Shown here: piece by piece, positions 1 through 64,000 of the stretch | How the letters are laid out: each line of letters opens with the position of its first letter | Position numbering within the stretch: the first letter of the stretch is position 1 | Source of the DNA: Planctomycetota bacterium | GTDB taxonomy: Bacteria > Planctomycetota > Planctomycetia > Gemmatales > Gemmataceae | Length of the DNA stretch: 64,000 bases | NCBI GenBank assembly: GCA_016873095.1 | Contig: VGYC01000002.1 | Span: 1 to 64,000 of the forward strand | Direction: 5' to 3' | Translations under genes and position numbers: made by a program | Notes under the pieces: generated by a model | What the model saw: the letters and a program-made list of their open reading frames with translations, nothing else | What the model was told of the DNA's origin: nothing | Databases searched by the model: none

Positions 1-45
1 GCCGCGCTCGCCGCGCTCGCCGCGCTCGCCGCGCTCGCCGCGCTC
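1..45 (+). repeat. 9-base tandem repeat, five units
   Basis: The unit GCCGCGCTC is repeated five times without error and may continue to the left of the window. In the DUF1801 frame it encodes (Pro-Arg-Ser)n. Confidence 0.9.
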
Positions 46-481
46 GGCGCGGGTCTCCGACCCCGCCGCACCAGCAGGCGACGTCGTCCTCCTTTCCGGC
101 GGCAATCCGCAAATTGCCAAGGCCTACGGCGATGCCCCCGTGCAGGCCTACATCGCCGCCATGCCGGGCTGGAAATGCGATCTCTGGAAGCGCCTCGACG
201 CCCTCATCGTGCATACCGTTCCCGGCGTAATCAAGGCGGTCAAGTGGAACTCGCCGCTCTACGGCATCGAGGGCCAGGGCTGGTTCCTCGGCGTCCATTG
301 CTTCACGAAGTACATCAAGGTGGCGTTCTTCCGCGGCGCGTCGCTGCGTCCTCTTCCCCCAGGCGAGTCCAGGCAAAAAGAGGTTCGTTATCTCGACATC
401 CACGAAAACGACCAGCTCGATGAAGCTCAGTTCGCCGCCTGGGTGAAGCAAGCCAGCCAGTTACCCGGCGAACGGATGTGA
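1..481 (+). CDS. DUF1801 (YdhG-like) protein, 5' end outside the window
   Basis: The reading frame is open from base 2, so the gene starts before the window. The first in-window GTG at 140 is not the real start: the codons just before it read LLSGGNPQIAKAYGDAP, which belongs to the conserved N-terminal part of the family. The visible part includes VPGVIKAVKWNSPLYG and the GWFLGVHCFTKYIKVAFFRG block typical of DUF1801 domains (small, iron-chaperone-like fold, biochemical role not settled). The extreme left is five copies of a 9-base unit, in this frame a Pro-Arg-Ser repeat, which would form a disordered basic N-terminal extension. The family is firm; the function is not. Confidence 0.8.
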   Translation, partial: PRSPRSPRSPRSPRSARVSDPAAPAGDVVLLSGGNPQIAKAYGDAPVQAYIAAMPGWKCDLWKRLDALIVHTVPGVIKAVKWNSPLYGIEGQGWFLGVHCFTKYIKVAFFRGASLRPLPPGESRQKEVRYLDIHENDQLDEAQFAAWVKQASQLPGERM

Positions 482-547
482 ACGACAGATCGCCTGTCAG
501 CGGCTCGGCGCCTGTGCTTCGTGGACCCGAAGCGATATATTCTTCAG

Positions 548-646
548 TCAGTTGATGTGCTGATGCGCCGGCCGCATGCCACGCCACGCCAGAAATGCCA
601 CGCCGTAGATCACGACGGCAACAACCAGCGGAAGCAAGTTTCTCAT
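548..646 (-). CDS. 32-residue single-pass membrane peptide
   Basis: A very short ORF. Residues 4-21 (LLPLVVAVVIYGVAFLAW) form one hydrophobic helix, followed by a short basic, His-containing tail. The ATG is preceded by AGGAG seven bases upstream, a good ribosome binding site, and this is the main reason to call it. It sits convergent to the DUF1801 gene and divergent from the acyltransferase-like gene, in a spot otherwise without coding. No family is recognised. It could be a chance ORF, but the SD plus a clean membrane helix in 32 codons argues for a real small protein. Confidence 0.5.
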   Translation of the reverse strand: MRNLLPLVVAVVIYGVAFLAWRGMRPAHQHIN

Positions 647-733
647 CGTGCTGCTCCTATCCTGGAAAGGGGTTGATGGCTGTACGCGAGTCAGCGGATT
701 TCGGTTCGAAGAATCCGTGTCGAGGTGTCCGAG

Positions 734-1978
734 ATGAACGACGCGCCAACGGCTCGACAAACCCAGGACGCTCCCGCGTCCAGGCCGACCTTCCTCGCGA
801 AACGGCTCCTGTCGCTCGATGTCTATCGCGGCCTGATCATGGTCACGCTGGCGTTCAATGGCTTCGGCCTGGCGTCCACCGCCGCCAATCATCTCAAGAA
901 GGAACCCGATTCCGCCACGTGGCAAGCAATTCGCTACTCTTTCGAACACGTCGAGTGGGAGGGCTGCGCCTACTGGGACCTGATCCAGCCGTCCTTCATG
1001 TTCATGGTGGGCGCAGCCATGGCGTTCTCCTACGGCAAGCGCCGCGAACAAGGACAGCCTTACGGCTACATGCTCGCGCACGCGGTCTGGCGGTCAATCA
1101 TCCTCATCTTCCTCGGCATCTTCCTGATCTCGAACGGTCAGCCAGCCACCAACTGGTCGCTGATGAACGTGCTGACGCAGATCGGCCTGGGCTACACTTT
1201 TCTGTTCCTGCTCTGGGGCCGGCGCTGGCAGACGCAGATGCTGGCCGCGGCTGTGTTGCTGGCCGGGACGTGGCTGGCGTACGTGCTCTATCCCAGTGCC
1301 GGCATCGATCTGTCGCGCGGCGCCCCGGAAGTCGGCGTCAGCAAGGCATGGGCCGAGCGCTATCTCATCGATGTTCCGCCGGCCTGGCACAAGAATGCCA
1401 ACATCGGCCACAGAGTGGCTCTGTACTTGCTGAACCTGCTGCCAAAGCGATTCGACTACAACTCCGGCGGCTACCAGACGATCAACTTCATCCCGTCGCT
1501 GGCGACCATGCTCTTCGGTCTGATGTGCGGCGAGTTGCTACGGTCGTCGCGCTCACAGGCGCGCAAGCTGCAGATCCTGTTCATCGCGGGCCTCGCCGGG
1601 CTGGCCGCTGGCCAGGTCCTTGGCGTCACCGGCGTCTGTCCGCTGGTGAAGCGCATCTGGACGCCGTCCTGGGCACTGTTCTCGACAGGCTGGTGCTGCC
1701 TGATCCTGGCCGGGCTCTATTCAGTTTGCGACGTGCTGCAGCAGCGCTGGTGGACGTTCCCGCTCGTCGTCGTCGGTGTCAATTCCATCGCCATCTACTG
1801 CATGGGGCAACTGCTGGTGCCCTGGACGATCCGGACCTACAAGACGCACCTGGGACAGGATTTCTTCCTCGGCTGGGGCACGCTGAACCAGCCGGCGATG
1901 CAGTCGATCTTCGCGGGATTGTTCTTCTGGCTGGTGTGCCTGTGGATGTACCGCAACAAGGTGTTCATCCGGATATAG
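734..1978 (+). CDS. DUF5009 / HGSNAT-like multi-pass membrane acyltransferase family protein
   Basis: About 414 residues with roughly ten hydrophobic segments. The N-terminal RLLSLDVYRGLIMVTLAF is the hallmark opening of the heparan-alpha-glucosaminide N-acetyltransferase catalytic family (DUF5009), whose members move acyl groups across membranes onto sugars. Further family features are the QPSFMFMVGAAMAFSYGKR segment and the C-terminal VVVGVNSIAIYCMGQLL segment. The ATG at 734 is chosen over the in-frame GTG at 725, because AGG lies about eight bases before it. The substrate is unknown; planctomycetes carry many paralogs, often with polysaccharide genes, but no such neighbours are seen here. 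Confidence 0.8.
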   Translation: MNDAPTARQTQDAPASRPTFLAKRLLSLDVYRGLIMVTLAFNGFGLASTAANHLKKEPDSATWQAIRYSFEHVEWEGCAYWDLIQPSFMFMVGAAMAFSYGKRREQGQPYGYMLAHAVWRSIILIFLGIFLISNGQPATNWSLMNVLTQIGLGYTFLFLLWGRRWQTQMLAAAVLLAGTWLAYVLYPSAGIDLSRGAPEVGVSKAWAERYLIDVPPAWHKNANIGHRVALYLLNLLPKRFDYNSGGYQTINFIPSLATMLFGLMCGELLRSSRSQARKLQILFIAGLAGLAAGQVLGVTGVCPLVKRIWTPSWALFSTGWCCLILAGLYSVCDVLQQRWWTFPLVVVGVNSIAIYCMGQLLVPWTIRTYKTHLGQDFFLGWGTLNQPAMQSIFAGLFFWLVCLWMYRNKVFIRI

Positions 1979-1998
1979 CCAATCGGCCGGCTCATGGC

Positions 1999-2751
1999 CT
2001 AGCGAGCCGTCCCAAACACCTGCGTGTAGTAAGGGATGCCGTTCTCGTCGAAGGCAATGCCGATGCCGATGTGCGTGTACTGCCTGCCGAGAATGTTCGC
2101 CCGATGCCCAGGCGACTTCATCCACACTTCGATGGCCTCCGTGGGGCTGCGCTGTCCGTAGGCAATGTTTTCGCCAATTCCAAAACCACCATGACCGGCG
2201 TCGCGCGCGCGCTCGACCGGCCCTTTGTCATCGAGAACATGATTCATCTTCTGTTGCCGGGCCATGTTTACGGAGTGATCGCGCGCTGCCTTTGCGAGCC
2301 GCTGCTCGGGCTGAAGCGGCGAAAGGCCGGCATTTCCCCGCTCCAGGTTGGTCAGATCAACAAGCGCCTGTTCGAGACGAACAATTTCTTGTGTTCGACG
2401 TCCCGTCGGTCTGGCTGCGTGCTTCGTACGACGCTCCGGAGATTCTCGCCGCGCGTTTGCCTCGCGGAATGCCACCGTGACGGTGTCGCCCGCCCGAAAC
2501 GAAACCTTCTTTCGCATTGACGTCACTTTGCCGGCGCTCGGCACGTCCACGCGAAGTGAATACGAGTAGGTATGACCCGGCTCCAGCGGTGGCGAGCGGA
2601 GGATGCGTACGTCGCCTGTTTGGCTAGACTCAAGATCATCGACAAACAGGATGGCCTCCGGTGGGAGCAGGACAATGATTCGCGCCGTTGCCGAGGTGTC
2701 TTGCTGTTCGATTGTGAGAACGCCAATTAACACCAAGCAAGCGACCGTCAT
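1999..2751 (-). CDS. Exported CAP/SCP-domain protein with N-terminal TIGR03000 domain
   Basis: 250 residues. A short hydrophobic start (TVACLVLIGVL) looks like a signal or anchor. Residues about 24-95 match the planctomycete-specific TIGR03000 domain (pattern LPPEAILFVDD ... SPPLEPGHTYSYSLRVDV). Residues about 120-250 are a CAP (SCP-like) domain, with ARDHSVNMARQQKMNH, GENIAYG, AIEVWMKSPGHRANIL and the closing GIPYYTQVFG. CAP domains in bacteria are extracytoplasmic and of largely unknown activity. A GGAG lies seven bases before the ATG. The fusion of the two domains suggests a cell-surface role. Confidence 0.85.
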   Translation of the reverse strand: MTVACLVLIGVLTIEQQDTSATARIIVLLPPEAILFVDDLESSQTGDVRILRSPPLEPGHTYSYSLRVDVPSAGKVTSMRKKVSFRAGDTVTVAFREANARRESPERRTKHAARPTGRRTQEIVRLEQALVDLTNLERGNAGLSPLQPEQRLAKAARDHSVNMARQQKMNHVLDDKGPVERARDAGHGGFGIGENIAYGQRSPTEAIEVWMKSPGHRANILGRQYTHIGIGIAFDENGIPYYTQVFGTAR

Positions 2752-3145
2752 GATGAGTCTCCATCGCGCTGGCTGAGAGTTTCATGACGGGAGATACAGC
2801 AAGGCCAGTGCCAATGCCATGGCATTCCCACGAAAACGCCGACATCGAGGCAAACTCGGCCTGCGCGGCAAACGAGCGCAAGTCTTCGCAGATCTTCTGG
2901 GGGAGAGTAAAGAAAAACTGAGCTCGCGGGGAACGGAGATGCTCTCGCGGATCGAATGAAGAAGGCGGGCTGCGATCACCGCCGGGCTCGACAGTACTTG
3001 GTGTTTAAACGGCCGCTCAGCAGGATCAGGCAATTCACTTCCTGTTTTGGCGCAACACGTCTCTCGACGGCGTATCCTTCATTACCCGTGACGGACCGAG
3101 TCCGAGGTGGCCCGACCTGCTTGCGTGTTGACGTCACGCATGCGC
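2752..3145. other. Gene-free stretch between the CAP gene and gltX
   Basis: This 394-base gap lies upstream of the CAP gene and downstream of gltX. The only noteworthy item is a 46-codon plus-strand ORF (2819-2959) encoding a very basic peptide that starts MAFPRKRRHRGKLGLRGKRA. It has no ribosome binding site and no recognised family; it could be a gene relic. I see no convincing hairpin or RNA gene. Confidence 0.5.
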
Positions 3146-4696
3146 TCAATTGCCGATCTTCGCCAGCGCAACCTCGATGCGTTTCACACACCCTTGCTTG
3201 CCGACGATTGCCAGCGCCTCGTACAGCCCGAAGCCGACGGCCTTGCCGGTGACGGCCACGCGCAGCGCGTGGATGATTTGCTCGAGCTTGGTTCCCTCGG
3301 CGGCCACGAAATCCTGCACCGACTTTTCCAGCTTCGCCGCGTCGAACGGCTCGATGCCGGCGAGTCGGTCCTTGTACGCCGTGAGCAGCCGCACCGACTC
3401 CGGCGCCTTCCGCAGCCTTTTGTCGAACGCCTTCTCGTCGTATTTCAATGCATGGTCCGGCGCGAAGAAGTCGGCGTAGTCGAGAATATCGCCGGCCACC
3501 TTGATGCGATCGCCGGCGGCGCGGATGATCAGCTCGACCTTGGCGGCGTCCGCCGCGTGGCCGGCCTTGTGCATGAACGGCAAGCAGCGCTCGACCTTGT
3601 CAGCCAGCGGCAGCGCGCGCATGTGATGATCCTGAAACGCCCACAGCTTGCTCGGGTCGTAGCTGGCCGGCGCCTTGTTGACGCGCTCCAGCGAAAAGCT
3701 CTTGATCATCTCCTCACGCGTGAAAAACTCCGTCTTGTCGTCCAGCGACCAGCCCAGCAGCAACAAGTAGTTGACGATGGCGTGCGGCAGGTAGCCGACC
3801 TGCTCGAAGAAATCGACGATCACCGGGTTGAACGTGTCCGCCGACGTCGTCAATCCCAGGACGGCGGCGATGTTCTGCCCGTGCTCGTAGATCTTCTTGA
3901 AGTCCTGGTTCTTGAGATACTGGGCGATCTTGCGCTTGCTGAGCTTGTTCTTGCTGCCAGGCTCGGCGACGAATGGTACGTGCGCGTACTCCGGCAGCGG
4001 ATAGCCGAGACCCTGGGCGATGAAGATTTGCCGGGCCGTGTTGGACAGGTGCTCCTCGGCACGGATCACGTGCGTGATCTTCATGTCGAAGTCATCGACC
4101 ACGTTGGCGAGGTTGTAGAGGCAAGAACCGTCGGCTCGCTGGATGACGTGATCCTGTTCGCTGACCCAGTCGATGGCCATGTCGCCACGGATGTGGTCGT
4201 GGAACCGGCACGTGCCCGCGCGCGGCATCTTGAGCCGCACCGTCGATTTGCGCCCCTCGGCCTCGAAGCGGGCTCGGTCCGCCGGCGTCTCGGCCAGCCA
4301 CTTGCGGCTATAGAGATACGACCGCTTTTCCTTCTCGGCCGACTCGCGTTCGGCCTTCAACTCCTCCGGCGTCGCGAAATCGTGGTAGGCCAGCCCCTTA
4401 TCGATGAGTTGCCGGACCGCATCCTGGTAACGCGCTGACTTCTGCGACTGGTAGTAGGGCCCATGCGGTCCGCCGACTTCGGCCCCCTCGTCCCAGTCGA
4501 TCCCCAGCCAGCGGAAGCCGGACAGGATGGGGGCCAGCGCCTCGGCGACGTTGCGCTGCTGATCGGTGTCGTCGATGCGCAGGATGAACTGTCCGCCGTG
4601 CTTGCGGGCGAACAGCCAGTTGAACAGGGCCGTGCGGACGCCGCCGATGTGCAGGTAACCCGTCGGACTGGGTGCGAAACGCGTGCGAACGGTCAT
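3146..4696 (-). CDS. gltX: Glutamyl-tRNA synthetase
   Basis: 516 residues, normal length. It charges tRNA-Glu (and in organisms lacking GlnRS also tRNA-Gln) in the cytoplasm. Class I synthetase signatures are present: RFAPSPTGYLHIGGVRTALFNWLFA with the HIGH-like HIGG near residue 16, and the KLSKR version of the KMSKS loop near residue 252. The C-terminal anticodon-binding helical region is complete and ends in a typical ALAKIGN. It stands alone, not in an obvious operon. Confidence 0.95.
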   Translation of the reverse strand: MTVRTRFAPSPTGYLHIGGVRTALFNWLFARKHGGQFILRIDDTDQQRNVAEALAPILSGFRWLGIDWDEGAEVGGPHGPYYQSQKSARYQDAVRQLIDKGLAYHDFATPEELKAERESAEKEKRSYLYSRKWLAETPADRARFEAEGRKSTVRLKMPRAGTCRFHDHIRGDMAIDWVSEQDHVIQRADGSCLYNLANVVDDFDMKITHVIRAEEHLSNTARQIFIAQGLGYPLPEYAHVPFVAEPGSKNKLSKRKIAQYLKNQDFKKIYEHGQNIAAVLGLTTSADTFNPVIVDFFEQVGYLPHAIVNYLLLLGWSLDDKTEFFTREEMIKSFSLERVNKAPASYDPSKLWAFQDHHMRALPLADKVERCLPFMHKAGHAADAAKVELIIRAAGDRIKVAGDILDYADFFAPDHALKYDEKAFDKRLRKAPESVRLLTAYKDRLAGIEPFDAAKLEKSVQDFVAAEGTKLEQIIHALRVAVTGKAVGFGLYEALAIVGKQGCVKRIEVALAKIGN

Positions 4697-4813
4697 CGTC
4701 GCTTTCCTTTGCCGCTATGACCTGGCGATGAAGATCATGATATCGCCGGCAGCGCAGCGACGGTCCTGATGCTTGCGGTTTTTTCGCGTCTGGGCCTGGT
4801 TCAGCGAGAATCC

Positions 4814-6250
<1,437 letters not shown>

Positions 6251-6353
6251 GGGTTGCCACCGTCCTTTCGCTTCACAGGACATTATCGCATTTCATCAGG
6301 CCCTTCGCCAGTCGCTGCCGCGGTCTTGTCGTCGAAAGCAGCAGGCGGAGCGC

Positions 6354-6497
6354 ATGAATCCTCAGCCGTCCAGGTGGTGGTGGGTGTGGGGTACGATCCG
6401 AATTGCCTTGACCGCGCTGTGCATCATTGCGTTGATTACCGTAGTGCGCTGGCTCGCTGCGTTTCAAAAACGCCGAGCCGCTGCTTCGCCAGCCTAA
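6354..6497 (+). CDS. Small membrane protein (47 residues)
   Basis: A short ORF with a Trp-rich N-terminus (SRWWWVWG), one hydrophobic helix (IALTALCIIALITVVRWLAAF) and a basic tail. GGCGGAG lies three bases before the ATG. It is the first of several small membrane or exported ORFs in a row up to 7565. No family is recognised. Confidence 0.4.
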   Translation: MNPQPSRWWWVWGTIRIALTALCIIALITVVRWLAAFQKRRAAASPA

Positions 6498-6565
6498 TAC
6501 ATTAAGTGCATCCTTTGTACAAAACGCTATGCCAAGTGGTCAAAACCGCTTGAATGGAGATGGCC

Positions 6566-7039
6566 ATGTTGAACCGGCTGATCATGCTCCTGATATTTGC
6601 CTGTCTCCTGACCGGCTTCGGCTCGGCCGTCGCCTTGTGTGACGGCCCGGATGACGCCGTGAAGAAGGAGTTGAAGGCGCTGGCTGGCACTTGGAAGGCA
6701 GTCTCCCTCGAAACCGACGGGAAACCGGCTCCCGACGACATTGTGAAGAAAGTAGTCATGACCCGTGATGAATCGGGCAAGACCGTGATCCGACGGGGAG
6801 AAATGGTTGTCGTCGAGGCAGTGGTTAAGAAGATCGACCCGTCCCGGAAACCCAAGACGATCGATTCCGAGCAAACCGTGGGCGAGCACAAGGGGAAAAC
6901 CATCCAGGGCATTTACGAGATCGACGGGGACACGTTGCGGGTTTGTGTGGCGCTGCCAGGGAAAGAGCGCCCCACAGTGTTTTCAGCCAAAGCGGGAAGC
7001 GGCAACTCGCTCGCCGTATATAAGCGGGAGAAAAACTAG
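6566..7039 (+). CDS. TIGR03067-domain exported protein
   Basis: 157 residues from ATG 6566, which has GGAG about seven bases upstream; ATG 6554 is in frame but without SD. A signal peptide (LNRLIMLLIFACLLTGFGSAVALC) may be lipid-modified or cleaved near Cys. The remainder matches TIGR03067, a planctomycete domain with the pattern ELKALAGTWKAVSLETDGK near the start and GIYEIDGDTLRVCVALPGKERPT near the end. It is a small beta-barrel-like extracytoplasmic domain, often found in many copies per genome, function unknown. Confidence 0.85.
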   Translation: MLNRLIMLLIFACLLTGFGSAVALCDGPDDAVKKELKALAGTWKAVSLETDGKPAPDDIVKKVVMTRDESGKTVIRRGEMVVVEAVVKKIDPSRKPKTIDSEQTVGEHKGKTIQGIYEIDGDTLRVCVALPGKERPTVFSAKAGSGNSLAVYKREKN

Positions 7040-7070
7040 ATCGATCCCTGGTTGGCTGCCAGAGACTCCA

Positions 7071-7277
7071 ATGTTGGCGATTACTGGTGCGATCCTGCTT
7101 CATGCGGCTTGCGTGTTGATGGCTGGCGCGTTGGTCAAGGGTGATGACACTTTGACCATTTACGCGCTCACTCGTATTCTGTTGGGCGTCGGTGCTGGAT
7201 TGATGACGGTGGACATCCAGTTCCGAATTCGAGAATTCGTCAAGAAGGCGAGAGCCGAGCGCAAAGCCCAGGAGTGA
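7071..7277 (+). CDS. Small two-helix membrane protein (68 residues)
   Basis: It starts 31 bases after the TIGR03067 gene. Two hydrophobic segments (ITGAILLHAACVLMAGALV and ALTRILLGVGAGLMTV) are followed by a charged cytoplasmic-type tail rich in Lys/Arg/Glu. The SD is weak. Position and hydrophobic pattern suggest a real gene co-transcribed with its upstream neighbour. No family is recognised. Confidence 0.45.
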   Translation: MLAITGAILLHAACVLMAGALVKGDDTLTIYALTRILLGVGAGLMTVDIQFRIREFVKKARAERKAQE

Positions 7278-7286
7278 TGGCGCCGA

Positions 7287-7565
7287 ATGTCCTGGGAGTG
7301 TGCCGTGGGTAAGAGGTTTGCCAAGACCATGTTTGGGGCAATCTGCGGTGCGATCGTTGTCGGCGGACTGTCGTATGGGTTTATGTACACGACGACGCGA
7401 CCGCAAGGCATGGGCGGAGGCATGGCGGGCTGGGGGCACGGACTGGATAGCTTTCTTGCAGGTGCGGGCGGCGCCTTGGTTGGTTTGATCGGCGGAGGCT
7501 TTGTTGCTGGTGGCTGGACCGACGTAACACTGGCTGACGACGGCCCATGTCAGGCGTGCGCTTGA
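7287..7565 (+). CDS. Small glycine-rich membrane protein
   Basis: 92 residues if it starts at ATG 7287; an alternative GTG at 7305 has GGGAG seven to eight bases before it and would give 86 residues. Two Gly-rich hydrophobic helices (MFGAICGAIVVGGLSYGFMY and FLAGAGGALVGLIGGGFVAGG) flank a Gly/Met-rich loop, like glycine-zipper membrane proteins. It follows the 68-residue ORF by nine bases. No function can be assigned. Confidence 0.4.
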   Translation: MSWECAVGKRFAKTMFGAICGAIVVGGLSYGFMYTTTRPQGMGGGMAGWGHGLDSFLAGAGGALVGLIGGGFVAGGWTDVTLADDGPCQACA

Positions 7566-7617
7566 ATTCAGGGTTGAACGCGCTGACTGGTTCGTTCGCC
7601 TGTGGGATGCCGAGAAC

Positions 7618-7716
7618 GACCTTTGATTGCGGTTCAGCTTTTGCCATGAGACTTGAAGCCCTGGCGGCGCTGGGTGCTATACCGCGCCATGGCGTCTTCG
7701 TTGACCGGCATGGCCG
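7618..7716 (-). pseudogene. Duplicated 3' fragment of the pyrophosphatase gene
   Basis: These 99 bases match 9401-9499 (the 3' end of ppa plus 16 downstream bases) with about five mismatches. The copy carries the ppa stop region and about 28 C-terminal codons but nothing of the catalytic part. It is a partial duplication, not a gene. Confidence 0.85.
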
Positions 7717-8137
7717 ATTTCGGGCAGCTGCAAGGAAGATTGACGAAAATCAGCGACCAGTAAGCCGCCGCGACGGATTCATTGCGTTGCTACCCCCCTC
7801 TCCGCACCCCGGCAACGAATCCCGCCCTTGGCGACTCGACGCAACCATATTAATGACAACGACTTCCGAGTCGCCATTTCGTTGCCGCTTTCGTTGCCGG
7901 GCCCGTCGCACGCCGGCCTGGCGACAACCGCACCGAAGCTCTCGTCGGAGATCGTCCAGGATATTCGTCCAGGATTCGTCCAGAAAGTGACATACACCCC
8001 CTCGGCAAATCCCCACCTGGACGAATCGCAAAGATCCCGCCGCATCGAAAGAGGCGGATGGGCGTTCCAAAGGATTGGAGGCCGACCGGCCCCATGTGCC
8101 CAATGCGTTACAACACCAACGGCGTTGCATGTTATAG

Positions 8138-8192
8138 CCCAGGGCGCAGCCCTGGGAACGGCATGGTCATTATTGTGAAGCCCCTACGGGGC
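8138..8192. repeat. Pair of short hairpins of a dispersed-repeat type
   Basis: CCCAGGG-cgcag-CCCTGGG (8138-8156) is followed by GCCCC-tac-GGGGC (8180-8192). No T-run follows either hairpin, so they are not standard terminators. Such paired hairpins resemble REP-type intergenic elements. Confidence 0.5.
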
Positions 8193-8194
8193 GT

Positions 8195-8277
8195 CCGGGT
8201 GGCATTCTTCATGGCGGGTGCCATGCTTTCGCGGGTCCGTTGCCGCGGCGTTGAACCATCAGCCACGCCGCGAAAGC
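8195..8277. repeat. 83-base hairpin element, copy 1
   Basis: It is about 90 percent identical to 9264-9346. Arms GCTTTCGCGG / CCGCGAAAGC (8225-8234 and 8268-8277) enclose a 33-base loop. A smaller palindrome, CATGGC-gggt-GCCATG, lies just before it. No coding is seen. Confidence 0.8.
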
Positions 8278-8532
8278 GACCAAGTTGCCTTGAAACTCCG
8301 AGGAATTACCCGGGATCGGTCATGGAAGGGCGATCGAGTGGTGGCTGGCAAACGACTAGAGCTGAAGCGCAGAGATATAATAATGGTCGCGCAGGCCAGA
8401 AGCCAGGCGGAGAGTCGGCGTGGGTGGCGGACGCTGTGCGGGAAAAACTCGACGCGTGTGCTCAGCGCCGCTGGCCAAAGCGAGGGAAAATGTTTCTGCC
8501 TGCCAACCGCGGCGGGATAAGGAGTTAGCGTT

Positions 8533-9129
8533 ATGCACCAGCCGCATGGCACGGAGCAACCCATGCAGAATGTTGGCGTGCTAATCACCCTGATCCGCGA
8601 CTGTCGCCATGACGAAGCGCTCGCGATGCTCGATACGTCTCCCGAGTTGGCCACCGCGCATTCGGACGAAGGCGGACAACTGCATGGGGCGTCGCCGCTC
8701 CATTGGGCTGGCCACCGCAACGCGGTCCTACTGTGCGAACGCCTGCTCCAACTGGGTGCAGACGTGAACGATTCCGCCAGTGATTGGTGGCTAACTCCGC
8801 TTGCATGGGCAGCGGATGCAGGGAGTGCCGCGGCCGTCGAACTGCTGTTGAAACATGGTGCGGATGTCAATCAGAATGCCATAGTAGGAACCACTGCGCT
8901 TCACGCCGTCGCGATGGGGGGGTCCTCACGCGGTAGCCGGGATCCCGCTGCGTATCGGAGAACTGCCGAAATACTCATCGCGCACGGCGCCGACGTCAAC
9001 CGGCGTGCGACCGGGCATCGCTGGCAAACGCCCTTGGACGATGCGGTGGCAAACCACAATGACCACGTCGCCGCGGTGCTGCGAGCCCACGGCGGGCAGG
9101 TTTCAAACTCTTCAGGAAACAGGGCATGA
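8533..9129 (+). CDS. Ankyrin-repeat protein
   Basis: 198 residues. After about 30 helical residues there are four ankyrin-type units, recognised by TPLxxA-like turns and the LLxxGADVN ends: around residues 48-85 (ASPLHWAGH ... LLQLGADVN), 86-117 (TPLAWAAD ... LLKHGADVN), 118-158 (TALHAVAM ... LIAHGADVN) and 160-192 (TPLDDAVANH ... LRAHGG). No signal peptide, so a cytoplasmic protein-binding role is likely. AAGGAG lies eight bases before the ATG. It is flanked on both sides by duplicated fragments, consistent with a mobile or recently inserted block. Confidence 0.85.
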   Translation: MHQPHGTEQPMQNVGVLITLIRDCRHDEALAMLDTSPELATAHSDEGGQLHGASPLHWAGHRNAVLLCERLLQLGADVNDSASDWWLTPLAWAADAGSAAAVELLLKHGADVNQNAIVGTTALHAVAMGGSSRGSRDPAAYRRTAEILIAHGADVNRRATGHRWQTPLDDAVANHNDHVAAVLRAHGGQVSNSSGNRA

Positions 9130-9263
9130 CACCGTGCGAGCTTCAGGACGAATCCGTGAGCGTGCGCTCCAGGCTGCGGCGGCGTGCTTCATGGTTCGTG
9201 GTTGCAGCGCCCGGGTCTCGCATCGTTGTAAGCGAATGCGCTTGCGGGTGCAACCGTTCGCGG

Positions 9264-9346
9264 CCGGGCGGCATTCTTCATGCCGCGTGCCATGCTTTCG
9301 CGGGTCCGTTGCCGCGGCGTTGAACCATCGGCGACGCCGCGAAAGC
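9264..9346. repeat. 83-base hairpin element, copy 2
   Basis: Second copy of the element at 8195-8277. Here the arms are longer and perfect: CATGCTTTCGCGG / CCGCGAAAGCATG at 9291-9303 and 9337-9349. It lies between the ankyrin gene and ppa. Confidence 0.8.
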
Positions 9347-9416
9347 ATGCGACCCATCAGCGCCTCCGGCCCGACGGCAAGACGGCCTATTTGCCGGGCA
9401 GACCTTTGATTGCGGT

Positions 9417-9974
9417 TCAGCCTTTGCCATGAGACTTGAAGCCCTGGCGGCGCTGCGTGCTATACCGCGCCAGGGCTTCTTCGATGACCGGCATGGCCGT
9501 GCTGGCGGACTGAAACTCGTCCACTTCGACAGCCTTGCCTTCCAGCGTCTTGTAGTCCTGGAAGAAGCGGCGCAGCATTGCCAGCCGGTGGCCGGCCAGC
9601 TCTTTCGCTTCGCGGAAGCCGTTGTACTCCGGATCGTCCATGGCGACGGCCAGGATCTTGTGGTCCTTCTTGCTGCTGTCGATCATGGTCATCAGGCCGA
9701 TGGCCCGGGCACTGACGAGCGTGAGCGGCGCCACGGCCTCCTGGCACAGCACCAGCACATCAAGTGGGTCGTCGTCCTCGGCCAGGGTCTGCGGGATGAA
9801 GCCGTAATTGGCGGGGTAAAAGACGGCGGAATAGAGAATGCGGTCCAGCCGCAGCAAGCCGGTTCCCTTGTCCAGTTCGTACTTGACGCTGGACCCCATC
9901 GGGATCTCGATGACAGCGGTGAATTCCCCGGGAAGACGCTGTCCGGGGGTCACGTCATGCCACGCATGCGTCAT
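9417..9974 (-). CDS. ppa: Soluble inorganic pyrophosphatase
   Basis: 185 residues, family I (Mg-dependent) pyrophosphatase that hydrolyses PPi and pulls biosynthetic reactions forward. Visible are AVIEIPMGSSVKYELDKGTG, FYPANYGFIPQTLAEDDDPLDVLVL with the metal-binding Asp cluster (DDDPLD), and DHKILAVAMDDPEY. The open frame runs to 10097, but the start MTHAWHDVTPG at 9974 has AAGGA eight bases upstream and fits the family length. Its last 28 codons are duplicated at 7618-7716. Confidence 0.93.
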   Translation of the reverse strand: MTHAWHDVTPGQRLPGEFTAVIEIPMGSSVKYELDKGTGLLRLDRILYSAVFYPANYGFIPQTLAEDDDPLDVLVLCQEAVAPLTLVSARAIGLMTMIDSSKKDHKILAVAMDDPEYNGFREAKELAGHRLAMLRRFFQDYKTLEGKAVEVDEFQSASTAMPVIEEALARYSTQRRQGFKSHGKG

Positions 9975-10114
9975 GAACTTGTCCTTTCCGTTCTGGTTGC
10001 ACCATTTCTGGTGGCACAATTGCAGACGCCGCAACAGGACTACGCTGCAGATTGTATTCCGCCAGAATAGAATCGAAATCGTACTCACAAGCTTCACCAG
10101 TCAACGATCAGGTC

Positions 10115-10609
10115 ATGGTCATGCCCCGAATCAGTGCCGGCCTGCTGATGTACCGTTTTTGCGAAGGCAAGTTGCAAGTGCTGCTTGCCCATCCGGGCGG
10201 TCCCTTTTTCAAGAGAAAGGATCAAGGGGCCTGGACCATTCCCAAGGGTGAAGCCGAACCCGGCGAAGACTTGCTCGATGCCGCCAGGCGGGAGTTCGCA
10301 GAGGAGACCGGGATCCAGCCGAACGGCCCATTCATTGCCTTGACGCCGGTGCTCCAGAAGTCAGGAAAAATCGTTCACGCCTGGGCATTCGAGGGAGACT
10401 GCGATCCGGAGGCGCTAGTGAGCAACACATTCATGATGGAATGGCCGCCGAAGTCGGGGCGACAGCAGGCCTTCCCCGAGATTGACCGAGCGGACTTCTT
10501 CGACGTGGCCGCGGCCAGGCAGCAGATCAACGCCGCTCAGGTAGCCTTGCTCGACGAACTGGAAGTCGCCATCAGGCCGGGGTCGGCTCCTCACGCTCCG
10601 GCGTCGTGA
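10115..10609 (+). CDS. NUDIX hydrolase
   Basis: About 164 residues. The Nudix box G-x5-E-x7-REUxEExGU is present at about residues 45-67 (starts GEAEPGED, then ARREFAEETGI), preceded by GAWTIPKG. Closest in feel to the diadenosine polyphosphate/NTP pyrophosphohydrolase-like Nudix proteins that begin RISAGLLMYR. The start is uncertain: ATG 10115 or 10121, both with weak SD. Its last 38 bases overlap the 3' end of the convergent redoxin gene. Confidence 0.85.
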   Translation: MVMPRISAGLLMYRFCEGKLQVLLAHPGGPFFKRKDQGAWTIPKGEAEPGEDLLDAARREFAEETGIQPNGPFIALTPVLQKSGKIVHAWAFEGDCDPEALVSNTFMMEWPPKSGRQQAFPEIDRADFFDVAAARQQINAAQVALLDELEVAIRPGSAPHAPAS

Positions 10610-11501
10610 CGGCGCCGCAGGTCGAGCGCTGCTCGAGTTCTGCAAGAGCTTGCAGGGCTTCGCGCGGATGCGGGCGGACGCGCCAAGTCTCGACGCGATG
10701 CAGCCAGCGGATTCGTCCCGTGCTGTCCAGCAAGCACTGCGTGGGGATTGTACTATCCATGCCCGGCCAATGGCGGTGACGCAAACCGAGGGCGTCGAGC
10801 AACTCCCCCTTCGCATCGGACAGGAACTCGTAGCCAGCCCCCAGGCGCTTCTTGAGAAGCGCGTTGTGCTCGGGAGGATCAATGCTGACGCCATAGACCT
10901 GAACGCCGGCTTGCTGAAACGCTCCGTAATACTCTTGCAGCTCGCCCAGCTGCACGGCACAAAACGGTCACCAGTCGCCCTTGTAAAAGACCAGCAACGC
11001 AGGCCCTCCGCTCAGCAAGGTTGACCGAGTCACTGGCTGGTTTCGGCTATCCAGCAAGCAAAACTCAGGGAATGGGTCGCCGACCGACAGGCGGCTGTTG
11101 CGCTCCGCGCCTCCGAACATGGAAAGATGGAAGCAGTAAAACCACATCATGCCCGCCAGCAAGATCGGCAGGCTGAGTCGAATCAAGAGTTCCAGCGATG
11201 GTTCGCGCCAGAGGCAGAAAGCGCTCAGCAAGAAACACAGCCCGCCGCCGGTGATGACCAGCGGCGGGTATCGGTAACGAAGATGGAGGGCACCATGCAA
11301 CAGCCCGGCAACGGCGCTGAAACCTGCGACCGCGGCCAGCAAGCTCAGATAGTGCACCACGGGGTCCGCCGGGCCAGGCAACAGGACCGCCGCCGTCAAC
11401 CAGCCGATGACAACGACCGGGCCAAGCACGAACGCATACACGGCCATCCGACCTCGGACGGACATGAAGGCGACGGCCAGATATCGCAACCGGCTGTTCA
11501 T
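10572..11501 (-). CDS. Membrane-anchored AhpC/TSA-type redoxin, probable selenoprotein (U-x-x-C)
   Basis: Read through an in-frame UGA at 10970-10968, this is a 309-residue protein. The start is ATG 11501 (GGGGG before it); an upstream ATG at 11570 is also open. Residues about 18-125 hold four hydrophobic helices; a thioredoxin-fold domain follows with LSVGDPFPEFCLLDSR, then ALLVFYKGDW-U-PFC: UGA falls exactly where the first Cys of the C-x-x-C motif is expected (residue 178, partner Cys 181). Beyond it the fold continues in the same frame (YYGAFQQAGVQVYGVSIDPPEHN, then CLLDSTGRIRWLHR). It probably reduces peroxides or disulfides at the membrane. A SECIS-like hairpin follows the UGA. The alternative is a nonsense mutation, which would not explain the exact motif position or the hairpin. 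It lies divergent from hypF. Confidence 0.8.
10936..10954 (-). promoter_or_regulatory. Bacterial SECIS-like hairpin of the redoxin gene
   Basis: On the coding strand it reads TGCAGCTGGGCGAGCTGCA: a perfect 7-bp stem with loop GGGCG. The loop begins 21 nt after the UGA and its first base is G. Published bacterial SECIS criteria (Zhang and Gladyshev model) ask for a small apical loop with G in the first two positions, 16-37 nt after UGA; this fits. Confidence 0.75.
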
Positions 11502-11627
11502 GCTGCCCCCAGGGACCGCTCCATTGTCTGGCATCCAGCAGCCAGTGACAGTATATTTACTGATGAGCATCGGCCTTCAAGGTTTCATCTGGTTGATCCA
11601 GGTCTTCGTCCGGTCAGGTTGACTCAA

Positions 11628-13925
11628 ATGGAACGGCGTGTGATTGCCGTTCGCGGGATCGTGCAAGGGGTCGGCTTTCGGCCGTTCGTGCACCACCTCG
11701 CTGAGCGTCTTTGCCTGGCCGGCTTTGTCCGCAACGAACCGGGCGGGGTCAGCATCGAGATCGAAGGCGAGTTGCCGGCGCTCGACATTTTCCTATCGGA
11801 GTTGACGGCCAGCCCGCCGCCACTGGCACTGATCGAGCGACTGGAGTGGCGACGCTGTCCGCCTCGCGGCGCAGAGCGGTTTCACATCCAGCCCAGCCCG
11901 GTCGCCGGTCCGAGCCAGGTCTTTGTCTCGCCGGATGTGGCCACCTGCACGGCCTGTCTTGGGGAGCTTTTCGACCCGAACGACCGCCGCTTCGGCCACC
12001 CCTTCCTGAATTGCACCGACTGCGGCCCACGCCTGACGATCGTCACCGGCGCGCCTTACGACCGGCAACGCACCACCATGGCCGGTTTTGCCATGTGCTC
12101 GCAATGCCGGTCGGAATACGAAGATCCTGCAAGTCGCCGCTTTCACGCGCAGCCGACCTGCTGTCCGGCTTGCGGACCGCGCTTGCAACGGCTCGATGCT
12201 CGAGGGCGACCGCTCCCGTCAGGCGACCCGCTTGTGGATCTGGCGGCCGACCTCCGCCGAGGCCTCATCGCCGCGATCAAGGGACTTGGCGGTTATCATC
12301 TGGCCTGTGACGCTCGACAATCACGATCCGTGACGGAGCTACGACAACGCAAGCAGCGCGACGAGAAACCTTTTGCGGTCATGGTGCCGGACCTTGCCGC
12401 CGTGGCAGCACTGTGCTGCATCGAACCGGCCGAGCGCGAGCTGCTCGTTTCGCCATCCCGGCCCATTGTCCTGCTCCGCAAGCGCGCCCACGCCGATGTG
12501 GCTGAAGAGCTGGCACCCGGCAATCCTTTCCTGGGTGTCATGCTGCCGTACACGCCGGTTCATCATCTGCTGCTGCGACAGGTCGGCGGCACGCCACTGG
12601 TGATGACCAGCGGCAATCGTTCGGACGAGCCGATCGCACGCGACGATGACGATGCCGTGCGCCGGCTGTCCGGCATCGCCGACCGGTACTTGACGCACGA
12701 TCGGGCCATCCACGTGCGGTGCGACGATTCGGTCACGCGCGTCGTGGCCGGAACGGAACTGCCGTTGCGGCGTTCGCGCGGTCATGCTCCACGGCCGATT
12801 CCGTTGCCGGTCGAGTGTCATCTGCCAGCTCTGGCAGTCGGTGGCCAGCTGAAAGGGACATTCGCGCTGGGGCGTGGCCGGCATGCCTTTCTGAGCCATC
12901 ACCTCGGCGATCTCGACCATTACCAGGCCTATCGCGCGATGGTCCATGACGTCGATCTCTACATGGAACTTTTTGACCTGGTCCCGAAGGTGCTGGTCCA
13001 CGATGCCCACCCGGAATATGCCTCCACGCGCTTCGCCCGCGCCTGGGCCGAACGCGACCCGGCCGTGCAACTACTGGCGGTGCAGCACCACCATGCCCAC
13101 GTCGCCAGCTGCATGGCCGAGAATGGACTCGATGAGCCCGTGATCGGCGTGGCCTTTGACGGCACCGGATATGGCGACGACGGCACAATCTGGGGCGGGG
13201 AGTTCCTGGTGGGCGACTACCAGTGCTTCCGGCGTGCCGCCCATCTGCGTTGCGTGGGCATGCCTGGCGGCGACCTGGCGATCAAGCAACCCTGGCGAAT
13301 GGCGCTCGCCCATCTGCTGGCCGCGGACTGCGCCGCACTGTGCTGGCTTCAGCGACAGTCGCCCGCAACGCTGCGCGCAGCGACGCAGCAGCTCGACCGC
13401 GGCGTCAACTCGCCGCTCACCTCAAGCATGGGCCGGCTGTTTGACGCGGTGGCCTCGCTGATCGGCGTCCGCGACCAGGTGAGCTACGAGGGGCAGGCTG
13501 CCATGCAACTCGAATGGCTCGCGGAAACCGGCGCGGCAGACCGCGTCTATCCGTTCGTTCTCGCTCCCGCGGCCGGTGTCGCGGTCGAGGATCGGCCGCT
13601 GGTGATCGATACCAGGCCACTCATTCGGGCCATTGCCGGTGACCTGCAAGACGGCGTCGCGACGGCCAACATCGCCAGGCAATTCCATATGACTATTGCC
13701 GGCATGATCGCTGCCGTTTGTGATCGGCTCCGCAAGGAGACGGGACTCGACACCGTCGCGCTGAGTGGCGGCGTCTTCATGAACGCACTGCTGCTGTGCG
13801 AGACCTGCGAGCGCCTGCGCGACCGTGGCTTCCAGGTCCATCGTCATCGACTGGTGCCGCCCGGTGATGGCGGCCTGTGCCTGGGACAGCTGGCCATCGC
13901 CGCTCGCACAGTTGCCGCCAGCTGA
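11628..13925 (+). CDS. hypF: Carbamoyltransferase HypF for hydrogenase maturation
   Basis: 765 residues, usual length. It makes the thiocarboxamide on HypE that becomes the CN ligands of [NiFe]-hydrogenase. Domains in order: acylphosphatase (1-90, AVRGIVQGVGFRPFVHHLA), two zinc-finger units (about 105-185, CTACLGELF, CTDCGPR, CSQC, CCPACGPR), YrdC-like (about 200-380, containing KGLGGYHLACDA and VMTSGNRSDEPI) and the Kae1-like carbamoyltransferase domain (385-760) with HHHAH near residue 486 and AFDGTGYGDDGTIWGGEF. The open frame extends further upstream, but MERRVIAVRG is the family start. First gene of the hyp cluster. Confidence 0.95.
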   Translation: MERRVIAVRGIVQGVGFRPFVHHLAERLCLAGFVRNEPGGVSIEIEGELPALDIFLSELTASPPPLALIERLEWRRCPPRGAERFHIQPSPVAGPSQVFVSPDVATCTACLGELFDPNDRRFGHPFLNCTDCGPRLTIVTGAPYDRQRTTMAGFAMCSQCRSEYEDPASRRFHAQPTCCPACGPRLQRLDARGRPLPSGDPLVDLAADLRRGLIAAIKGLGGYHLACDARQSRSVTELRQRKQRDEKPFAVMVPDLAAVAALCCIEPAERELLVSPSRPIVLLRKRAHADVAEELAPGNPFLGVMLPYTPVHHLLLRQVGGTPLVMTSGNRSDEPIARDDDDAVRRLSGIADRYLTHDRAIHVRCDDSVTRVVAGTELPLRRSRGHAPRPIPLPVECHLPALAVGGQLKGTFALGRGRHAFLSHHLGDLDHYQAYRAMVHDVDLYMELFDLVPKVLVHDAHPEYASTRFARAWAERDPAVQLLAVQHHHAHVASCMAENGLDEPVIGVAFDGTGYGDDGTIWGGEFLVGDYQCFRRAAHLRCVGMPGGDLAIKQPWRMALAHLLAADCAALCWLQRQSPATLRAATQQLDRGVNSPLTSSMGRLFDAVASLIGVRDQVSYEGQAAMQLEWLAETGAADRVYPFVLAPAAGVAVEDRPLVIDTRPLIRAIAGDLQDGVATANIARQFHMTIAGMIAAVCDRLRKETGLDTVALSGGVFMNALLLCETCERLRDRGFQVHRHRLVPPGDGGLCLGQLAIAARTVAAS

Positions 13926-13943
13926 CTGGAATGGAGCAGGAAA

Positions 13944-14207
13944 ATGTGTCTCGGTATCCCCGGCAAAGTGGAAGAAACCTATCGCGAGCACGGCCTCTTG
14001 ATGGGCAAGGTTTCTTTCGGCGGCGTCTGCAAGCGCGTGTGTCTGGAGCACGTGCCACAGGTCAAGGAGGGCGAATATGTGGTGGTCCACGTGGGCTTCG
14101 CACTGAGCATCATCGACGAGGCGGAGGCCAGCCGCGTCTTCGAGTTGCTGGAGGCGATGAATCAGCTCGGCGAGATCGAGGAGGCCGCACGTGAAGTTTC
14201 TGGATGA
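13944..14207 (+). CDS. hypC: Hydrogenase maturation chaperone HypC
   Basis: 87 residues with the invariant N-terminus MCLGIPGKV (Cys2 binds the iron). HypC with HypD carries the Fe(CN)2CO unit and delivers it to the hydrogenase large subunit. It lies 18 bases after hypF and its last 17 bases overlap hypD. Specificity for its hydrogenase cannot be read, because no large subunit is in the window. Confidence 0.95.
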
Positions 14208-15318
14208 ATATCGTGACGCGGAATCGGCCCGCAAGCTGGGCTCCGCCATCGCCCGCGTGACAACGCGCCGCTGGACCATCATGGAGGTTTGCGGCGGGCA
14301 GACACACGCCATTGTCAAGTACGGCATCGATCGCCTGCTTCCCGACAACCTGGAACTGGTGCATGGGCCCGGGTGTCCCGTGTGCGTGACATCGCTGGAG
14401 ATGCTCGACCGCGCCCATGCCATCGCATCGCAGCCTCAAGTGATCTTCTGCTCGTTTGGCGATATGCTGCGCGTTCCCGGCTCGCGTGGCGACCTGCTCC
14501 AGCTCAAGTCGCAGGGAAGCGACGTTCGCGTCGTCTATTCGCCGCTGGACGCGGTCAACCTCGCTGCAGCAAACCCCGGGCAACGCGTTGTGTTCTTCGC
14601 CATCGGTTTCGAGACCACGGCGCCCGCCAATGCCATGGCGGTCTGGCTGGCGAAACGTCGAGGCTTGAGCAATTTCAGCGTGCTGGTGTCGCACGTGCTG
14701 GTGCCGCCCGCCATGACGGCCATCCTGCAAGCGACCGGCAACCGCGTACAGGCCTTTCTCGGGCCGGGTCATGTCTGCACCGTCATGGGCTACACCGAGT
14801 ACGAGCCGATCGTCCGCGATTTTCACGTGCCCATCGTCATCACCGGCTTCGAGCCACTCGACATGCTCGAGGGCGTGCTGCGCGCGGTCAAGCAGCTAGA
14901 GGATGGCCGCGCCGAACTGGAAAATCCCTACAGCCGGGTCGTGCGTCGTGAGGGCAATCCGCACGCACGGCGTCTCGTCGATGAGGTTTTTCAGGTATGT
15001 GACCGCAAGTGGCGCGGCATCGGTCTGATTCCGCGAAGCGGTTACAAGATCCGCGCCAGCTACGGCGCATTCGATGCCGAGCAGATTTTTGCCGTGGACG
15101 CGCTCGAAGCCCAGGAATCGAGCCTGTGCATCAGCGGCGCGATCCTGCAGGGACAGAAAAAACCGCACGAGTGTCCGGCGTTCGGCAGGCAGTGCACGCC
15201 GCAAACGCCGCTGGGCGCCACGATGGTCTCCGCCGAAGGGGCATGCGCGGCCTATCATGCCCACGGCCGGCACCTTTACGATGATCGCACTGCGGAATGC
15301 ACCGTTCCTCAGGCATGA
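14191..15318 (+). CDS. hypD: Hydrogenase maturation protein HypD
   Basis: 375 residues starting at GTG 14191 (MKFLDEYRD). It holds a [4Fe-4S] cluster and assembles the Fe(CN)2CO cofactor with HypC and HypE. Motifs: [14 protein letters not shown] with the conserved Cys, [19 protein letters not shown], and the C-terminal cluster Cys set ([30 protein letters not shown]). The start overlaps hypC, indicating translational coupling. Confidence 0.95.
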
Positions 15319-16403
15319 TGAACATGACCATGTCAGCAGAAAACCTGGCCGCGACCTTCGCCTCCTGTCCCGTGCCACAAGCGCGCTTCGACCGTATTCT
15401 GCTGGGCCACGGCAGTGGCGGGCAATTGACGGCCGATCTGGTCCGGCGCTTGTTCCTGCCGGCTTTTGACAGCGATGTGCTGTCCGCGCTGGAAGACCAG
15501 GCCACGCTGCGCCTGCAAGGCAGCGCCGGCGGACCACGGATCGCTTTCACGACGGATTCCTTCGTGGTGAAGCCGATCTTTTTCCCCGGCGGTGACATCG
15601 GCAAGCTTGCGGTGCACGGCACGGTGAACGACCTGGCGGTAGGCGGCGCCAGGCCGATGTTCCTGTCGGCAGCGTTCATCCTCGAGGAAGGTCTGCCCCT
15701 GACAGACCTGCAGCGCATTGCCGCGTCGATGCGCCAGGCCTGTGCCGATGACGGTGTCGCCCTGGTGACCGCGGACACCAAGGTCGTGGATCGTGGCAAG
15801 GGGGACCAGCTTTTCATCACGACGGCGGGAATCGGCCTCGTTCCCGATGGCGTGGCGCTGTCTATCAGCGCGGCCCGGCCGGGAGACCGCATCCTGCTTT
15901 CCGGAACCATTGGCGATCATGGCATCGCCATCATGTCCGTCCGCGAGGGCATCGACTTCGAGACGGTGCTGGAAAGCGATTGCGCCTCGCTCGCCAATTT
16001 GACGCGCGTGATGCTCGAGGTCTGCTCCAGCATTCGCTGCATGCGCGATCCGACCCGCGGAGGTGTGGCCAGCGCCCTGAACGAACTGGCGCTCGCATCG
16101 AAGGTCGGCGTGAAGCTGGACGAGGCAGCCATCCCTGTTCGTCTCGAGGTGCGCGGCGCTTGCGAGTTGCTTGGAATCGATCCGCTGCACGTGGCCAATG
16201 AAGGCAAGCTGATCGCCGTCGTGCCGCCTGCCGAGGCGGATCGGCTCTTGCAGGCAATGCGCAGCCATCCACTGGGCTGCAATGCCTCCGTCATTGGCGA
16301 GGTCGTGGCCGATCACGCCGGCATGGTGGTGATGCGCTCCGTGGTCGGCGGCGAGCGCGTGGTGACAATGCCGGCGGGCGAGCAACTGCCGAGGATCTGC
16401 TGA
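15315..16403 (+). CDS. hypE: Carbamoyl-dehydratase HypE
   Basis: 362 residues from ATG 15315, whose ATGA overlaps the hypD stop; an ATG at 15297 is in frame but deeper in hypD. It is an AIRS/PurM-fold ATPase that dehydrates the thiocarboxamide to thiocyanate. Seen: [48 protein letters not shown] and the diagnostic C-terminal PRIC whose Cys carries the ligand. It is not SelD: the SelD N-terminal Cys/Sec region is missing and the PRIC tail is specific to HypE. Confidence 0.95.
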
Positions 16404-16431
16404 CCGCGGCGCACCTGCCGCGCGAAACACC

Positions 16432-16773
16432 ATGCACGAACTCGCAATAGCCTTGAGCATCCTGGATGTCGCCGCCGAGGAAGCCCGGAACCGCGGGCTC
16501 GGCAAGGTACGGCAGATTCATCTTCGGCTCGGACCGCTGTCCGGAGTCGTCAAGGAGGCGCTGTTGCCGGCGTTCGAGCTGGCGCGCGCGACTTCGCCAC
16601 TGACCGACGCCACGCTTGTGATCGAGGACATGCCCATCCTCATCGCCTGTCCGCGGTGTCGGGTCGAGCGTCCGGTCCAGTCGTTGCAGGACCATGGTTG
16701 CGCCGTTTGCGGCGCGCCGGCTGAAGTGACCGGCGGACGCGAGCTGGAAATTGTCGCCCTGGAGGTCGAATGA
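16432..16773 (+). CDS. hypA: Nickel-insertion chaperone HypA
   Basis: 113 residues. The N-terminal MHE (His2 for Ni) is intact and the zinc site is two CxxC pairs (CPRC at about 72-75 and CAVCG at about 89-92). It partners with HypB to insert nickel into the large subunit. The last four bases overlap hypB. Confidence 0.95.
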   Translation: MHELAIALSILDVAAEEARNRGLGKVRQIHLRLGPLSGVVKEALLPAFELARATSPLTDATLVIEDMPILIACPRCRVERPVQSLQDHGCAVCGAPAEVTGGRELEIVALEVE

Positions 16774-17450
16774 GCACGTCGCAGACGCGTCTGGTGCAGG
16801 TTCGGCAGCAGGTGCTCAAGCACAATGACCTGGCGGCGCGCGCCTTGCGGAAGCGCTTCCACGAGGCCGGAGTCTACGTCGTGAGCCTGGTGTCCAGCCC
16901 GGGCGCCGGCAAGACAACGTTCCTGGAAGCAACGCTGCACGGCTTGCGTGGCCGGTTTCGCTCGGCCGCCCTCGTCGGCGACCTGGCCACGGACAACGAC
17001 GCCCGCCGCCTGGCCCGCGCCGGCGTTCCCATCAAGCAGATCACCACCGGGACCGTGTGCCATCTTGACGCCGACATGGTCGCCGGCGCGTTGTCGGATT
17101 GGAACCTGGCCGACCTGGAGTTTCTGTTCATCGAGAACGTGGGCAACCTGGTATGCCCGGCCACGTTCGATCTGGGAGAGGAGCTTCGCCTGGTGCTCCT
17201 GTCCGTCACGGAGGGCGAGGACAAGCCGCTCAAGTATCCGACCATCTTCAACACGGCCGATGTCGCCATCATCACCAAGAATGACTTGTCGCAAGCCGTG
17301 GAACTCGACCGGGAGGCAATGCTGGCCAGCATCCGGTCAGTCCGCCCCGGCATGAGCGTGCTGGAAGTGTCCGCGAAGAAGCAGGAGGGCATGCGTGCGT
17401 GGCTCGAGTTTCTCGAAAGCCGTCGCCAGGAGTTCATTCGGTCTTCTTGA
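16770..17450 (+). CDS. hypB: Nickel-incorporation GTPase HypB
   Basis: 226 residues. P-loop [12 protein letters not shown] near 42-53, [12 protein letters not shown] switch region, [17 protein letters not shown] (nickel/zinc-binding Cys at the dimer interface) and the NKxD-like TKNDL. There is no His-rich N-terminal stretch, so nickel storage is not expected. Its 3' end overlaps the convergent sigma-54 activator by 17 bases. It closes the hypFCDEAB cluster. Confidence 0.95.
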
Positions 17451-19359
17451 GGCCATACACGCGAATCTTGCGGTCCAGGGTCGAGCGCTCGATCTTCAGG
17501 AGCGTGGCAGCCTGTGTCTTGTTCCAGTTCACGTGCTCGAGCGTTTTCTCGATATGCCGGCGCTCGAGGTCGTCGAGCGGTATCGGCTTGAAGACCGATT
17601 CGGCGTGCCGATCGGAATCGACTTCCACCGTGGTGAGCCAGATGTCGCCGGCGTCGATGCTGGAACCACGGCCAAGAGCGACGGCCCGCTCGATGACGTT
17701 GCGCAGCTCGCGAACGTTGCCGGGCCAGACGTGGTTTTCCAGCTTGCGCATGGCCGACGCCGTGAAACCGCGGATCTTCCGGCCCGTGTCACTGGCGAAA
17801 CGCTTGAGGAAGTGATCGGCCAGCATCGCCACGTCGCTGAGCCGCTCGCGTAACGGGGGCACGCGAATCTCCACCACTTGCAGGCGGAAAAACAGGTCGC
17901 GGCGGAATGTCCCTTCTTGCAGGTTTTTCTCGAGCGGCTGATTGGTCGCGGCCACGACGCGGACATTGACACGAATCGGCACATGCCCGCCCACCCGCTC
18001 GTAGGGATGCCCTTCCAGGACGCGCAACAGCTTCGACTGCGTTCCGGGAGCCATCTCGCCGATCTCGTCGAGGAAAATCGTACCGCTGTCGGCCGCCTCG
18101 AACTTGCCGATCTTCTTGTCGGTGGCGCCGGTGAAGGCCCCTTTCTCGTGGCCGAATAGCTCGCTCTCCAGAAGCGTCTCGGAAAGCGCGGCGCAGTTGA
18201 GGCAAATGAACGGCGCGTCGCGGCGCGGACTGGAGTAATGGATGGCGCGGGCCACCAGTTCCTTGCCCGAACCGCTCTCGCCACGGATGAGCACGGTGGC
18301 GTTGGTGCCGGCCACCAGGCCGATCTGCTCCTCGATCTTGCGGATGGCCGGGCTCCTGCCCACCAGCTCGCTCTCCACCTTGAGCTGCTCGCGCAGCGAC
18401 TGATTCTGGGCCGACAGGTTCTCGTGACGCCGCAGCTGGTGGATGACGCCGCCTAGCTGCTTGGCAACGGCAACGGTGAATTCCAGATCTTCGACATTCA
18501 GGCTCTTGAGTGGATCGATGCAGTACAGGTGGATCAGGTTGAGGACGTTGCCGCCGAACAGCACCGGGGCGCAGATGAGGCTCGTGGCGCCGGCCTTGGT
18601 CGCCGGCTCGTCGTGCCGCAGGTAACGATCGCGGGCCGTGTCCTCGGCAAGGATCGCCTCCTTGACGTCGAGCACCTCCTTGACCACGCCATCCGGCAAC
18701 GGGGCGTATTCATGCTCGCTGGGATCACGATGACGCTGGGCGAGAATCTCGAGGTTTCGCTCCTCGAGCAGCGTCAGGATCGCTCCCGCCTCGGCTGGGA
18801 CTGCCTCCAGGAGGCCATCTAGGACCGTGCGCGTCAATTCGTCTTCGGAGCCGGCCGAGCCCATGTCAAGCGCAAGGCGATACAGGAGCGACAGGTCGCG
18901 GCTCAGGCTGTGATGCCCCGACCCGGGCAACGGAGTCTCGGGAGCCATTTCCTCCGGCTGCGGCGTCAGGAAGCGCGTCTGTCCCAGCCGTTTCTTGATG
19001 GCCACGCCTTCGCTCTCGGCGGCACGCGGCGGCACTTGCGGCAGCTCTTCCAGTGTCTTGACGAACAGGAATTGCGTCTTGCCCACCTGGAATTCGTCGC
19101 CAGACAAGAGCTCGCGTTCTCCCTCCAGCCCCGTGCCGTTGAGACGCGTGCCGTTGAGGCTCTCCAGATCGCGCAGCCGCCAGTGGCCGACAGCGAAAAA
19201 GACCTCGGCGTGCTCGCGACTGCACAGCTCATCCTTGAGAACGATGCGATTCGTGTTCGCCCGGCCCAGAGTGAAACGCTGCCCGGCCTGCAAGGGAATC
19301 ACTTCCCCGAAGCCGTCCGGCATGCGATTCACTAGATATGGTCCGGTCGTCGCGCTCAT
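17434..19359 (-). CDS. FHA-GAF-AAA+ sigma-54-dependent activator
   Basis: 641 residues. FHA domain at about 10-105 ([41 protein letters not shown]), GAF at about 170-320, sigma-54 AAA+ at about 335-565 with Walker A GESGSGKE near 360, the sigma-54 contact loop GAFTGA near 404, and a Fis-type HTH at 597-638 ([29 protein letters not shown]). The FHA suggests control by Ser/Thr phosphorylation, and the GAF by a ligand, rather than by a two-component receiver. The convergent overlap with hypB is suggestive of a local role, but its targets are unknown; I saw no clear -24/-12 site before hypF. Confidence 0.9.
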
Positions 19360-19473
19360 CAGATTCCTTGGCGTTTGGGCGAGGCATTGAGGAGTTTACC
19401 AGTTTCACCCGCACTGGACCACGCGGCCCGACCGCGGGCAACTCGCTCTGCATGATGCAGCGTGACATATCGC

Positions 19474-20436
19474 CTACTGGATCTCCTCAACACGCAGGGG
19501 GTTTTGCGCCATGTACGCCTCGCATTCACTCCTGGTAAATACGCCGGGAGTGGTACCGATGGTTCGGACGCAGCTGGCTCCCAGGGCGCTGGCGACGCGC
19601 AGGCACGCCGCCGGACCCTGCTTGCCGAGAAGGCCGTAGATGAAGCCGGCGTCAAAGGCATCGCCGCCGCCGCTGCCGTCAACGAAATCGACCGGATAAG
19701 CCGCGGCACGCAGTCGTGTATGTTCGCTCGCAAGCACTGCGCCCTCAGCGCCCATCGTGATGACTGCGGTTTTCGCCCCCAGGCGCAGAAAGAACTCCGC
19801 TTGCCGGAGCGGGTCCTTCTCGCCACATATCAGTTCCGCTTCATGATTGTTGGGCAGAAACACATCGACATGAGGGAGCAATCTGTCAAGCAGCGGCAAG
19901 TAGTCGCCGGGTCCGGGCGTGACGACGTCCAGCAGCGTTGCGACGCCCTTTTGTCGAGCCCGCGCGAAGATCGGCACGAGTTCCTCCTGCAGGATCTTCG
20001 GCATCACCAGATAACCGCCCAGATACAGTATCTTGCAATGATCGAGCCGGTCCAGGGGGATATCAGCCGCCTGGAATTGGCCGTTGGCGCCGAAGGTGTG
20101 GATGAAGCGCCGGTCCTGGCCGACGACATTGACGATGAGCGTCTGGCTTGTGTCGGCGCCCGGAGTGACCTTCAGGGAGGAGACGTCCACGTCGCCATGC
20201 TTCAGCATGTCGGCAATGACACCGCCGAACATGTCGTCGCCGACACGGCCGACCACGGCGGCGCGCACGCCCATCTTGGCGAGATCGACGGCGGCGTTGG
20301 CCGCGCAGCCGCCGCTGCTCAGCAGCATGCTGTCGGCCATCACCAGTTCGCCGGCCTCCGGCAGCCGCGCAATCGGCGTGCAGACGTGATCGGCGACAAC
20401 GATGCCGCAGCACAGGACTTCGGGATGCGCGTTCAT
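19474..20436 (-). CDS. PfkB-family carbohydrate/nucleoside kinase
   Basis: 320 residues from ATG 20436 (MNAHPEVLCCGIVVADHV); the open frame upstream runs through a repeat element and is not coding. Ribokinase-like motifs: GGCAANAAVDLAKMG near the N-terminus and DGSGGGDAFDAGFIYGL with the catalytic Asp near the C-terminus. The substrate is not readable. It is divergent from the CoxG-like gene, with a 29-base hairpin repeat between. Confidence 0.88.
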   Translation of the reverse strand: MNAHPEVLCCGIVVADHVCTPIARLPEAGELVMADSMLLSSGGCAANAAVDLAKMGVRAAVVGRVGDDMFGGVIADMLKHGDVDVSSLKVTPGADTSQTLIVNVVGQDRRFIHTFGANGQFQAADIPLDRLDHCKILYLGGYLVMPKILQEELVPIFARARQKGVATLLDVVTPGPGDYLPLLDRLLPHVDVFLPNNHEAELICGEKDPLRQAEFFLRLGAKTAVITMGAEGAVLASEHTRLRAAAYPVDFVDGSGGGDAFDAGFIYGLLGKQGPAACLRVASALGASCVRTIGTTPGVFTRSECEAYMAQNPLRVEEIQ

Positions 20437-20461
20437 CAGCGCTCGTTTCTTGTCATCTCTG

Positions 20462-20490
20462 CTTGTTCCCGGGCAGAGCCTGGGAACAAG
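20462..20490. repeat. Intergenic hairpin containing the CCCGGGCAGAGCC motif
   Basis: Arms CTTGTTCCC / GGGAACAAG with an 11-base loop. The 13-mer CCCGGGCAGAGCC (20468-20480) recurs exactly at 37987-37999 and inverted at 37944-37956, so this is a dispersed element and not a gene-specific operator. Confidence 0.65.
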
Positions 20491-20548
20491 AGTTCGCTCG
20501 GCTACAATGCAAGGATACTGGAAATGCCCGTTGCGAATGGGCCTCATC

Positions 20549-21001
20549 ATGACATTCGAAGGCGAGCAGGACTTTCCCTTGTCTGCTGCCGAGCTCTGGC
20601 CACGGCTCAGTGATGCCCGCTTCCTCGTGGATTGCGTGCCGGACGCGATCGTTCAGGGGCAGCCGGAGGCGGTCCGCGCCCAGTGCATCGTTCGCCCCGG
20701 ATTCGCCTTCGTCCGCGGCAGCCTCGATGTGACACTGGAAATCGCTGAAGCGCGGGCCAATGAACTGATCCGCGTGGTTGCCCTCAGCAAGGGCATCGGT
20801 TCCCGCAGCGAGGTTGAAGCGCGGCTAACCATCTCGGACCGGGACTCGGGCAGCCGTGTCCACTGGCAAGTCGAAGTCAAGAAACTGGGCGGTCTCCTGA
20901 AGGCCGTTCCCTCCGGCCTCATCCGCGGTGCTGCCCAGAAGGTCATCGCCGACATGTGGACGCAGACAACGCTGAAACTGGCGGAGAGTTCAGGCAAGTA
21001 A
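20549..21001 (+). CDS. CoxG-like SRPBCC-fold protein
   Basis: About 150 residues. The pattern MTFEGEQDFPLSAAELWPRLSDARFLVDCVPDA matches the CoxG/SRPBCC family (CO dehydrogenase subunit G type, ligand-binding or membrane-recruiting small domain), with GSRSEVEARLTISD and a closing VIADMWTQTTLKL helix. The start is uncertain (ATG 20537 also possible). It abuts the O-methyltransferase gene with no gap. No CO dehydrogenase genes are nearby, so a different role is likely. Confidence 0.75.
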   Translation: MTFEGEQDFPLSAAELWPRLSDARFLVDCVPDAIVQGQPEAVRAQCIVRPGFAFVRGSLDVTLEIAEARANELIRVVALSKGIGSRSEVEARLTISDRDSGSRVHWQVEVKKLGGLLKAVPSGLIRGAAQKVIADMWTQTTLKLAESSGK

Positions 21002-22027
21002 ATGGCCATCGACATCACCGCACCCGATCCCGGCGTCGTTCTCGACCTGCTCGAGGCATTTCGCCGATCAAAGACCATGGTTGCGGCCGTCTCTCTGGGC
21101 GTGTTTGATCGCCTGGCCTCGGGGCCGCGAACGCTGACCCAGCTTGCGGCCGAAGTGCCGGCCAATGCAGATGCGCTGGAACGATTGCTCGATGCCTGTG
21201 TCTGCTTGCAGCTACTGCGCCGCCGCGATGGCGTTTACGAAAATGCCGAGGCGACGCGGGCCTATCTTTGCAAGGACAGCCCGACGCGGCTCACCGGCTA
21301 CATCAACTTCTCCAACGACGTCATGTGGAAGCTCTGGACCCATCTGGAGGACGCCGTCCGCGAGGGGACCAATCGCTGGAAGCAGGCATTCAACTGGGAC
21401 GGCCCAATCTTCGCCAGCTTTTTTCGCACGGAGGAGTTCAAGCGCGAATTCCTCATGGGCATGCACGGTTATGGCCTCATCAGCTCTCCGCATGTCGTGT
21501 CCGCGTTCGACCTGAGCCGTTTTCAACGCTTCATCGACCTGGGAGGCGCCACGGGGCACCTGGTCATCGCAGCTTGCCAGCGCTTTCCGAATCTGCGCGG
21601 CGTCGTCTTCGATCTGCCGGATGCGTTGCCGCTGGCACGCGAGATCGTCGGCAGTTCACCGGTCGCCGAACGCATCGAACTCGTCGCCGGTGATTTCTTC
21701 TACGATGCCTTGCCGCAAGGCGACATCTTTGCCCTGGGCCGGATCTTGCACGACTGGCCGGTGGACAAGATCAGCAAGCTTCTCGGCAAGATCTTTGCCA
21801 GGTTGCCGGCAGGCGGCGGCGTCTTGATCGCCGAAAAACTTCTCGACGAGGACAAGACCGGCCCGCGCTGGGCGCAGATGCAGAGCCTGAACATGCTTGC
21901 CTGCACCGACGGCAAGGAGCGCACGCTGTCCGAGTATGAGGCGCTCCTGAAGCAAGCCGGCTTCAGCGACGTCCAGGGGTGTCGCACGCCGGCGCCGCTG
22001 GACGCGGTGCTCGCGGTCAAACGGTAA
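21002..22027 (+). CDS. SAM-dependent O-methyltransferase, hydroxyindole/ASMT type
   Basis: 341 residues. An N-terminal winged helix (about 15-90; GVFDRLASGPRTLTQLAAEV) and a methyltransferase_2 domain with the SAM motif RFIDLGGATGHLVIAACQRFP near 175, followed by GVVFDLPDALPLA and the catalytic-type ALGRILHDWPVDK. Such enzymes methylate hydroxyls on small aromatic molecules, for example in pigment or antibiotic synthesis. The ATG follows the TAA of the CoxG-like gene directly, so the two are likely co-expressed. Confidence 0.85.
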   Translation: MAIDITAPDPGVVLDLLEAFRRSKTMVAAVSLGVFDRLASGPRTLTQLAAEVPANADALERLLDACVCLQLLRRRDGVYENAEATRAYLCKDSPTRLTGYINFSNDVMWKLWTHLEDAVREGTNRWKQAFNWDGPIFASFFRTEEFKREFLMGMHGYGLISSPHVVSAFDLSRFQRFIDLGGATGHLVIAACQRFPNLRGVVFDLPDALPLAREIVGSSPVAERIELVAGDFFYDALPQGDIFALGRILHDWPVDKISKLLGKIFARLPAGGGVLIAEKLLDEDKTGPRWAQMQSLNMLACTDGKERTLSEYEALLKQAGFSDVQGCRTPAPLDAVLAVKR

Positions 22028-22123
22028 TGAAGATGCGCCCGGGTTGTTCAATTCACTTCCAGTTCCCTTCCGACCCTGCTACGATTGCATTGGTGAGGCT
22101 TCGGGAACTGTTGGGAGCCGTTG

Positions 22124-25100
22124 ATGCCGCGTTGCAATCAAGGCCATGAGTGGCAGGCCGCTGATGAGGAATCGGCGGCCTGTCCCTTTTGTGGCATGCC
22201 GGATGAAGACGACCAATCAGGTGGCGCTGCCACGGCTGACGACGTCCCCGCTGACGACGTCCCCGCTGACGACGTCGCCAATGACGACGTCCCGATGAAT
22301 GTGTATGTCGATTCCAGCCAGGAAGCCACGGTGCGCTTCGGCCCCGCCGGTCACGTGTTCGTTGGCGGCATGAGTGGCGGCGGTGACGCGACGCACGAAG
22401 AGCCCCCGGCCGATCTGCAAACCACCGCGGCCGACGCGCTGCCTGCCATTCCCGGCTACGATGTCATCTTTGAGCTTGGCCGTGGCGGCATGGGCGTTGT
22501 CTATGAGGCCTGGCAGATCGGCTTGCAGCGCCGCGTCGCCATCAAGATGATCCTCGCGAATCGACAGCCCAGGGCCGAGGACTACAAGCGCTTTCGCCAC
22601 GAAGCCGCCGTGGTGGCACGCTTGCAGCATCCGAACATCGTGCAGATTTTTGACATCGGTGAACATGACGGCTTGCCCTTCTTTGCGCTGGAACTCGTCG
22701 AGGGAGGCTCGCTGAGCCAGCGACTGGCCGGCCAACCGCTGCCCCCGACGGACGCAGCCCGGCTGGCACAAGTGCTGGCCAAGGCCGTGCAGGCCGCGCA
22801 CGACCGCGGCGTCGTCCATCGCGACTTGAAACCCGGCAACATTCTCCTCGCGCCAACGGATCATCGCAAGATGGCTGTTGATGGAACCAGCGCCACGCCG
22901 GGCTCGTCGTCTTCCGTTCAGCAAGCATCAATCATCGAGCAATACTCGCCCAAGATCGCCGACTTCGGCCTGGCCAAGCTGATGATCGGCGATCAGGACC
23001 GTACGCAGACGGGCGTCGTCATGGGCACGCCGAGTTACATGGCGCCGGAGCAGGCATCCGGCAAGCCCGAGGCGGTCGGGCCCCTGGCAGACCTGTACGC
23101 GCTGGGCGCGATCCTGTACGAGATGTTGACGGGGCGGCCTCCGTTCTCGGCGCCGACCGCGGTAGAGACAGTGGTCCAGGTGGTGGCGCTCGATGCCGTG
23201 CCGCCGCGGCGCTTGCAGCCGCTGGTGCCACGCGACCTGGAAACCATCTGCCTGAAATGCCTGCGCAAGCAGCCGCAGGATCGCTATGCCAGCGCCCGCG
23301 AGATGGCCGACGATCTAGGCCGCTTCCTCGCTGGCCAACCCATCGAGGCCAGGCCGGTCGGGCGGCTGGAGCGCGGCGTGCGCTGGTGCCGGCGCAATCC
23401 GCTCACGGCCGGGCTTGCCGGGTTGGTGACCGTTGCCGTCCTGGCATTGATTGTGGGCGCCTGGCTGTGGTCCGTCGATCGCGCCGAGCGCCGGGCCACG
23501 ACAACGCAGCGCGTCGAGGATCTGATCCGCGCTGCATCCGCCAAGCAGCGCGAGGCCCGGTCCAGCGCCGATCCTGCCGCCTGGGCGGAGGCCCTGGCAT
23601 TCCTGAATCAGGCTGACGGCTTGCTGGAGGCGGGCCTGGCCACGCCGGAACTGCACGAGCGTGTGCAGGCGCTCCGCGAGGTGCTAACGCGCGAGCAGGC
23701 TGACGCCGCCCGGACTGCGACGGAGGCAGAACGCGATCGGCGGCTCTTGCAACGTCTCGACACCCTGCGAATCGATGCCGCCACGCTTGAAGGACAGCGC
23801 ATCACATTTCACGAAAGCTTTGCGAAGCTCTGTGAGGCGTTCCGCGACTACGGCATCGACCTCTTCGAATTGCAGCGGGCCGAGGCGGCCAAGCGGATCC
23901 GCGGCAAGCCCATTCGGGGACCGCTGTGCGAGCACCTGCTGCATCTCTCTGCCTACGCCCCGACCCCGGAACAGCGTGACCGCATTCTCGATGTACTCCG
24001 CCTGGTCGAGGCGCAGCCGGAGCGCGATCAGCTGATCGTGGACCTGATTGCCGCAGACGCCAACGCGCTCAAGAACTGGGCCCGATCGGAAAAGCTGGCC
24101 AGGTTCTCGAGCGGCCTCCTCTTGACGCTGGGCATGACGCTGGAGATGTGCCGCGAGCCCGCACTGGCACTGGAAGTGTTGCGCAAGCTGCAAGATCGCT
24201 TCCCTGGTGATTTCTGGGCCAACTACAATCTCGGCGTCTTGCTGACGCAGCGCGCTCCGCCGCGCTGGGGTGAGGCCGCAGGCTGTTTTCGCGCCGCCCT
24301 TGCCCTTCGGCCCGAGAATGCGGCTGTGCTCAACAATCTTGGCATTGTGCTGGCGCAGCAGGGGCGCATTGACGAGTCGATCGACATGCTGCGCCGCGCT
24401 GTCAAGCTTCGCCCCGACCTGGCCCACATGCGTTACAATCTCGGCGTGTCGTTGCTGGCCAAGGGCGAATTCACCAGTGCGGCGCGAGAGTTTCAAGGCG
24501 CAATCGCGGTCAAGAAAAACTACCCTCATGCCTACGCCGAGTGGGGAAAAGCACTGCTCGGGTCAGGCCAGTTGCAAGAAGCCATCGTCAAGGCGAAACA
24601 GGCACTGGCGCTCGCGGATGATGCGTGGTTGCGCGACGATGTGAACAAGTTGCTCGAGCAGTGTCGCCGCCTGCTACCGTTGACGTCCAAGCTCGAGCAG
24701 GTGGTTCGCGGAGAGCTGCAAGCGGCGAGCGGTGTCGAGCAGCTGGGCTACGCCGAGCTATGCTACTACGCCAAGCGTCACGCGGCGGCGGCGCGGTTGG
24801 CCGCCGCGGCGCTGGCCGCCAATCCGGAGCTGGCTGGCAACCGTCGCGGAGCGTGGCATCGCTACAACGCCGCCTGCTACGCCGCGCTGGCCGCGGCCGG
24901 CGAGGGCACGGACGCCGCTAGCCTCAGCGAAACGGACAGGTCGCGCTTGCGATTGCAGGCCATCGACTGGCTTCGCGCCGACCTCGACGAATGGCAAAAA
25001 CAGTGGCGCACCGGAACCGCCCAGGAACGCCTGGCGGTCGGCAAGGCCCTGAAGGCATGGCTCACCGATCACGCGCTGGCCAGTCTGCGCGACCCTGTGG

Positions 25101-25189
25101 CCAGGGACCGCTTGCCGCAAGCCGAGCGCGACGCGCTATCCCGACTGTGGAACGCCGCGGATGGCCTGCTCCACGAAACACGCAAGTGA
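22124..25189 (+). CDS. Transmembrane Ser/Thr protein kinase with N-terminal zinc ribbon and C-terminal TPRs
   Basis: 1021 residues. N-terminal zinc-ribbon-like CNQGHEW ... CPFCG (about 4-25), a 15-base repeat giving ADDVP units, kinase domain at about 112-412 with G-loop ELGRGGMGVVYEA, VAIKMI, HRDLKPGNILL, KIADFGLAKL and SYMAPEQASG, one membrane helix at about 427-449, then a helical sensor part with TPR-like repeats at about 680-850 (AVLNNLGIVLAQQGRIDESIDMLRRAVKL). This is a typical planctomycete kinase; the target and signal are unknown. ATG 22124 is chosen over TTG 22121. Confidence 0.92.
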   Translation: MPRCNQGHEWQAADEESAACPFCGMPDEDDQSGGAATADDVPADDVPADDVANDDVPMNVYVDSSQEATVRFGPAGHVFVGGMSGGGDATHEEPPADLQTTAADALPAIPGYDVIFELGRGGMGVVYEAWQIGLQRRVAIKMILANRQPRAEDYKRFRHEAAVVARLQHPNIVQIFDIGEHDGLPFFALELVEGGSLSQRLAGQPLPPTDAARLAQVLAKAVQAAHDRGVVHRDLKPGNILLAPTDHRKMAVDGTSATPGSSSSVQQASIIEQYSPKIADFGLAKLMIGDQDRTQTGVVMGTPSYMAPEQASGKPEAVGPLADLYALGAILYEMLTGRPPFSAPTAVETVVQVVALDAVPPRRLQPLVPRDLETICLKCLRKQPQDRYASAREMADDLGRFLAGQPIEARPVGRLERGVRWCRRNPLTAGLAGLVTVAVLALIVGAWLWSVDRAERRATTTQRVEDLIRAASAKQREARSSADPAAWAEALAFLNQADGLLEAGLATPELHERVQALREVLTREQADAARTATEAERDRRLLQRLDTLRIDAATLEGQRITFHESFAKLCEAFRDYGIDLFELQRAEAAKRIRGKPIRGPLCEHLLHLSAYAPTPEQRDRILDVLRLVEAQPERDQLIVDLIAADANALKNWARSEKLARFSSGLLLTLGMTLEMCREPALALEVLRKLQDRFPGDFWANYNLGVLLTQRAPPRWGEAAGCFRAALALRPENAAVLNNLGIVLAQQGRIDESIDMLRRAVKLRPDLAHMRYNLGVSLLAKGEFTSAAREFQGAIAVKKNYPHAYAEWGKALLGSGQLQEAIVKAKQALALADDAWLRDDVNKLLEQCRRLLPLTSKLEQVVRGELQAASGVEQLGYAELCYYAKRHAAAARLAAAALAANPELAGNRRGAWHRYNAACYAALAAAGEGTDAASLSETDRSRLRLQAIDWLRADLDEWQKQWRTGTAQERLAVGKALKAWLTDHALASLRDPVARDRLPQAERDALSRLWNAADGLLHETRK
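22239..22283 (+). repeat. In-frame 15-base tandem repeat
   Basis: Three copies of GCTGACGACGTCCCC (the last with one or two changes), followed by a diverged fourth. It encodes ADDVP repeats in the acidic linker ahead of the kinase domain and can vary in copy number without breaking the frame. Confidence 0.85.
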
Positions 25190-25197
25190 GAAACCGC

Positions 25198-25917
25198 TTA
25201 CTGTCCCCAGTTGGGTTGCGTCTGCGGCGCCTTCATCTGTTTTTCGAGGACATAGTTGCGATCGGCCGTCTGAAGCAGGGGTTGCACGCCGTCCAGCTCG
25301 GCCTTGGCGTAGCCGGCCTTTTCCAGATAGATGCGCGCCAGGAGCTGCGGATCGGGCGCCGGCCAGCCACGGCGGGCCCGTGGATGGGCGCGCTCGTAGC
25401 GGCCCAGCTCGGCCTGGTGCGTCATGTCCTGACCGCTCATGTTGCCCGTCTGGCCGATCGGCACTTCCGGCGGAGGCAGACCTTCTGGATTGCGGCTGGT
25501 CGGACTCGCCTTGGCTTCACGTTCCGACACCATGCGGGCCAGTTCATAGCTCATCACCGCCGCGAGTTGCGCTTCCGTCTTGCACTGCTGAACCATGCCG
25601 GAGGTGATCCACAGCGTATTCGTGCCCTGGTGGAAGATCTCCGGCGTCGGGCTGCCGGCGGTGGCGAAGTAGGGGCGCATGGCGATCTGTGGATTGGCGG
25701 CGATGAGCTTGCGGCCAATGAAATCGACACGCTGCGAAAGCTCCGCAGGCGCCGGCGCGTAGTTGGCTTGTTTCACGGTCTCGGCCGCCGCCGGCCCGCC
25801 GCCGCCAAACGGATTGACCGGCACGCGCTCGACCTTGTCGGACCTGCTAAACGACTCGGGCAAGCACCCCGTGGTCAGCAACGCCGGTAACAGCAGCAAC
25901 GCGCGCGCATTCATCAT
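25198..25917 (-). CDS. Lipoprotein with a degenerate M48-like peptidase domain
   Basis: 239 residues. Start ATG 25917, with a strong AGGAGGTG five bases upstream. Signal sequence with lipobox LTTGC. The middle part (NTLWITSGMVQQCKTEAQLAAVMSYELARMVSEREA) aligns by eye with the M48 metallopeptidase block that normally reads ...AELAAVLAHEIAHV..., but here the zinc-binding HExxH has become SYELA. The protein is therefore probably not a peptidase. It could bind or scaffold at the membrane. It is convergent with the kinase gene, eight bases apart. Confidence 0.7.
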   Translation of the reverse strand: MMNARALLLLPALLTTGCLPESFSRSDKVERVPVNPFGGGGPAAAETVKQANYAPAPAELSQRVDFIGRKLIAANPQIAMRPYFATAGSPTPEIFHQGTNTLWITSGMVQQCKTEAQLAAVMSYELARMVSEREAKASPTSRNPEGLPPPEVPIGQTGNMSGQDMTHQAELGRYERAHPRARRGWPAPDPQLLARIYLEKAGYAKAELDGVQPLLQTADRNYVLEKQMKAPQTQPNWGQ

Positions 25918-26043
25918 CGCCCACCTCCTGAAATGGGGCGGCACCGTAGTCTCCAGGTCGGTAACTGTCCAGATGGAATTGCCGCCGCCGGGGGACGTTC
26001 GTGGGCGAGGCTGCCTACGAACTCGTCCACGCATCCGAAGTCC

Positions 26044-28098
26044 CTAATCGTCCTGGCTTGCCCAGTTACGCAAGGCGGCGAGGCCTATCAGCGGCGCCTG
26101 ACAGGTGAAATCGCGGCAGATGTACGTCGTGACGTCGCCAAGCGCCTGTTTCCCGGCCAGCAACGGGATCGTCTTCTCGACGGACGAAAGCGTCGCCGCC
26201 GGCTTGTAGGCCAGCACCCGGCGCGGCGCGAAGCGCTGCCGCAGCAGCCGCAGCGCCTCGGCAACTTCATCCGGAGCGTTGCCGACGACGGCAATCTCTT
26301 GCACCGGCCCCAGGTACAAGTCGAGCGCGATCAACATCTGGGCGGCGGCATGCGACTGGCTCAGCACGCCGGCGAACAGCTGCAACGTCTTCTCGGCGCG
26401 GTCGTGCAGGTCTCGGCGGCCCGTGAGCTTCGCCAGACGCAGCAAGGCGGTGACGGCCATCGAGTTGCCCGACGGTATCGAGCCGTCGTGCGGGTCCTTG
26501 GCGCGAGTGATGAGCTTTTCATGCTCGCGGGCAGTGTAGAAAAATCCCCCGTCGGCATCGTCCCAGAACTGATCGATCATCACGTCGGCCAGCCCCGCTG
26601 CCATCTCGATCCAGACGGCATCAAAATCGGCCTCGTAAAGAGTCACCAACGCGTCAATGAGGAACGCGTAGTCCTCGAGATAGGCGTTGAAGCGCGGCTC
26701 CAGGCCGGCCGTGCAGGTGCGCCACAGCCGTCCATCGGGTCGCCGCATCCGGGATAGCAGAAATCCCGCGGCACGCTGGGCTGCGCTCAGATACTCGGGG
26801 CGTTCCAGCACTTGATACCCCTGAGCGAATGCCGCAATCATGAGGGCGTTCCACGATGTCAGAATCTTCTCATCGCGCGCCGGCCAGATGCGGCGATGCC
26901 GCGTCTCCAGCAGCTTGGCGCGGCAACGCTGGAGGCGCTCGCGTAGCTCCTTGATCGGCACGCGCAGCAGCTTCGCTTCCTGCTCATCGGAGCGGCCGCG
27001 ATGCAGGATATTGCGCTCTTCCCAGTTGCCGTCCGGTGTGACATCGTAGACCGACGCGAAGAACTCCGCATCGTCCTTGCCGAGCACCTGTTCAACCTCG
27101 GCGCTGGACCAGACAAAGAACTTGCCCTCGACGCCTTCACTATCCGCGTCCTGCGTGCTGTAGAACGGTCCTTCGGGGCTGGTCATCTCGCGCAGCACAT
27201 ACGCGAGCGTCTCCTCGACGACAGTGTGGAAGAACGGATCGCCGGTTGCCTGATAGGCCTCGACGTATGCCGGCGTGAGCAAGGCGTTGTCATAGAGCAT
27301 CTTCTCGAAGTGGGGGACAAGCCAGCGCTCGTCGGTGCTGTAGCGATGGAAGCCGCCGCCGAGGTGGTCGTACATGCCGCCGCGAGCCATGTGCTCCAGC
27401 GTGAACCTGGCCATGGCGCGGGCATAGTCGTCCTGATAGCGCTGGGCAACGCGGAGCAGCAAACGCAGCTCGAGCGCGTGTGGAAACTTGGGCGCCGAGC
27501 CGAAGCCGCCGTGGACGGAGTCAAAGGAGCGCCGTAGCACCGCCGCGGCGTGTCCCAGCGCCGCTTCGCTCAGTTCGCCTGGCCCGGAATCAAGTCGCAT
27601 GGTTTCCTGGACGCCTTCGGTCAGCTGCCCGGCTTGCTGCTCGATCGCCTCGCGCTGCTCGCTCCAGAGCCTGGCGACGTGCAGCAGGACGCGGCGAAAC
27701 GACGGCCTGCCGTAGCGATCGTCGGGTGGAAAATACGTGCCGCCGAAGAACGGCCGCAGGTCCGGTGTCAGGAACATCGACATTGGCCAGCCACCCTGCC
27801 GCGTGAGAAGCTGCACTGCCGACATGTAAATCTGATCGAGGTCCGGCCGTTCCTCGCGATCGACCTTGATGCTGACGAAATGCTCATTGAGGATGGCTGC
27901 TGTCTCGGGGTCCTCGAAGCTCTCGTGCTCCCTGACGTGGCACCAGTGGCACGCCGAGTAGCCGATGCTGAGGAAGATGGGTCGATCCAGTTCGCGCGCC
28001 CGCGCCAGCGCTTCCTCGCCCCAGGGATACCAGTCCACCGGGTTGCTGGCGTGCTGCCTTAGGTACAGGCTGCTTTCATTTGCGAGGTGATTGGCCAT
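26044..28098 (-). CDS. DUF255 thioredoxin-domain protein (YyaL/SPATA20 family)
   Basis: 684 residues from ATG 28098 ([27 protein letters not shown], the conserved opening). A thioredoxin-like N-terminal domain with [16 protein letters not shown] (CxxC) is followed by a large (alpha/alpha)6-barrel, as in N-acylglucosamine 2-epimerase/cellobiose epimerase-like proteins ([33 protein letters not shown]). Widespread, function unsettled. AGG lies shortly before the ATG. Confidence 0.92.
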
Positions 28099-28165
28099 GT
28101 GGCCTATCATACCGAAAGCCCGCCAGCCGCGAGCGGTCGGCAGGCTCAGGGCAGATTGCAAGTGC

Positions 28166-29215
28166 TCAGGGGACGACGGTCCCGTCCAGAGTGACGGTCA
28201 CCGATTCGCCCTCCGTGTCGGTGTGGACGACCAGCTGCTTGCGGACCGCGCCGGCCATGGTGGGCTGGAAACTGATCGTGAGAATATGGACCGGCGAGTT
28301 CCTGTCGGGGATTTGCACGGAGATCCCGCCTTCCTGTCCATCGACGCTGGCAATCTTGAATGGCCGGCTGCCGCGAACGATGATCCGCTGCGTCTTTTTC
28401 TCGCCGACCTTGATGGAGCCGATGCGCCAGGTATCGGGCGCGACCGAAAGAGCGGCCTGCACTGTTCCTTCAACCGGGACGGTCAAGGTGGGACTGGCCG
28501 GGTCGTTCGTCTTCAGGATCAATTCCTGACGGAAGGCGACGGGGGGCGCGTCACCCTTCAAGGTGACAGTGAAGCGATAACCCGCTTGCCCGGCGAAGTT
28601 GCCGCGCGCCGGCTGGCGCTTGAATTCCTCGACACTTACCTGGAATGGCGCCGAGGCGTTCTTGACGACCTCTGTGATCCGCCAGTCAAGGAAGCCGGAG
28701 TATTCCACGTCGAGAGTCTGCGTTGGCGTCTGGCCGCGCTGCACGATACCGAAGTTTACCGTCCCCGGGTTGAAGACCACGTCTTGCCGGGCGATGGCGC
28801 TGACACGCAAGGTGGCGGTCGAGATGTACTCCGGTCCAAAGGTGACGAAGATCGACACCGACTTGTTGGGAACGTTGAAGCGGCGCGTGTCCATGAGCAC
28901 CTCGAGCTCGCCTTCCTCATTGGGCTGCAAGCGCTTCGAGGCGGGCACGCAGGTGGCGGTGACGCAACCGCAACTGACGCGAACGTCCATGACGTCCATC
29001 GGCACCTTGTAGATATTCTTCATCTTGAAGGAGTACTTGAGCTGCGCGCCTCGTGCAACCGTGCCGAAGTCATGAGTGGTTGTCTTGTCGCCGACGATGA
29101 GAAAGAACTTGTTGGCCCACGGTTCCTGGGCGTGCGCCGGCCAGGCGCCGAAGAACGGCAGCAGTGCCGCCACCGGCAACGCCAGCAGCAATAACATCCA
29201 CAACGCTTTCCTCAT
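28166..29215 (-). CDS. Exported DUF1573 protein
   Basis: 349 residues from ATG 29215, giving a clean signal peptide ([16 protein letters not shown] ... AHA). It contains repeated immunoglobulin-like units of the DUF1573 type, seen as [33 protein letters not shown] (the conserved CGC) and later [18 protein letters not shown]. It is extracytoplasmic, of unknown role, common in planctomycetes and Bacteroidetes. Confidence 0.85.
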
Positions 29216-29614
29216 GCCGCACACTTCCCTCTCCGGCCAGAGGTCTTCCTGCCGAGGGTGACCCCCATACGGCCGGATTCTAACGACTGGGCGAAGATGC
29301 GTGAAGTCAGGTTTACACTGTCCGCCATTCATCAAACCGAGGCGGGAAGCTAGGCAAGTCCGGCGGAGGTGTGACGAGCCGATTGTCACCGTAACTTGCC
29401 CAGCTCACCATTTTATCCATCCACGTATGCCGATGTAAAGGCCCCGCGTGCTTCCTCTCGCCGGTCGGCGTGCCAGCGGGCGCCGCTTGATGACGGTCGC
29501 ACCTCCCGCGAAACACAAACAAAGCGCGGCATCTTGACGCCGGCTAGCCAACTGCGACAATTCACCTCACATCGGTCCGGCGAGGATCGAACTCTTCAAC
29601 TCTCCAGCAGGAGG
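29216..29614. other. Divergent intergenic region, no gene seen
   Basis: About 400 bases between the divergent DUF1573 and aldehyde dehydrogenase genes. There is no supported ORF, RNA gene or strong hairpin. A sigma-70-like candidate promoter for the dehydrogenase lies near its right end. Confidence 0.6.
29534..29561 (+). promoter_or_regulatory. Candidate sigma-70 promoter of the aldehyde dehydrogenase
   Basis: TTGACG (29534-29539), a 16-base spacer, then GACAAT (29556-29561). The -35 is close to consensus, the -10 matches four of six. It lies 59 bases before the ATG. By pattern only. Confidence 0.3.
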
Positions 29615-29620
29615 ATGCGC

Positions 29621-31111
29621 ATGGCAACCGCAACGGCCAAATCGCCGACCACCACCACGGCGAAGCCACCCCAGGTGAAGGACCAGCCCTTGCTTATCGG
29701 CGGCAAGTGGCAGGACAGCGTTTCCGGCAAGACGTTCGCGACCGTCAACCCGGCCAACGGCGAAACCATCTGCCAGGTCGCCGAGGGAGACAAGGCCGAC
29801 GTGGACCTCGCCGTCAAGGCGGCCCGCAAGGCCTTCGAGGGACCGTGGAGCAAGATGAACGCCTCCGAGCGCGGCCGGCTCTTGAACAAGCTCGCCGATC
29901 TCGTCGAGGAGAATGCGCAGCAACTCGCCGCGCTTGAATCGCTCGACAACGGCAAGCCGTACAAGGATTCGCTGAACATCGACGTGCCGATGTCCGTGAA
30001 GTGCTACCGCTACTACGCCGGCTGGGCCGACAAGATTCACGGCAAGACCATTCCGGTGGAAGGGCCGTTCTTCTGCTACACGCGGCATGAGCCCGTCGGC
30101 GTCGTCGGCCAGATCATCCCCTGGAATTTCCCGCTCTTGATGCAGGCGTGGAAGCTGGGCCCGGCGCTGGCGACCGGCTGCACCGTCGTCCTCAAGCCGG
30201 CCGAGCAGACGCCGCTCACCGCGCTCGAGGTCGCCCGGCTGGCCCAGGAAGCCGGCATCCCGGACGGCGTCCTCAACGTCATCCCCGGCTACGGCCCGAC
30301 CGCCGGCGCCGCCATCAGCGGCCACATGGACGTCGACAAGGTCGCCTTCACCGGCGAGCACACCACCGGGCAGATCATCTCGGAAGCGGCCGCGAAGTCC
30401 AATCTCAAGCGCGTCAGCCTGGAGCTGGGCGGCAAGAGCCCGAACGTTGTCTTCGCCGACGCCGACCTCGACGCCGCCGTCGAGGGCGCCTACTTCGGCC
30501 TGTTTTTCAACCAGGGACAGTGCTGCTGCGCCGGCAGCCGGCTGTTCGTCGAGGAGAAGATCCACGATCAGTTCGTCGAGAAGATCCTCAAGAAGGCGAA
30601 GGCACAGAAGGTTGGCGATCCGTTCGATCCGCAGACGACGCAGGGCCCGCAGGTGTCGCAGGAGCAGTGCGACCGCATCATGGGCTACATCGACGCCGGC
30701 AAGAAGGACGGCGCCAAGCTCTTGACGGGCGGCAACCGCGCCGGCGGCAAGGGCTACTACATCGAGCCCACCGTGTTCGACGGCGTCAAGGACGAGATGA
30801 AGATCGCCAAGGAAGAGATCTTCGGCCCGGTGATGAACATCCTGACGTTCAAGGACGCCGACGAGGTGGTCCGCCGCGGCAACCAGACATTCTACGGCCT
30901 GGCCGCCGCCGTCTGGACGCGCGACATCACCAAGGCGCACCGCATCGCCAACGGCCTGCGTGCCGGCACGGTGTGGATCAACTGCTACGATGTCTTCGAC
31001 GCCGCCGCCCCGTTCGGCGGCTACAAGATGAGCGGCCACGGCCGCGAACTCGGCGAGTACGCGCTGGAACTGTACACCGAGGTAAAGACGGTTTACGTCA
31101 ACCTGCAGTGA
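29621..31111 (+). CDS. NAD(P)-dependent aldehyde dehydrogenase
   Basis: 496 residues from ATG 29621; AGGAGG lies six bases upstream. It oxidises an aldehyde to the acid, substrate unknown. Motifs: [48 protein letters not shown] with the general-base Glu, and the catalytic Cys in [12 protein letters not shown]. The cofactor loop reads [10 protein letters not shown] instead of the usual VAFTGSTxxG. The C-terminal [19 protein letters not shown] is typical of the plant/eukaryotic-like ALDH1/2 group. Hairpins follow the stop. Confidence 0.93.
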
Positions 31112-31118
31112 CATCGAT

Positions 31119-31158
31119 TCACCGCTTGCGTTTCGCGCTCGCGCGGCGCAAGCGGTGA
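31119..31158. terminator. Hairpin after the aldehyde dehydrogenase
   Basis: TCACCGCTTGCG / CGCAAGCGGTGA, a perfect 12-bp stem with a 16-base loop, seven bases after the stop codon. There is no clear U-run, so it may be a repeat-type or Rho-assisted terminator, or an mRNA-end stabiliser. Confidence 0.45.
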
Positions 31159-31180
31159 GTTGTGATTTCTGCTTGATGCC

Positions 31181-31201
31181 GGCGACGCTGGCAGCGTCGC
31201 C
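31181..31201. repeat. Second short hairpin before rmlD
   Basis: GGCGACGCT-ggc-AGCGTCGCC, a 9-bp perfect stem with a triloop, 36 bases ahead of the rmlD start. It may act on rmlD translation or be part of the same intergenic element. Confidence 0.4.
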
Positions 31202-31237
31202 TACGGCGCTGTCGCGAGCGCGTTCACGGACGAACCC

Positions 31238-32116
31238 ATGAAAACCCTCGTCATCGGCACCTCCGGCCAGGTCGGCGGCTGGCTGCGAGCCAGTTCCCTG
31301 AAGCGCGGCCATGCTTGCGTCGGCACCGGCAATGGCAACGCGTCGTCGGGCCTGATTCGGCTCGATATCCGCGACGCTGAAGCGGTCGAAGACCTCATCG
31401 CCGCGCAGCGCTTCGATGCCGTCTTCCTCCCCGCGGCAATGACGCATGTCGATCATGCCGAGACGCATCCCGACGAATGCCGCGCCATCAACGTGGACGG
31501 TACGGTCAACGTCGCGCGCGCCGTCCAGCGGCATGGCGGCACGCTTATCTTCTTCTCGACGGAGCACGTCTTCGCCGAGTCGCCGCATTTCTATCTGGAA
31601 GACGCTCCGTGCGACCCGGCCAGTGTCTACGCGAAGTCGAAGGTCGAAGCAGAGGAACGGGTGCGCGATCTCCTGCCGGATCGGCATCTCATTCTGCGCA
31701 CCAGCTGGGTCTTCGGCCCGGAGTCGCAGAAGAAGAACTTCGTCTATCGCGCCGTGGCCACGCTGCGGCAAGGCAAGCCGCTCGTGGTCCCCAGCGACCA
31801 GTACGGACAGCCGACGTACGCACCGGACCTGGCGGATGCGGCGCTCGATCTGCTCGCTCAACGAAAGACGGGGACGTTTCACGTGGTCGGTCCCGCGCAT
31901 CTGCATCGGCTGGATTTTGCCAGGCTCGTGTGCCAGGTATTCGCGCTCGATCGGCGCGGCATCGAGGGAGTGCCGAGCGCGACGCTTGGCCAGCCGGCGC
32001 CGCGGCCGCGCTTCATCGGCCTGTGCCGTGACAAGCTCATCGCCGCACTGGGGTGCGATCCCATCCGGCATCCGCAACAGGGCCTGCAAGCACTTCGCAA
32101 GGAAATGGAGGCGTGA
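31238..32116 (+). CDS. rmlD: dTDP-4-dehydrorhamnose reductase (RmlD-like)
   Basis: 292 residues, extended SDR. Rossmann GTSGQVGGWL at the N-terminus, NVDGTVNVARAVQRHGGTLIFFSTEHVF with the active Ser/Thr, and YAKSKVEAEERV with the YxxxK catalytic pair; a family-typical TSWVFGPESQKKNFVYRAV follows. It reduces dTDP-4-keto-rhamnose to dTDP-rhamnose. rmlC follows directly, supporting the assignment; rmlA and rmlB are not in the window. A few members of this SDR family act on other nucleotide sugars. Confidence 0.82.
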   Translation: MKTLVIGTSGQVGGWLRASSLKRGHACVGTGNGNASSGLIRLDIRDAEAVEDLIAAQRFDAVFLPAAMTHVDHAETHPDECRAINVDGTVNVARAVQRHGGTLIFFSTEHVFAESPHFYLEDAPCDPASVYAKSKVEAEERVRDLLPDRHLILRTSWVFGPESQKKNFVYRAVATLRQGKPLVVPSDQYGQPTYAPDLADAALDLLAQRKTGTFHVVGPAHLHRLDFARLVCQVFALDRRGIEGVPSATLGQPAPRPRFIGLCRDKLIAALGCDPIRHPQQGLQALRKEMEA

Positions 32117-32119
32117 CCG

Positions 32120-32650
32120 ATGCGCTTCAAGCCGTTGCCGCTCGCCGGCGCGTTTCTGCTGGAGCCGGAGCTGCACGAAGACGAGCGTGGCTTCTTTGAA
32201 CGGCTCTGGTGTCGGCGCGAGCTGGCGGAACGCGGCCTCAACGCGGAACTGGCGCAGTGCAGCTTCTCTTACAACCGCCAAATGGCAACGCTGCGCGGCA
32301 TGCACTACCAGGCGGCGCCGCATGCCGAGACCAAGATCGTCCGCTGCGCCGCCGGGGCCATCTTCGATGTCATCGTCGATCTTCGTCCCGAATCGCCGAC
32401 GCGCGGTCGATGGCACGGCGTCGAGCTGACGCGACGAAACCGGCAGAGCCTCTACGTACCGGAGGGCTTTGCCCACGGCTTCCAGACACTGGAGGATGAC
32501 ACGGAGGTGCTGTATCTGATCTCGGCATTTCATGAACCAACGGCCGCCCGCGGGATTCGCTGGGACGACCCGGCCATCAACATCCGCTGGCCGCTGTCGC
32601 CGAGCGTGATCTCAGCGAGAGACCGTAGCTACGACGACTGGTCGGCGTAA
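32120..32650 (+). CDS. rmlC: dTDP-4-dehydrorhamnose 3,5-epimerase
   Basis: 176 residues, full-length cupin. ELHEDERGFFERLW near the start, CSFSYNRQMATLRGMHYQAAPHAETKIVRCAAGAIFDVIVDLR with the catalytic His (RGMHYQ), and LYVPEGFAHGFQTLEDDTEVLYLISAFHEP. It forms a pair with rmlD three bases upstream and provides its substrate. Confidence 0.92.
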   Translation: MRFKPLPLAGAFLLEPELHEDERGFFERLWCRRELAERGLNAELAQCSFSYNRQMATLRGMHYQAAPHAETKIVRCAAGAIFDVIVDLRPESPTRGRWHGVELTRRNRQSLYVPEGFAHGFQTLEDDTEVLYLISAFHEPTAARGIRWDDPAINIRWPLSPSVISARDRSYDDWSA

Positions 32651-32674
32651 CGGCCAGCACATGGCGGCTGGCCT

Positions 32675-33988
32675 TCAGAAGTCAACCATGAGTGACTTGA
32701 GTCCACGCAGATTGTAGTGATCGCGGAATCTGGGCGTCACTTCTCCCAGTCGCAGGTCGGGCAGCCGCCGCAGCATGGTCTCGAAGGCGATCCGAGCTTC
32801 CAGCCGGGCCAGTTGCGCACCCAGACAGAAATGCGATCCCAGCCCGAATGCCAGGTGCTTGTTGTCCGAGCGGCCGACGTCCAGCCGATCCGGTTCGGGG
32901 AACTGTGCGGGGTCACGATTCGCCGCACCCAGAAGCAGCAGGGCGATCTGGCCACGCTTCAGGGTCTTGCCGTTCACCTCCAGGTCGTCCTTGAGGACTC
33001 GGGTCGTGAACTGCACCGGGCTGTCGTAACGCAGTAGCTCTTCCACGGCCGTCGGTATCAGCGCCGGATCGTTGCGAAGTCGCTCGAGCTGGTCGGGATG
33101 TCGCAAGAGGGCCAGCATGCCGTTGCCGATGAGATTGGTGGTGGTTTCGTGGCCGGCCACCAGGATCAGGATCGCGTTGGCGTAAAGCTCGTCCTCGCTC
33201 AGGCGGTCGCCGCTTTCCTCGGCCTGGGCCAGGGCGCTGAGCAGATCGCTACCCGGCTGCATGCGCCGCTGAGCGACGATGTTCTTGAGATAGTCGGTCA
33301 GCTGCTGCTGACTGCTGGCGATCCGGCGATAGTCGTCCGGCCTGAGCGCTGCTGGACTTCCGGCGGCGCCGGCCAGGATGACCAGCTCATCGGACCAGCC
33401 CTTGAACTGGTCTCGATCGTCCGCGGGAACGCCGAGCATCTCGGCGATCACCGTGACGGGCAGGGGGTAGGCGAGGTCGGCGATCACGTCGAACCGGCCG
33501 CGCGACTGGGCGGTATCCAGGAAGCCATCCACAAGACGTTGAATGTTGTCCGTCATGGCCTCGACCGCCCTGGCCGTGAAGGCCTTGTTCACCAGCATGC
33601 GCAGGCGGTTATGCCTGGGCGCGTCGTTGCTGATCATGGAGTTCTTGCGGAACTCGAGCAACGGCCGGTATGCCGCCGGCACGAACCTCTCGAGAGCCTG
33701 CACGCGCTGTGACGATGCCAGCGGGCTGCGGAGGACGCACGCGACATCCGCGTAGCGGGTCAGCACCCAGCGATTTGCGGCCGCTTCCCAGTGCACCGGA
33801 TCCTCGGAACGAAGGCGCTGGTAACTCGGGTAAGGATCATCGAGCATAGCCGCATTGAACACGGATGACTCTTGCCGGCGAAGTGATCTGAATGCCTGAA
33901 CGGCCCGGTGAATGATGGCCACGCACCCGGCCTGCAGCCGCGTGGCGTGATGCATTAATCCGGTTGACCGGCGATCTTGGCTGTTCAT
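32675..33988 (-). CDS. Cytochrome P450
   Basis: 437 residues, soluble bacterial class I type. I-helix LVAGHETTTNLIGNG, K-helix ELLRYDSPVQFTTR, heme loop FGLGSHFCLGAQLARLEARIAF with the axial Cys. The closest look is to CYP107-like bacterial P450s. Substrate unknown; no ferredoxin or reductase gene beside it. AAAGGAG lies seven to eight bases before the ATG. Confidence 0.93.
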   Translation of the reverse strand: MNSQDRRSTGLMHHATRLQAGCVAIIHRAVQAFRSLRRQESSVFNAAMLDDPYPSYQRLRSEDPVHWEAAANRWVLTRYADVACVLRSPLASSQRVQALERFVPAAYRPLLEFRKNSMISNDAPRHNRLRMLVNKAFTARAVEAMTDNIQRLVDGFLDTAQSRGRFDVIADLAYPLPVTVIAEMLGVPADDRDQFKGWSDELVILAGAAGSPAALRPDDYRRIASSQQQLTDYLKNIVAQRRMQPGSDLLSALAQAEESGDRLSEDELYANAILILVAGHETTTNLIGNGMLALLRHPDQLERLRNDPALIPTAVEELLRYDSPVQFTTRVLKDDLEVNGKTLKRGQIALLLLGAANRDPAQFPEPDRLDVGRSDNKHLAFGLGSHFCLGAQLARLEARIAFETMLRRLPDLRLGEVTPRFRDHYNLRGLKSLMVDF

Positions 33989-34144
33989 GGAAGTCTCCTT
34001 TGATCTGCGCCGTTTTGCACTCTCTACCAGTACCAGCGAGAAAGCGTCGTTTCATGGGACATCGGCGAACGCGAATCCTGCCGACTGTTATTCTTGCTGT
34101 GCCCACGGTAGTATGGATGTCGGACTTGGTGTCTCCGCGAGGGT

Positions 34145-35560
34145 ATGGACATGCTTTCCATCCAGGGTCCCGGCAGCAAGCTGTGCGATGGCGTGACGCG
34201 GCGGGAATTGCTGCGCGTGGGCGGGTTGTCGCTGTTCGGCGGCCTGACGTTGCCGCGCTTGCTGCAGGCGCGCGAGACCGGGCGGCGGCGCGACGGCCGG
34301 GCACGCTCGGTGATCATGTTCAACCTGCTTGGCGGGCCAAGCCACATCGACATGTTTGACATGAAGCCGCACGCACCGGCCGAGATTCGCGGCGAATTCC
34401 GCCCGATCGCCACCTCCTTGCCGGGTCTACAGATTTGCGAGCTCTTGCCAAACCTCGCCGGGTTGATGCACAAGGCGTGCCTGGTGCGCACCTTCAGCCA
34501 CAATTTCAATTCGCACGATCCGCTGTCGTTCATGACGGGCTACACGGATCTCGGCTTTCTGGAGCCGGCCAAGCCAAGCGATCCGCCGGACATCGGTGCG
34601 GTTTGCCAGTATCTGGGCAAGGGGCCGACTGACATGCCGGGCGCGGTGTGCCTGCCATGCTATCCCGGCAGTGGCGAGGGCATCCGGCGGCGCGGCCCGT
34701 ACGGTGGTTTTCTTGGCCGGCAGTACAATCCGCTCTTCGCGCGGTGCCAGCCGACATTCGAGCGGCAGCCGCGCCGCGACTACTATGACCCCGTCATGCC
34801 GCATGGCGAACCGCTCCTTCCTTCGATGGACAACGTGCCGGACTTGACGCCCGTGCGCTTCGACGCCCGGCAGCGGCTGCTGCACCAGGTCGATGCCGCG
34901 CTTGCCGGCGTCAGCCCCGCCATGGAACGCATGGATCGGCTGCGCGGGCGAGCGCTGGCGATGCTGACTTCCGGGCGGGCGCGGGCGGCTTTCGATATCG
35001 CGCGCGAGCCGGACCGTGTCCGCGATCGCTACGGGCGAAACCTTTACTCTTCGTGCTTGCTGGTCGCCCGCCGGCTGGTCGAGGCGGGTGTGCCGTTCAT
35101 CAGCGTGCACCAGGAGATCTTCGGCAAGAACGGACACGCCTACGACATGCACGAGAACAACTTCGGCATGCTCCGTGACTTCAATCTGCCGTTGCTGGAC
35201 CGCTGCATCCCCGCGCTCGTGCAGGACCTCGATGACCGCGGCATGCTGGACTCGACGCTGGTTGTGGTGATGGGCGAGATGGGGCGTTCGCCGCGCGTGA
35301 ACCGTGCCGCCGGCCGGGACCACTGGCCGCAATGCGGCTTCAGCCTCCTGTTCGGCGGCGGCATTCGGCCGGGAACGGTTTACGGCGCCAGCGACCGCAT
35401 CGGCGCCTACCCCGCGAGTCTCCCGGTTTCTCCCGCCGATTTTGTCGCCACGATTTACCACCTCCTCGGCATTGACCCGCACCTCATGGTCCCCGACCCG
35501 CAGGGGCGCCCCATCGCCATCGCCCACGGCGGCAACGCCATCCGCGGGTTACTGGCGTGA
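34145..35560 (+). CDS. DUF1501 family exported protein (second copy)
   Basis: 471 residues. The N-terminal TRRELLRVGGLSLFGGLTLPRLL is a Tat-like signal. Family motifs: SVIMFNLLGGPSHIDMFDMKP, THNF-type FSHNFNSHDPLSFMTGY, STLVVVMGEMGRSPRVNRAAGRDHWPQCGFSLLFGGGI and a closing TIYHLLGIDPH. Same alkaline-phosphatase-like superfamily as the 4814-6250 gene but a different branch. No DUF1553 partner is adjacent. It is divergent from the P450. Confidence 0.9.
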   Translation: MDMLSIQGPGSKLCDGVTRRELLRVGGLSLFGGLTLPRLLQARETGRRRDGRARSVIMFNLLGGPSHIDMFDMKPHAPAEIRGEFRPIATSLPGLQICELLPNLAGLMHKACLVRTFSHNFNSHDPLSFMTGYTDLGFLEPAKPSDPPDIGAVCQYLGKGPTDMPGAVCLPCYPGSGEGIRRRGPYGGFLGRQYNPLFARCQPTFERQPRRDYYDPVMPHGEPLLPSMDNVPDLTPVRFDARQRLLHQVDAALAGVSPAMERMDRLRGRALAMLTSGRARAAFDIAREPDRVRDRYGRNLYSSCLLVARRLVEAGVPFISVHQEIFGKNGHAYDMHENNFGMLRDFNLPLLDRCIPALVQDLDDRGMLDSTLVVVMGEMGRSPRVNRAAGRDHWPQCGFSLLFGGGIRPGTVYGASDRIGAYPASLPVSPADFVATIYHLLGIDPHLMVPDPQGRPIAIAHGGNAIRGLLA

Positions 35561-35711
35561 TCATCCCGGAATATCTGTCATCTTCCGCAAGATTGCCCTC
35601 AAGTCCCCGCACGGCAATGCCGATATAACCCATCAAACCCTTTGCTCCAGCATAATCCGCCCGGAAGTCGGGGCCGACTCTTGGAGCAGGTGAATTGGGA
35701 AAGAGGGGACC

Positions 35712-35933
35712 ATGCGGCGCATTTTCACGCTCACGGGGTTATTGGTGCTGGCTCTCGCCAATACCGGCTGTTTGCTGAACATCTGGTCCAGCGATCCCAA
35801 CATCCGCATGGAGCAGCTCCTCAACGCCTCTGAGGACCTGCGGCAAATCGAGTACGAGTGGCGCCGCTTCTGGTTCACCGACCAGCCCTCCCACTTGACG
35901 CCTGTCCACGTCCACGGCGGTCTGGGTCAGTAA
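35712..35933 (+). CDS. Small lipoprotein (73 residues)
   Basis: Signal peptide with lipobox LANTGC (Cys20) and a short acidic/aromatic mature part containing EDLRQIEYEWRRFWFTDQPSHLTP. GAGGGG lies before the ATG. The tail resembles short planctomycete lipoproteins with a WRRxWFxDQPSHLTPxRxHGG motif, of unknown role. Confidence 0.7.
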   Translation: MRRIFTLTGLLVLALANTGCLLNIWSSDPNIRMEQLLNASEDLRQIEYEWRRFWFTDQPSHLTPVHVHGGLGQ

Positions 35934-36093
35934 CAGCGGCAGTCATGGGCACGCCATTGCTGCCGGCTTCCGCATCCTGCGGGATGATGCGTACCGCATG
36001 ACCGCACGGATCTGAGAATCCGTACTACTTTGACAGCTCAGCTTCCAATAAAAAGGTCTGCAGCCCTATTCGACGTTGGGATGGGACCTGGCC

Positions 36094-37311
36094 GTGGCGC
36101 GAATCATCCTGGCCTTCAATGGCGATCTTGAGTCGCGCCTGGCGCTGCACTGGCTGGCCCACGAGCGCGGGCACAAGGTCATTGCTCTGTCCATCAATCT
36201 CGGTCAGGAGCAGTATCTCGAGCCGCTGGGGGAGTTGGCCCTCGAACTGGGCGCGGTGGCGGCCCAGGTCATTGATCGCCGCGAGACCTTTCTCCGCGAC
36301 TTCTGCTTTCCCGCGTTGCAAGCCGGAGCCGTCTATCAGACGAGTTGCTTTCTCGGCTCGGCGCTGGCGCGTTACCTGATCGCGCAGGAACTGGTGCGCG
36401 CGGCGCGGGAAGAGGGTTGCTCATGCGTGGCGCATTCGGCGGCCAGCAAGGGCAACGACCAGGTGCGCATGGAGACGGCCATCGCCGCCCAGAACCCGCA
36501 ACTGGAAGTCCTTGCGCCCGTCCGGCAATGGAACCTCAAGTCGCTGGAAGACAAGCTTACCTATGCGCGACGGCGCCGCTTGCCGGTCGAGGAACCCAAG
36601 GGCGAATCGATCAGCATGGACCGCAACCTGTGGGGCGTGAGCCTGGTGTGCCACGACCTGGCCGACGCCTGGCAAGCGCCCGGCGAGGGTCTGTTCGTGC
36701 TGACGCGCTCGGTCGAAAAGGCGCCGGACAAGCCGGCCGTGATAACCATTGGCTTCGAGGCGGGTGTTCCATGCCGAATCGACGATGAAGCCGTCGAACC
36801 ATTGCCACTGGTGCGCGAGCTGAATCGTCTGGGTGGCGAGCACGGCATCGGCCGCAGCGACGTCATCGAGGATCGCCTGCTTGGCATCAAGAGTCGTGAA
36901 TTCTACGAGGCGCCGACGCCGACGCTGCTGCTCGCCGCCCATCGCGATCTGGAGAGCCTGGTCCATAGCCGGGAGATGCTCCAGTTCAAGGAGGCGCTCG
37001 GCCAGCGCTATGCCGAGCTGGTCTATTCGGGCCTGTGGTTCCACGACCTGCGGCAGGCGCTGCACGGTTTCTTCCAGCAGACGCAGCGTCTGGTGACCGG
37101 CGAAGTGCGGCTGAAGCTTTTCAAGGGTAATCATGCCGTCATCGGCCGGCGCAGTCCGCACGGGCTTTTCGACAGCCGGCTAGCCAGCCAGACCAATTTC
37201 GAGTTCTTCGACAGCAAGTGGGCCCAGGGATTCACATCGTTGTGGACCTTGCCGTCGCGGCTGGCCGCCAGGCAGCAGCCGCCTGACGAGAAACCTGCCA
37301 GCGAACGCTAG
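36094..37311 (+). CDS. argG: Argininosuccinate synthase family protein with an altered ATP loop
   Basis: About 405 residues, full length. The overall ArgG framework is clear: LGQEQYLEPLGELALELGA, KGNDQVRMETAIAAQNP, ESISMDRNLWGVSL, and the C-terminal VTGEVRLKLFKGNHAVIGRRSPHGLFD. ArgG joins citrulline and aspartate using ATP. However, the pyrophosphatase loop, normally A-[YF]-SGGLDTS, reads AFNGDLESR, and GATGKGNDQ reads SAASKGNDQ. It may be a paralog with changed activity or an adapted enzyme. The start is GTG 36094 or TTG 36076. The gene symbol reflects family only. Confidence 0.75.
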   Translation: MARIILAFNGDLESRLALHWLAHERGHKVIALSINLGQEQYLEPLGELALELGAVAAQVIDRRETFLRDFCFPALQAGAVYQTSCFLGSALARYLIAQELVRAAREEGCSCVAHSAASKGNDQVRMETAIAAQNPQLEVLAPVRQWNLKSLEDKLTYARRRRLPVEEPKGESISMDRNLWGVSLVCHDLADAWQAPGEGLFVLTRSVEKAPDKPAVITIGFEAGVPCRIDDEAVEPLPLVRELNRLGGEHGIGRSDVIEDRLLGIKSREFYEAPTPTLLLAAHRDLESLVHSREMLQFKEALGQRYAELVYSGLWFHDLRQALHGFFQQTQRLVTGEVRLKLFKGNHAVIGRRSPHGLFDSRLASQTNFEFFDSKWAQGFTSLWTLPSRLAARQQPPDEKPASER

Positions 37312-37444
37312 AGTGAGCGAACGCTAGAGCGATGGAGAGGGCGCAAGAGCGCATTCGCATCGAGATTTCTCTTTACAAGTACTACAGCGGCACCGCAGAA
37401 TAATTGTTGGAACCAGCTGTGATTTACAAAGGAGTCCCAAGGAA

Positions 37445-37924
37445 ATGTCGCAAGATCGCATTCCCATGACTCGGGACGGATACGAGAAGCTCAAGGCAGA
37501 CCTGGACCGCATGCAGAATACCGAGATGATCGAGGTGGCGCGGCGAATCGCGACGGCCCGTGAAATGGGCGACCTCAGCGAGAACGCCGAGTACCATGCC
37601 GCCCGCGAGGACCAGGGGCACCTCCAGGCCCGCATCGACTCCCTCAAGGACAAGCTCAGCCGGGCCTACTTCATCGACCGCAACGAACTGCCCAAGGATA
37701 CGGTCGTCTTCGGCGTCCGCGTCAAGGTGCGCGACCTCGACCTCGAGGAGGAGGAGAACTTCGAGCTGGTGGGTCCCGGCGACGAGGATTACAACGAGAA
37801 CAAAATCTTGAGCAGCAGCCCCATCGGCCAGGGCCTCCTTGGGAAAAAGGTCGGCGAAGTCGCCGAGATCACCGTCCCGATGGGCAAGATCCGCTTCGAG
37901 ATCCTGGAGATCGTCTTCCCGTGA
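37445..37924 (+). CDS. greA: Transcription elongation factor GreA
   Basis: 159 residues. N-terminal coiled coil (YEKLKADLDRMQNTEMIEVARRIATAREMGDLSENAEYHAAREDQGHLQARI) with the acidic tip residues, then the FKBP-like C-domain ending in SPIGQGLLGKKVGEVAEITVPMGKIRFEILEI. It stimulates RNA polymerase transcript cleavage to rescue stalled complexes. AAGGAG and a second AAGGAA precede the ATG. Confidence 0.95.
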   Translation: MSQDRIPMTRDGYEKLKADLDRMQNTEMIEVARRIATAREMGDLSENAEYHAAREDQGHLQARIDSLKDKLSRAYFIDRNELPKDTVVFGVRVKVRDLDLEEEENFELVGPGDEDYNENKILSSSPIGQGLLGKKVGEVAEITVPMGKIRFEILEIVFP

Positions 37925-37936
37925 TATAATCCTCTC

Positions 37937-38014
37937 GTTCCCTGGCTCTGCCCGGGAATGGAGGCTGGGCCTCCCGTCTGTAGAGACCCGGGCAGAGCCG
38001 GCAGCGCCCGGGAC
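37937..38014. repeat. Dispersed hairpin element between greA and the VWA gene
   Basis: GGCTCTGCCCGGG (37944-37956) pairs with CCCGGGCAGAGCC (37987-37999). The latter 13-mer is identical to 20468-20480. It sits directly after greA, so it may help end transcription, but the shared sequence points to a repeat family. Confidence 0.6.
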
Positions 38015-38045
38015 CGAAGTTCAGAGCGTCAAACAGGTGCTTTTC

Positions 38046-39680
38046 ATGAGTCGCGCGGCGCTGCTCCTGGGGTTGGTCCTCGTCGTCGGCGCCGTTCCTG
38101 TCTTCGGTCAGAAAGCCGCCAAGCCGTCCAAGGAAGAGAACGCGAACGCCGACGTCCCCTACAAGCTCGAATTCAATCCCAAGGAAGACCTCACGAAGTT
38201 CAATGATGCCAAGGGGCGTCTCATGCTGCGCGTCGAATTTGCGGTCCTGCCGCGCAAAGGCGTGCCGCTCGATCCTGACAAGGAATACACGATCATCATC
38301 AAGGAAGACGGCAAGGTCCACGAGAAGATCGAGATGCCGCGCCCCAAGAAGCAAGAGGAACTGGCGGTCGTGCTGGCCATGGACGTGAGCGGCAGCATGA
38401 GCGAGCATCGCCGCATGGACCAGGCCCGCCGGGCCAGCGACGTGTTCTTCAAATCCTTGCCGGCGTCGGCGGATACGGGCCTCATTCTCTTCAACCACAA
38501 GCCGCAGGTGCTGGTGCCGCCCCCCGGGAACCGCGAGAAGATGCGGCGCGAGATCGAGACGATCACGCCCAGCGGCGGCACTGCTTATTTCGATGCCGCT
38601 CTCCGCGCCTTCGACATGCTCTTGCCCTTCGCCAGCAAGTCGAAGGCACTCGTGCTCATGACCGACGGCGTGGACATCAACAGCGATGCGGCGATCGAAC
38701 AGGTCATCGCCCGCGCCAAGAAGGACAAGGTCCGCATCTACACCGTCGGCATCGGCGAGCCGGGCCGGCTGCAGCAGGTCACCAGCGTCCTGGTCCTCGA
38801 TAAGAGCGGCAGCATGACACTGCCTGCCAATGACAAGGACAAGCTGTCCAAGATCGATGCGCTCAAGAACGCGGCCGACAAGTTCGTGAACACCATCGGC
38901 GCGTCGCGTCGCTCTGCCCTCCTGGAGTTCAGCGACGACGTGGACGTGCCGGCCGCCTTCACCAACGACAAGTTCGACCTGAAGCGGAAGATCAAGCAGA
39001 TTCACGCCCGGGGTGAGACGGCGTTTCTCGATGCCGTCTACGCCGCCGTGGCCACGCTCGAGGCGGAGGACGCGCCGGGCAAGAGCGCCGTGGTGGCCAT
39101 GACCGACGGCATCGACAACCGCAGCCGCCGCCGCGTCGATGAAGTCGTTGCCCGCGCCCTGGAAGCCAAGGTGCCGCTCTACGTGCTCGGCTTCGGCCGC
39201 GACAACGAACTGGACTCCACGACCATGAAGAAGATGGCCGAGGACACCAAGGGCATGTTTTTCCGCGCCACCAACGACCAGGAATTGATGAAGCACTTCG
39301 AGAATCTGTCCATCAAGTTGCACGACGATGGCATCGACGAGGTTTCGCTGCAACGCCTCGCCGACGAGACGGCGGGCAAGTACTATTCCGCCAAGGATGT
39401 GACCCAGCTCGACTTCATTCTCAAGAAGGTGACCAGCAACATCCAGGGAAGCAAGCATAGCGTGACATTCCCAAGCTGGCGGCAAGTGCAGGACGGACTG
39501 CCCAGGAATGTGACCCTGGAACTGGCCAGCGAAGGCAAGACGCTGGTGCAGAAGAAAGGCGCTGCCCAGACCTCCGGCCTGGTGATCGCCGAGATGGCGC
39601 CGCTGCCATACCTGATCCTCCTCGGAACGCTCGCCGCGCTCATCGTCCTGCCAGGAATGTTTCGCAAGAAGACCGGCTAG
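38046..39680 (+). CDS. Exported protein with two VWA domains and a C-terminal membrane anchor
   Basis: 544 residues from ATG 38046 (AGGTG before it). Signal peptide (ALLLGLVLVVGAVPVFG), a first VWA domain at about 110-230 with MIDAS DVSGSMS and LMTDGVD, a second at about 250-420 with DKSGSMT and AMTDGID, then a beta-rich region and a membrane helix PYLILLGTLAALIVLPGMF followed by basic residues. It probably binds proteins outside the cytoplasmic membrane. The duplication of MIDAS sites suggests a scaffold. Confidence 0.88.
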   Translation: MSRAALLLGLVLVVGAVPVFGQKAAKPSKEENANADVPYKLEFNPKEDLTKFNDAKGRLMLRVEFAVLPRKGVPLDPDKEYTIIIKEDGKVHEKIEMPRPKKQEELAVVLAMDVSGSMSEHRRMDQARRASDVFFKSLPASADTGLILFNHKPQVLVPPPGNREKMRREIETITPSGGTAYFDAALRAFDMLLPFASKSKALVLMTDGVDINSDAAIEQVIARAKKDKVRIYTVGIGEPGRLQQVTSVLVLDKSGSMTLPANDKDKLSKIDALKNAADKFVNTIGASRRSALLEFSDDVDVPAAFTNDKFDLKRKIKQIHARGETAFLDAVYAAVATLEAEDAPGKSAVVAMTDGIDNRSRRRVDEVVARALEAKVPLYVLGFGRDNELDSTTMKKMAEDTKGMFFRATNDQELMKHFENLSIKLHDDGIDEVSLQRLADETAGKYYSAKDVTQLDFILKKVTSNIQGSKHSVTFPSWRQVQDGLPRNVTLELASEGKTLVQKKGAAQTSGLVIAEMAPLPYLILLGTLAALIVLPGMFRKKTG

Positions 39681-39828
39681 TGCCGGCGCAACGCATGGTT
39701 TTGATGGGCCTGCTCGGGAGGGCGAGGCACCTGCCGAGCCGTGAACGGCGTATTTGCGCAGGACTTGCATTCACACCCAGGGGCCGGGCGGCGGTTCGGC
39801 AAGAGCCTCGCCCTCCCGAATACGCCGG

Positions 39829-40707
39829 CTAGCCTTGTCGGGTCAGGAATTCGCGAGTTGCTTCGGCCATGGCAGCGGGGTGCGAGAACTGTGGCATGTG
39901 GCCGCAGCCTGCAATCTCGAGTCGCTCGACATGCGGCAATCCCGCCAGGAGCGCCTGCTCGCAATGCTTGTCCACGAGGTGATCGTGCTCGCCGCAGATC
40001 ATCAGGATCGGTTGCTGGATGGCCGGCAACAAGCGGCGCAAATCGAGCTGGTGGAGGAGCAAGGCCCTACGGGCGACGGCCGACATCGGTGGGGACCCTT
40101 GTCTGTCAAGAAAGTAATCCCAGCATTCCGGTGGCGCCGAGCGAAAGGGCGCTCGATGGGCGTATTCCAGCACCTTCACGCGCAGCGGCAGAGATGCCAA
40201 CGGCCAGGGCCAGTAGCGTGCCAGGCTGGCCAGCAACACCTCGCCCGGTCCCAGTGGTCGCCTTGCGAAGCCGCCTTGCAGGATCGCGCGCGGGAAACGC
40301 GCCGGCCAGCGCCGTAGCGCTTCCAGCGTGATCGTCGAGCCGAACGAGAAGCCGAACAGCGCGCACTCGGCGATGCCCAGGTGATCGAGCAGCGCTGACA
40401 GGTCCGCGACGTAGTCGGCGTGGCGATAGCTCTTGAGTGCTCGACCGGCCGGCAAATCGTAGGCGATGCAGCGAAACTGCGCCGACAACTGCGCGATCGG
40501 CATCACGAACGACATGGCGCCGTCGCATAACCCGGGCACGAAGAGCAGCGGCGGACCGTCTCCCCAGGAATAGTAACCGCAGCGATAGCGGCCGGTGTCG
40601 CACGCGCCGGAGACGGCTTCGTGCCGGAACATCGCCAGCGTCTCCGCCAGCGATAGATCGGGGCGGCAGCAAAGCGTCTCGCAGGTTGGGGTCGCTGCAT
40701 CGTTCAC
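39829..40707 (-). CDS. Alpha/beta hydrolase
   Basis: 292 residues. The core fold is complete: GDGPPLLFVPGLCDGAMSF oxyanion strand, nucleophile elbow GFSFGS (Ser at about residue 121), GEHD acid, and GCGHMPQF His. No signal peptide. The start is GTG 40707 without a recognisable SD, so the N-terminus is uncertain. Esterase or C-C hydrolase substrate unknown. Confidence 0.85.
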   Translation of the reverse strand: MNDAATPTCETLCCRPDLSLAETLAMFRHEAVSGACDTGRYRCGYYSWGDGPPLLFVPGLCDGAMSFVMPIAQLSAQFRCIAYDLPAGRALKSYRHADYVADLSALLDHLGIAECALFGFSFGSTITLEALRRWPARFPRAILQGGFARRPLGPGEVLLASLARYWPWPLASLPLRVKVLEYAHRAPFRSAPPECWDYFLDRQGSPPMSAVARRALLLHQLDLRRLLPAIQQPILMICGEHDHLVDKHCEQALLAGLPHVERLEIAGCGHMPQFSHPAAMAEATREFLTRQG

Positions 40708-40722
40708 GTGAGGAGAGGCCTC

Positions 40723-41295
40723 TCAAAGTCGCAACGTCTCGCCGGCGCGGACCTGGCGGACTTTCTCGGCAATCTCCTGGCCGCCGCCGGCGTAGACGAG
40801 TTCGCCGAGAGCGGCGAGCCGATCGCTGTCGATCTCAGGGTTGACACGCACCATGCGGATGAAGTCATGCGCATCCATGTGCTTCTTCTCGTCGGAGCGC
40901 GTCAAGCTGATCATGGCAGCGAATTTCATCGCCAGCGCCATTTCCAGGCACGGCACGCGGTATTGCTGTTTCGCCGTCGAGATCGGATGCGTGTGCTTGA
41001 AGACCTCCCGATAGAGCGGCTGATTCGGCTTCATGAGGTCGATGGCCACGTCGCCGGACTCGCGGTCGGCCAGGCGCGTCACTACCTCGTGGTCCTTGGC
41101 CTCAAGATGGGGATACTCGTCCAGCAGGTGTCGAGCGGCTTTCTTCTGGTGGCGCGCCGCGATAACCAGGTCCACATCTTCGGTGGCGCGTGGATCCTTC
41201 GTCCAACCGACCAGCCCATACGCGCCGACTAGCACAAAGCTAACGCCGTTGGCATTCAAGACCTTGATGACATCGTGAGGATTGATCGCGTCCAT
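40723..41295 (-). CDS. Nucleotidyltransferase-fold protein
   Basis: 190 residues from ATG 41295 (AGGTG/AGGG before it); a longer form from 41361 is possible. N-terminal GVSFVLVGAYGLVGWTKDPRATEDVDLVIAARHQKKA is the minimal nucleotidyltransferase signature (GxxA/G-x-x ... DVDL), followed by a helical C-part (MALAMKFAAMISLTRSDEKKHMDAHDFIRMV) as in AbiEii/MenT-like and UTase-like small proteins. No antitoxin-like partner gene is seen beside it. Could be a solitary housekeeping-like version. Confidence 0.7.
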   Translation of the reverse strand: MDAINPHDVIKVLNANGVSFVLVGAYGLVGWTKDPRATEDVDLVIAARHQKKAARHLLDEYPHLEAKDHEVVTRLADRESGDVAIDLMKPNQPLYREVFKHTHPISTAKQQYRVPCLEMALAMKFAAMISLTRSDEKKHMDAHDFIRMVRVNPEIDSDRLAALGELVYAGGGQEIAEKVRQVRAGETLRL

Positions 41296-41406
41296 CACCT
41301 GAAACCCTGTCAGGGTCGCGGCCTTGTGCAAGCCCTTGATGTGCGGATCGATTACTTTCATGTGAACGCTGCAACGTGACATTCCGGCAGCTTGCCACCA
41401 CGACGC

Positions 41407-43308
41407 TCAAAACTCCTCCAGGTAAGTATACCCTTCCAGCCCGGACTCGTAGAAGCGCAACAGCTGCCGTGACTCGTTGAGAGTGATGTTGCCGGCGCGG
41501 ACGGCGCGCTCGACGTCCTTGCGCATGCGGGAAATGAGCTCGTCGGCAGAATACTGGACGTAAGCAAGGACTTCGCGGACGGTGTCGCCCTTGATGACGG
41601 CGTCGAGATTGAACTGGCCGGAGTCGTCAAGACTGACATGAACGGCGTTGGTGTCGCCGAAGAGGTTGTGCAGGTCGCCCAGAATCTCCTGGTAGGCGCC
41701 GAGCAAGAACGCGCCCAGGTAGTATGGCTGGCCGTTGTACGGGTGCAGTTGCAGCGTGCTGCGAACGTCGCGCAGGTCAATGAACTGATCGATCTTGCCG
41801 TCCGAGTCGCAGGTGATATCTCCCAGGACGGCGCGGCGCGTCGGCGGCTCGCTGAGCCGATGAATCGGCATGATCGGAAAGAGCTGGTTGATCGCCCAGC
41901 TATCCGGCATCGACTGGAAGATCGAGAAATTGCAGAAATACGTGTCCGAGAGGAAGGTCTCCAGCCCCTGGAGTTCCTCCGGGATGTAGTCCAGCTCGCG
42001 GACCATCTTCAGGACTTTGCCGCATACCGCCCAGAAGAGCCGCTCGGTCAGGGCACGCATCTCGATGCGCAGCGAGCCGAGATTGAACATGTTGAGCAAT
42101 TCGTCCATGGCCTGGACGGCGTCGTGATAGCCCTCGAGCAGGTTTTTTTTCGATAGATCGCGGTGAATGCCCTGGAGATCGAGGATCTGCTGCGGCGCAT
42201 CCTCGGGTATGTCGGGCGGCGCCTGGTAGCGGTCAAAGTTGGACACGCCGAGCACGTCGAAGACTAGCAAGCTATGGTAGGCGACGACGGCCCGGCCGGA
42301 CTCCGAGATGATGGTCGGATGCGGCACCTCGGCCTCGTCGCACACGCTCTTGATGCGGAAGACGACGTCGTTGGCGTATTCCTGGAGCGTGTAGTTGACG
42401 GATGATTCGAAATCGGTCTGCGAGCCGTCGTAGTCGATGCCCAGGCCGCCGCCGACATCGAGGTAGCGGACCCCGGCGCCGACGCGATGCAACTCAACGT
42501 AAACGCGGGCGGCTTCCGTCAAGGCTCCCTTGATGTTGCGGATGTTGGTGATCTGACTGCCCAGGTGAAAGTGAACCAGTTGCAGGCAGTCGGCCAGGTC
42601 GCGCTGCTTGAGATACTCGTAGGCCTCAAGGGTTTCGGTAAGTGTGAGCCCGAACTTGGAGCGGAAACCGGCGCTGTACTTCCAGCGTCCGGCCCCGCGT
42701 GCCGCCAGCTTGACGCGCACACCCAGGATCGGGCGGACGCTCAGTTCCTCGGCATTGCGGACGATGGTCTCCAGCTCGGTGAATTTCTCGACGACGGGGA
42801 TGACATGCTTGCCCATCTTGCGGGCCAGCACGGTCATCTTGATGAACTCGTCGTCCTTGAAGCCATTGCAGATGATCGGCGTGTCCATGCCGTTGGTCAG
42901 GGCAAGCACGGCCAGCAACTCCGGCTTGGAGCCGGCCTCGATGCCGAAGTGGTATGGCTTGCCGAAATCAAGGATTTCTTCGACGACGTGGCGTTGCTGG
43001 TTGACCTTGATCGGGTAGACGCAACAGTACGGGCCACGGTAGTCATTCTCCGCGATGGCGGTGCGGAACGCGTCGTGGATCTCGCCGACGCGCTGGCGCA
43101 AGATGTCCGTGAAGCGCAGCAGGATGGGCAACTGAATGCCGCGCTCTTGCAGCTGATCGATCAGTTCCTTGAGGTCGATGGCCTGCTCGGGCTTCTTGTC
43201 CGGATGCACGGTGACGTGTCCGGAGGCGTTGATGCCGAAGTAGCCCTTGCCCCAGTTGCGAACGCCATAGGTCTCGGCGGCGTCCTGCACCTTCCACTTC
43301 TCCATCAT
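41407..43308 (-). CDS. speA: Biosynthetic arginine decarboxylase
   Basis: About 633 residues. PLP fold-III enzyme converting arginine to agmatine for polyamine synthesis. Seen: YPIKVNQQRHVVEEIL with the PLP Lys, FHLGSQITNIRNIKGALTEAARVYVEL, YLDVGGGLGIDYDGSQTDF, ESGRAVVAYHSLLVFDVLG, and late LPIMPIHRL and DITCDSDGKID with the substrate-side residues. The frame is open to a TTG at 43381, without SD; ATG 43308 fits the family start (EKWKVQDAAETYGVRNWG). Confidence 0.93.
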   Translation of the reverse strand: MMEKWKVQDAAETYGVRNWGKGYFGINASGHVTVHPDKKPEQAIDLKELIDQLQERGIQLPILLRFTDILRQRVGEIHDAFRTAIAENDYRGPYCCVYPIKVNQQRHVVEEILDFGKPYHFGIEAGSKPELLAVLALTNGMDTPIICNGFKDDEFIKMTVLARKMGKHVIPVVEKFTELETIVRNAEELSVRPILGVRVKLAARGAGRWKYSAGFRSKFGLTLTETLEAYEYLKQRDLADCLQLVHFHLGSQITNIRNIKGALTEAARVYVELHRVGAGVRYLDVGGGLGIDYDGSQTDFESSVNYTLQEYANDVVFRIKSVCDEAEVPHPTIISESGRAVVAYHSLLVFDVLGVSNFDRYQAPPDIPEDAPQQILDLQGIHRDLSKKNLLEGYHDAVQAMDELLNMFNLGSLRIEMRALTERLFWAVCGKVLKMVRELDYIPEELQGLETFLSDTYFCNFSIFQSMPDSWAINQLFPIMPIHRLSEPPTRRAVLGDITCDSDGKIDQFIDLRDVRSTLQLHPYNGQPYYLGAFLLGAYQEILGDLHNLFGDTNAVHVSLDDSGQFNLDAVIKGDTVREVLAYVQYSADELISRMRKDVERAVRAGNITLNESRQLLRFYESGLEGYTYLEEF

Positions 43309-43574
43309 CTCGATCAAGGAAGAGCCTCTTTCAGAAATCGGTGATCGGCCTCCGGCCGTCGCATCAAGACCATTGTTCCGCAATCAGAATTGTTGTACCA
43401 TCTACTGTGGTTGCAGGGTAGCGTCAAGCGCATTTCAGCGCGAACACCTTGAACGTTGTGCCGGTGAGAGTGTATAACCGATACCAAGCCCCCCGTGTCG
43501 CGCGCCCGTGAGTGATCGCCTAGATGGATCGCCTAGATTGATCGCCCGGGATGGAGCAGTGGAGAGAACCAGCC

Positions 43575-44261
43575 ATGCCGAGCCCGTTTCCGGGAATGGA
43601 CCCCTACCTTGAAGACGAAAAGCTGTGGCCTCCGTTTCAGCACCAGCTGGTCAACTGCCTTTATCAGATTCTACTCCCGGGCCTGGTGGACCGCTACCGC
43701 GCCCGCGTCTGTCAGCGCGTCTATGCCACCGAACAGGCCCTGTTCACATCGGTCGTTCGCGAAGAACATCACGAGGAATACGTCGAGATCCGGCAGCGGA
43801 CCGATGGCCGCCTCATCACGCTCCTGGACGTCGTCAGCCCGGCCAACCGGACGACCGCGGAAGGCCGCAAGGCCTACCTCGACAAGCGCCGCGAAGGCCG
43901 TTCATCTGGCTGCAACCTGGTGGAGATCGATCTTGTCCTTCAGGGCCAGCCGATGCTCGACTACTCGCGTGACGGCCTGCCCGAATGGGACTATGGCGTG
44001 ACCGTGACCCGGGCCTCGCAGCCGGAGCGCTACGAGCTCTACACGGCAACGCTGCAGAAGCGACTGCCGCGCTTCCGGTTGCCGCTGGCGTCCGACGACC
44101 GCGACACGGTGCTGGACCTGCAAGCCGGTTTCGGCCGCGCATTCGAGCAAGGCAACTTCCTCGCCAAGATCAACTACAAGCTCGATCCGGTGACATCGCT
44201 CTCCCCGGAAGACAAGAAATGGTTGGGCGAACGGCTAAAAGAGCAAAAGCAGCGCGCCTAG
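43575..44261 (+). CDS. DUF4058 family protein
   Basis: 228 residues. Start MPSPFPGMDPYLE, the family hallmark, with GGAGAG upstream. It contains VTLLDVVSPANRTTAEGRKAYLDKRRE-like (here LITLLDVVSPANRTT) and a long acidic/basic central part. The group is expanded in planctomycetes and cyanobacteria, possibly restriction-endonuclease-fold related, with no known function. It lies 13 to 711 bases from related genes at 44359 and 44973. Confidence 0.85.
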   Translation: MPSPFPGMDPYLEDEKLWPPFQHQLVNCLYQILLPGLVDRYRARVCQRVYATEQALFTSVVREEHHEEYVEIRQRTDGRLITLLDVVSPANRTTAEGRKAYLDKRREGRSSGCNLVEIDLVLQGQPMLDYSRDGLPEWDYGVTVTRASQPERYELYTATLQKRLPRFRLPLASDDRDTVLDLQAGFGRAFEQGNFLAKINYKLDPVTSLSPEDKKWLGERLKEQKQRA

Positions 44262-44271
44262 ACAGGTTCTC

Positions 44272-44339
44272 GGGTCGCCGCTGGCAGTTTCACGGATCTG
44301 TCCACCGGCGCGAGTGTGCGAAACCGCCAGCGGCGACCC
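44272..44339. repeat. 20-base inverted repeat after the first DUF4058 gene
   Basis: Arms GGGTCGCCGCTGGCAGTTTC and the near-perfect complement at 44320-44339, one mismatch in 20, separated by 28 bases. It may be a dispersed REP-type element that also ends the upstream transcript. Confidence 0.7.
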
Positions 44340-44358
44340 AACTCTTCCTGGTCGGCTC

Positions 44359-44913
44359 ATGGGCCATCTCCGCCAGACCGTGCCCTCCATGCTGGTGGTT
44401 GCTGCCTTCAGCCGCCATGCCGAGGCCCTGGCCTGGGCGACGGACAAGCTCACTGCCGAGTTCGGCCCGATCGCCCTCGCCAGCGACGATTTCTCTTTCC
44501 ATCACACTACCTACTATGAAGCGACGATGGGCCCGGGCCTGCGCAAGCGCTTCCTGGCCTTTGCCAGCCTTGTCGAACCGGACGTTCTGCCGGAGTTGAA
44601 ACATCGCACCAACACCCTTGAGGCCGAACTCGCTGGTAGCGGCAAGTATCTCGAGCCGCGGCCGCTGAATCTCGATCCCGGCCTGCTGCAACTTGGCAAG
44701 TTCCTGCTGGCCTCGACCAAGGACCAGGGCCACCGCATCTACCTGCGCGACGGCATCTTCGCGGAGATCACGTTGCGCTACCAGGAAGGCGCCTACCATC
44801 CCTGGCCGTGGACCTATGCCGACTACCGCGAACCGGCGTTGCACGAGTTTCTGTTGCGGGCCAGGGAGGAGTACCGGCAGCGGCTCGGGCGTGCACCTTC
44901 GACTGATGCGTAA
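44359..44913 (+). CDS. DUF4416 family protein
   Basis: 184 residues. Recognised by MLVVAAFSRHAEALAWATDKLTAEFGPIALASDDFSFHHTTYYEATMGPGLRKRFLAF and the C-terminal GIFAEITLRYQEGAYHPWPWTYADY. Unknown function; often single copy in planctomycetes, Aquificae and deltaproteobacteria. The start is uncertain, as the repeat at 44272-44339 lies just before. Confidence 0.88.
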   Translation: MGHLRQTVPSMLVVAAFSRHAEALAWATDKLTAEFGPIALASDDFSFHHTTYYEATMGPGLRKRFLAFASLVEPDVLPELKHRTNTLEAELAGSGKYLEPRPLNLDPGLLQLGKFLLASTKDQGHRIYLRDGIFAEITLRYQEGAYHPWPWTYADYREPALHEFLLRAREEYRQRLGRAPSTDA

Positions 44914-44972
44914 ACTGCTGGCTTCCTGCTATGATGACGGCAGGCGACCGAGGATCTCGCGAGGACCAAGCC

Positions 44973-45686
44973 ATGCCCCTGCGCGACCATTTCCACCTAC
45001 CCATGCGCGGGCTCTGCACCTGGGAGAGTTTCCACAGCGGTTGGGCCAGCGAGGTCACGCGCGGACTCAACAAGTGCTTGCCGGCCGGCTACGTCGCGCG
45101 CCCCAATGTCAAACTCGGTGTCGATGTCGCGGCCGATGTCGGCGCGTTGGAGCAGGTTGGGGATGAGCCGGAGAACAACGGCGGGATCGCAACGGCGGTC
45201 TGGGCTCCGGCCAGGCCCACGCTCGCCGTGCCGGTCGATTTCCATCGTCTGGACGTGTTCGAAGTCCAGGTGCATCGCGAAGGCGGACTGGAGATGGTCG
45301 CCGCCATCGAGCTGGTCAGCCCGCGCAACAAGGACCGGCCTTCGGCGCGGCGCAACTTCGTCGCCAAGCTGGCGGCCTACCTGCAGGCCGGCGTTGCCAT
45401 CGTCGTCGTGGACGTTGTTACCTCGCGAGCCGAGAATCTTTACGCTCTCCTGCGTCAGCATCTGGGGCTGGCCGAGGAAGATGGCCACGGCTCGCTGTGC
45501 GCCGTCGCTTGCCGGACCTTACCGCCGGACGAACCCAGCCTGCTGGAGGCCTGGGTCGAGCCGTTGAGCCTCGGGCAGTCACTGCCCACCATGCCGCTCT
45601 GGCTCGAAACCGACCTGGCCGTGCCGCTTGATCTCGAGCAGAGCTATCAAAGCACGTTCGTGGAGTTGCGGGTGCCGACGGAGTGA
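44973..45686 (+). CDS. DUF4058 family protein (second, diverged)
   Basis: 237 residues. Start MPLRDHFHLP with GAGGA upstream. The pattern MRGLCTWESFHSGWASEVTRGLNKCLPAGYVARPNVKLGVDVAADVGALE and LEMVAAIELVSPRNKDRPSARRNFVAKLAAYLQAG matches DUF4058 in its shorter planctomycete form. It shares little sequence with the 43575 copy. Confidence 0.75.
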   Translation: MPLRDHFHLPMRGLCTWESFHSGWASEVTRGLNKCLPAGYVARPNVKLGVDVAADVGALEQVGDEPENNGGIATAVWAPARPTLAVPVDFHRLDVFEVQVHREGGLEMVAAIELVSPRNKDRPSARRNFVAKLAAYLQAGVAIVVVDVVTSRAENLYALLRQHLGLAEEDGHGSLCAVACRTLPPDEPSLLEAWVEPLSLGQSLPTMPLWLETDLAVPLDLEQSYQSTFVELRVPTE

Positions 45687-45737
45687 GTATGATTTCGTCG
45701 GACGCGGTTGCGAGGCGCAAATGCACTGAGCTGAATT

Positions 45738-46197
45738 ATGGGTGAAGAAGAAGAAGAAGCAGTCTTATTCGCCGCGTATTCCAACTCCAGCCGCCGCCAT
45801 GCCATGTTGACCGACAATGGCGTTGTCGGCGTGCTCTACCTGCACGCGCCCAGCGATGACCCGGAGCGGACCGGCGACATTGAAGCGAGCTGCTTCGTGT
45901 TCAATCGCGTCGAGCCAATTAACCTCAAGGATGTTAAGAACTTCCGCCCCGGACCGCCGCCAATTGCCACGGGGTATGCAGCAAGGCGCGGCTGTCTGTC
46001 GCCAGCCCGCAATACATAAGTGGAGGTTCATCTGGTCAAGAAAGGGTCATGCCGTCCTTCTCACGCGCGATGACCAGCCGTGGGCCATTGCATCTCTTGA
46101 CGAACCGCGAGGTCTCAGCAGGGCAATCCAGAGAAACGGGCCGTGGGGTAGTCCGTGGTCGGATGATGCGTACCAGGCCGTCGATTGGTTATTGTGA
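45738..46197 (+). pseudogene. Frameshifted small conserved gene
   Basis: The first part (45738 to about 45985) encodes EEEAVLFAAYSNSSRRHAMLTDNGVVGVLYLHAPSDD ... FRPGPPPIATGYA, and the family continues in another frame from about 45985 as GAAVCRQPAIHKWRFIWSRKGHAVLLTRDDQPWAIASL ... WGSPWSDDAYQ. Together they make one normal planctomycete protein of about 150 residues. The frame changes once near 45980-45990, within a short stretch of A/G/C without a homopolymer. It is either an assembly error or a recent inactivation. Confidence 0.7.
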
Positions 46198-46214
46198 GCC
46201 GCAAACGCAGCCGC

Positions 46215-48434
46215 TCACTTCAAGCTCCTCTTCAAGAAATCCACGACGCGCGTGTGCAGCCGTTCCATGACCAGCGGGTCGGGGACCATGTGCGTCAAGC
46301 CGGAGAGTGGCAGCACCTCGACGTCCGTGCCGGCGCGGAACAGAGCGTCCACCAGCTTCAGCGAATGCCGAAAGTAGACGTTGTCGTCGGCCGTGCCGTG
46401 CATGACCAGCAACGGCCGGCGCAGGTCGGCAGCATACGTCAGCAGCGAGCCTTCGTTGTAGGCGGCATCGTCCTTGGGCGGGATGCCGAGATAGCGTTCG
46501 GTGTAGTGCGTGTCGTAGTCGAGCCAGTCGGTGACGGGGGCGCCGGCGACGCCAGCGTGGAAGACATCCGGCCGGCGCAGCACTGCCAGCGCCGCCATGT
46601 AGCCGCCGAACGACCAGCCGGTGATGCCCACGCGCTTCATGTCCATCTCGGGCATCTGCCTGGCCAGCGCTTGCAGGCCGGCCACCTGGTCGTCGAGCGG
46701 CAGCGAGCCGAACTTCTGGTAGATGGCCCGTTCCCAGTCCCGGCCGCGGTTCGGCGTGCCCCGGCCATCGATGGCGACCACGATGAAGCCTTGATCCGCG
46801 TACCATTGATCGAGCAGCCAGCGATTCTTGGCCGACAGCACGTGCTGATGATGCGGGCCGCCGTAGACATCCACCAGCACGGGGTAGCTCTTCTTCGCCT
46901 GGAAGTTGCGCGGTCGAATGATCGCCGCGCGGAATTTCTCCTTGCCGACCTGGACATACTCGACGTTGGGCTCGAACCACGGCTCCTCGGCGACGGACGG
47001 CAACTCGCCGATCAGCGTATGCTGAGCGTCGAAGCGATGCACCGTGGAGCGCGGCATGACGTGCGCCAGCCGCGCCGTGTGCACATAGATGGAGTGGTCC
47101 TTCGCGAACGCCGCCGAGTGCAGGCCCGGTATCTGCGTTAGCGCGATCGCCTCGGCGAACGGGCTATCCAGTCCGATGCGATAAAGATGCGACTGGGTCG
47201 GCTCCTTGCTGGCGGTGAAGACGATGTTGCCGGCCTTGGTGTCGACAGCGACGATGCTCTGCAAGCCGGCCTCGACCGGAACCAGGATGCGGGCGAAGCG
47301 ACCGTTGGCGGCGCGCAGCTCCAGTTGCGGGCCGCCGTCGCGCTCCGACACCCACAGAAAACTCTTGCCGCCCGACACCCAGCGCGGCATGTCATGGCGG
47401 AGATTCACCCAGGCGGCATCCTGTTCACGCACCAGCGTCTTGGTCTTCCCCGTCGTCGGATCGACTTGCAAGAGCAGCCACTCGCGCTGGTCGCGCGTCT
47501 GCACACCGATGGTCAAGGGCGCGTCCTTCGACCAGCGGGCTGATGTGAAGTATGGATATTTCTTGACGTCCCAGTCGAGCCAGGTCACCGGGCCGCCCTT
47601 GAGGGCGATAACGCCGAGGCGGACCGCGACGTTCTTCTTTCCGGGCCGGGGATAGTACGAGTGGTGCGGCTTCTGCTCCGGATGGATCGGATCGGCCACG
47701 TACCATTCCTCGACGCCGCGGGCATCGACCTGCTCGAAGAGGATACGCGTCGAATCCGGCGACCACCAGTAGCCGGTGAAGCGGCCCATCTCCTCCTGGG
47801 CGACGAACTCCGCCAGGCCGTTGGAAACCTCGCGGCTGCCGCCGGTCGTCACGCGCCGTTCCTCATTGCTCTTGAGGTCCAGGACGTAGACATCGTGGTC
47901 GCGGACGTAGGACACCATGGTCCCGTTCGGCGCGAACTTGGGATCGACGACCGTGCCGGCGCCGGTGTTCAGTTCGCGGATGTACCCCTTGGCACGGTCG
48001 AAGATGTAGAGCTTGCCGGAAAGTCCGAGCAGGATCAGCGAGCCGTCCGGCGCGATCTGAAAGGTCGTGAAGCCGCCGACGCTGACGCGCATGCGTTCGC
48101 GTCGGGCCTTCTCCTCCGGTGAAAGCTTCTCTTCCGAGCCTTTCAAGAGTTGCTCCGGCGTGAGCAGCTGGCGAGTCTTGCCGGTGGCGACTTCGAACTC
48201 AAAGAGGTTGAGGCGTGCCTTGCGCGGCTGCGAGCGCAGGAACAGGACCGCCTTGCCATCCGGAGTTGGCGTCGGCCGCACCGGCCGGCCCAGCATGAAC
48301 CCGCGCGTCTGCGCATAGGTTCGCAGGAATCGCCCATCGAGCGGCGCATCTTTCGGCGGCGGCTGTCCGCAAGCGTTGTCGGCCATCGCGGCCATGAAAA
48401 GCAACACCAGGAGTGAAATCGTCGTGCAGCGCAT
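46215..48434 (-). CDS. S9 family peptidase (dipeptidyl-peptidase IV type)
   Basis: 739 residues. Signal peptide (TTISLLVLLFMAAMADNACG), beta-propeller about 40-470, and hydrolase domain about 480-739. Catalytic Ser in GWSFGGYMAA (residue about 605), Asp in HGTADDNVYF, His in SGLTHMVP. An EEMGRFTGYWWSPDS block with the Glu-Glu pair typical of DPP-IV substrate N-terminus binding is seen. Secreted or periplasmic; probably removes N-terminal dipeptides. Confidence 0.93.
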   Translation of the reverse strand: MRCTTISLLVLLFMAAMADNACGQPPPKDAPLDGRFLRTYAQTRGFMLGRPVRPTPTPDGKAVLFLRSQPRKARLNLFEFEVATGKTRQLLTPEQLLKGSEEKLSPEEKARRERMRVSVGGFTTFQIAPDGSLILLGLSGKLYIFDRAKGYIRELNTGAGTVVDPKFAPNGTMVSYVRDHDVYVLDLKSNEERRVTTGGSREVSNGLAEFVAQEEMGRFTGYWWSPDSTRILFEQVDARGVEEWYVADPIHPEQKPHHSYYPRPGKKNVAVRLGVIALKGGPVTWLDWDVKKYPYFTSARWSKDAPLTIGVQTRDQREWLLLQVDPTTGKTKTLVREQDAAWVNLRHDMPRWVSGGKSFLWVSERDGGPQLELRAANGRFARILVPVEAGLQSIVAVDTKAGNIVFTASKEPTQSHLYRIGLDSPFAEAIALTQIPGLHSAAFAKDHSIYVHTARLAHVMPRSTVHRFDAQHTLIGELPSVAEEPWFEPNVEYVQVGKEKFRAAIIRPRNFQAKKSYPVLVDVYGGPHHQHVLSAKNRWLLDQWYADQGFIVVAIDGRGTPNRGRDWERAIYQKFGSLPLDDQVAGLQALARQMPEMDMKRVGITGWSFGGYMAALAVLRRPDVFHAGVAGAPVTDWLDYDTHYTERYLGIPPKDDAAYNEGSLLTYAADLRRPLLVMHGTADDNVYFRHSLKLVDALFRAGTDVEVLPLSGLTHMVPDPLVMERLHTRVVDFLKRSLK

Positions 48435-48523
48435 GGCGGCAGCATACCATACCCGCGCTATTGTATGCCAGTAGCCGGCACTGATTTTGCCGACGCGGAC
48501 AGCCTCTCAATGGCGAGGCCCAG

Positions 48524-49483
48524 TCACGGCATCGCCACGTGCGTGGCCGTCATGCAGTAGGTGCGGGCGACCTCGTCGCTCCAGTACGAGACACTGCCGT
48601 AGAGACTGACGGTCCGGCCGACGTAGCTATTGAGCGAGAAGCCCGGCTGCGCGGTGACATAGAGCAGCGGCTGGCCACGACTGTTCTCGAGAACGAAGAC
48701 ATCGAGGCCGTGCCTCTTGAAGGCGGCCTTGCGGAGCGATCCCCAAACACTCCATTGCGGCGCGCTGGCGGGCGGCAATGGATTCTGTGCCGGCGGAGTG
48801 GAGCCATATAGCGTTGTCGTCGCGCCGGGCTTGGCGGATTGTGACTGTCCCGCGGGTTGCCAGCCGCCACCATTACTGGGCACGACGGCGACTGACGGCT
48901 GGCCAGGGACGGCTGACGGGGGCGAGGGACGCGCGCCTGACGATACCGTCTGCGTCGTCGGCACGTTATTCACCGTGACTGCGGCGGACGATTTGACTGC
49001 CTCGGCCGGAATGTAACGCACTTCCTTGACGGTCGGCTTTATCGGCAGCCAGATACCCGTGGAAGAATGCATCGGTTGGTCGAGAATGGTCACGAGCGTA
49101 CCGCGCTCCACCTTGGTCTGCTCCACATTCGGAGCTTGATTGGTGAGAGAACTGCCGGGCATGACGGGAACGGGCACGTCGGAGATGACAGTGGCGATTC
49201 GGCCATCCGGGCGCTGCTGGACGAAACGGGCGTTGATCCAGCTGAATGAGCCTGGCGGCGGCTTGATGGCCACCCAGCCCGGTTGTTCCTTGCTCTCGTT
49301 GACGACCTGGACCGTCTCTCCCTGGCGCAGCTTGATCGTCGCGTAGAATTCCTTGGAAGGTCCGCTGCGTGCCTCGACTTCGGGGACCAGAATGGTCATT
49401 TCCACTGGCGCAGTCTGGGCCTGGGCTGGCGACGCGCCCAACGCCAGGCAACCGACGACTCCTGCCAACAAGCCGACGCGCAT
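48524..49483 (-). CDS. Exported SH3-like protein
   Basis: 319 residues. Signal peptide (VGLLAGVVGCLALGASPAQA). A bacterial SH3-like domain at about 27-90 (LVPEVEARSGPSKEFYATIKLRQGETVQVVNESKEQPGWVAIKPP), a Pro/Ser/Thr/Gln linker at about 165-245, and a C-terminal GLDVFVLENSRGQPLLYVTAQPGFSLNSYVGRTVSLYGSV OB-like domain. Cell-wall or surface contact is likely. Confidence 0.8.
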   Translation of the reverse strand: MRVGLLAGVVGCLALGASPAQAQTAPVEMTILVPEVEARSGPSKEFYATIKLRQGETVQVVNESKEQPGWVAIKPPPGSFSWINARFVQQRPDGRIATVISDVPVPVMPGSSLTNQAPNVEQTKVERGTLVTILDQPMHSSTGIWLPIKPTVKEVRYIPAEAVKSSAAVTVNNVPTTQTVSSGARPSPPSAVPGQPSVAVVPSNGGGWQPAGQSQSAKPGATTTLYGSTPPAQNPLPPASAPQWSVWGSLRKAAFKRHGLDVFVLENSRGQPLLYVTAQPGFSLNSYVGRTVSLYGSVSYWSDEVARTYCMTATHVAMP

Positions 49484-49717
49484 GGCCTAACTCCTTATGC
49501 CTCGCTAAGCTGGCCTCTAGACTAGTTTCGGCAGTGGTCCGGCCCCAAGGTGAGGCGCGGCCGCCCCGACCTCAAGTCTTTTGTCCCTCTGCGAGAAGAG
49601 ATTCCGGCTGACCGGGTCTTATAAACAGAATTCCTGCCGCTGCAAGGCCAGTTTCGGTCAAGCGCGGCAAGTCAGGCAAGGCAGGTCGGCCTTTGCAGGG
49701 CTACAGGTTGTGACACC

Positions 49718-50404
49718 ATGAATGATCTCAGCTATCGCGACATCGCCAAGATGATCGATCACTCGCTGCTCCAGCAGACACTGACGGATGCCGACCTGGA
49801 GCAGGGATGTGCCCTGTCCAGAGAATACGAGGTGGCGTCGGTGTGCATCAAGCCGTACGCGGTGAAGCAGGCAGCGGCGTGGCTGGCCGGCTCGGGCGTG
49901 GCCGTCGGCACCACGATTGGTTTTCCACACGGCGGCCACGTAACGGCCATCAAGGTCGCCGAGGCGGAGATTGCCGTCGCCGACGGCGCCACGGAACTCG
50001 ATATGGTCGTCAACATCGGCAAGGTCCTGGGCAAGGACTGGAAATACGTAGCCCGCGACATCCTGTCGATCATCGAGATTGCCCACCCCAAGGCGCTGGT
50101 GAAAGTGATCTTCGAGAACTGCTATCTGAACACCGAGCACAAGGAAGAACTGTGTCTCATCTGCGGCGAGGTCGGCGCCGATTTCGTGAAGACCTCAACC
50201 GGCTACGGCAGCACCGGCGCCACGGATGACGACTTGCGTCTCATGCGGCGATGCAGCCCACCCCACGTCCAGGTGAAAGCCGCCGGCGGCGTGCGCGATT
50301 TCGATCGGCTGCTCGCCGTCCGCGCCCTCGGCGTCAGCCGCGTCGGCGCCACCGCAACCAGGGCAATCCTGGATGAATGCAAGCAACGGCTCGGGGCCAC
50401 CTGA
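49718..50404 (+). CDS. deoC: Deoxyribose-phosphate aldolase
   Basis: 228 residues, TIM barrel. It splits 2-deoxyribose 5-phosphate to acetaldehyde and glyceraldehyde 3-phosphate. Seen: IDHSLLQQTLTDADLEQGC, IGFPHG, ELDMVVNIGK, KVIFENCYL and the Schiff-base Lys in FVKTSTGYGSTGAT. Complete. It starts a two-gene unit with the SDR downstream. Confidence 0.95.
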   Translation: MNDLSYRDIAKMIDHSLLQQTLTDADLEQGCALSREYEVASVCIKPYAVKQAAAWLAGSGVAVGTTIGFPHGGHVTAIKVAEAEIAVADGATELDMVVNIGKVLGKDWKYVARDILSIIEIAHPKALVKVIFENCYLNTEHKEELCLICGEVGADFVKTSTGYGSTGATDDDLRLMRRCSPPHVQVKAAGGVRDFDRLLAVRALGVSRVGATATRAILDECKQRLGAT

Positions 50405-50493
50405 AACCATCCAGGTGAGCCGTCCTGCATTCGCACTTGCCTCCCCAGCAAGGTTCCGTACCCGAAACGCAAACCAGACAAGAGAGACCATCC

Positions 50494-51261
50494 ATGCCCA
50501 TCAGCAAGCCCGCCGACCTCACGGATCAAGTGGCCATCGTGACGGGTGCTGCGCGCGGCATCGGCCAGGCATGTGCCGTGGCGCTGGCCGGCGCGGGGGC
50601 CGACGTGGTGGTGGCCGACGTCCTGCCGGGCGATGAGACGGTCGCCAAGGTCCGCGAACTGGGCCGCCGGGCGATCTTCCTGGCCACCGACGTGACCAGC
50701 CGCGCTGCTGTGGAGGCTCTCATGCAGCGGGCCATTGCCGAGTTCGGGCGAATCGACATCCTCGTCAACAACGCCGGCACGCTCGGGCGCGTGGGCATCG
50801 AGGATACAACGGACGCCATCTGGGATCGTGACTTGAACACAACATTGCGCGGCTCGTTCTACTGCATCCAGGCGGTGCTGCCGCACATGAAAGAGCGTGG
50901 GTCCGGCAAGATCGTCAACATCAGCTCGATCTCCGGCAAGATCGGCGGCGTGGCGTCGCGGGCGGCGGGCTCAGATCGCGGCCGTAGCGGGCCGGCCTAC
51001 GCCGCCGCCAAGGGTGGTCTGCTTGCCCTCACCAAGTGGGTCGCCAAGGACGTCGGCCGCCATGGCATCTACGTCAACGCCGTCGCACCCAGCGGCGTCG
51101 AGTCCGACATGACCAGGGGCTTCGATTATGGCGTCGAGAATTATCCCATCGCGCGCATGGGGCAACCGGAAGACATCGCCCAGGCCGTCGTCTTCCTGGC
51201 GTCGCAAGCGTCCAATTACATCACCGGGGCCATCCTCGACGTCAACGGCGGCATTGTTTGA
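50494..51261 (+). CDS. SDR family oxidoreductase
   Basis: 255 residues from ATG 50494. Classical SDR: TGAARGIGQACAVALAGAGADVVVADV, NNAGTLG, NISSISGK Ser, YAAAKGGLLAL with YxxxK, and the C-terminal ASNYITGAILDVNGG. An insertion between the catalytic Ser and Tyr (GVASRAAGSDRGRSGPA) is longer than usual. 90 bases after deoC. Substrate unknown. Confidence 0.9.
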   Translation: MPISKPADLTDQVAIVTGAARGIGQACAVALAGAGADVVVADVLPGDETVAKVRELGRRAIFLATDVTSRAAVEALMQRAIAEFGRIDILVNNAGTLGRVGIEDTTDAIWDRDLNTTLRGSFYCIQAVLPHMKERGSGKIVNISSISGKIGGVASRAAGSDRGRSGPAYAAAKGGLLALTKWVAKDVGRHGIYVNAVAPSGVESDMTRGFDYGVENYPIARMGQPEDIAQAVVFLASQASNYITGAILDVNGGIV

Positions 51262-51555
51262 CGAGTTTTCAGTTTTCAGGATTTAGAGACGAAAGGGCTT
51301 TTCTGCGCGGCGGGTGCTTGGTATGGATGCCTCGGCTCGAAAAGTTGCGCGGAATCTGCGTGCTTTGCGATCTTTGCGGTATTGCAAGCGCAAAAAATAA
51401 CGGTGGCACGACCTTGTGCCACCGTTATCCCTCAGGTTGGTCAACGCAACTTTCGAAGTTCGGCAAGGTGGTGACGGCGTCCTGCCTCGCAATTTTGGGT
51501 CGGACCACCCTTGGTTATGGTGGAGGTATCGACCAGAACGGCGAGCAGACTTGAG
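51262..51555. other. Intergenic stretch with hairpin and repeat relics
   Basis: About 290 bases with no gene supported. It holds a GATCTTTGCGGTATTGC-like relic of a dispersed repeat (51370-51386) and a perfect 13-bp hairpin at 51397-51428. Confidence 0.5.
51397..51428 (-). terminator. Terminator-like hairpin on the minus strand
   Basis: ATAACGGTGGCAC / GTGCCACCGTTAT, six-base loop. On the minus strand it is followed by a T6 tract (plus-strand A-run at 51392-51397), as in an intrinsic terminator, but no minus-strand gene ends here. An orphan terminator or part of a mobile relic. Confidence 0.5.
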
Positions 51556-52428
51556 ATGGATCTCATGTCCAGAGCGGCAAAATGGTGGCTGGCAGCGGCA
51601 TTGTCGGCAGGATTGCACGGCCTGGGCGTCGCCGCACTCGCGTGCCTCAAGGTTGCCCGGCACGAAGGCCACGTGGCGCCTCCCTGCGAGATCGCCTACG
51701 TCAGCATCGAACCGGTCCGCGAGCCGCCGCTCAAGTCCACGATGCGCTCACCTATAGTGGAAATCTCGCTGACGGCGGCGGAAGCAAGTGAGCCGCCCGC
51801 AACTCCCGCGACGCCGGATGTGCCGGGACCTCGCGCCACTCCGGCGTCAAACGCCAGCGCGGCGCATCTCGGCAACCCGCAGTCGGCGGCGCCGCACGGC
51901 TCGGCTGGCGTTGGCCGCTCCGCCGCCTCCTTCTTTGGCGTCCCCGGCAAGGGCAAGAGCATTGTCTACCTGATCGATTGCTCATCCAGCATGGGACCGA
52001 GCGGCGCCCTGGAGACCGCCCGGCATGAATTGCTGGCCAGCCTGGGCACCTTGCCGGAAGGCGTCCGCTTTCAGATCATCGTTTTTCACAGCCAGTCGAG
52101 AACGCTCCTGGGCCGCGATGGCTGGTTGTCGCCGGACTCCGCGACATTCGAGCGCGTCACATCCGCGCTGCGCGATTTGCAAGCGGAGGGCAAGACCGAC
52201 TACGACCAGGCATTGAAGCGTGCCCTGTCGTTTCGGCCAGACGTGCTCTATTTCTTGACGGATGCGCGCGACCTGCCGTCACGGCTGATCCTGGACACGA
52301 CGCGTCTCAACGCCGGCCGCAGCATCATCCACGTCATCGAGCTGGCGGCGCAGGCGCCGCGTGCGGACAGCGACCTGCAGGCGCTGGCGCGGCACAACGG
52401 CGGCGATTTTCGCCAGTGCCGTCCGTGA
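51556..52428 (+). CDS. VWA-domain membrane-anchored protein
   Basis: 290 residues from ATG 51556; ATG 51565 is also possible. An N-terminal membrane helix (WWLAAALSAGLHGLGVAALACL) followed by a Pro/Ala-rich linker and a VWA domain with MIDAS DCSSSMG (residue about 136) and a YFLTDARD loop. Short C-terminus. Adhesion-like or scaffold role; such proteins are often TonB-like in outline in planctomycetes. Confidence 0.8.
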   Translation: MDLMSRAAKWWLAAALSAGLHGLGVAALACLKVARHEGHVAPPCEIAYVSIEPVREPPLKSTMRSPIVEISLTAAEASEPPATPATPDVPGPRATPASNASAAHLGNPQSAAPHGSAGVGRSAASFFGVPGKGKSIVYLIDCSSSMGPSGALETARHELLASLGTLPEGVRFQIIVFHSQSRTLLGRDGWLSPDSATFERVTSALRDLQAEGKTDYDQALKRALSFRPDVLYFLTDARDLPSRLILDTTRLNAGRSIIHVIELAAQAPRADSDLQALARHNGGDFRQCRP

Positions 52429-52441
52429 CCTCGCTGTTACC

Positions 52442-52870
52442 CTACTGTTTCCACGGATCGTAAGTGCCGATATTCCACAGCCGCCCTTCCAGGTCGCGGC
52501 AGGAAAACCCGCGGCCGCCGTAACTCTCGTCCTTGATGTCGATGACGATTGCCGCGCCCGCAGCCCTGGCCCGCGCATGAACTGCGTCGGCGTCCGCCAC
52601 GATCAGGTATGGGCTTTGCGTCTCGAAGCCGCCAATCTCGTCCGGCTGCTTGATGAACTTGCCGAACTCCGTTTCCTGCGCGGGCACCGAGCCGAGCATG
52701 ATCATGCCGTTGCCAAGGCTCAGTTGTGCGTGCGCGATCGTCCCATCCGGGTTGTCGTAGACGGCCTGCCTCTCGAAGCCGAAAACCTTGCACAGCCAGT
52801 CGATGGCGGCCGGCGCATTGCGGTAACGCAGACAGGGGATCACTGTCGGAGTCGCGACGGCTGTTGACAT
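52442..52870 (-). CDS. VOC/glyoxalase superfamily protein (PhnB-like)
   Basis: 142 residues. ATG 52870 has AAAGGA eight bases before it. One VOC unit: CLRYRNAPAAIDWLCKVFGFERQAVYDNPDGTIAHAQLSLGNGMIMLG, then ADADAVHARARAAGAAIVIDIKDESYGGRGFSCRDLEGRLWNIGTYDPW. Resembles the small glyoxalases and bleomycin-resistance group. Metal-binding and catalytic residues can only be guessed. Confidence 0.85.
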   Translation of the reverse strand: MSTAVATPTVIPCLRYRNAPAAIDWLCKVFGFERQAVYDNPDGTIAHAQLSLGNGMIMLGSVPAQETEFGKFIKQPDEIGGFETQSPYLIVADADAVHARARAAGAAIVIDIKDESYGGRGFSCRDLEGRLWNIGTYDPWKQ

Positions 52871-52923
52871 GGTCGGCATCCTTTCAATTCGGATACGGTT
52901 GATAAACCCGCTCCCTGCGTGTG

Positions 52924-53331
52924 CTACGGCAACGCGCTGGGCCCGGTGAGCAGGTAAAGCGCCATCAGCAGCCCCAGCACGCCAAGCAGGCACGCCACGA
53001 CGATGCCCAGCGACATGGGCGTGAAGCGCAGGTGCCGGCCGTGCTCCAGTCTGCGTACGGTCTGCCAGTGACGGACGGCGGCGGCCAGGTTGACGGTCAC
53101 GCCCAGCACGACCAGCGTGGTGCCGACCCAGAGCGACAGACCCGTATTGGTATCCGGCTGGGAGGCGACATGGGGCATGGCCGCCAGCTCGCGCAGAAAC
53201 AGCCCGAACCGCGCCACGACAAAGCCAAATCCCATCATGGCCAGCCCGGTGCGCACCCAGGCCAGCAGCGTCCGTTCCGCCGCAAAGTAGATGCGCGGAT
53301 CGGTTTCCGGTTTGTCGGGCTCACTCGGCAT
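52924..53331 (-). CDS. DUF202 membrane protein
   Basis: 135 residues from ATG 53331. Signature RIYFAAERTLLAWVRTGLAMMGFGFVVARFG plus two more helices. Small inner-membrane protein of unknown function (YidH-like). The start has a weak SD. Confidence 0.85.
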   Translation of the reverse strand: MPSEPDKPETDPRIYFAAERTLLAWVRTGLAMMGFGFVVARFGLFLRELAAMPHVASQPDTNTGLSLWVGTTLVVLGVTVNLAAAVRHWQTVRRLEHGRHLRFTPMSLGIVVACLLGVLGLLMALYLLTGPSALP

Positions 53332-53443
53332 CGCAGCAATACTATGCCCAGCAACGTGCTGTGGAAACCTCTGCTGTTGTCTCGGCCGAGCTTCCGGCAC
53401 GCCTGTCTGGGCGCGTTCCGGCTCGCCGTCATAGAATCACATC

Positions 53444-54835
53444 ATGGACGCGGTCTATCAACGTTGCATTCATCCTGCCTGCGGCGGCACGCACGCGCTC
53501 GACGATACGTCGTTCGTCTGTCCGCGCTGTGGCGGATTGATGGATGTCGCCTACGACTGGGAGCGCTTGCCACGGCCGCGCTCGCTGCGCGACTTCGAGG
53601 CCAAGTGGGCCGGCCGCAGCAACCCGCTGCACTTCAGCGGCGTCTGGCGGTTCCGCGAGCTCTTGCCTTTCGCCGAGCCGGACAAGGTGCTCACCATCGG
53701 CGAGGGACAGACGATCCTGCAGCGGGCCGACGCCGTCGCCACTTATGCCGGCATGCAACCGGGCAACCTGTTCCTGCAATACGAGGGGCTGAACCCGTCG
53801 GGCAGCTTCAAGGACAACGGCATGACGGCGGCGTTCACGCACGCCCGGATCATCGGCGCCCGGCGGGCCGCCTGCGCCAGCACCGGCAACACCAGCGCAT
53901 CGCTGGCCGTCTTCTGCTCCGCGACCGGGCTCATGCGCGCCATCGTCTTCATCGGCAGCGGCAAGATCTCGTATGGCAAGCTCGCCCAGGCACTTGACCA
54001 TGGCGCGCTCACCGTGCAGATCGCCGGCGACTTTGACGACGCCATGCAGCGCGTCCAGCAGGTAGCCCGCAAGCTCGGCATCTACCTTGTCAACAGCATC
54101 AATCCCTTCCGGCTGGAAGGGCAGAAGTCGATCATGCTCCGCGTCCTGGAGGCGCTGCGCTGGGAGGCGCCCGACTGGATTGTCGTGCCGGGCGGCAACC
54201 TTGGCAACGTCAGCGCCTTCGGCAAGGCATTCGGTGAACTGGCCGTTCTGGGATTGCTGCCGCGCCTGCCGCGCCTGGCCGTCATCAATGCCGCCGGCGC
54301 TAACACCTTTTACCAGCTTTATGAGAAGCAGGGCCTGCGCTGGAATGGCGGGAGTCCAGACCAGACCTTGATCGCCCGCTACGTCGCAGGACTCTCATCC
54401 GACAAGGTTCGGGCCGCGACCATCGCCAGCGCGATCGAGATCAACCATCCGGTGAATCTGCCCAAGGCGCTGCGAGCGCTGGAACGCTGCGGCGGCGTCG
54501 TCCGTGAGGCCAGCGACCAGGAAATCCTCGATGCCAAGGCGAAGGTGGGTACGGGCGGCCTGGGTTGCGAGCCGGCGTCGGCCGCCAGCGTTGCCGGCGC
54601 CCGCAAGCTCTGCAAGGAGGGCGTCATCGCCCCTGGCGAGCGCGTCGTCTGCATTCTCACCGGCCACCAGCTCAAGGATCCGACCGCAACGGTCGCCTAT
54701 CACAGCACCGATCAGAAGACGTTCGACGACGTGCTCGGCCACCGCGGCGTCCGCCGCGCCACGTTCGCCAACCGCGCCGTGCAGGTTCCCAACGAACTCG
54801 ACGAGATTATCAAGGCGATCGAAGTGTACTCGTAG
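53444..54835 (+). CDS. thrC: Threonine synthase
   Basis: 463 residues. PLP enzyme that makes threonine from O-phosphohomoserine. An N-terminal zinc ribbon (CIHPACGG ... CPRCGG) precedes the beta-family PLP fold, with the PLP Lys in [23 protein letters not shown], and [15 protein letters not shown]. The length and ribbon fit the shorter, archaeal/plant-like class. The last part carries a further [17 protein letters not shown] loop. Confidence 0.92.
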
Positions 54836-54862
54836 CCTGGATCAGAGCGCCTGAAACAAAGA

Positions 54863-54972
54863 CACCACGGATTACCTGATGGCACGGATAAGAACTGGAT
54901 ACGTGGCGACACCGCAGTCATCGGAGTGTGCTGCCTGCTGAACTTATCCGAGTAATCCGCGTGATCCGTGGT
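54863..54972. repeat. Imperfect inverted repeat with ACCACGGAT/ATCCGTGGT ends
   Basis: Between thrC and def. Left arm ACCACGGATTAC then ACGGATAAG; right arm CTTATCCG, TAATCCG and TGATCCGTGGT. This ATCCG-rich pattern recurs widely in planctomycete intergenic DNA and is not gene-specific. Confidence 0.55.
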
Positions 54973-54990
54973 TCATTCTTTTTGTTTTTC

Positions 54991-55569
54991 TCACGACTTT
55001 GCTTCCAGCGCCGCCAGGACCTTTTCGATCTCGAGGTCGGGGGGAATGTCCCCCTTCTGCTGGAGGGCGCGAAACTCGCGCTCGAAGGACTTGACCGACG
55101 AGCGCGCGGCCAGGCGGGCGAAGGGCCCCATCTTGTCGATGAACAGCACGCCGTTGAGGTGGTCGATCTCATGCTGCCAGGCCCGCGCTTCCAGGTCGGT
55201 CACGACTTTCTCGACCGCCTGCCCCTTGAGGTTGTAGGCCTGGATGCGGACCGTCTTGGCGCGGCGAATCTTCTGATAGAGGCCGGGAAAGCTCAGGCAG
55301 CCTTCCTCGTCATCGACGATGCCCTTGCGCTCGACGATGGCCGGGTTCAGAAAGACTTCCTCGCAATCGCGCTTGAGCGGATCGCCCGTGATGTTCATGA
55401 CCAGCAACTGGAAAGGGAGGGCGACCTGCGGCGCCGCCAGGCCGAGGCCCTTGGCCTCGTACATCAGGTCCATCATCTGCCCGATCTGCAGGTGCAACGA
55501 CTTGTCGATCGCCGCCACCGGCCTGGCCGGATGCCGCAAGGCCGGGTGCGGGTAATGCACGATCTTCAT
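54991..55569 (-). CDS. def: Peptide deformylase
   Basis: 192 residues. It removes the N-formyl group from new proteins. All three metal motifs are present: GLGLAAPQVA (motif 1), EEGCLSFPG with the metal Cys (motif 2) and QHEIDHLNGVLF (motif 3). Slightly long C-terminal tail. ATG 55569. Confidence 0.95.
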   Translation of the reverse strand: MKIVHYPHPALRHPARPVAAIDKSLHLQIGQMMDLMYEAKGLGLAAPQVALPFQLLVMNITGDPLKRDCEEVFLNPAIVERKGIVDDEEGCLSFPGLYQKIRRAKTVRIQAYNLKGQAVEKVVTDLEARAWQHEIDHLNGVLFIDKMGPFARLAARSSVKSFEREFRALQQKGDIPPDLEIEKVLAALEAKS

Positions 55570-55695
55570 GGATTCTCCTCTCCCGCGATTATATCACCGG
55601 AGAGCGAAAACAAGAAACCGCAAACCATTGAAGCGCTGTAGCGACTGTAGCGGAACTCGCAAGAGTTCCGACAGCCGGCGTCAGGTTGCAAAGCG

Positions 55696-56796
55696 TCACG
55701 ACGAGACGGCCAGCCTCGCCCAGCGGATGTTGTGGATGCAATCCTCGACGCACCAGAACAGGGCCATGACGCTGCCATCCGGCAAATCGACCATGCTGGG
55801 AAAGCCGAACTTCAACGCGGAAAGCTCGTCGCTGGAGGAACGCTCGCCCTTCATCCCGGAGGAAGGCCCCTGCCACAGCGGCAGCTCGGTGACGTTGATC
55901 CAGTCGTCGCCGTCGATGCGCACCAGGTTGGCCCATAGCCCTGGCTTGTCGAGCCGGCGATAAAGACACAGCACGCGGCCATCGGCGAGCGTGTGCAGCT
56001 TGGCCGTCTCGCCGTGCAAGCCGTTTTCGCGCGGCGCCGAGAAGACCTGGCCATCGCCTGACAGGGCGAAGCGGTTGGGCAAGCTCTTGCCGGACTTCTC
56101 ATCGAAGCACCAGACCACGGCCAGCAACCGGCCGTCGGCAAGCTGTGTCAAACCCTGTTCCCACGAGATCACACCGCGGTCGTACTGGTCGATGATGGTG
56201 ATCCACTCCGGCCACGTCTGGCCCTGGTCGCGCGACACCAGGGCGATGGCCTTCATGCCGTTGGGCGCCGCGCCGTTCCAGCCTTTCCAGGTCGCGGTCG
56301 GAGCCAGCCAGCGGCCGTCGGGAAGCTCGATGATGCGGTGGCAAATCTCGAAGCCGGGGCCGATCAGCGGCGGCTCGATGGTCGCCGGGCCCTCCCAGCT
56401 CCTGCCATCACGGCTACGCAGCAGGATGAGATCCATCGGCACGTAACCGAGGTTAACGCGATTGGCGATGCCCTCCTCGGGATCGTCACGATAATAACGC
56501 CCACCAAAACCAACGATGCCGCCATCCTTGACCCGCCCCAGACGCACGCTGTGGATGGAGCGGCGCGACACCGGGTCGTTGAAAAGCGGCCGCGGCGGCG
56601 ACCACGTCTTGCCTTGGTCGGTCGAGCGTGAAAGATAGGTCCGGTAGTCGAGCGCTTCCACTGCCTGGCCCAGGTCGAAGCCCGCCAGCAGGCTGCCGTC
56701 GTCGAGCAGTACCAGCGACGGATGCCAGGCGTGGATCGCCCGCAAGTGTGGCTTGGGGTTGCGGTAGACGACGCCCTGGTCCTGGATGGTGATCAT
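55696..56796 (-). CDS. Sialidase-fold (BNR-repeat) protein
   Basis: 366 residues, six-bladed propeller type. Asp-box repeats SRSTDQGKTW (about 56-65) and SRDQGQTWPEW. No signal peptide, so it may be cytoplasmic or exported unconventionally. Exo-alpha-sialidase family members in planctomycetes often act on other sugars; the Arg triad is not certain from sequence alone. Confidence 0.82.
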   Translation of the reverse strand: MITIQDQGVVYRNPKPHLRAIHAWHPSLVLLDDGSLLAGFDLGQAVEALDYRTYLSRSTDQGKTWSPPRPLFNDPVSRRSIHSVRLGRVKDGGIVGFGGRYYRDDPEEGIANRVNLGYVPMDLILLRSRDGRSWEGPATIEPPLIGPGFEICHRIIELPDGRWLAPTATWKGWNGAAPNGMKAIALVSRDQGQTWPEWITIIDQYDRGVISWEQGLTQLADGRLLAVVWCFDEKSGKSLPNRFALSGDGQVFSAPRENGLHGETAKLHTLADGRVLCLYRRLDKPGLWANLVRIDGDDWINVTELPLWQGPSSGMKGERSSSDELSALKFGFPSMVDLPDGSVMALFWCVEDCIHNIRWARLAVSS

Positions 56797-56849
56797 GTGC
56801 CGATGTTCCTCGCAGTTTCCAGGCTATCTTAGCGACCTAAACTATCTTG

Positions 56850-57533
56850 ATGTCCGCTCCCGCACAGGAAAGCATCTGGAAAGACCTTGGCCCCTCGATC
56901 GAGGAACGGGTCGCGGTCGGCACTCGCGAGCTGAGAATCTGCCGGCCGGCGGAATCGGAGCGGTTGCTCGATCATCCGGAGGTCCGCAAGGCGTTCGCGG
57001 CCGACGAGTACATGCCGTACTGGGCCGACCTGTGGCCGGCGGCGCGGATGCTGGCCGAGGCGATCCTGCACGAGCCGTGGCCGGCGGGACGCCAGGCCCT
57101 CGAGATCGGCTGCGGGCTGGGCCTGCCGGGCGTCGCGGCGCTGGCGGCCGGCCTGCGCGTCACCTTCAGCGACTACGATCCCTGCGCCCTGCACTTCGCC
57201 GCCGAGAATGCCCGGCTCAACGGCTTCCGCGACTTTGACACGCTTCGTCTCGACTGGCGGACGCCGCCGCCGGGACTGCAGGCCGGTATTCTCCTGGCCT
57301 CCGACCTGGTTTACGAAATCCGCAACGTTGCGCCCCTGGTGGCCTTCTTGAAGGTCGTCCTCGCTCCGGAAGGGCTTTGTCTGCTGACCGATCAGGACCG
57401 CGTGTCATCCAAGGCGCTGCGCGAGGCGCTGCAGGCCGGGGGACTCCCGTTCACGACCCGGACGATGTGGACGACCGGCCCCGACGGCCGCAAGCTCCGA
57501 GGCACTCTTTACCGCATCGCCCGAACAGGGTAA
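56850..57533 (+). CDS. Class I SAM-dependent methyltransferase (METTL/NNMT-like)
   Basis: 227 residues. MPYWADLWPAARMLAEAIL, SAM loop ALEIGCGLGLPGVAALAAG, TFSDYDPCALHFAAENARLNG, and ILLASDLVYE. Matches the lysine-methyltransferase/nicotinamide-N-methyltransferase-like group that modifies proteins or small molecules. ATG 56850 follows a TTG at 56847. Confidence 0.85.
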   Translation: MSAPAQESIWKDLGPSIEERVAVGTRELRICRPAESERLLDHPEVRKAFAADEYMPYWADLWPAARMLAEAILHEPWPAGRQALEIGCGLGLPGVAALAAGLRVTFSDYDPCALHFAAENARLNGFRDFDTLRLDWRTPPPGLQAGILLASDLVYEIRNVAPLVAFLKVVLAPEGLCLLTDQDRVSSKALREALQAGGLPFTTRTMWTTGPDGRKLRGTLYRIARTG

Positions 57534-57677
57534 AGTCTTGGCGACCGAGGATTTCGGTCGATAGGATGTAATAACCCTGGGTAAACGTGGCGATGGATTG
57601 CATTGCGCCTGCGGGTTTTGCACACAGGCACAGAAAGGATTACTGAGGGCTTACGGTTTCGCGTACTGGAGTTTCCA

Positions 57678-58187
57678 ATGCGAATGTTCTGTTTGCTGAT
57701 GTGTGGTGTCGCCTTGCTGTCAATTCCCGCCCGCGCCCAGGACCCTGGCAAGCTCGACGTCAGCGTCGTCAAGTACGCCGGCCTGAAGGATGCGGTCGCC
57801 CGGAACCTCGGCAAGGTCGTGGTCGTGGATTTCTGGCGGATCACCTGAATCCCGTGCAAGAAGCATTTTCCGCATCTGGTCGAGATGCACAAGAAACATG
57901 CCAACGACGGCCTCGTCGTCGTGACCGTGACCCTGGACGAAGCCGGCGACAAGGAGTCCCGCGAGGGCATCCGCGCATTCCTGCGAAAGACGCAGGCGAA
58001 CTTCATCAACCTGCTGCTCGACGAGCCGCAGGAGGAATGGGAGAAAAAGCTCCGCTTCACCCTGCCGCCCTGCTACTTCGTCTTCAACCGCGCGGGCAAG
58101 TGGACGCAGTTTCGCAGCGAGGACGAGAACGGCGTGGATTACAAGGCCATGGACGCGCTGATCCTGGCGGAATTGCGGAACAAGTGA
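57678..58187 (+). CDS. Exported thioredoxin-like protein, probable selenoprotein (U-x-x-C)
   Basis: 169 residues when read through UGA at 57846-57848. ATG 57678 has GGAG six to seven bases before it. Signal peptide (MFCLLMCGVALLSIPARA), then KVVVVDFWRIT-U-IPCKKHFPHLVEMHKKH: the UGA sits at the first Cys of the C-x-x-C, residue 57, with Cys60 as partner. The frame continues unbroken to ...FVFNRAGKWTQF. The adjacent paralog (58201) has Cys here (FWSTSCIPC). A SECIS-like hairpin lies 23-40 nt downstream. Probably an exported thiol oxidoreductase. Upstream stop-to-stop reading gives two fragments, which is how it would be missed. Confidence 0.83.
57872..57888 (+). promoter_or_regulatory. Bacterial SECIS-like hairpin of the thioredoxin-like gene
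   Basis: GCATCTGGTCGAGATGC: perfect 6-bp stem, loop GGTCG. The loop starts 30 nt after the UGA and begins with G, within the published 16-37 nt bacterial window. The corresponding part of the Cys paralog has decayed pairing. Confidence 0.75.
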
Positions 58188-58200
58188 CGGAGGATGATGC

Positions 58201-58725
58201 ATGCGCATCGCGGCTTCACTGGTCAGCGCCATGGCGCTGCTTGCCGTTCCCGGCCAGTCGCAGCAACCCGGCAAGATCGACGTCCAGGTCGTCTCCTACG
58301 ACGGCCTGAAGGACCTCGTCCTCAAGAACCGCGGCAAGGTCGTGGTCGTCGATTTCTGGTCCACGAGTTGTATCCCGTGTCTGAAGAACATGCCCCACAT
58401 GGTCGAGATGCAACACCGCTTCGCCAAGGACGGGCTGGTGACCATCACCGTGAGCTGCGACAAGCTCGACGCCGACATCAAGACCGAAGCCGACCGAAAA
58501 CAGCTCGTCCTGGAGTCGTTGACCAGGAAAAAGGCTGACCTCGTCAACGTCATTCTCGACGAGAGCTGGAAACTTGCCGAGGACAAGCTGCGCATCTCGG
58601 CGCTGCCCGGTGTCTACGTTTTCAGCCGCGACGGCAAGTGGGTCCAGTTTGGCGGCCAGCAGGGCAAGGGCGTCGAGCCAGCCGCCGTCGAGAAGCTGGT
58701 CGTGCAGTTCCTGCAACAGAAGTAG
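58201..58725 (+). CDS. Exported thioredoxin-like protein, Cys form
   Basis: 174 residues, 13 bases after the Sec form and clearly its paralog: KIDVQVVSYDGLKDLVLKNRGKVVVVDFWSTSCIPCLKNMPHMVEM. Signal peptide (ASLVSAMALLAVPGQSQ). Intact CIPC redox pair and a thioredoxin-fold end VYVFSRDGKWVQFGG. It likely performs the same type of reaction without needing selenium. Confidence 0.87.
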   Translation: MRIAASLVSAMALLAVPGQSQQPGKIDVQVVSYDGLKDLVLKNRGKVVVVDFWSTSCIPCLKNMPHMVEMQHRFAKDGLVTITVSCDKLDADIKTEADRKQLVLESLTRKKADLVNVILDESWKLAEDKLRISALPGVYVFSRDGKWVQFGGQQGKGVEPAAVEKLVVQFLQQK

Positions 58726-58738
58726 ACAAAGCGCAAAT

Positions 58739-58816
58739 CACAAAGAGCACAAAGGACACAAAGCGAACCTCGGACGTTCAGCTCTTTGTGTTCTTTGTGA
58801 CCTTTGTGGTTGCGTT
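58739..58816. repeat. CACAAAG-type inverted repeat
   Basis: CACAAAGAGCACAAAGGACACAAAG (described in parts: three CACAAAG/CACAAAGG units, 58740-58762) faces TCTTTGTGTTCTTTGTGACCTTTGTGG (58791-58814). It is an imperfect inverted pair of a dispersed repeat between the second and third thioredoxin-like genes. Confidence 0.55.
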
Positions 58817-58837
58817 CGAAGCTCCCGAGGAGATGCC

Positions 58838-59389
58838 TTGAGAGTCCCCGAAGAGAGCAAGCACCTGTATGCTGCCTTGGGCCGGGTGTTGGCATGCGCT
58901 CTCGCCTTGCTTTTGAACGTCACCGGACGATCACAGGCCCCGAACACCGTCAAGGTCGTCAAGCTTGACCGGCTCAAGCAAATTGTGCGACAGAACCGAG
59001 GCAGGGTTGTCGTGGTGTTCTTCTGGAATACCTGGAATGTCCCAGCCATTCATTGCCACCGGCAAGTACTTGATGGTTGTCGCAAGCATAAGAGTACGGA
59101 GCTTGTGGGCATCTCGGTTTGCACCGACCAGCTCAACAATGAAGTATCCGCGTCCGATCGCGAAACAGGTACCCTTGCTTTGCTGCAACGGCTGAGGTCG
59201 GACTTCACGAATCTGATTTTGGATGAGAAAGCAGATGTGCTTATCGATAAGCTGATTCCAATCGGCACGCCCTGCATGTATGTCTTCGACCGCCGCGGGA
59301 AATGGCATCGTTTCTCGACGGAAGAGGAATGGCCGGACTGGTCGCGGCTGGAAGAGTTGATCGTTGATCTCCTCAAGGAGAAACCGTGA
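58838..59389 (+). CDS. Thioredoxin-fold protein lacking the C-x-x-C pair
   Basis: 183 residues starting at TTG 58838 with GAGGAG five bases before it. The N-terminal 17 codons (LRVPEESKHLYAALGRV) copy the start of the flavin reductase gene, then a hydrophobic signal-like part (LACALALLLNVTGRSQA) and the paralog body: VKVVKLDRLKQIVRQNRGRVVVVFFWNTWNVPAIHCHRQVL. The redox pair reads N-V-P-A, so both Cys are lost; it is probably not a thiol oxidoreductase. The end overlaps the flavin reductase start (GTGA). Confidence 0.8.
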   Translation: MRVPEESKHLYAALGRVLACALALLLNVTGRSQAPNTVKVVKLDRLKQIVRQNRGRVVVVFFWNTWNVPAIHCHRQVLDGCRKHKSTELVGISVCTDQLNNEVSASDRETGTLALLQRLRSDFTNLILDEKADVLIDKLIPIGTPCMYVFDRRGKWHRFSTEEEWPDWSRLEELIVDLLKEKP

Positions 59390-59871
59390 AAGTTCCCGAA
59401 GAGAGCAAGCAACTCTACGCGGCGCTGGGCCGGGTGCCGAGCGGGCTGTTCGTGTTGACGATAGCGCGCAGCGATGTCGAGACGGGGATGCTGGCGAGCT
59501 GGGTGCAGCAGTGTTCCTTCGAGCCGCCGCTGTTGAGCGTGGCGATTCAGCGTGGTCGCGACATTTCCGCCCTGTTGACGGCCGGCGCCGTCTTCACGCT
59601 CAACATCCTCGACGACTCGCAGACCGACATGATCGCCCACTTCGGCAAAGGCCCCGCCAAGGGGGAGCCGATCTTCAACGGCCTGGAGGTGCTGCGCGGC
59701 GAAGGCAGCGGCCCAGTGCTGAACGAAGCCCTTGGATTCGTCAATTGCGTCGTGACCGGCAAGTTTCCCGCCGGCGACCATGACCTCGTCATCGCCCAGG
59801 TCATCGCCGGCCGGCTGCTCAACGACGGCCAGCCCATGGTGCACGTCCGCAAGAGCGCGTCGCACTATTGA
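59386..59871 (+). CDS. Flavin reductase domain protein
   Basis: 161 residues, start GTG 59386 with AAGGAG five bases before it. FMN-binding split-barrel/flavin reductase-like family: YAALGRVPSGLFVLTIARSDVETGMLASWVQQCSFEPPLLSVAIQRGRDISALLTAGAVFTLNIL. Reduces flavin with NAD(P)H, possibly for partner oxidoreductases. Translationally coupled to the third thioredoxin-like gene, which suggests a redox unit with the three paralogs. Confidence 0.87.
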   Translation: MKVPEESKQLYAALGRVPSGLFVLTIARSDVETGMLASWVQQCSFEPPLLSVAIQRGRDISALLTAGAVFTLNILDDSQTDMIAHFGKGPAKGEPIFNGLEVLRGEGSGPVLNEALGFVNCVVTGKFPAGDHDLVIAQVIAGRLLNDGQPMVHVRKSASHY

Positions 59872-59946
59872 GAGGCCCTAAAAGAAAGGGGACAGGACCT
59901 TTGGCTGTCGCTTGTAGAGGTCCTGTCCCCTTTCTTTTAGGGCCTC
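59872..59946. repeat. 29-bp perfect inverted repeat
   Basis: Left arm 59872-59900 and right arm 59918-59946 are perfect complements (29 of 29), loop 17 bases. The core (AAAGAAAGGGGACAGGACC) resembles arms of dispersed hairpin elements. It begins directly after the flavin reductase stop and lies 14 bases from the convergent esterase stop; may act as a bidirectional terminator. Confidence 0.85.
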
Positions 59947-59959
59947 TTACACGCCGAGC

Positions 59960-60850
59960 CTACTTGTCCTCGACGATGCGCGGCGTCTTGGGGGTGTCGC
60001 GCCACAGCCAGCGCAGCGATTCGGGAAGGATGGCGCCGCCGTGCTTGCCGTTGTGGCCGCCGTCGCCGAACGCTGTCTTGTGATCGTACTTGGCGTACTT
60101 GAGAGCCAGTTCCATCTGCTGATTGCCGAGCCACCAGTTGCCGTACTCGTTGTCGAGGTCGTGCGAACCGGCCTGGAGAAAGACGCGGATGGGTTTCGGC
60201 TTGGCCTTCGACTTGCGAACGATGCCGGGATAGACGTCGCCACCGCGGATGTTGGTGAAGCTGCCGACGTGGCTCAGCACCTTGTGAAACAGGTCCGGCC
60301 GTTGCCAGGCCACCGTGAAGGCGCAGATGCCGCCCGAGCTGATGCCGCAGATGCCCCGGCCGGCGGCGTCCTTCCGCAGCGCGTAGCGCCTGGCCACCTC
60401 GGGCAAGATCTCTTTTTCCAGGAATCGGGCATACTGGTCCGACAGCGTGTCGTACTCGAAGCTGCGATTGCGGACTTCCGGCTGGTCGTCCTTGGCCGGG
60501 ATCACGCCCGGATTGATGAAGATGCCGACCATCACCGGAATCTCTTTCCTGTGGATGAGATTGTCCAGCACGATGGGAACGCGAAAGTCCCCCTTGGGGT
60601 TGGCGTAGGCGCCGCCGTCCTGAAAGACCATGACGCAGGCCGGTTCCTTGGGATTGAGCTGGGCCGGCGTGTAGATCCACACGTCGCGCTCGGTGCGGGG
60701 AAAGATCTGGCTCTTGAACCGGAACTGCTCGACCTTGCCGCGCGGCACGTCCGGCTGCTCCATCGAGTCCGGGCCGAGCTTGTAATCGTCCTTCGCCAGC
60801 AAGGGCGCCACGACAACCAACCACATGGACACGAAGTAGATCGCGCGCAT
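59960..60850 (-). CDS. Exported esterase (alpha/beta fold, Fes/IroE-like)
   Basis: 296 residues from ATG 60850 with GGAGGAG immediately before. Signal peptide (AIYFVSMWLVVVAPLLA). DVWIYTPAQLNPKEPACVMVFQDGGAYANPKGDFRVPIVLDNLI opening, nucleophile GICGISSGGICAF (Ser at about 182), and GDGGHNGKHGG with the His. Resembles the putative esterase (D-family, enterochelin-esterase-like) proteins. Substrate unknown. Confidence 0.88.
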   Translation of the reverse strand: MRAIYFVSMWLVVVAPLLAKDDYKLGPDSMEQPDVPRGKVEQFRFKSQIFPRTERDVWIYTPAQLNPKEPACVMVFQDGGAYANPKGDFRVPIVLDNLIHRKEIPVMVGIFINPGVIPAKDDQPEVRNRSFEYDTLSDQYARFLEKEILPEVARRYALRKDAAGRGICGISSGGICAFTVAWQRPDLFHKVLSHVGSFTNIRGGDVYPGIVRKSKAKPKPIRVFLQAGSHDLDNEYGNWWLGNQQMELALKYAKYDHKTAFGDGGHNGKHGGAILPESLRWLWRDTPKTPRIVEDK

Positions 60851-60936
60851 GACTCCTCCTGAGCAGGACGGGCTTTGCAGGCAAGCTACGGCGCATCGCT
60901 GGGGAAGGCAAGCGCGGGATCTCCAGCACAATCTCG

Positions 60937-62013
60937 TCACCGGGGCGAGTTCCTGGACCACCACTGGTACCAGCGTCCGAGCGCGATGACGCGCTCTGAC
61001 GGCGTGGCGGTTGCCGGGGGGCCGAAGTCCTGGCCCGCGACGGCCTTCAACGCTGCCCGGGCAGCCTGGGAAACTCCGATATCGCCATCCTCCAGCAGCC
61101 GCAGTGCCTCGGGGATGAACGACCTGTCGCGCTTCAAGGCGGCGGCGGCCAGGGCGGCGCGGCGCATCTCGGCGTCCTCGTCCGTCAAGCGCTTGCTCAG
61201 TTCGTCCGCATCAAGTTTGTTCAAGCGGTCGGTCAATGCTTGCCGCGCCTTGAGCTGCCGCGTGCCCTTGAGGTCCGGGATCGCCAGCAGCAGGACCAGG
61301 CTGCCGTGCGGCTCATCGGCCTCGCGCAGCCGTTGCAGGACCTCGGTTTCCTTGACGCCGGCCGCCTGGAGCAACTCGGTGGCCGCGCGCGCGACGGCGG
61401 GATCAATCGCGTCGCCGGCGGGGCCGGACGGTGTCTCGTCCGCCGATTCCTGTTGTCGCGCGATCCATGCCTCCCAGCGGCGCATGGCCTGGCGACATTG
61501 TGCGGCAGTGCAGCCCGCCTTCGGGCCGAAATCGACGCCGCGCGCCAGCCGCACCAGGGCATGACGAGCCGACTCACGCACCATCGCGTGTGGAGCGGTC
61601 AGGCATGAGAGCAATTCCTTCTCCAGAGGCACGCGGCGATTGTGGATGACCTCGATGGCGGCCAGTTGCAGGAGCGGATTCTTGTCCTTGAGCTTGGCCC
61701 GCAGCACGTCCGGGTCACCGACGGCGATCTTGCGGAGCTCGTCGTGCTGCTCCTGCGCGCGTTCGCGAGTACTGCTACGCTGCACCTGTGAGAATACGTC
61801 GAACAATTCGATCTGCGTTTTCTGCAGCGTCTGGAACTGGAGCTGCCACGACATCGCCAGCAAGCGCATCATCGCTGTCGAGCGGGCCGTCAGCTCCTCC
61901 GGCGTACCGATCTGCAGTTTCGCGAAAGGCGGCACGCGCAGGTTTTCCGTGACATAGACGAGGTGGTAAGGATCCGGTGTAAGCTGTACCAGCCTACTGA
62001 GGGTTTGCCTCAA
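60937..62013 (-). CDS. HEAT-like helical protein, downstream part of a split reading frame
   Basis: 358 residues if started at TTG 62013. It lies in the same frame as the upstream HEAT gene and is separated from it by one UGA codon and four sense codons. It opens TLSRLVQLTPDPYHLVYVTENLRVPPFAKLQIGTPEELTARS, with no signal peptide or SD, then helical HEAT-type pairs (LLQLAAIEVIHNRRVPLEKELLSCL; ALAAAALKRDRSFIPEALRLLEDGD). It is probably the C-terminal part of what was one protein of about 890 residues. Confidence 0.65.
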   Translation of the reverse strand: MRQTLSRLVQLTPDPYHLVYVTENLRVPPFAKLQIGTPEELTARSTAMMRLLAMSWQLQFQTLQKTQIELFDVFSQVQRSSTRERAQEQHDELRKIAVGDPDVLRAKLKDKNPLLQLAAIEVIHNRRVPLEKELLSCLTAPHAMVRESARHALVRLARGVDFGPKAGCTAAQCRQAMRRWEAWIARQQESADETPSGPAGDAIDPAVARAATELLQAAGVKETEVLQRLREADEPHGSLVLLLAIPDLKGTRQLKARQALTDRLNKLDADELSKRLTDEDAEMRRAALAAAALKRDRSFIPEALRLLEDGDIGVSQAARAALKAVAGQDFGPPATATPSERVIALGRWYQWWSRNSPR

Positions 62014-62025
62014 GGTGGCGCGGCT

Positions 62026-63612
62026 TCACTTGAAAAAGGTCGAGATGGGACTGATCGGCGGCTTTGCGTGGATCGGAACGCCTCCGAACACAAAACCCTC
62101 CTTGCCTCCGGCCAGGTTCTCCATGTTCAGGGTATCGACCATGCTCGGGATCGCCTCGACGCCGAGACTTTCGAGCACGGCATGGCTCCAGCGATCCAGA
62201 CCATCACCAAAGCGGAACGAGTTGCGATAGACATCGAAGTTGAGGATGCCCTTGATGCGCTGCTGCCGCTGCAGCTCGACCGGCGTCCTGGGCCGCAGCG
62301 CCGCGCTGATGGCCGCGCGGAACAGCTTTTGATTGTTGGCGATGACCTCGCGCGTCAGCTCTTGCACGGCGGCGGGATCATCCGGCTGAAGCTGGGCCAG
62401 GGCGAGGCGAACGCTCACGCGCACCGAGCTTTGCAGCTCCACGTCCAGCGAGTCCTTGAGTGCCGGCAAGGACTTGCGGGCGTGTTCCGGGCCGATCTTG
62501 CCCAGTGCGATCGCGGCAGCGCTGCGAACCATCGGCACCGGGCTCTGGTATTGCTCGACAAGCGTGGGTACGGCTTCCTGGGCGGCCGGGCCGATCTCGC
62601 CAAGCGCGAAGATCGCAAACAGTCGCGTCGTCAGGTCGTCGCTGGGGACAGAGTTGATGAGGGCGTTGACGGCGGCCGGCCCGACCTTGACCACGGCCCG
62701 CGCCGCCTGGAAGCGTACCTCGTGCACCGGATCGCGGAACATCTTGACCAGGCTGCCGACCGAGGCGCCGCCGCTGCCGCTGACATTGCCCAGCGCCAGG
62801 GCGGCCGCGGCCCGGACGGACGGCTCGCGGTCCTTCGTCAAGCGCAGCAGGTCGTCGCTGCTGTCCCGGGCGACGGGACCGAAAGCGCCCAGCGTCAGGG
62901 TTGCCGCTCTCCGCGCCGCTGCATTCTTGTCGCCCAGCATTGCGGCAAGTTCCGGCAGAGCCTCCATGGCCTCGGCTCCGAGCAGGCCGAGGAGTTCGGC
63001 GGCCTGACGGCGTATTGCCGGACTGGACGCCTTCAGGGCGCCGCGCAAGGCCGGCATGGCTGCCCGCCCGATCCGTGCCAGGGCAGCGCGTGCCTGTGTC
63101 TTGACGTCCTTGCTCGAATCGTCGAGCAGCAGCGTCAACGAACCTGCTGTCCGAGCAGACGCCGGGCCGATCTCCGCAAGTGCGTGAGCGGCCATGGCGC
63201 GCACGCCGGCATCGGTCGATTTCAAGAGCCGCGCCAGGTCCGGCACGGCGGCGGCCGCATCCGGGCCGATGACCGCCAGGCTTTTCGCCGCGCGCCGGGC
63301 GTAGGCAAACTGAGGATTCTTCAACTCCGCGGCGAGGACCGGCACGGCGGCGGAGCCGATGCGGGCCAGCGCCCTGGCAGCCGCCTCGCGCACTTCCTCG
63401 TCGGTATCGTGCAGCGCCTTGCCCAGCGCAGAGCAGGCGTCGCGCGCCGCGGCGCCGGCCTGGCCAAGCGCCTGGGCGGCGCGCAGCCGCACGCGCGTGT
63501 ACTTGCTCTCCAGCTGCGTGAGCAGTCTGTCCTGCGGCACGGCCGCCGAGGCCGTGCCGGCCGCGCTCATCGCGCTGGCGCATAGCAGCAAGAAACTTGC
63601 GATAGGCTTCAC
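62026..63612 (-). CDS. Exported HEAT-repeat protein, upstream part
   Basis: 528 residues from GTG 63612, which has GGAGG six to seven bases before; longer starts to 63675 lack an SD. Signal peptide (PIASFLLLCASAMSAAGTASA), then about nine HEAT/PBS-lyase-like units of about 37 residues (DTDEEVREAAARALARIGSAAVPVL; DKNAAARRAATLTLGAFGPVARD; VPMVRSAAAIALGKIGPEHARKS). Ends VPIHAKPPISPISTFFK at UGA. It is a binding scaffold of unknown partner. See the adjoining part. Confidence 0.8.
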   Translation of the reverse strand: MKPIASFLLLCASAMSAAGTASAAVPQDRLLTQLESKYTRVRLRAAQALGQAGAAARDACSALGKALHDTDEEVREAAARALARIGSAAVPVLAAELKNPQFAYARRAAKSLAVIGPDAAAAVPDLARLLKSTDAGVRAMAAHALAEIGPASARTAGSLTLLLDDSSKDVKTQARAALARIGRAAMPALRGALKASSPAIRRQAAELLGLLGAEAMEALPELAAMLGDKNAAARRAATLTLGAFGPVARDSSDDLLRLTKDREPSVRAAAALALGNVSGSGGASVGSLVKMFRDPVHEVRFQAARAVVKVGPAAVNALINSVPSDDLTTRLFAIFALGEIGPAAQEAVPTLVEQYQSPVPMVRSAAAIALGKIGPEHARKSLPALKDSLDVELQSSVRVSVRLALAQLQPDDPAAVQELTREVIANNQKLFRAAISAALRPRTPVELQRQQRIKGILNFDVYRNSFRFGDGLDRWSHAVLESLGVEAIPSMVDTLNMENLAGGKEGFVFGGVPIHAKPPISPISTFFK

Positions 63613-63729
63613 GGCCTTCCTCCCCTGCTGAGCGGCGACGCGGAGTCTCCGCAGCGGAGCTGCTATCCCGCGCACGCTTCCAATCTACTTGTTCACGAGG
63701 TCGGAATACCTGTCAGGAAAAACGCGCAA

Positions 63730-64000
63730 TCAGTCGCCGATGACCGTGACGACGACGGTGCGCTCGCGTGGGCGGGTATCGCATTCGAGGTGAACGATCT
63801 GCTGCCAGGTGCCGAGGACCAGCTTGCCCTCGGCGACGGGAACGGAGAGAGAGGGTCCTTGCAGGGTCGCTTGCAGGTGGGAATGACCGTTGCCATCGTG
63901 CCAGGCCTGCTCATGGCCGTAGTCGCGGCTGGGCGGCATCAGGCGGTCGAGCATTTCCGGAAAGTCGCGTTGCAAGCCGGGCTCGAACTCGATGGTGCCG
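63730..64000 (-). CDS. YjbQ/UPF0047 family protein, 5' end outside the window
   Basis: About 90 C-terminal residues are visible (reading begins GTIEFEPGLQRDFPEMLDRLMP). The YjbQ signature HDGNGHSHLQATLQGPSLSVPVAEGKLVLGTWQQIVHLECDTRPRERTVVVTVIG is complete. Members have thiamin-phosphate-synthase-like side activity in Escherichia coli but an unclear main role. Confidence 0.88.
   Translation of the reverse strand, partial: GTIEFEPGLQRDFPEMLDRLMPPSRDYGHEQAWHDGNGHSHLQATLQGPSLSVPVAEGKLVLGTWQQIVHLECDTRPRERTVVVTVIGD

Follow-up and report, generated by a model that had tools for sequence, protein, structure and literature searches.

A probable UxxC selenoprotein gene in tandem with its cysteine and redox-dead thioredoxin-like paralogs in a Gemmataceae planctomycete

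Introduction

Does an in-frame TGA at the active site of a thioredoxin-like protein end the chain, or is it read as selenocysteine (Sec)? The question is raised by a row of genes in the window, the whole 64,000-nucleotide stretch of planctomycete DNA analysed here, in which a gene with TGA in place of the first active-site cysteine codon is followed by a paralog with cysteine at this position. Genomes, contigs and loci are cited below by our own handles (G, C and L numbers).

Selenoproteins with the UxxC active site and a TlpA-like or Thioredoxin_8 domain have been listed under the name 'thiol-disulfide isomerase-like' from the survey of the Sargasso Sea onwards (PMC1088965, PMC9312934, PMC13188914). 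The same kind is assigned to PF13905 in PMC9312934 and to cd02966 in PMC13188914, and is named 'Trx-like 1' in the GOS metagenomes (PMC2398784). None of these accounts (PMC1088965, PMC2398784, PMC9312934, PMC13188914) mentions Planctomycetes or Verrucomicrobia as carriers of this family. Selenoproteins in two marine planctomycetes are reported by one study (PMC4807772), and our literature search for the family of the window in Planctomycetes found no paper.

Results

Gene row and predicted fold

Three thioredoxin-like genes lie in tandem on the + strand of the window (Table 1). The product of the first has 169 residues including Sec57, and its frame reads MRMFCLL...VVVVDFWRIT-U-IPCKKHFPHLVEMHKK...LRNK, with the active-site stretch DFWRIT-U-IPCKK. 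The second gene starts 13 bases 3' of the first and has DFWSTS-C-IPCLK at the corresponding place. The initial annotation had described both the TGA in F-W-R-I-T-UGA-I-P-C and the downstream paralog with the aligned cysteine, and both descriptions hold. It missed the third paralog, where both active-site cysteines are lost (FFWNTW-N-VPAIH) and AAT stands at the Sec/Cys column.

At its N terminus (RVPEESKHLYAALGRV) this third paralog repeats the beginning of the flavin reductase encoded from 59386 (KVPEESKQLYAALGRV), with VPEESKxLYAALGRV shared by the two. The copied start suggests a scar of tandem duplication. In the branch to which the window belongs, most loci have the methyltransferase, the flavin reductase or both next to the thioredoxin gene, Sec or Cys alike.

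Table 1. Coordinates of the genes and elements of the row within the window
Feature	Position	Strand	Basis
Putative methyltransferase, PF10294, conserved upstream neighbour	56847..57533	+	Pfam, synteny
Putative Sec-containing exported TlpA/ResA-like thioredoxin-fold protein	57678..58187	+	Translation, Pfam, AlphaFold2, Foldseek
In-frame TGA, probably read as selenocysteine, first UxxC position (UIPC)	57846..57848	+	Aligned column
Bacterial SECIS hairpin GCATCT-GGTCG-AGATGC	57872..57888	+	Fits published bSECIS model
Cys paralog (CIPC; TGT at 58369-58371)	58201..58725	+	45% identical in genome search
Third thioredoxin-like paralog, no active-site Cys (N-V-P-A)	58838..59389	+	PF13905 below cut-off
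Flavin-reductase-like protein, PF01613, conserved downstream neighbour	59386..59871	+	Pfam, synteny

The Sec protein of the window scores over the cut-offs of PF13905 (Thioredoxin_8), PF00578 (AhpC-TSA), PF08534 (Redoxin) and PF00085 (Thioredoxin). Its AlphaFold2 model (mean pLDDT 90.8) predicts a thioredoxin fold, with the C/U-x-x-C motif opening the first active-site helix, and is matched by Foldseek to ResA (2f9s, E 5e-8, probability 1.00), DsbE and related extracytoplasmic oxidoreductases. The N terminus resembles a signal peptide (stretch MRMFCLLMCGVALLSIPARAQ) and, judged by eye, looks cleavable at MRMFCLLMCGVALLSIPARA-Q. The window protein, the Cys paralog and the seven other members tested stay below the cut-off of every NCBIfam redoxin model, and the ResA/TlpA/StoA equivalogs give 34-38 bits against cut-offs of 170-230 (at best 38 of 210). 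Hence, automatic annotation probably cuts these proteins at the UGA.

UGA at the cysteine column of homologs

The window protein, with stops read through, was searched in the 95 genomes of its family, and the loci were aligned. The codon at the Sec column is TGA in 41 genes, TGC or TGT in 79 rows representing 77 distinct genes, and AAT in one, the third window paralog. The 41 UGA homologs have no in-frame stop besides that column and their frames continue beyond it, so that the homologs are not just truncated proteins, whereas truncated homologs alone would, by the initial annotation, have refuted its proposal.

SECIS hairpin

The published bSECIS model comprises a stem of 4-16 bp and a loop of 3-9 nt with G in the first two loop positions, 16-37 nt from the UGA (PMC13188914). 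The hairpin of the window lies within these ranges: its 6-bp stem is formed by GCATCT (57872-57877) and AGATGC (57883-57888), the 5-nt loop GGTCG (57878-57882) carries G in the first two positions, the stem starts at the 24th base after the UGA and the loop is 29 nt after it. The hairpin is thus exactly where the initial annotation had placed it. The claim that the same region pairs poorly in the Cys paralog was borne out as well, with three of six stem pairs formed. The 81-nt stretch as a whole folds with ordinary stability (z -0.9), a measure which on a single sequence is weak evidence.

Comparison of homologs is more telling. All six pairs (GCATCT/AGATGC, or the same with the outer pair reversed) are complete in 36 of the 41 UGA homologs versus 1 of the 77 Cys homologs. 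Because the stem overlaps the codons of an HLV[E/Q]M motif, conservation of the protein could mimic that of the RNA. This point was settled by shuffling the synonymous codons gene by gene: 33 full stems are observed in the UGA genes (n=38) with 6.7 expected, and one in the Cys genes (n=77) with 1.0 expected. The hairpin is under selection at the RNA level, and only in the UGA genes. The His codon CAT, needed for pairing, is used in 37 of 41 UGA and 7 of 37 Cys genes (p=9e-11, with the reservation that related genes are not independent counts). UGA genes without the standard full stem include L100-L102 and L112, with one mismatch each, and in L096 a codon insertion displaces the same hairpin by three bases.

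L110 (G048:C337) has UGA although most genes of its branch have Cys, and its hairpin is quite another one, ACGGTGC-AGTT-GCACCGT, a hint that Sec originated there separately.

A second UGA-plus-hairpin case in the window, counted by the initial annotation as mutual support, was not established, nor is it needed. Two further in-frame TGA codons, at 62026-62028 (-) and 41407-41409 (-), have long coding-like frames on both sides (a HEAT-repeat-like protein; a frame of 658+227 codons), neither following a thioredoxin motif. Either may be the case that was meant.

Exchange of Sec and Cys in the family

On a tree of 116 short proteins, with the Sec column masked, 15 U/C changes are needed compared with a mean of 32.7 for shuffled labels; 42 of the 113 inner branches are poorly supported, and at least eight of the changes are forced by well-supported branches. 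In L048/L053 (support 97) and L096/L137 (100), a Sec and a Cys gene are sisters and have the same flavin reductase downstream. The tandem pair of the window holds up, and eight other genomes have such a pair too (L039, L040, L041, L042, L045, L046, L047 and L094). The tandem members are the nearest relatives of each other in L045 (91) and L094 (83), thus such pairs originated at least twice. Exchange between Sec and Cys has taken place repeatedly in the family, in some cases in one conserved operon slot, and the tree gives no direction to these exchanges.

Distribution of the UGA-plus-hairpin pattern

A DNA pattern combining the UGA, the UxxC spacing and the hairpin, TGA-N6-TGY-N14-S-CATCTGGTNNAGATG-S, was run over a collection of 84,980 genomes (257 Gb). 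It matches 64 contigs, with 0.6-0.9 expected by chance. All are Planctomycetota or Verrucomicrobiota as labelled in their records, and each match lies inside a thioredoxin-like frame with UxxC, with no apparent false match among them. The pattern leaves the outer pair free; it is G-C in 36 matches, C-G in 26 and G-G in 2 (covariation p=6e-16). At least four forms of the protein are represented among the matches: that of the window (Gemmataceae), a verrucomicrobial one with an extended C terminus, also present in the cultured Roseibacillus persicicus (L206), one from another planctomycete family with AFFKPG-U-GGC, and one of Phycisphaerales type (L188, L201). In an even draw of the phylum the pattern is found in the window's own genome and in five genomes of one other family.

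Two pattern matches in viral contigs were rejected, being not thioredoxins and having the free outer base pair broken. The search of viral contigs gave no relative of the window protein, and that of plasmids gave distant TlpA proteins only.

The genome of the window has another thioredoxin/ResA-like gene with an in-frame TGA (L029 1420-1990 (-), C18:37820-38116, HFMAFG-U-INCVRNYPWY), which, from its sequence, is likely a further selenoprotein.

Selenium machinery and tRNA-Sec

Examination of the selenium machinery, whose lack would by the initial annotation have refuted the proposal, gave a divided answer for the window's genome. The protein genes are in place: selA and selB lie side by side on C81 and selD on C117, all intact and over curated cut-offs (571, 381 and 287 bits, respectively). 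Of the tRNA-Sec gene only two separate pieces are found, each on a contig of its own. With a relative's gene as the query, a 5' fragment of 40 nt is located at C6:70507-70546 (L232 2008-2047) and a 3' fragment, the last 18 nt, at C242:9228-9245 (L228 1501-1518). The contigs run on with other sequence for about 15 kb and about 1 kb. Beyond the 5' fragment there are a PLD-domain gene and, within 10 kb, a BrxA (BREX defence) gene. No intact tRNA-Sec was found in this assembly, which is 95.5% complete in 548 contigs, with RF01852, a loop pattern or the relative's tRNA-Sec as a DNA query; the loop pattern gave nothing, and the top RF01852 matches are tRNA-Ser and tRNA-Leu genes. An intron as the cause of the split was rejected, as the 3-kb stretch has no Rfam match.

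Among the 95 family genomes selA is over the cut-off in 85 and strong matches of tRNA-Sec (RF01852) are present in most, and ARAGORN reports an intact tRNA-SeC(tca) in all 30 relatives' loci checked. Relatives also have tRNA-Cys(GCA) genes of 95-96 nt with a long, tRNA-Sec-like variable arm (L135 1753-1847 in G001:C12, L220 and L221). They resemble the selC* tRNA-Cys reported from four other phyla (PMC7609411), and the gene in L135 is about 82 nt past a match to a Cys-type thioredoxin gene.

Alternatives to selenocysteine decoding

A single TGA in one metagenome-assembled genome would look alike if it were an ordinary nonsense mutation, a sequencing error or the mark of a pseudogene. TGA at the identical column of 41 genes from many separate genomes, with open frames and no second in-frame stop, excludes error, pseudogene and chance, and the selected hairpin speaks against them as well; we treat this explanation as refuted, with practically no weight left to it. 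The UGA would be read through at a Cys position also if the host had a changed genetic code with UGA as a sense codon for Trp or Cys. However, the genes of the region terminate in TGA, including the first thioredoxin gene itself (58185-58187), thus TGA is also a stop here; in the family genes UGA is found at the U column only, and SelA and SelB are present. A changed code is likewise refuted and is extremely improbable.

The split tRNA-Sec bears on a narrower alternative, that the family consists of true selenoproteins and this strain has recently lost the decoding: with tRNA-Sec broken by insertion or rearrangement, the product of the UGA gene would be cut short and its work would fall to the Cys paralog. 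The two separate fragments, each continuing into other sequence, and the island-like character of the BrxA and PLD-domain genes favour such a loss. Nevertheless, selA, selB and selD are intact, as are the UGA and its hairpin, and the same genome has the second UGA thioredoxin-like gene. G028 and G053 each show two strong tRNA-Sec matches, so that a second copy may be unassembled here, and, as the assembly is from a metagenome, contigs may plausibly have been mis-joined at a segment of the tRNA that other species have in identical form. The split may reflect either misassembly at the conserved tRNA, an island in the tRNA gene with a second copy left unassembled, or a recent loss. It lowers our confidence in decoding in this strain, not in the family, and we consider the loss rather unlikely.

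Discussion

We suggest, with high confidence, that the first gene of the row is a true UxxC selenoprotein gene, decoded through SelB and the hairpin, within a Sec/Cys/redox-dead row and a family of repeated swaps. The suggestion is based on sequence comparison and structure prediction: UGA stands at the Cys column in 41 genes, the hairpin is selected only in UGA genes, SelA, SelB and SelD are intact, the gene neighbourhood is conserved, and the predicted fold is of the ResA/TlpA/DsbE type.

In the proposed mechanism SelB, bound to the hairpin and carrying Sec-tRNA-Sec, would decode the UGA as selenocysteine. The product would be exported and act as a thiol:disulfide oxidoreductase of the TlpA/ResA type, with a selenolate as the attacking residue (U-I-P-C) and disulfide reductase activity. 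The neighbour gene would provide the sulfur version (C-I-P-C) and the third gene a redox-dead version, all within a conserved row of methyltransferase, thioredoxin(s) and flavin reductase. The Cys copy may serve as a selenium-independent partner or backup.

The window protein resembles ResA, TlpA and DsbE (CcmG) in predicted fold and in the predicted extracytoplasmic CxxC chemistry. However, unlike them, it has Sec for the first Cys, and its NCBIfam scores are far below the cut-off. The Sec-related redoxins WAxxUGC_long (NF041054) and SelL-related (NF040769) show weak similarity of about 20 bits, but their motif differs and their cut-offs, 300 and 120 bits, are far above this score. By description, the thiol-disulfide isomerase-like or Trx-like 1 proteins are closest in kind, sharing the UxxC active site, the Thioredoxin_8/TlpA-like domain, a bSECIS just past the UGA and many Cys homologs, whereas their descriptions include neither a Sec/Cys/dead tandem nor a setting between methyltransferase and flavin reductase genes. 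UxxC thioredoxin-like selenoproteins are thus already known, and the window gene is a well-supported addition to them. As far as the literature searched shows, the tandem row, the repeated swaps in one slot of the gene row and the group-specific hairpin are new.

The helix motif HLV[E/Q]M, which lies behind the active site, can be coded (CAT CTG GTN NAG ATG) as the SECIS itself. It is possible, though on balance somewhat doubtful, that by this means thioredoxin-like proteins of Planctomycetota and Verrucomicrobiota exchange Cys for Sec, or Sec for Cys, through a single change of the Cys codon and a few synonymous changes. If true, the low barrier would explain both the many swaps and the near-identical hairpin in several thioredoxin subfamilies of two phyla.

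Last, these genes can be retrieved from public genomes by the UGA-plus-hairpin pattern. The retention of selenium by some enzymes that also work with sulfur calls for an explanation. With Sec and Cys versions of one small protein as tandem neighbours in one genome and as sister genes in the corresponding gene row of related genomes (L048/L053, L096/L137), the effects of exchanging one atom, of the supply of selenium and of the hairpin may be compared with little else changed.
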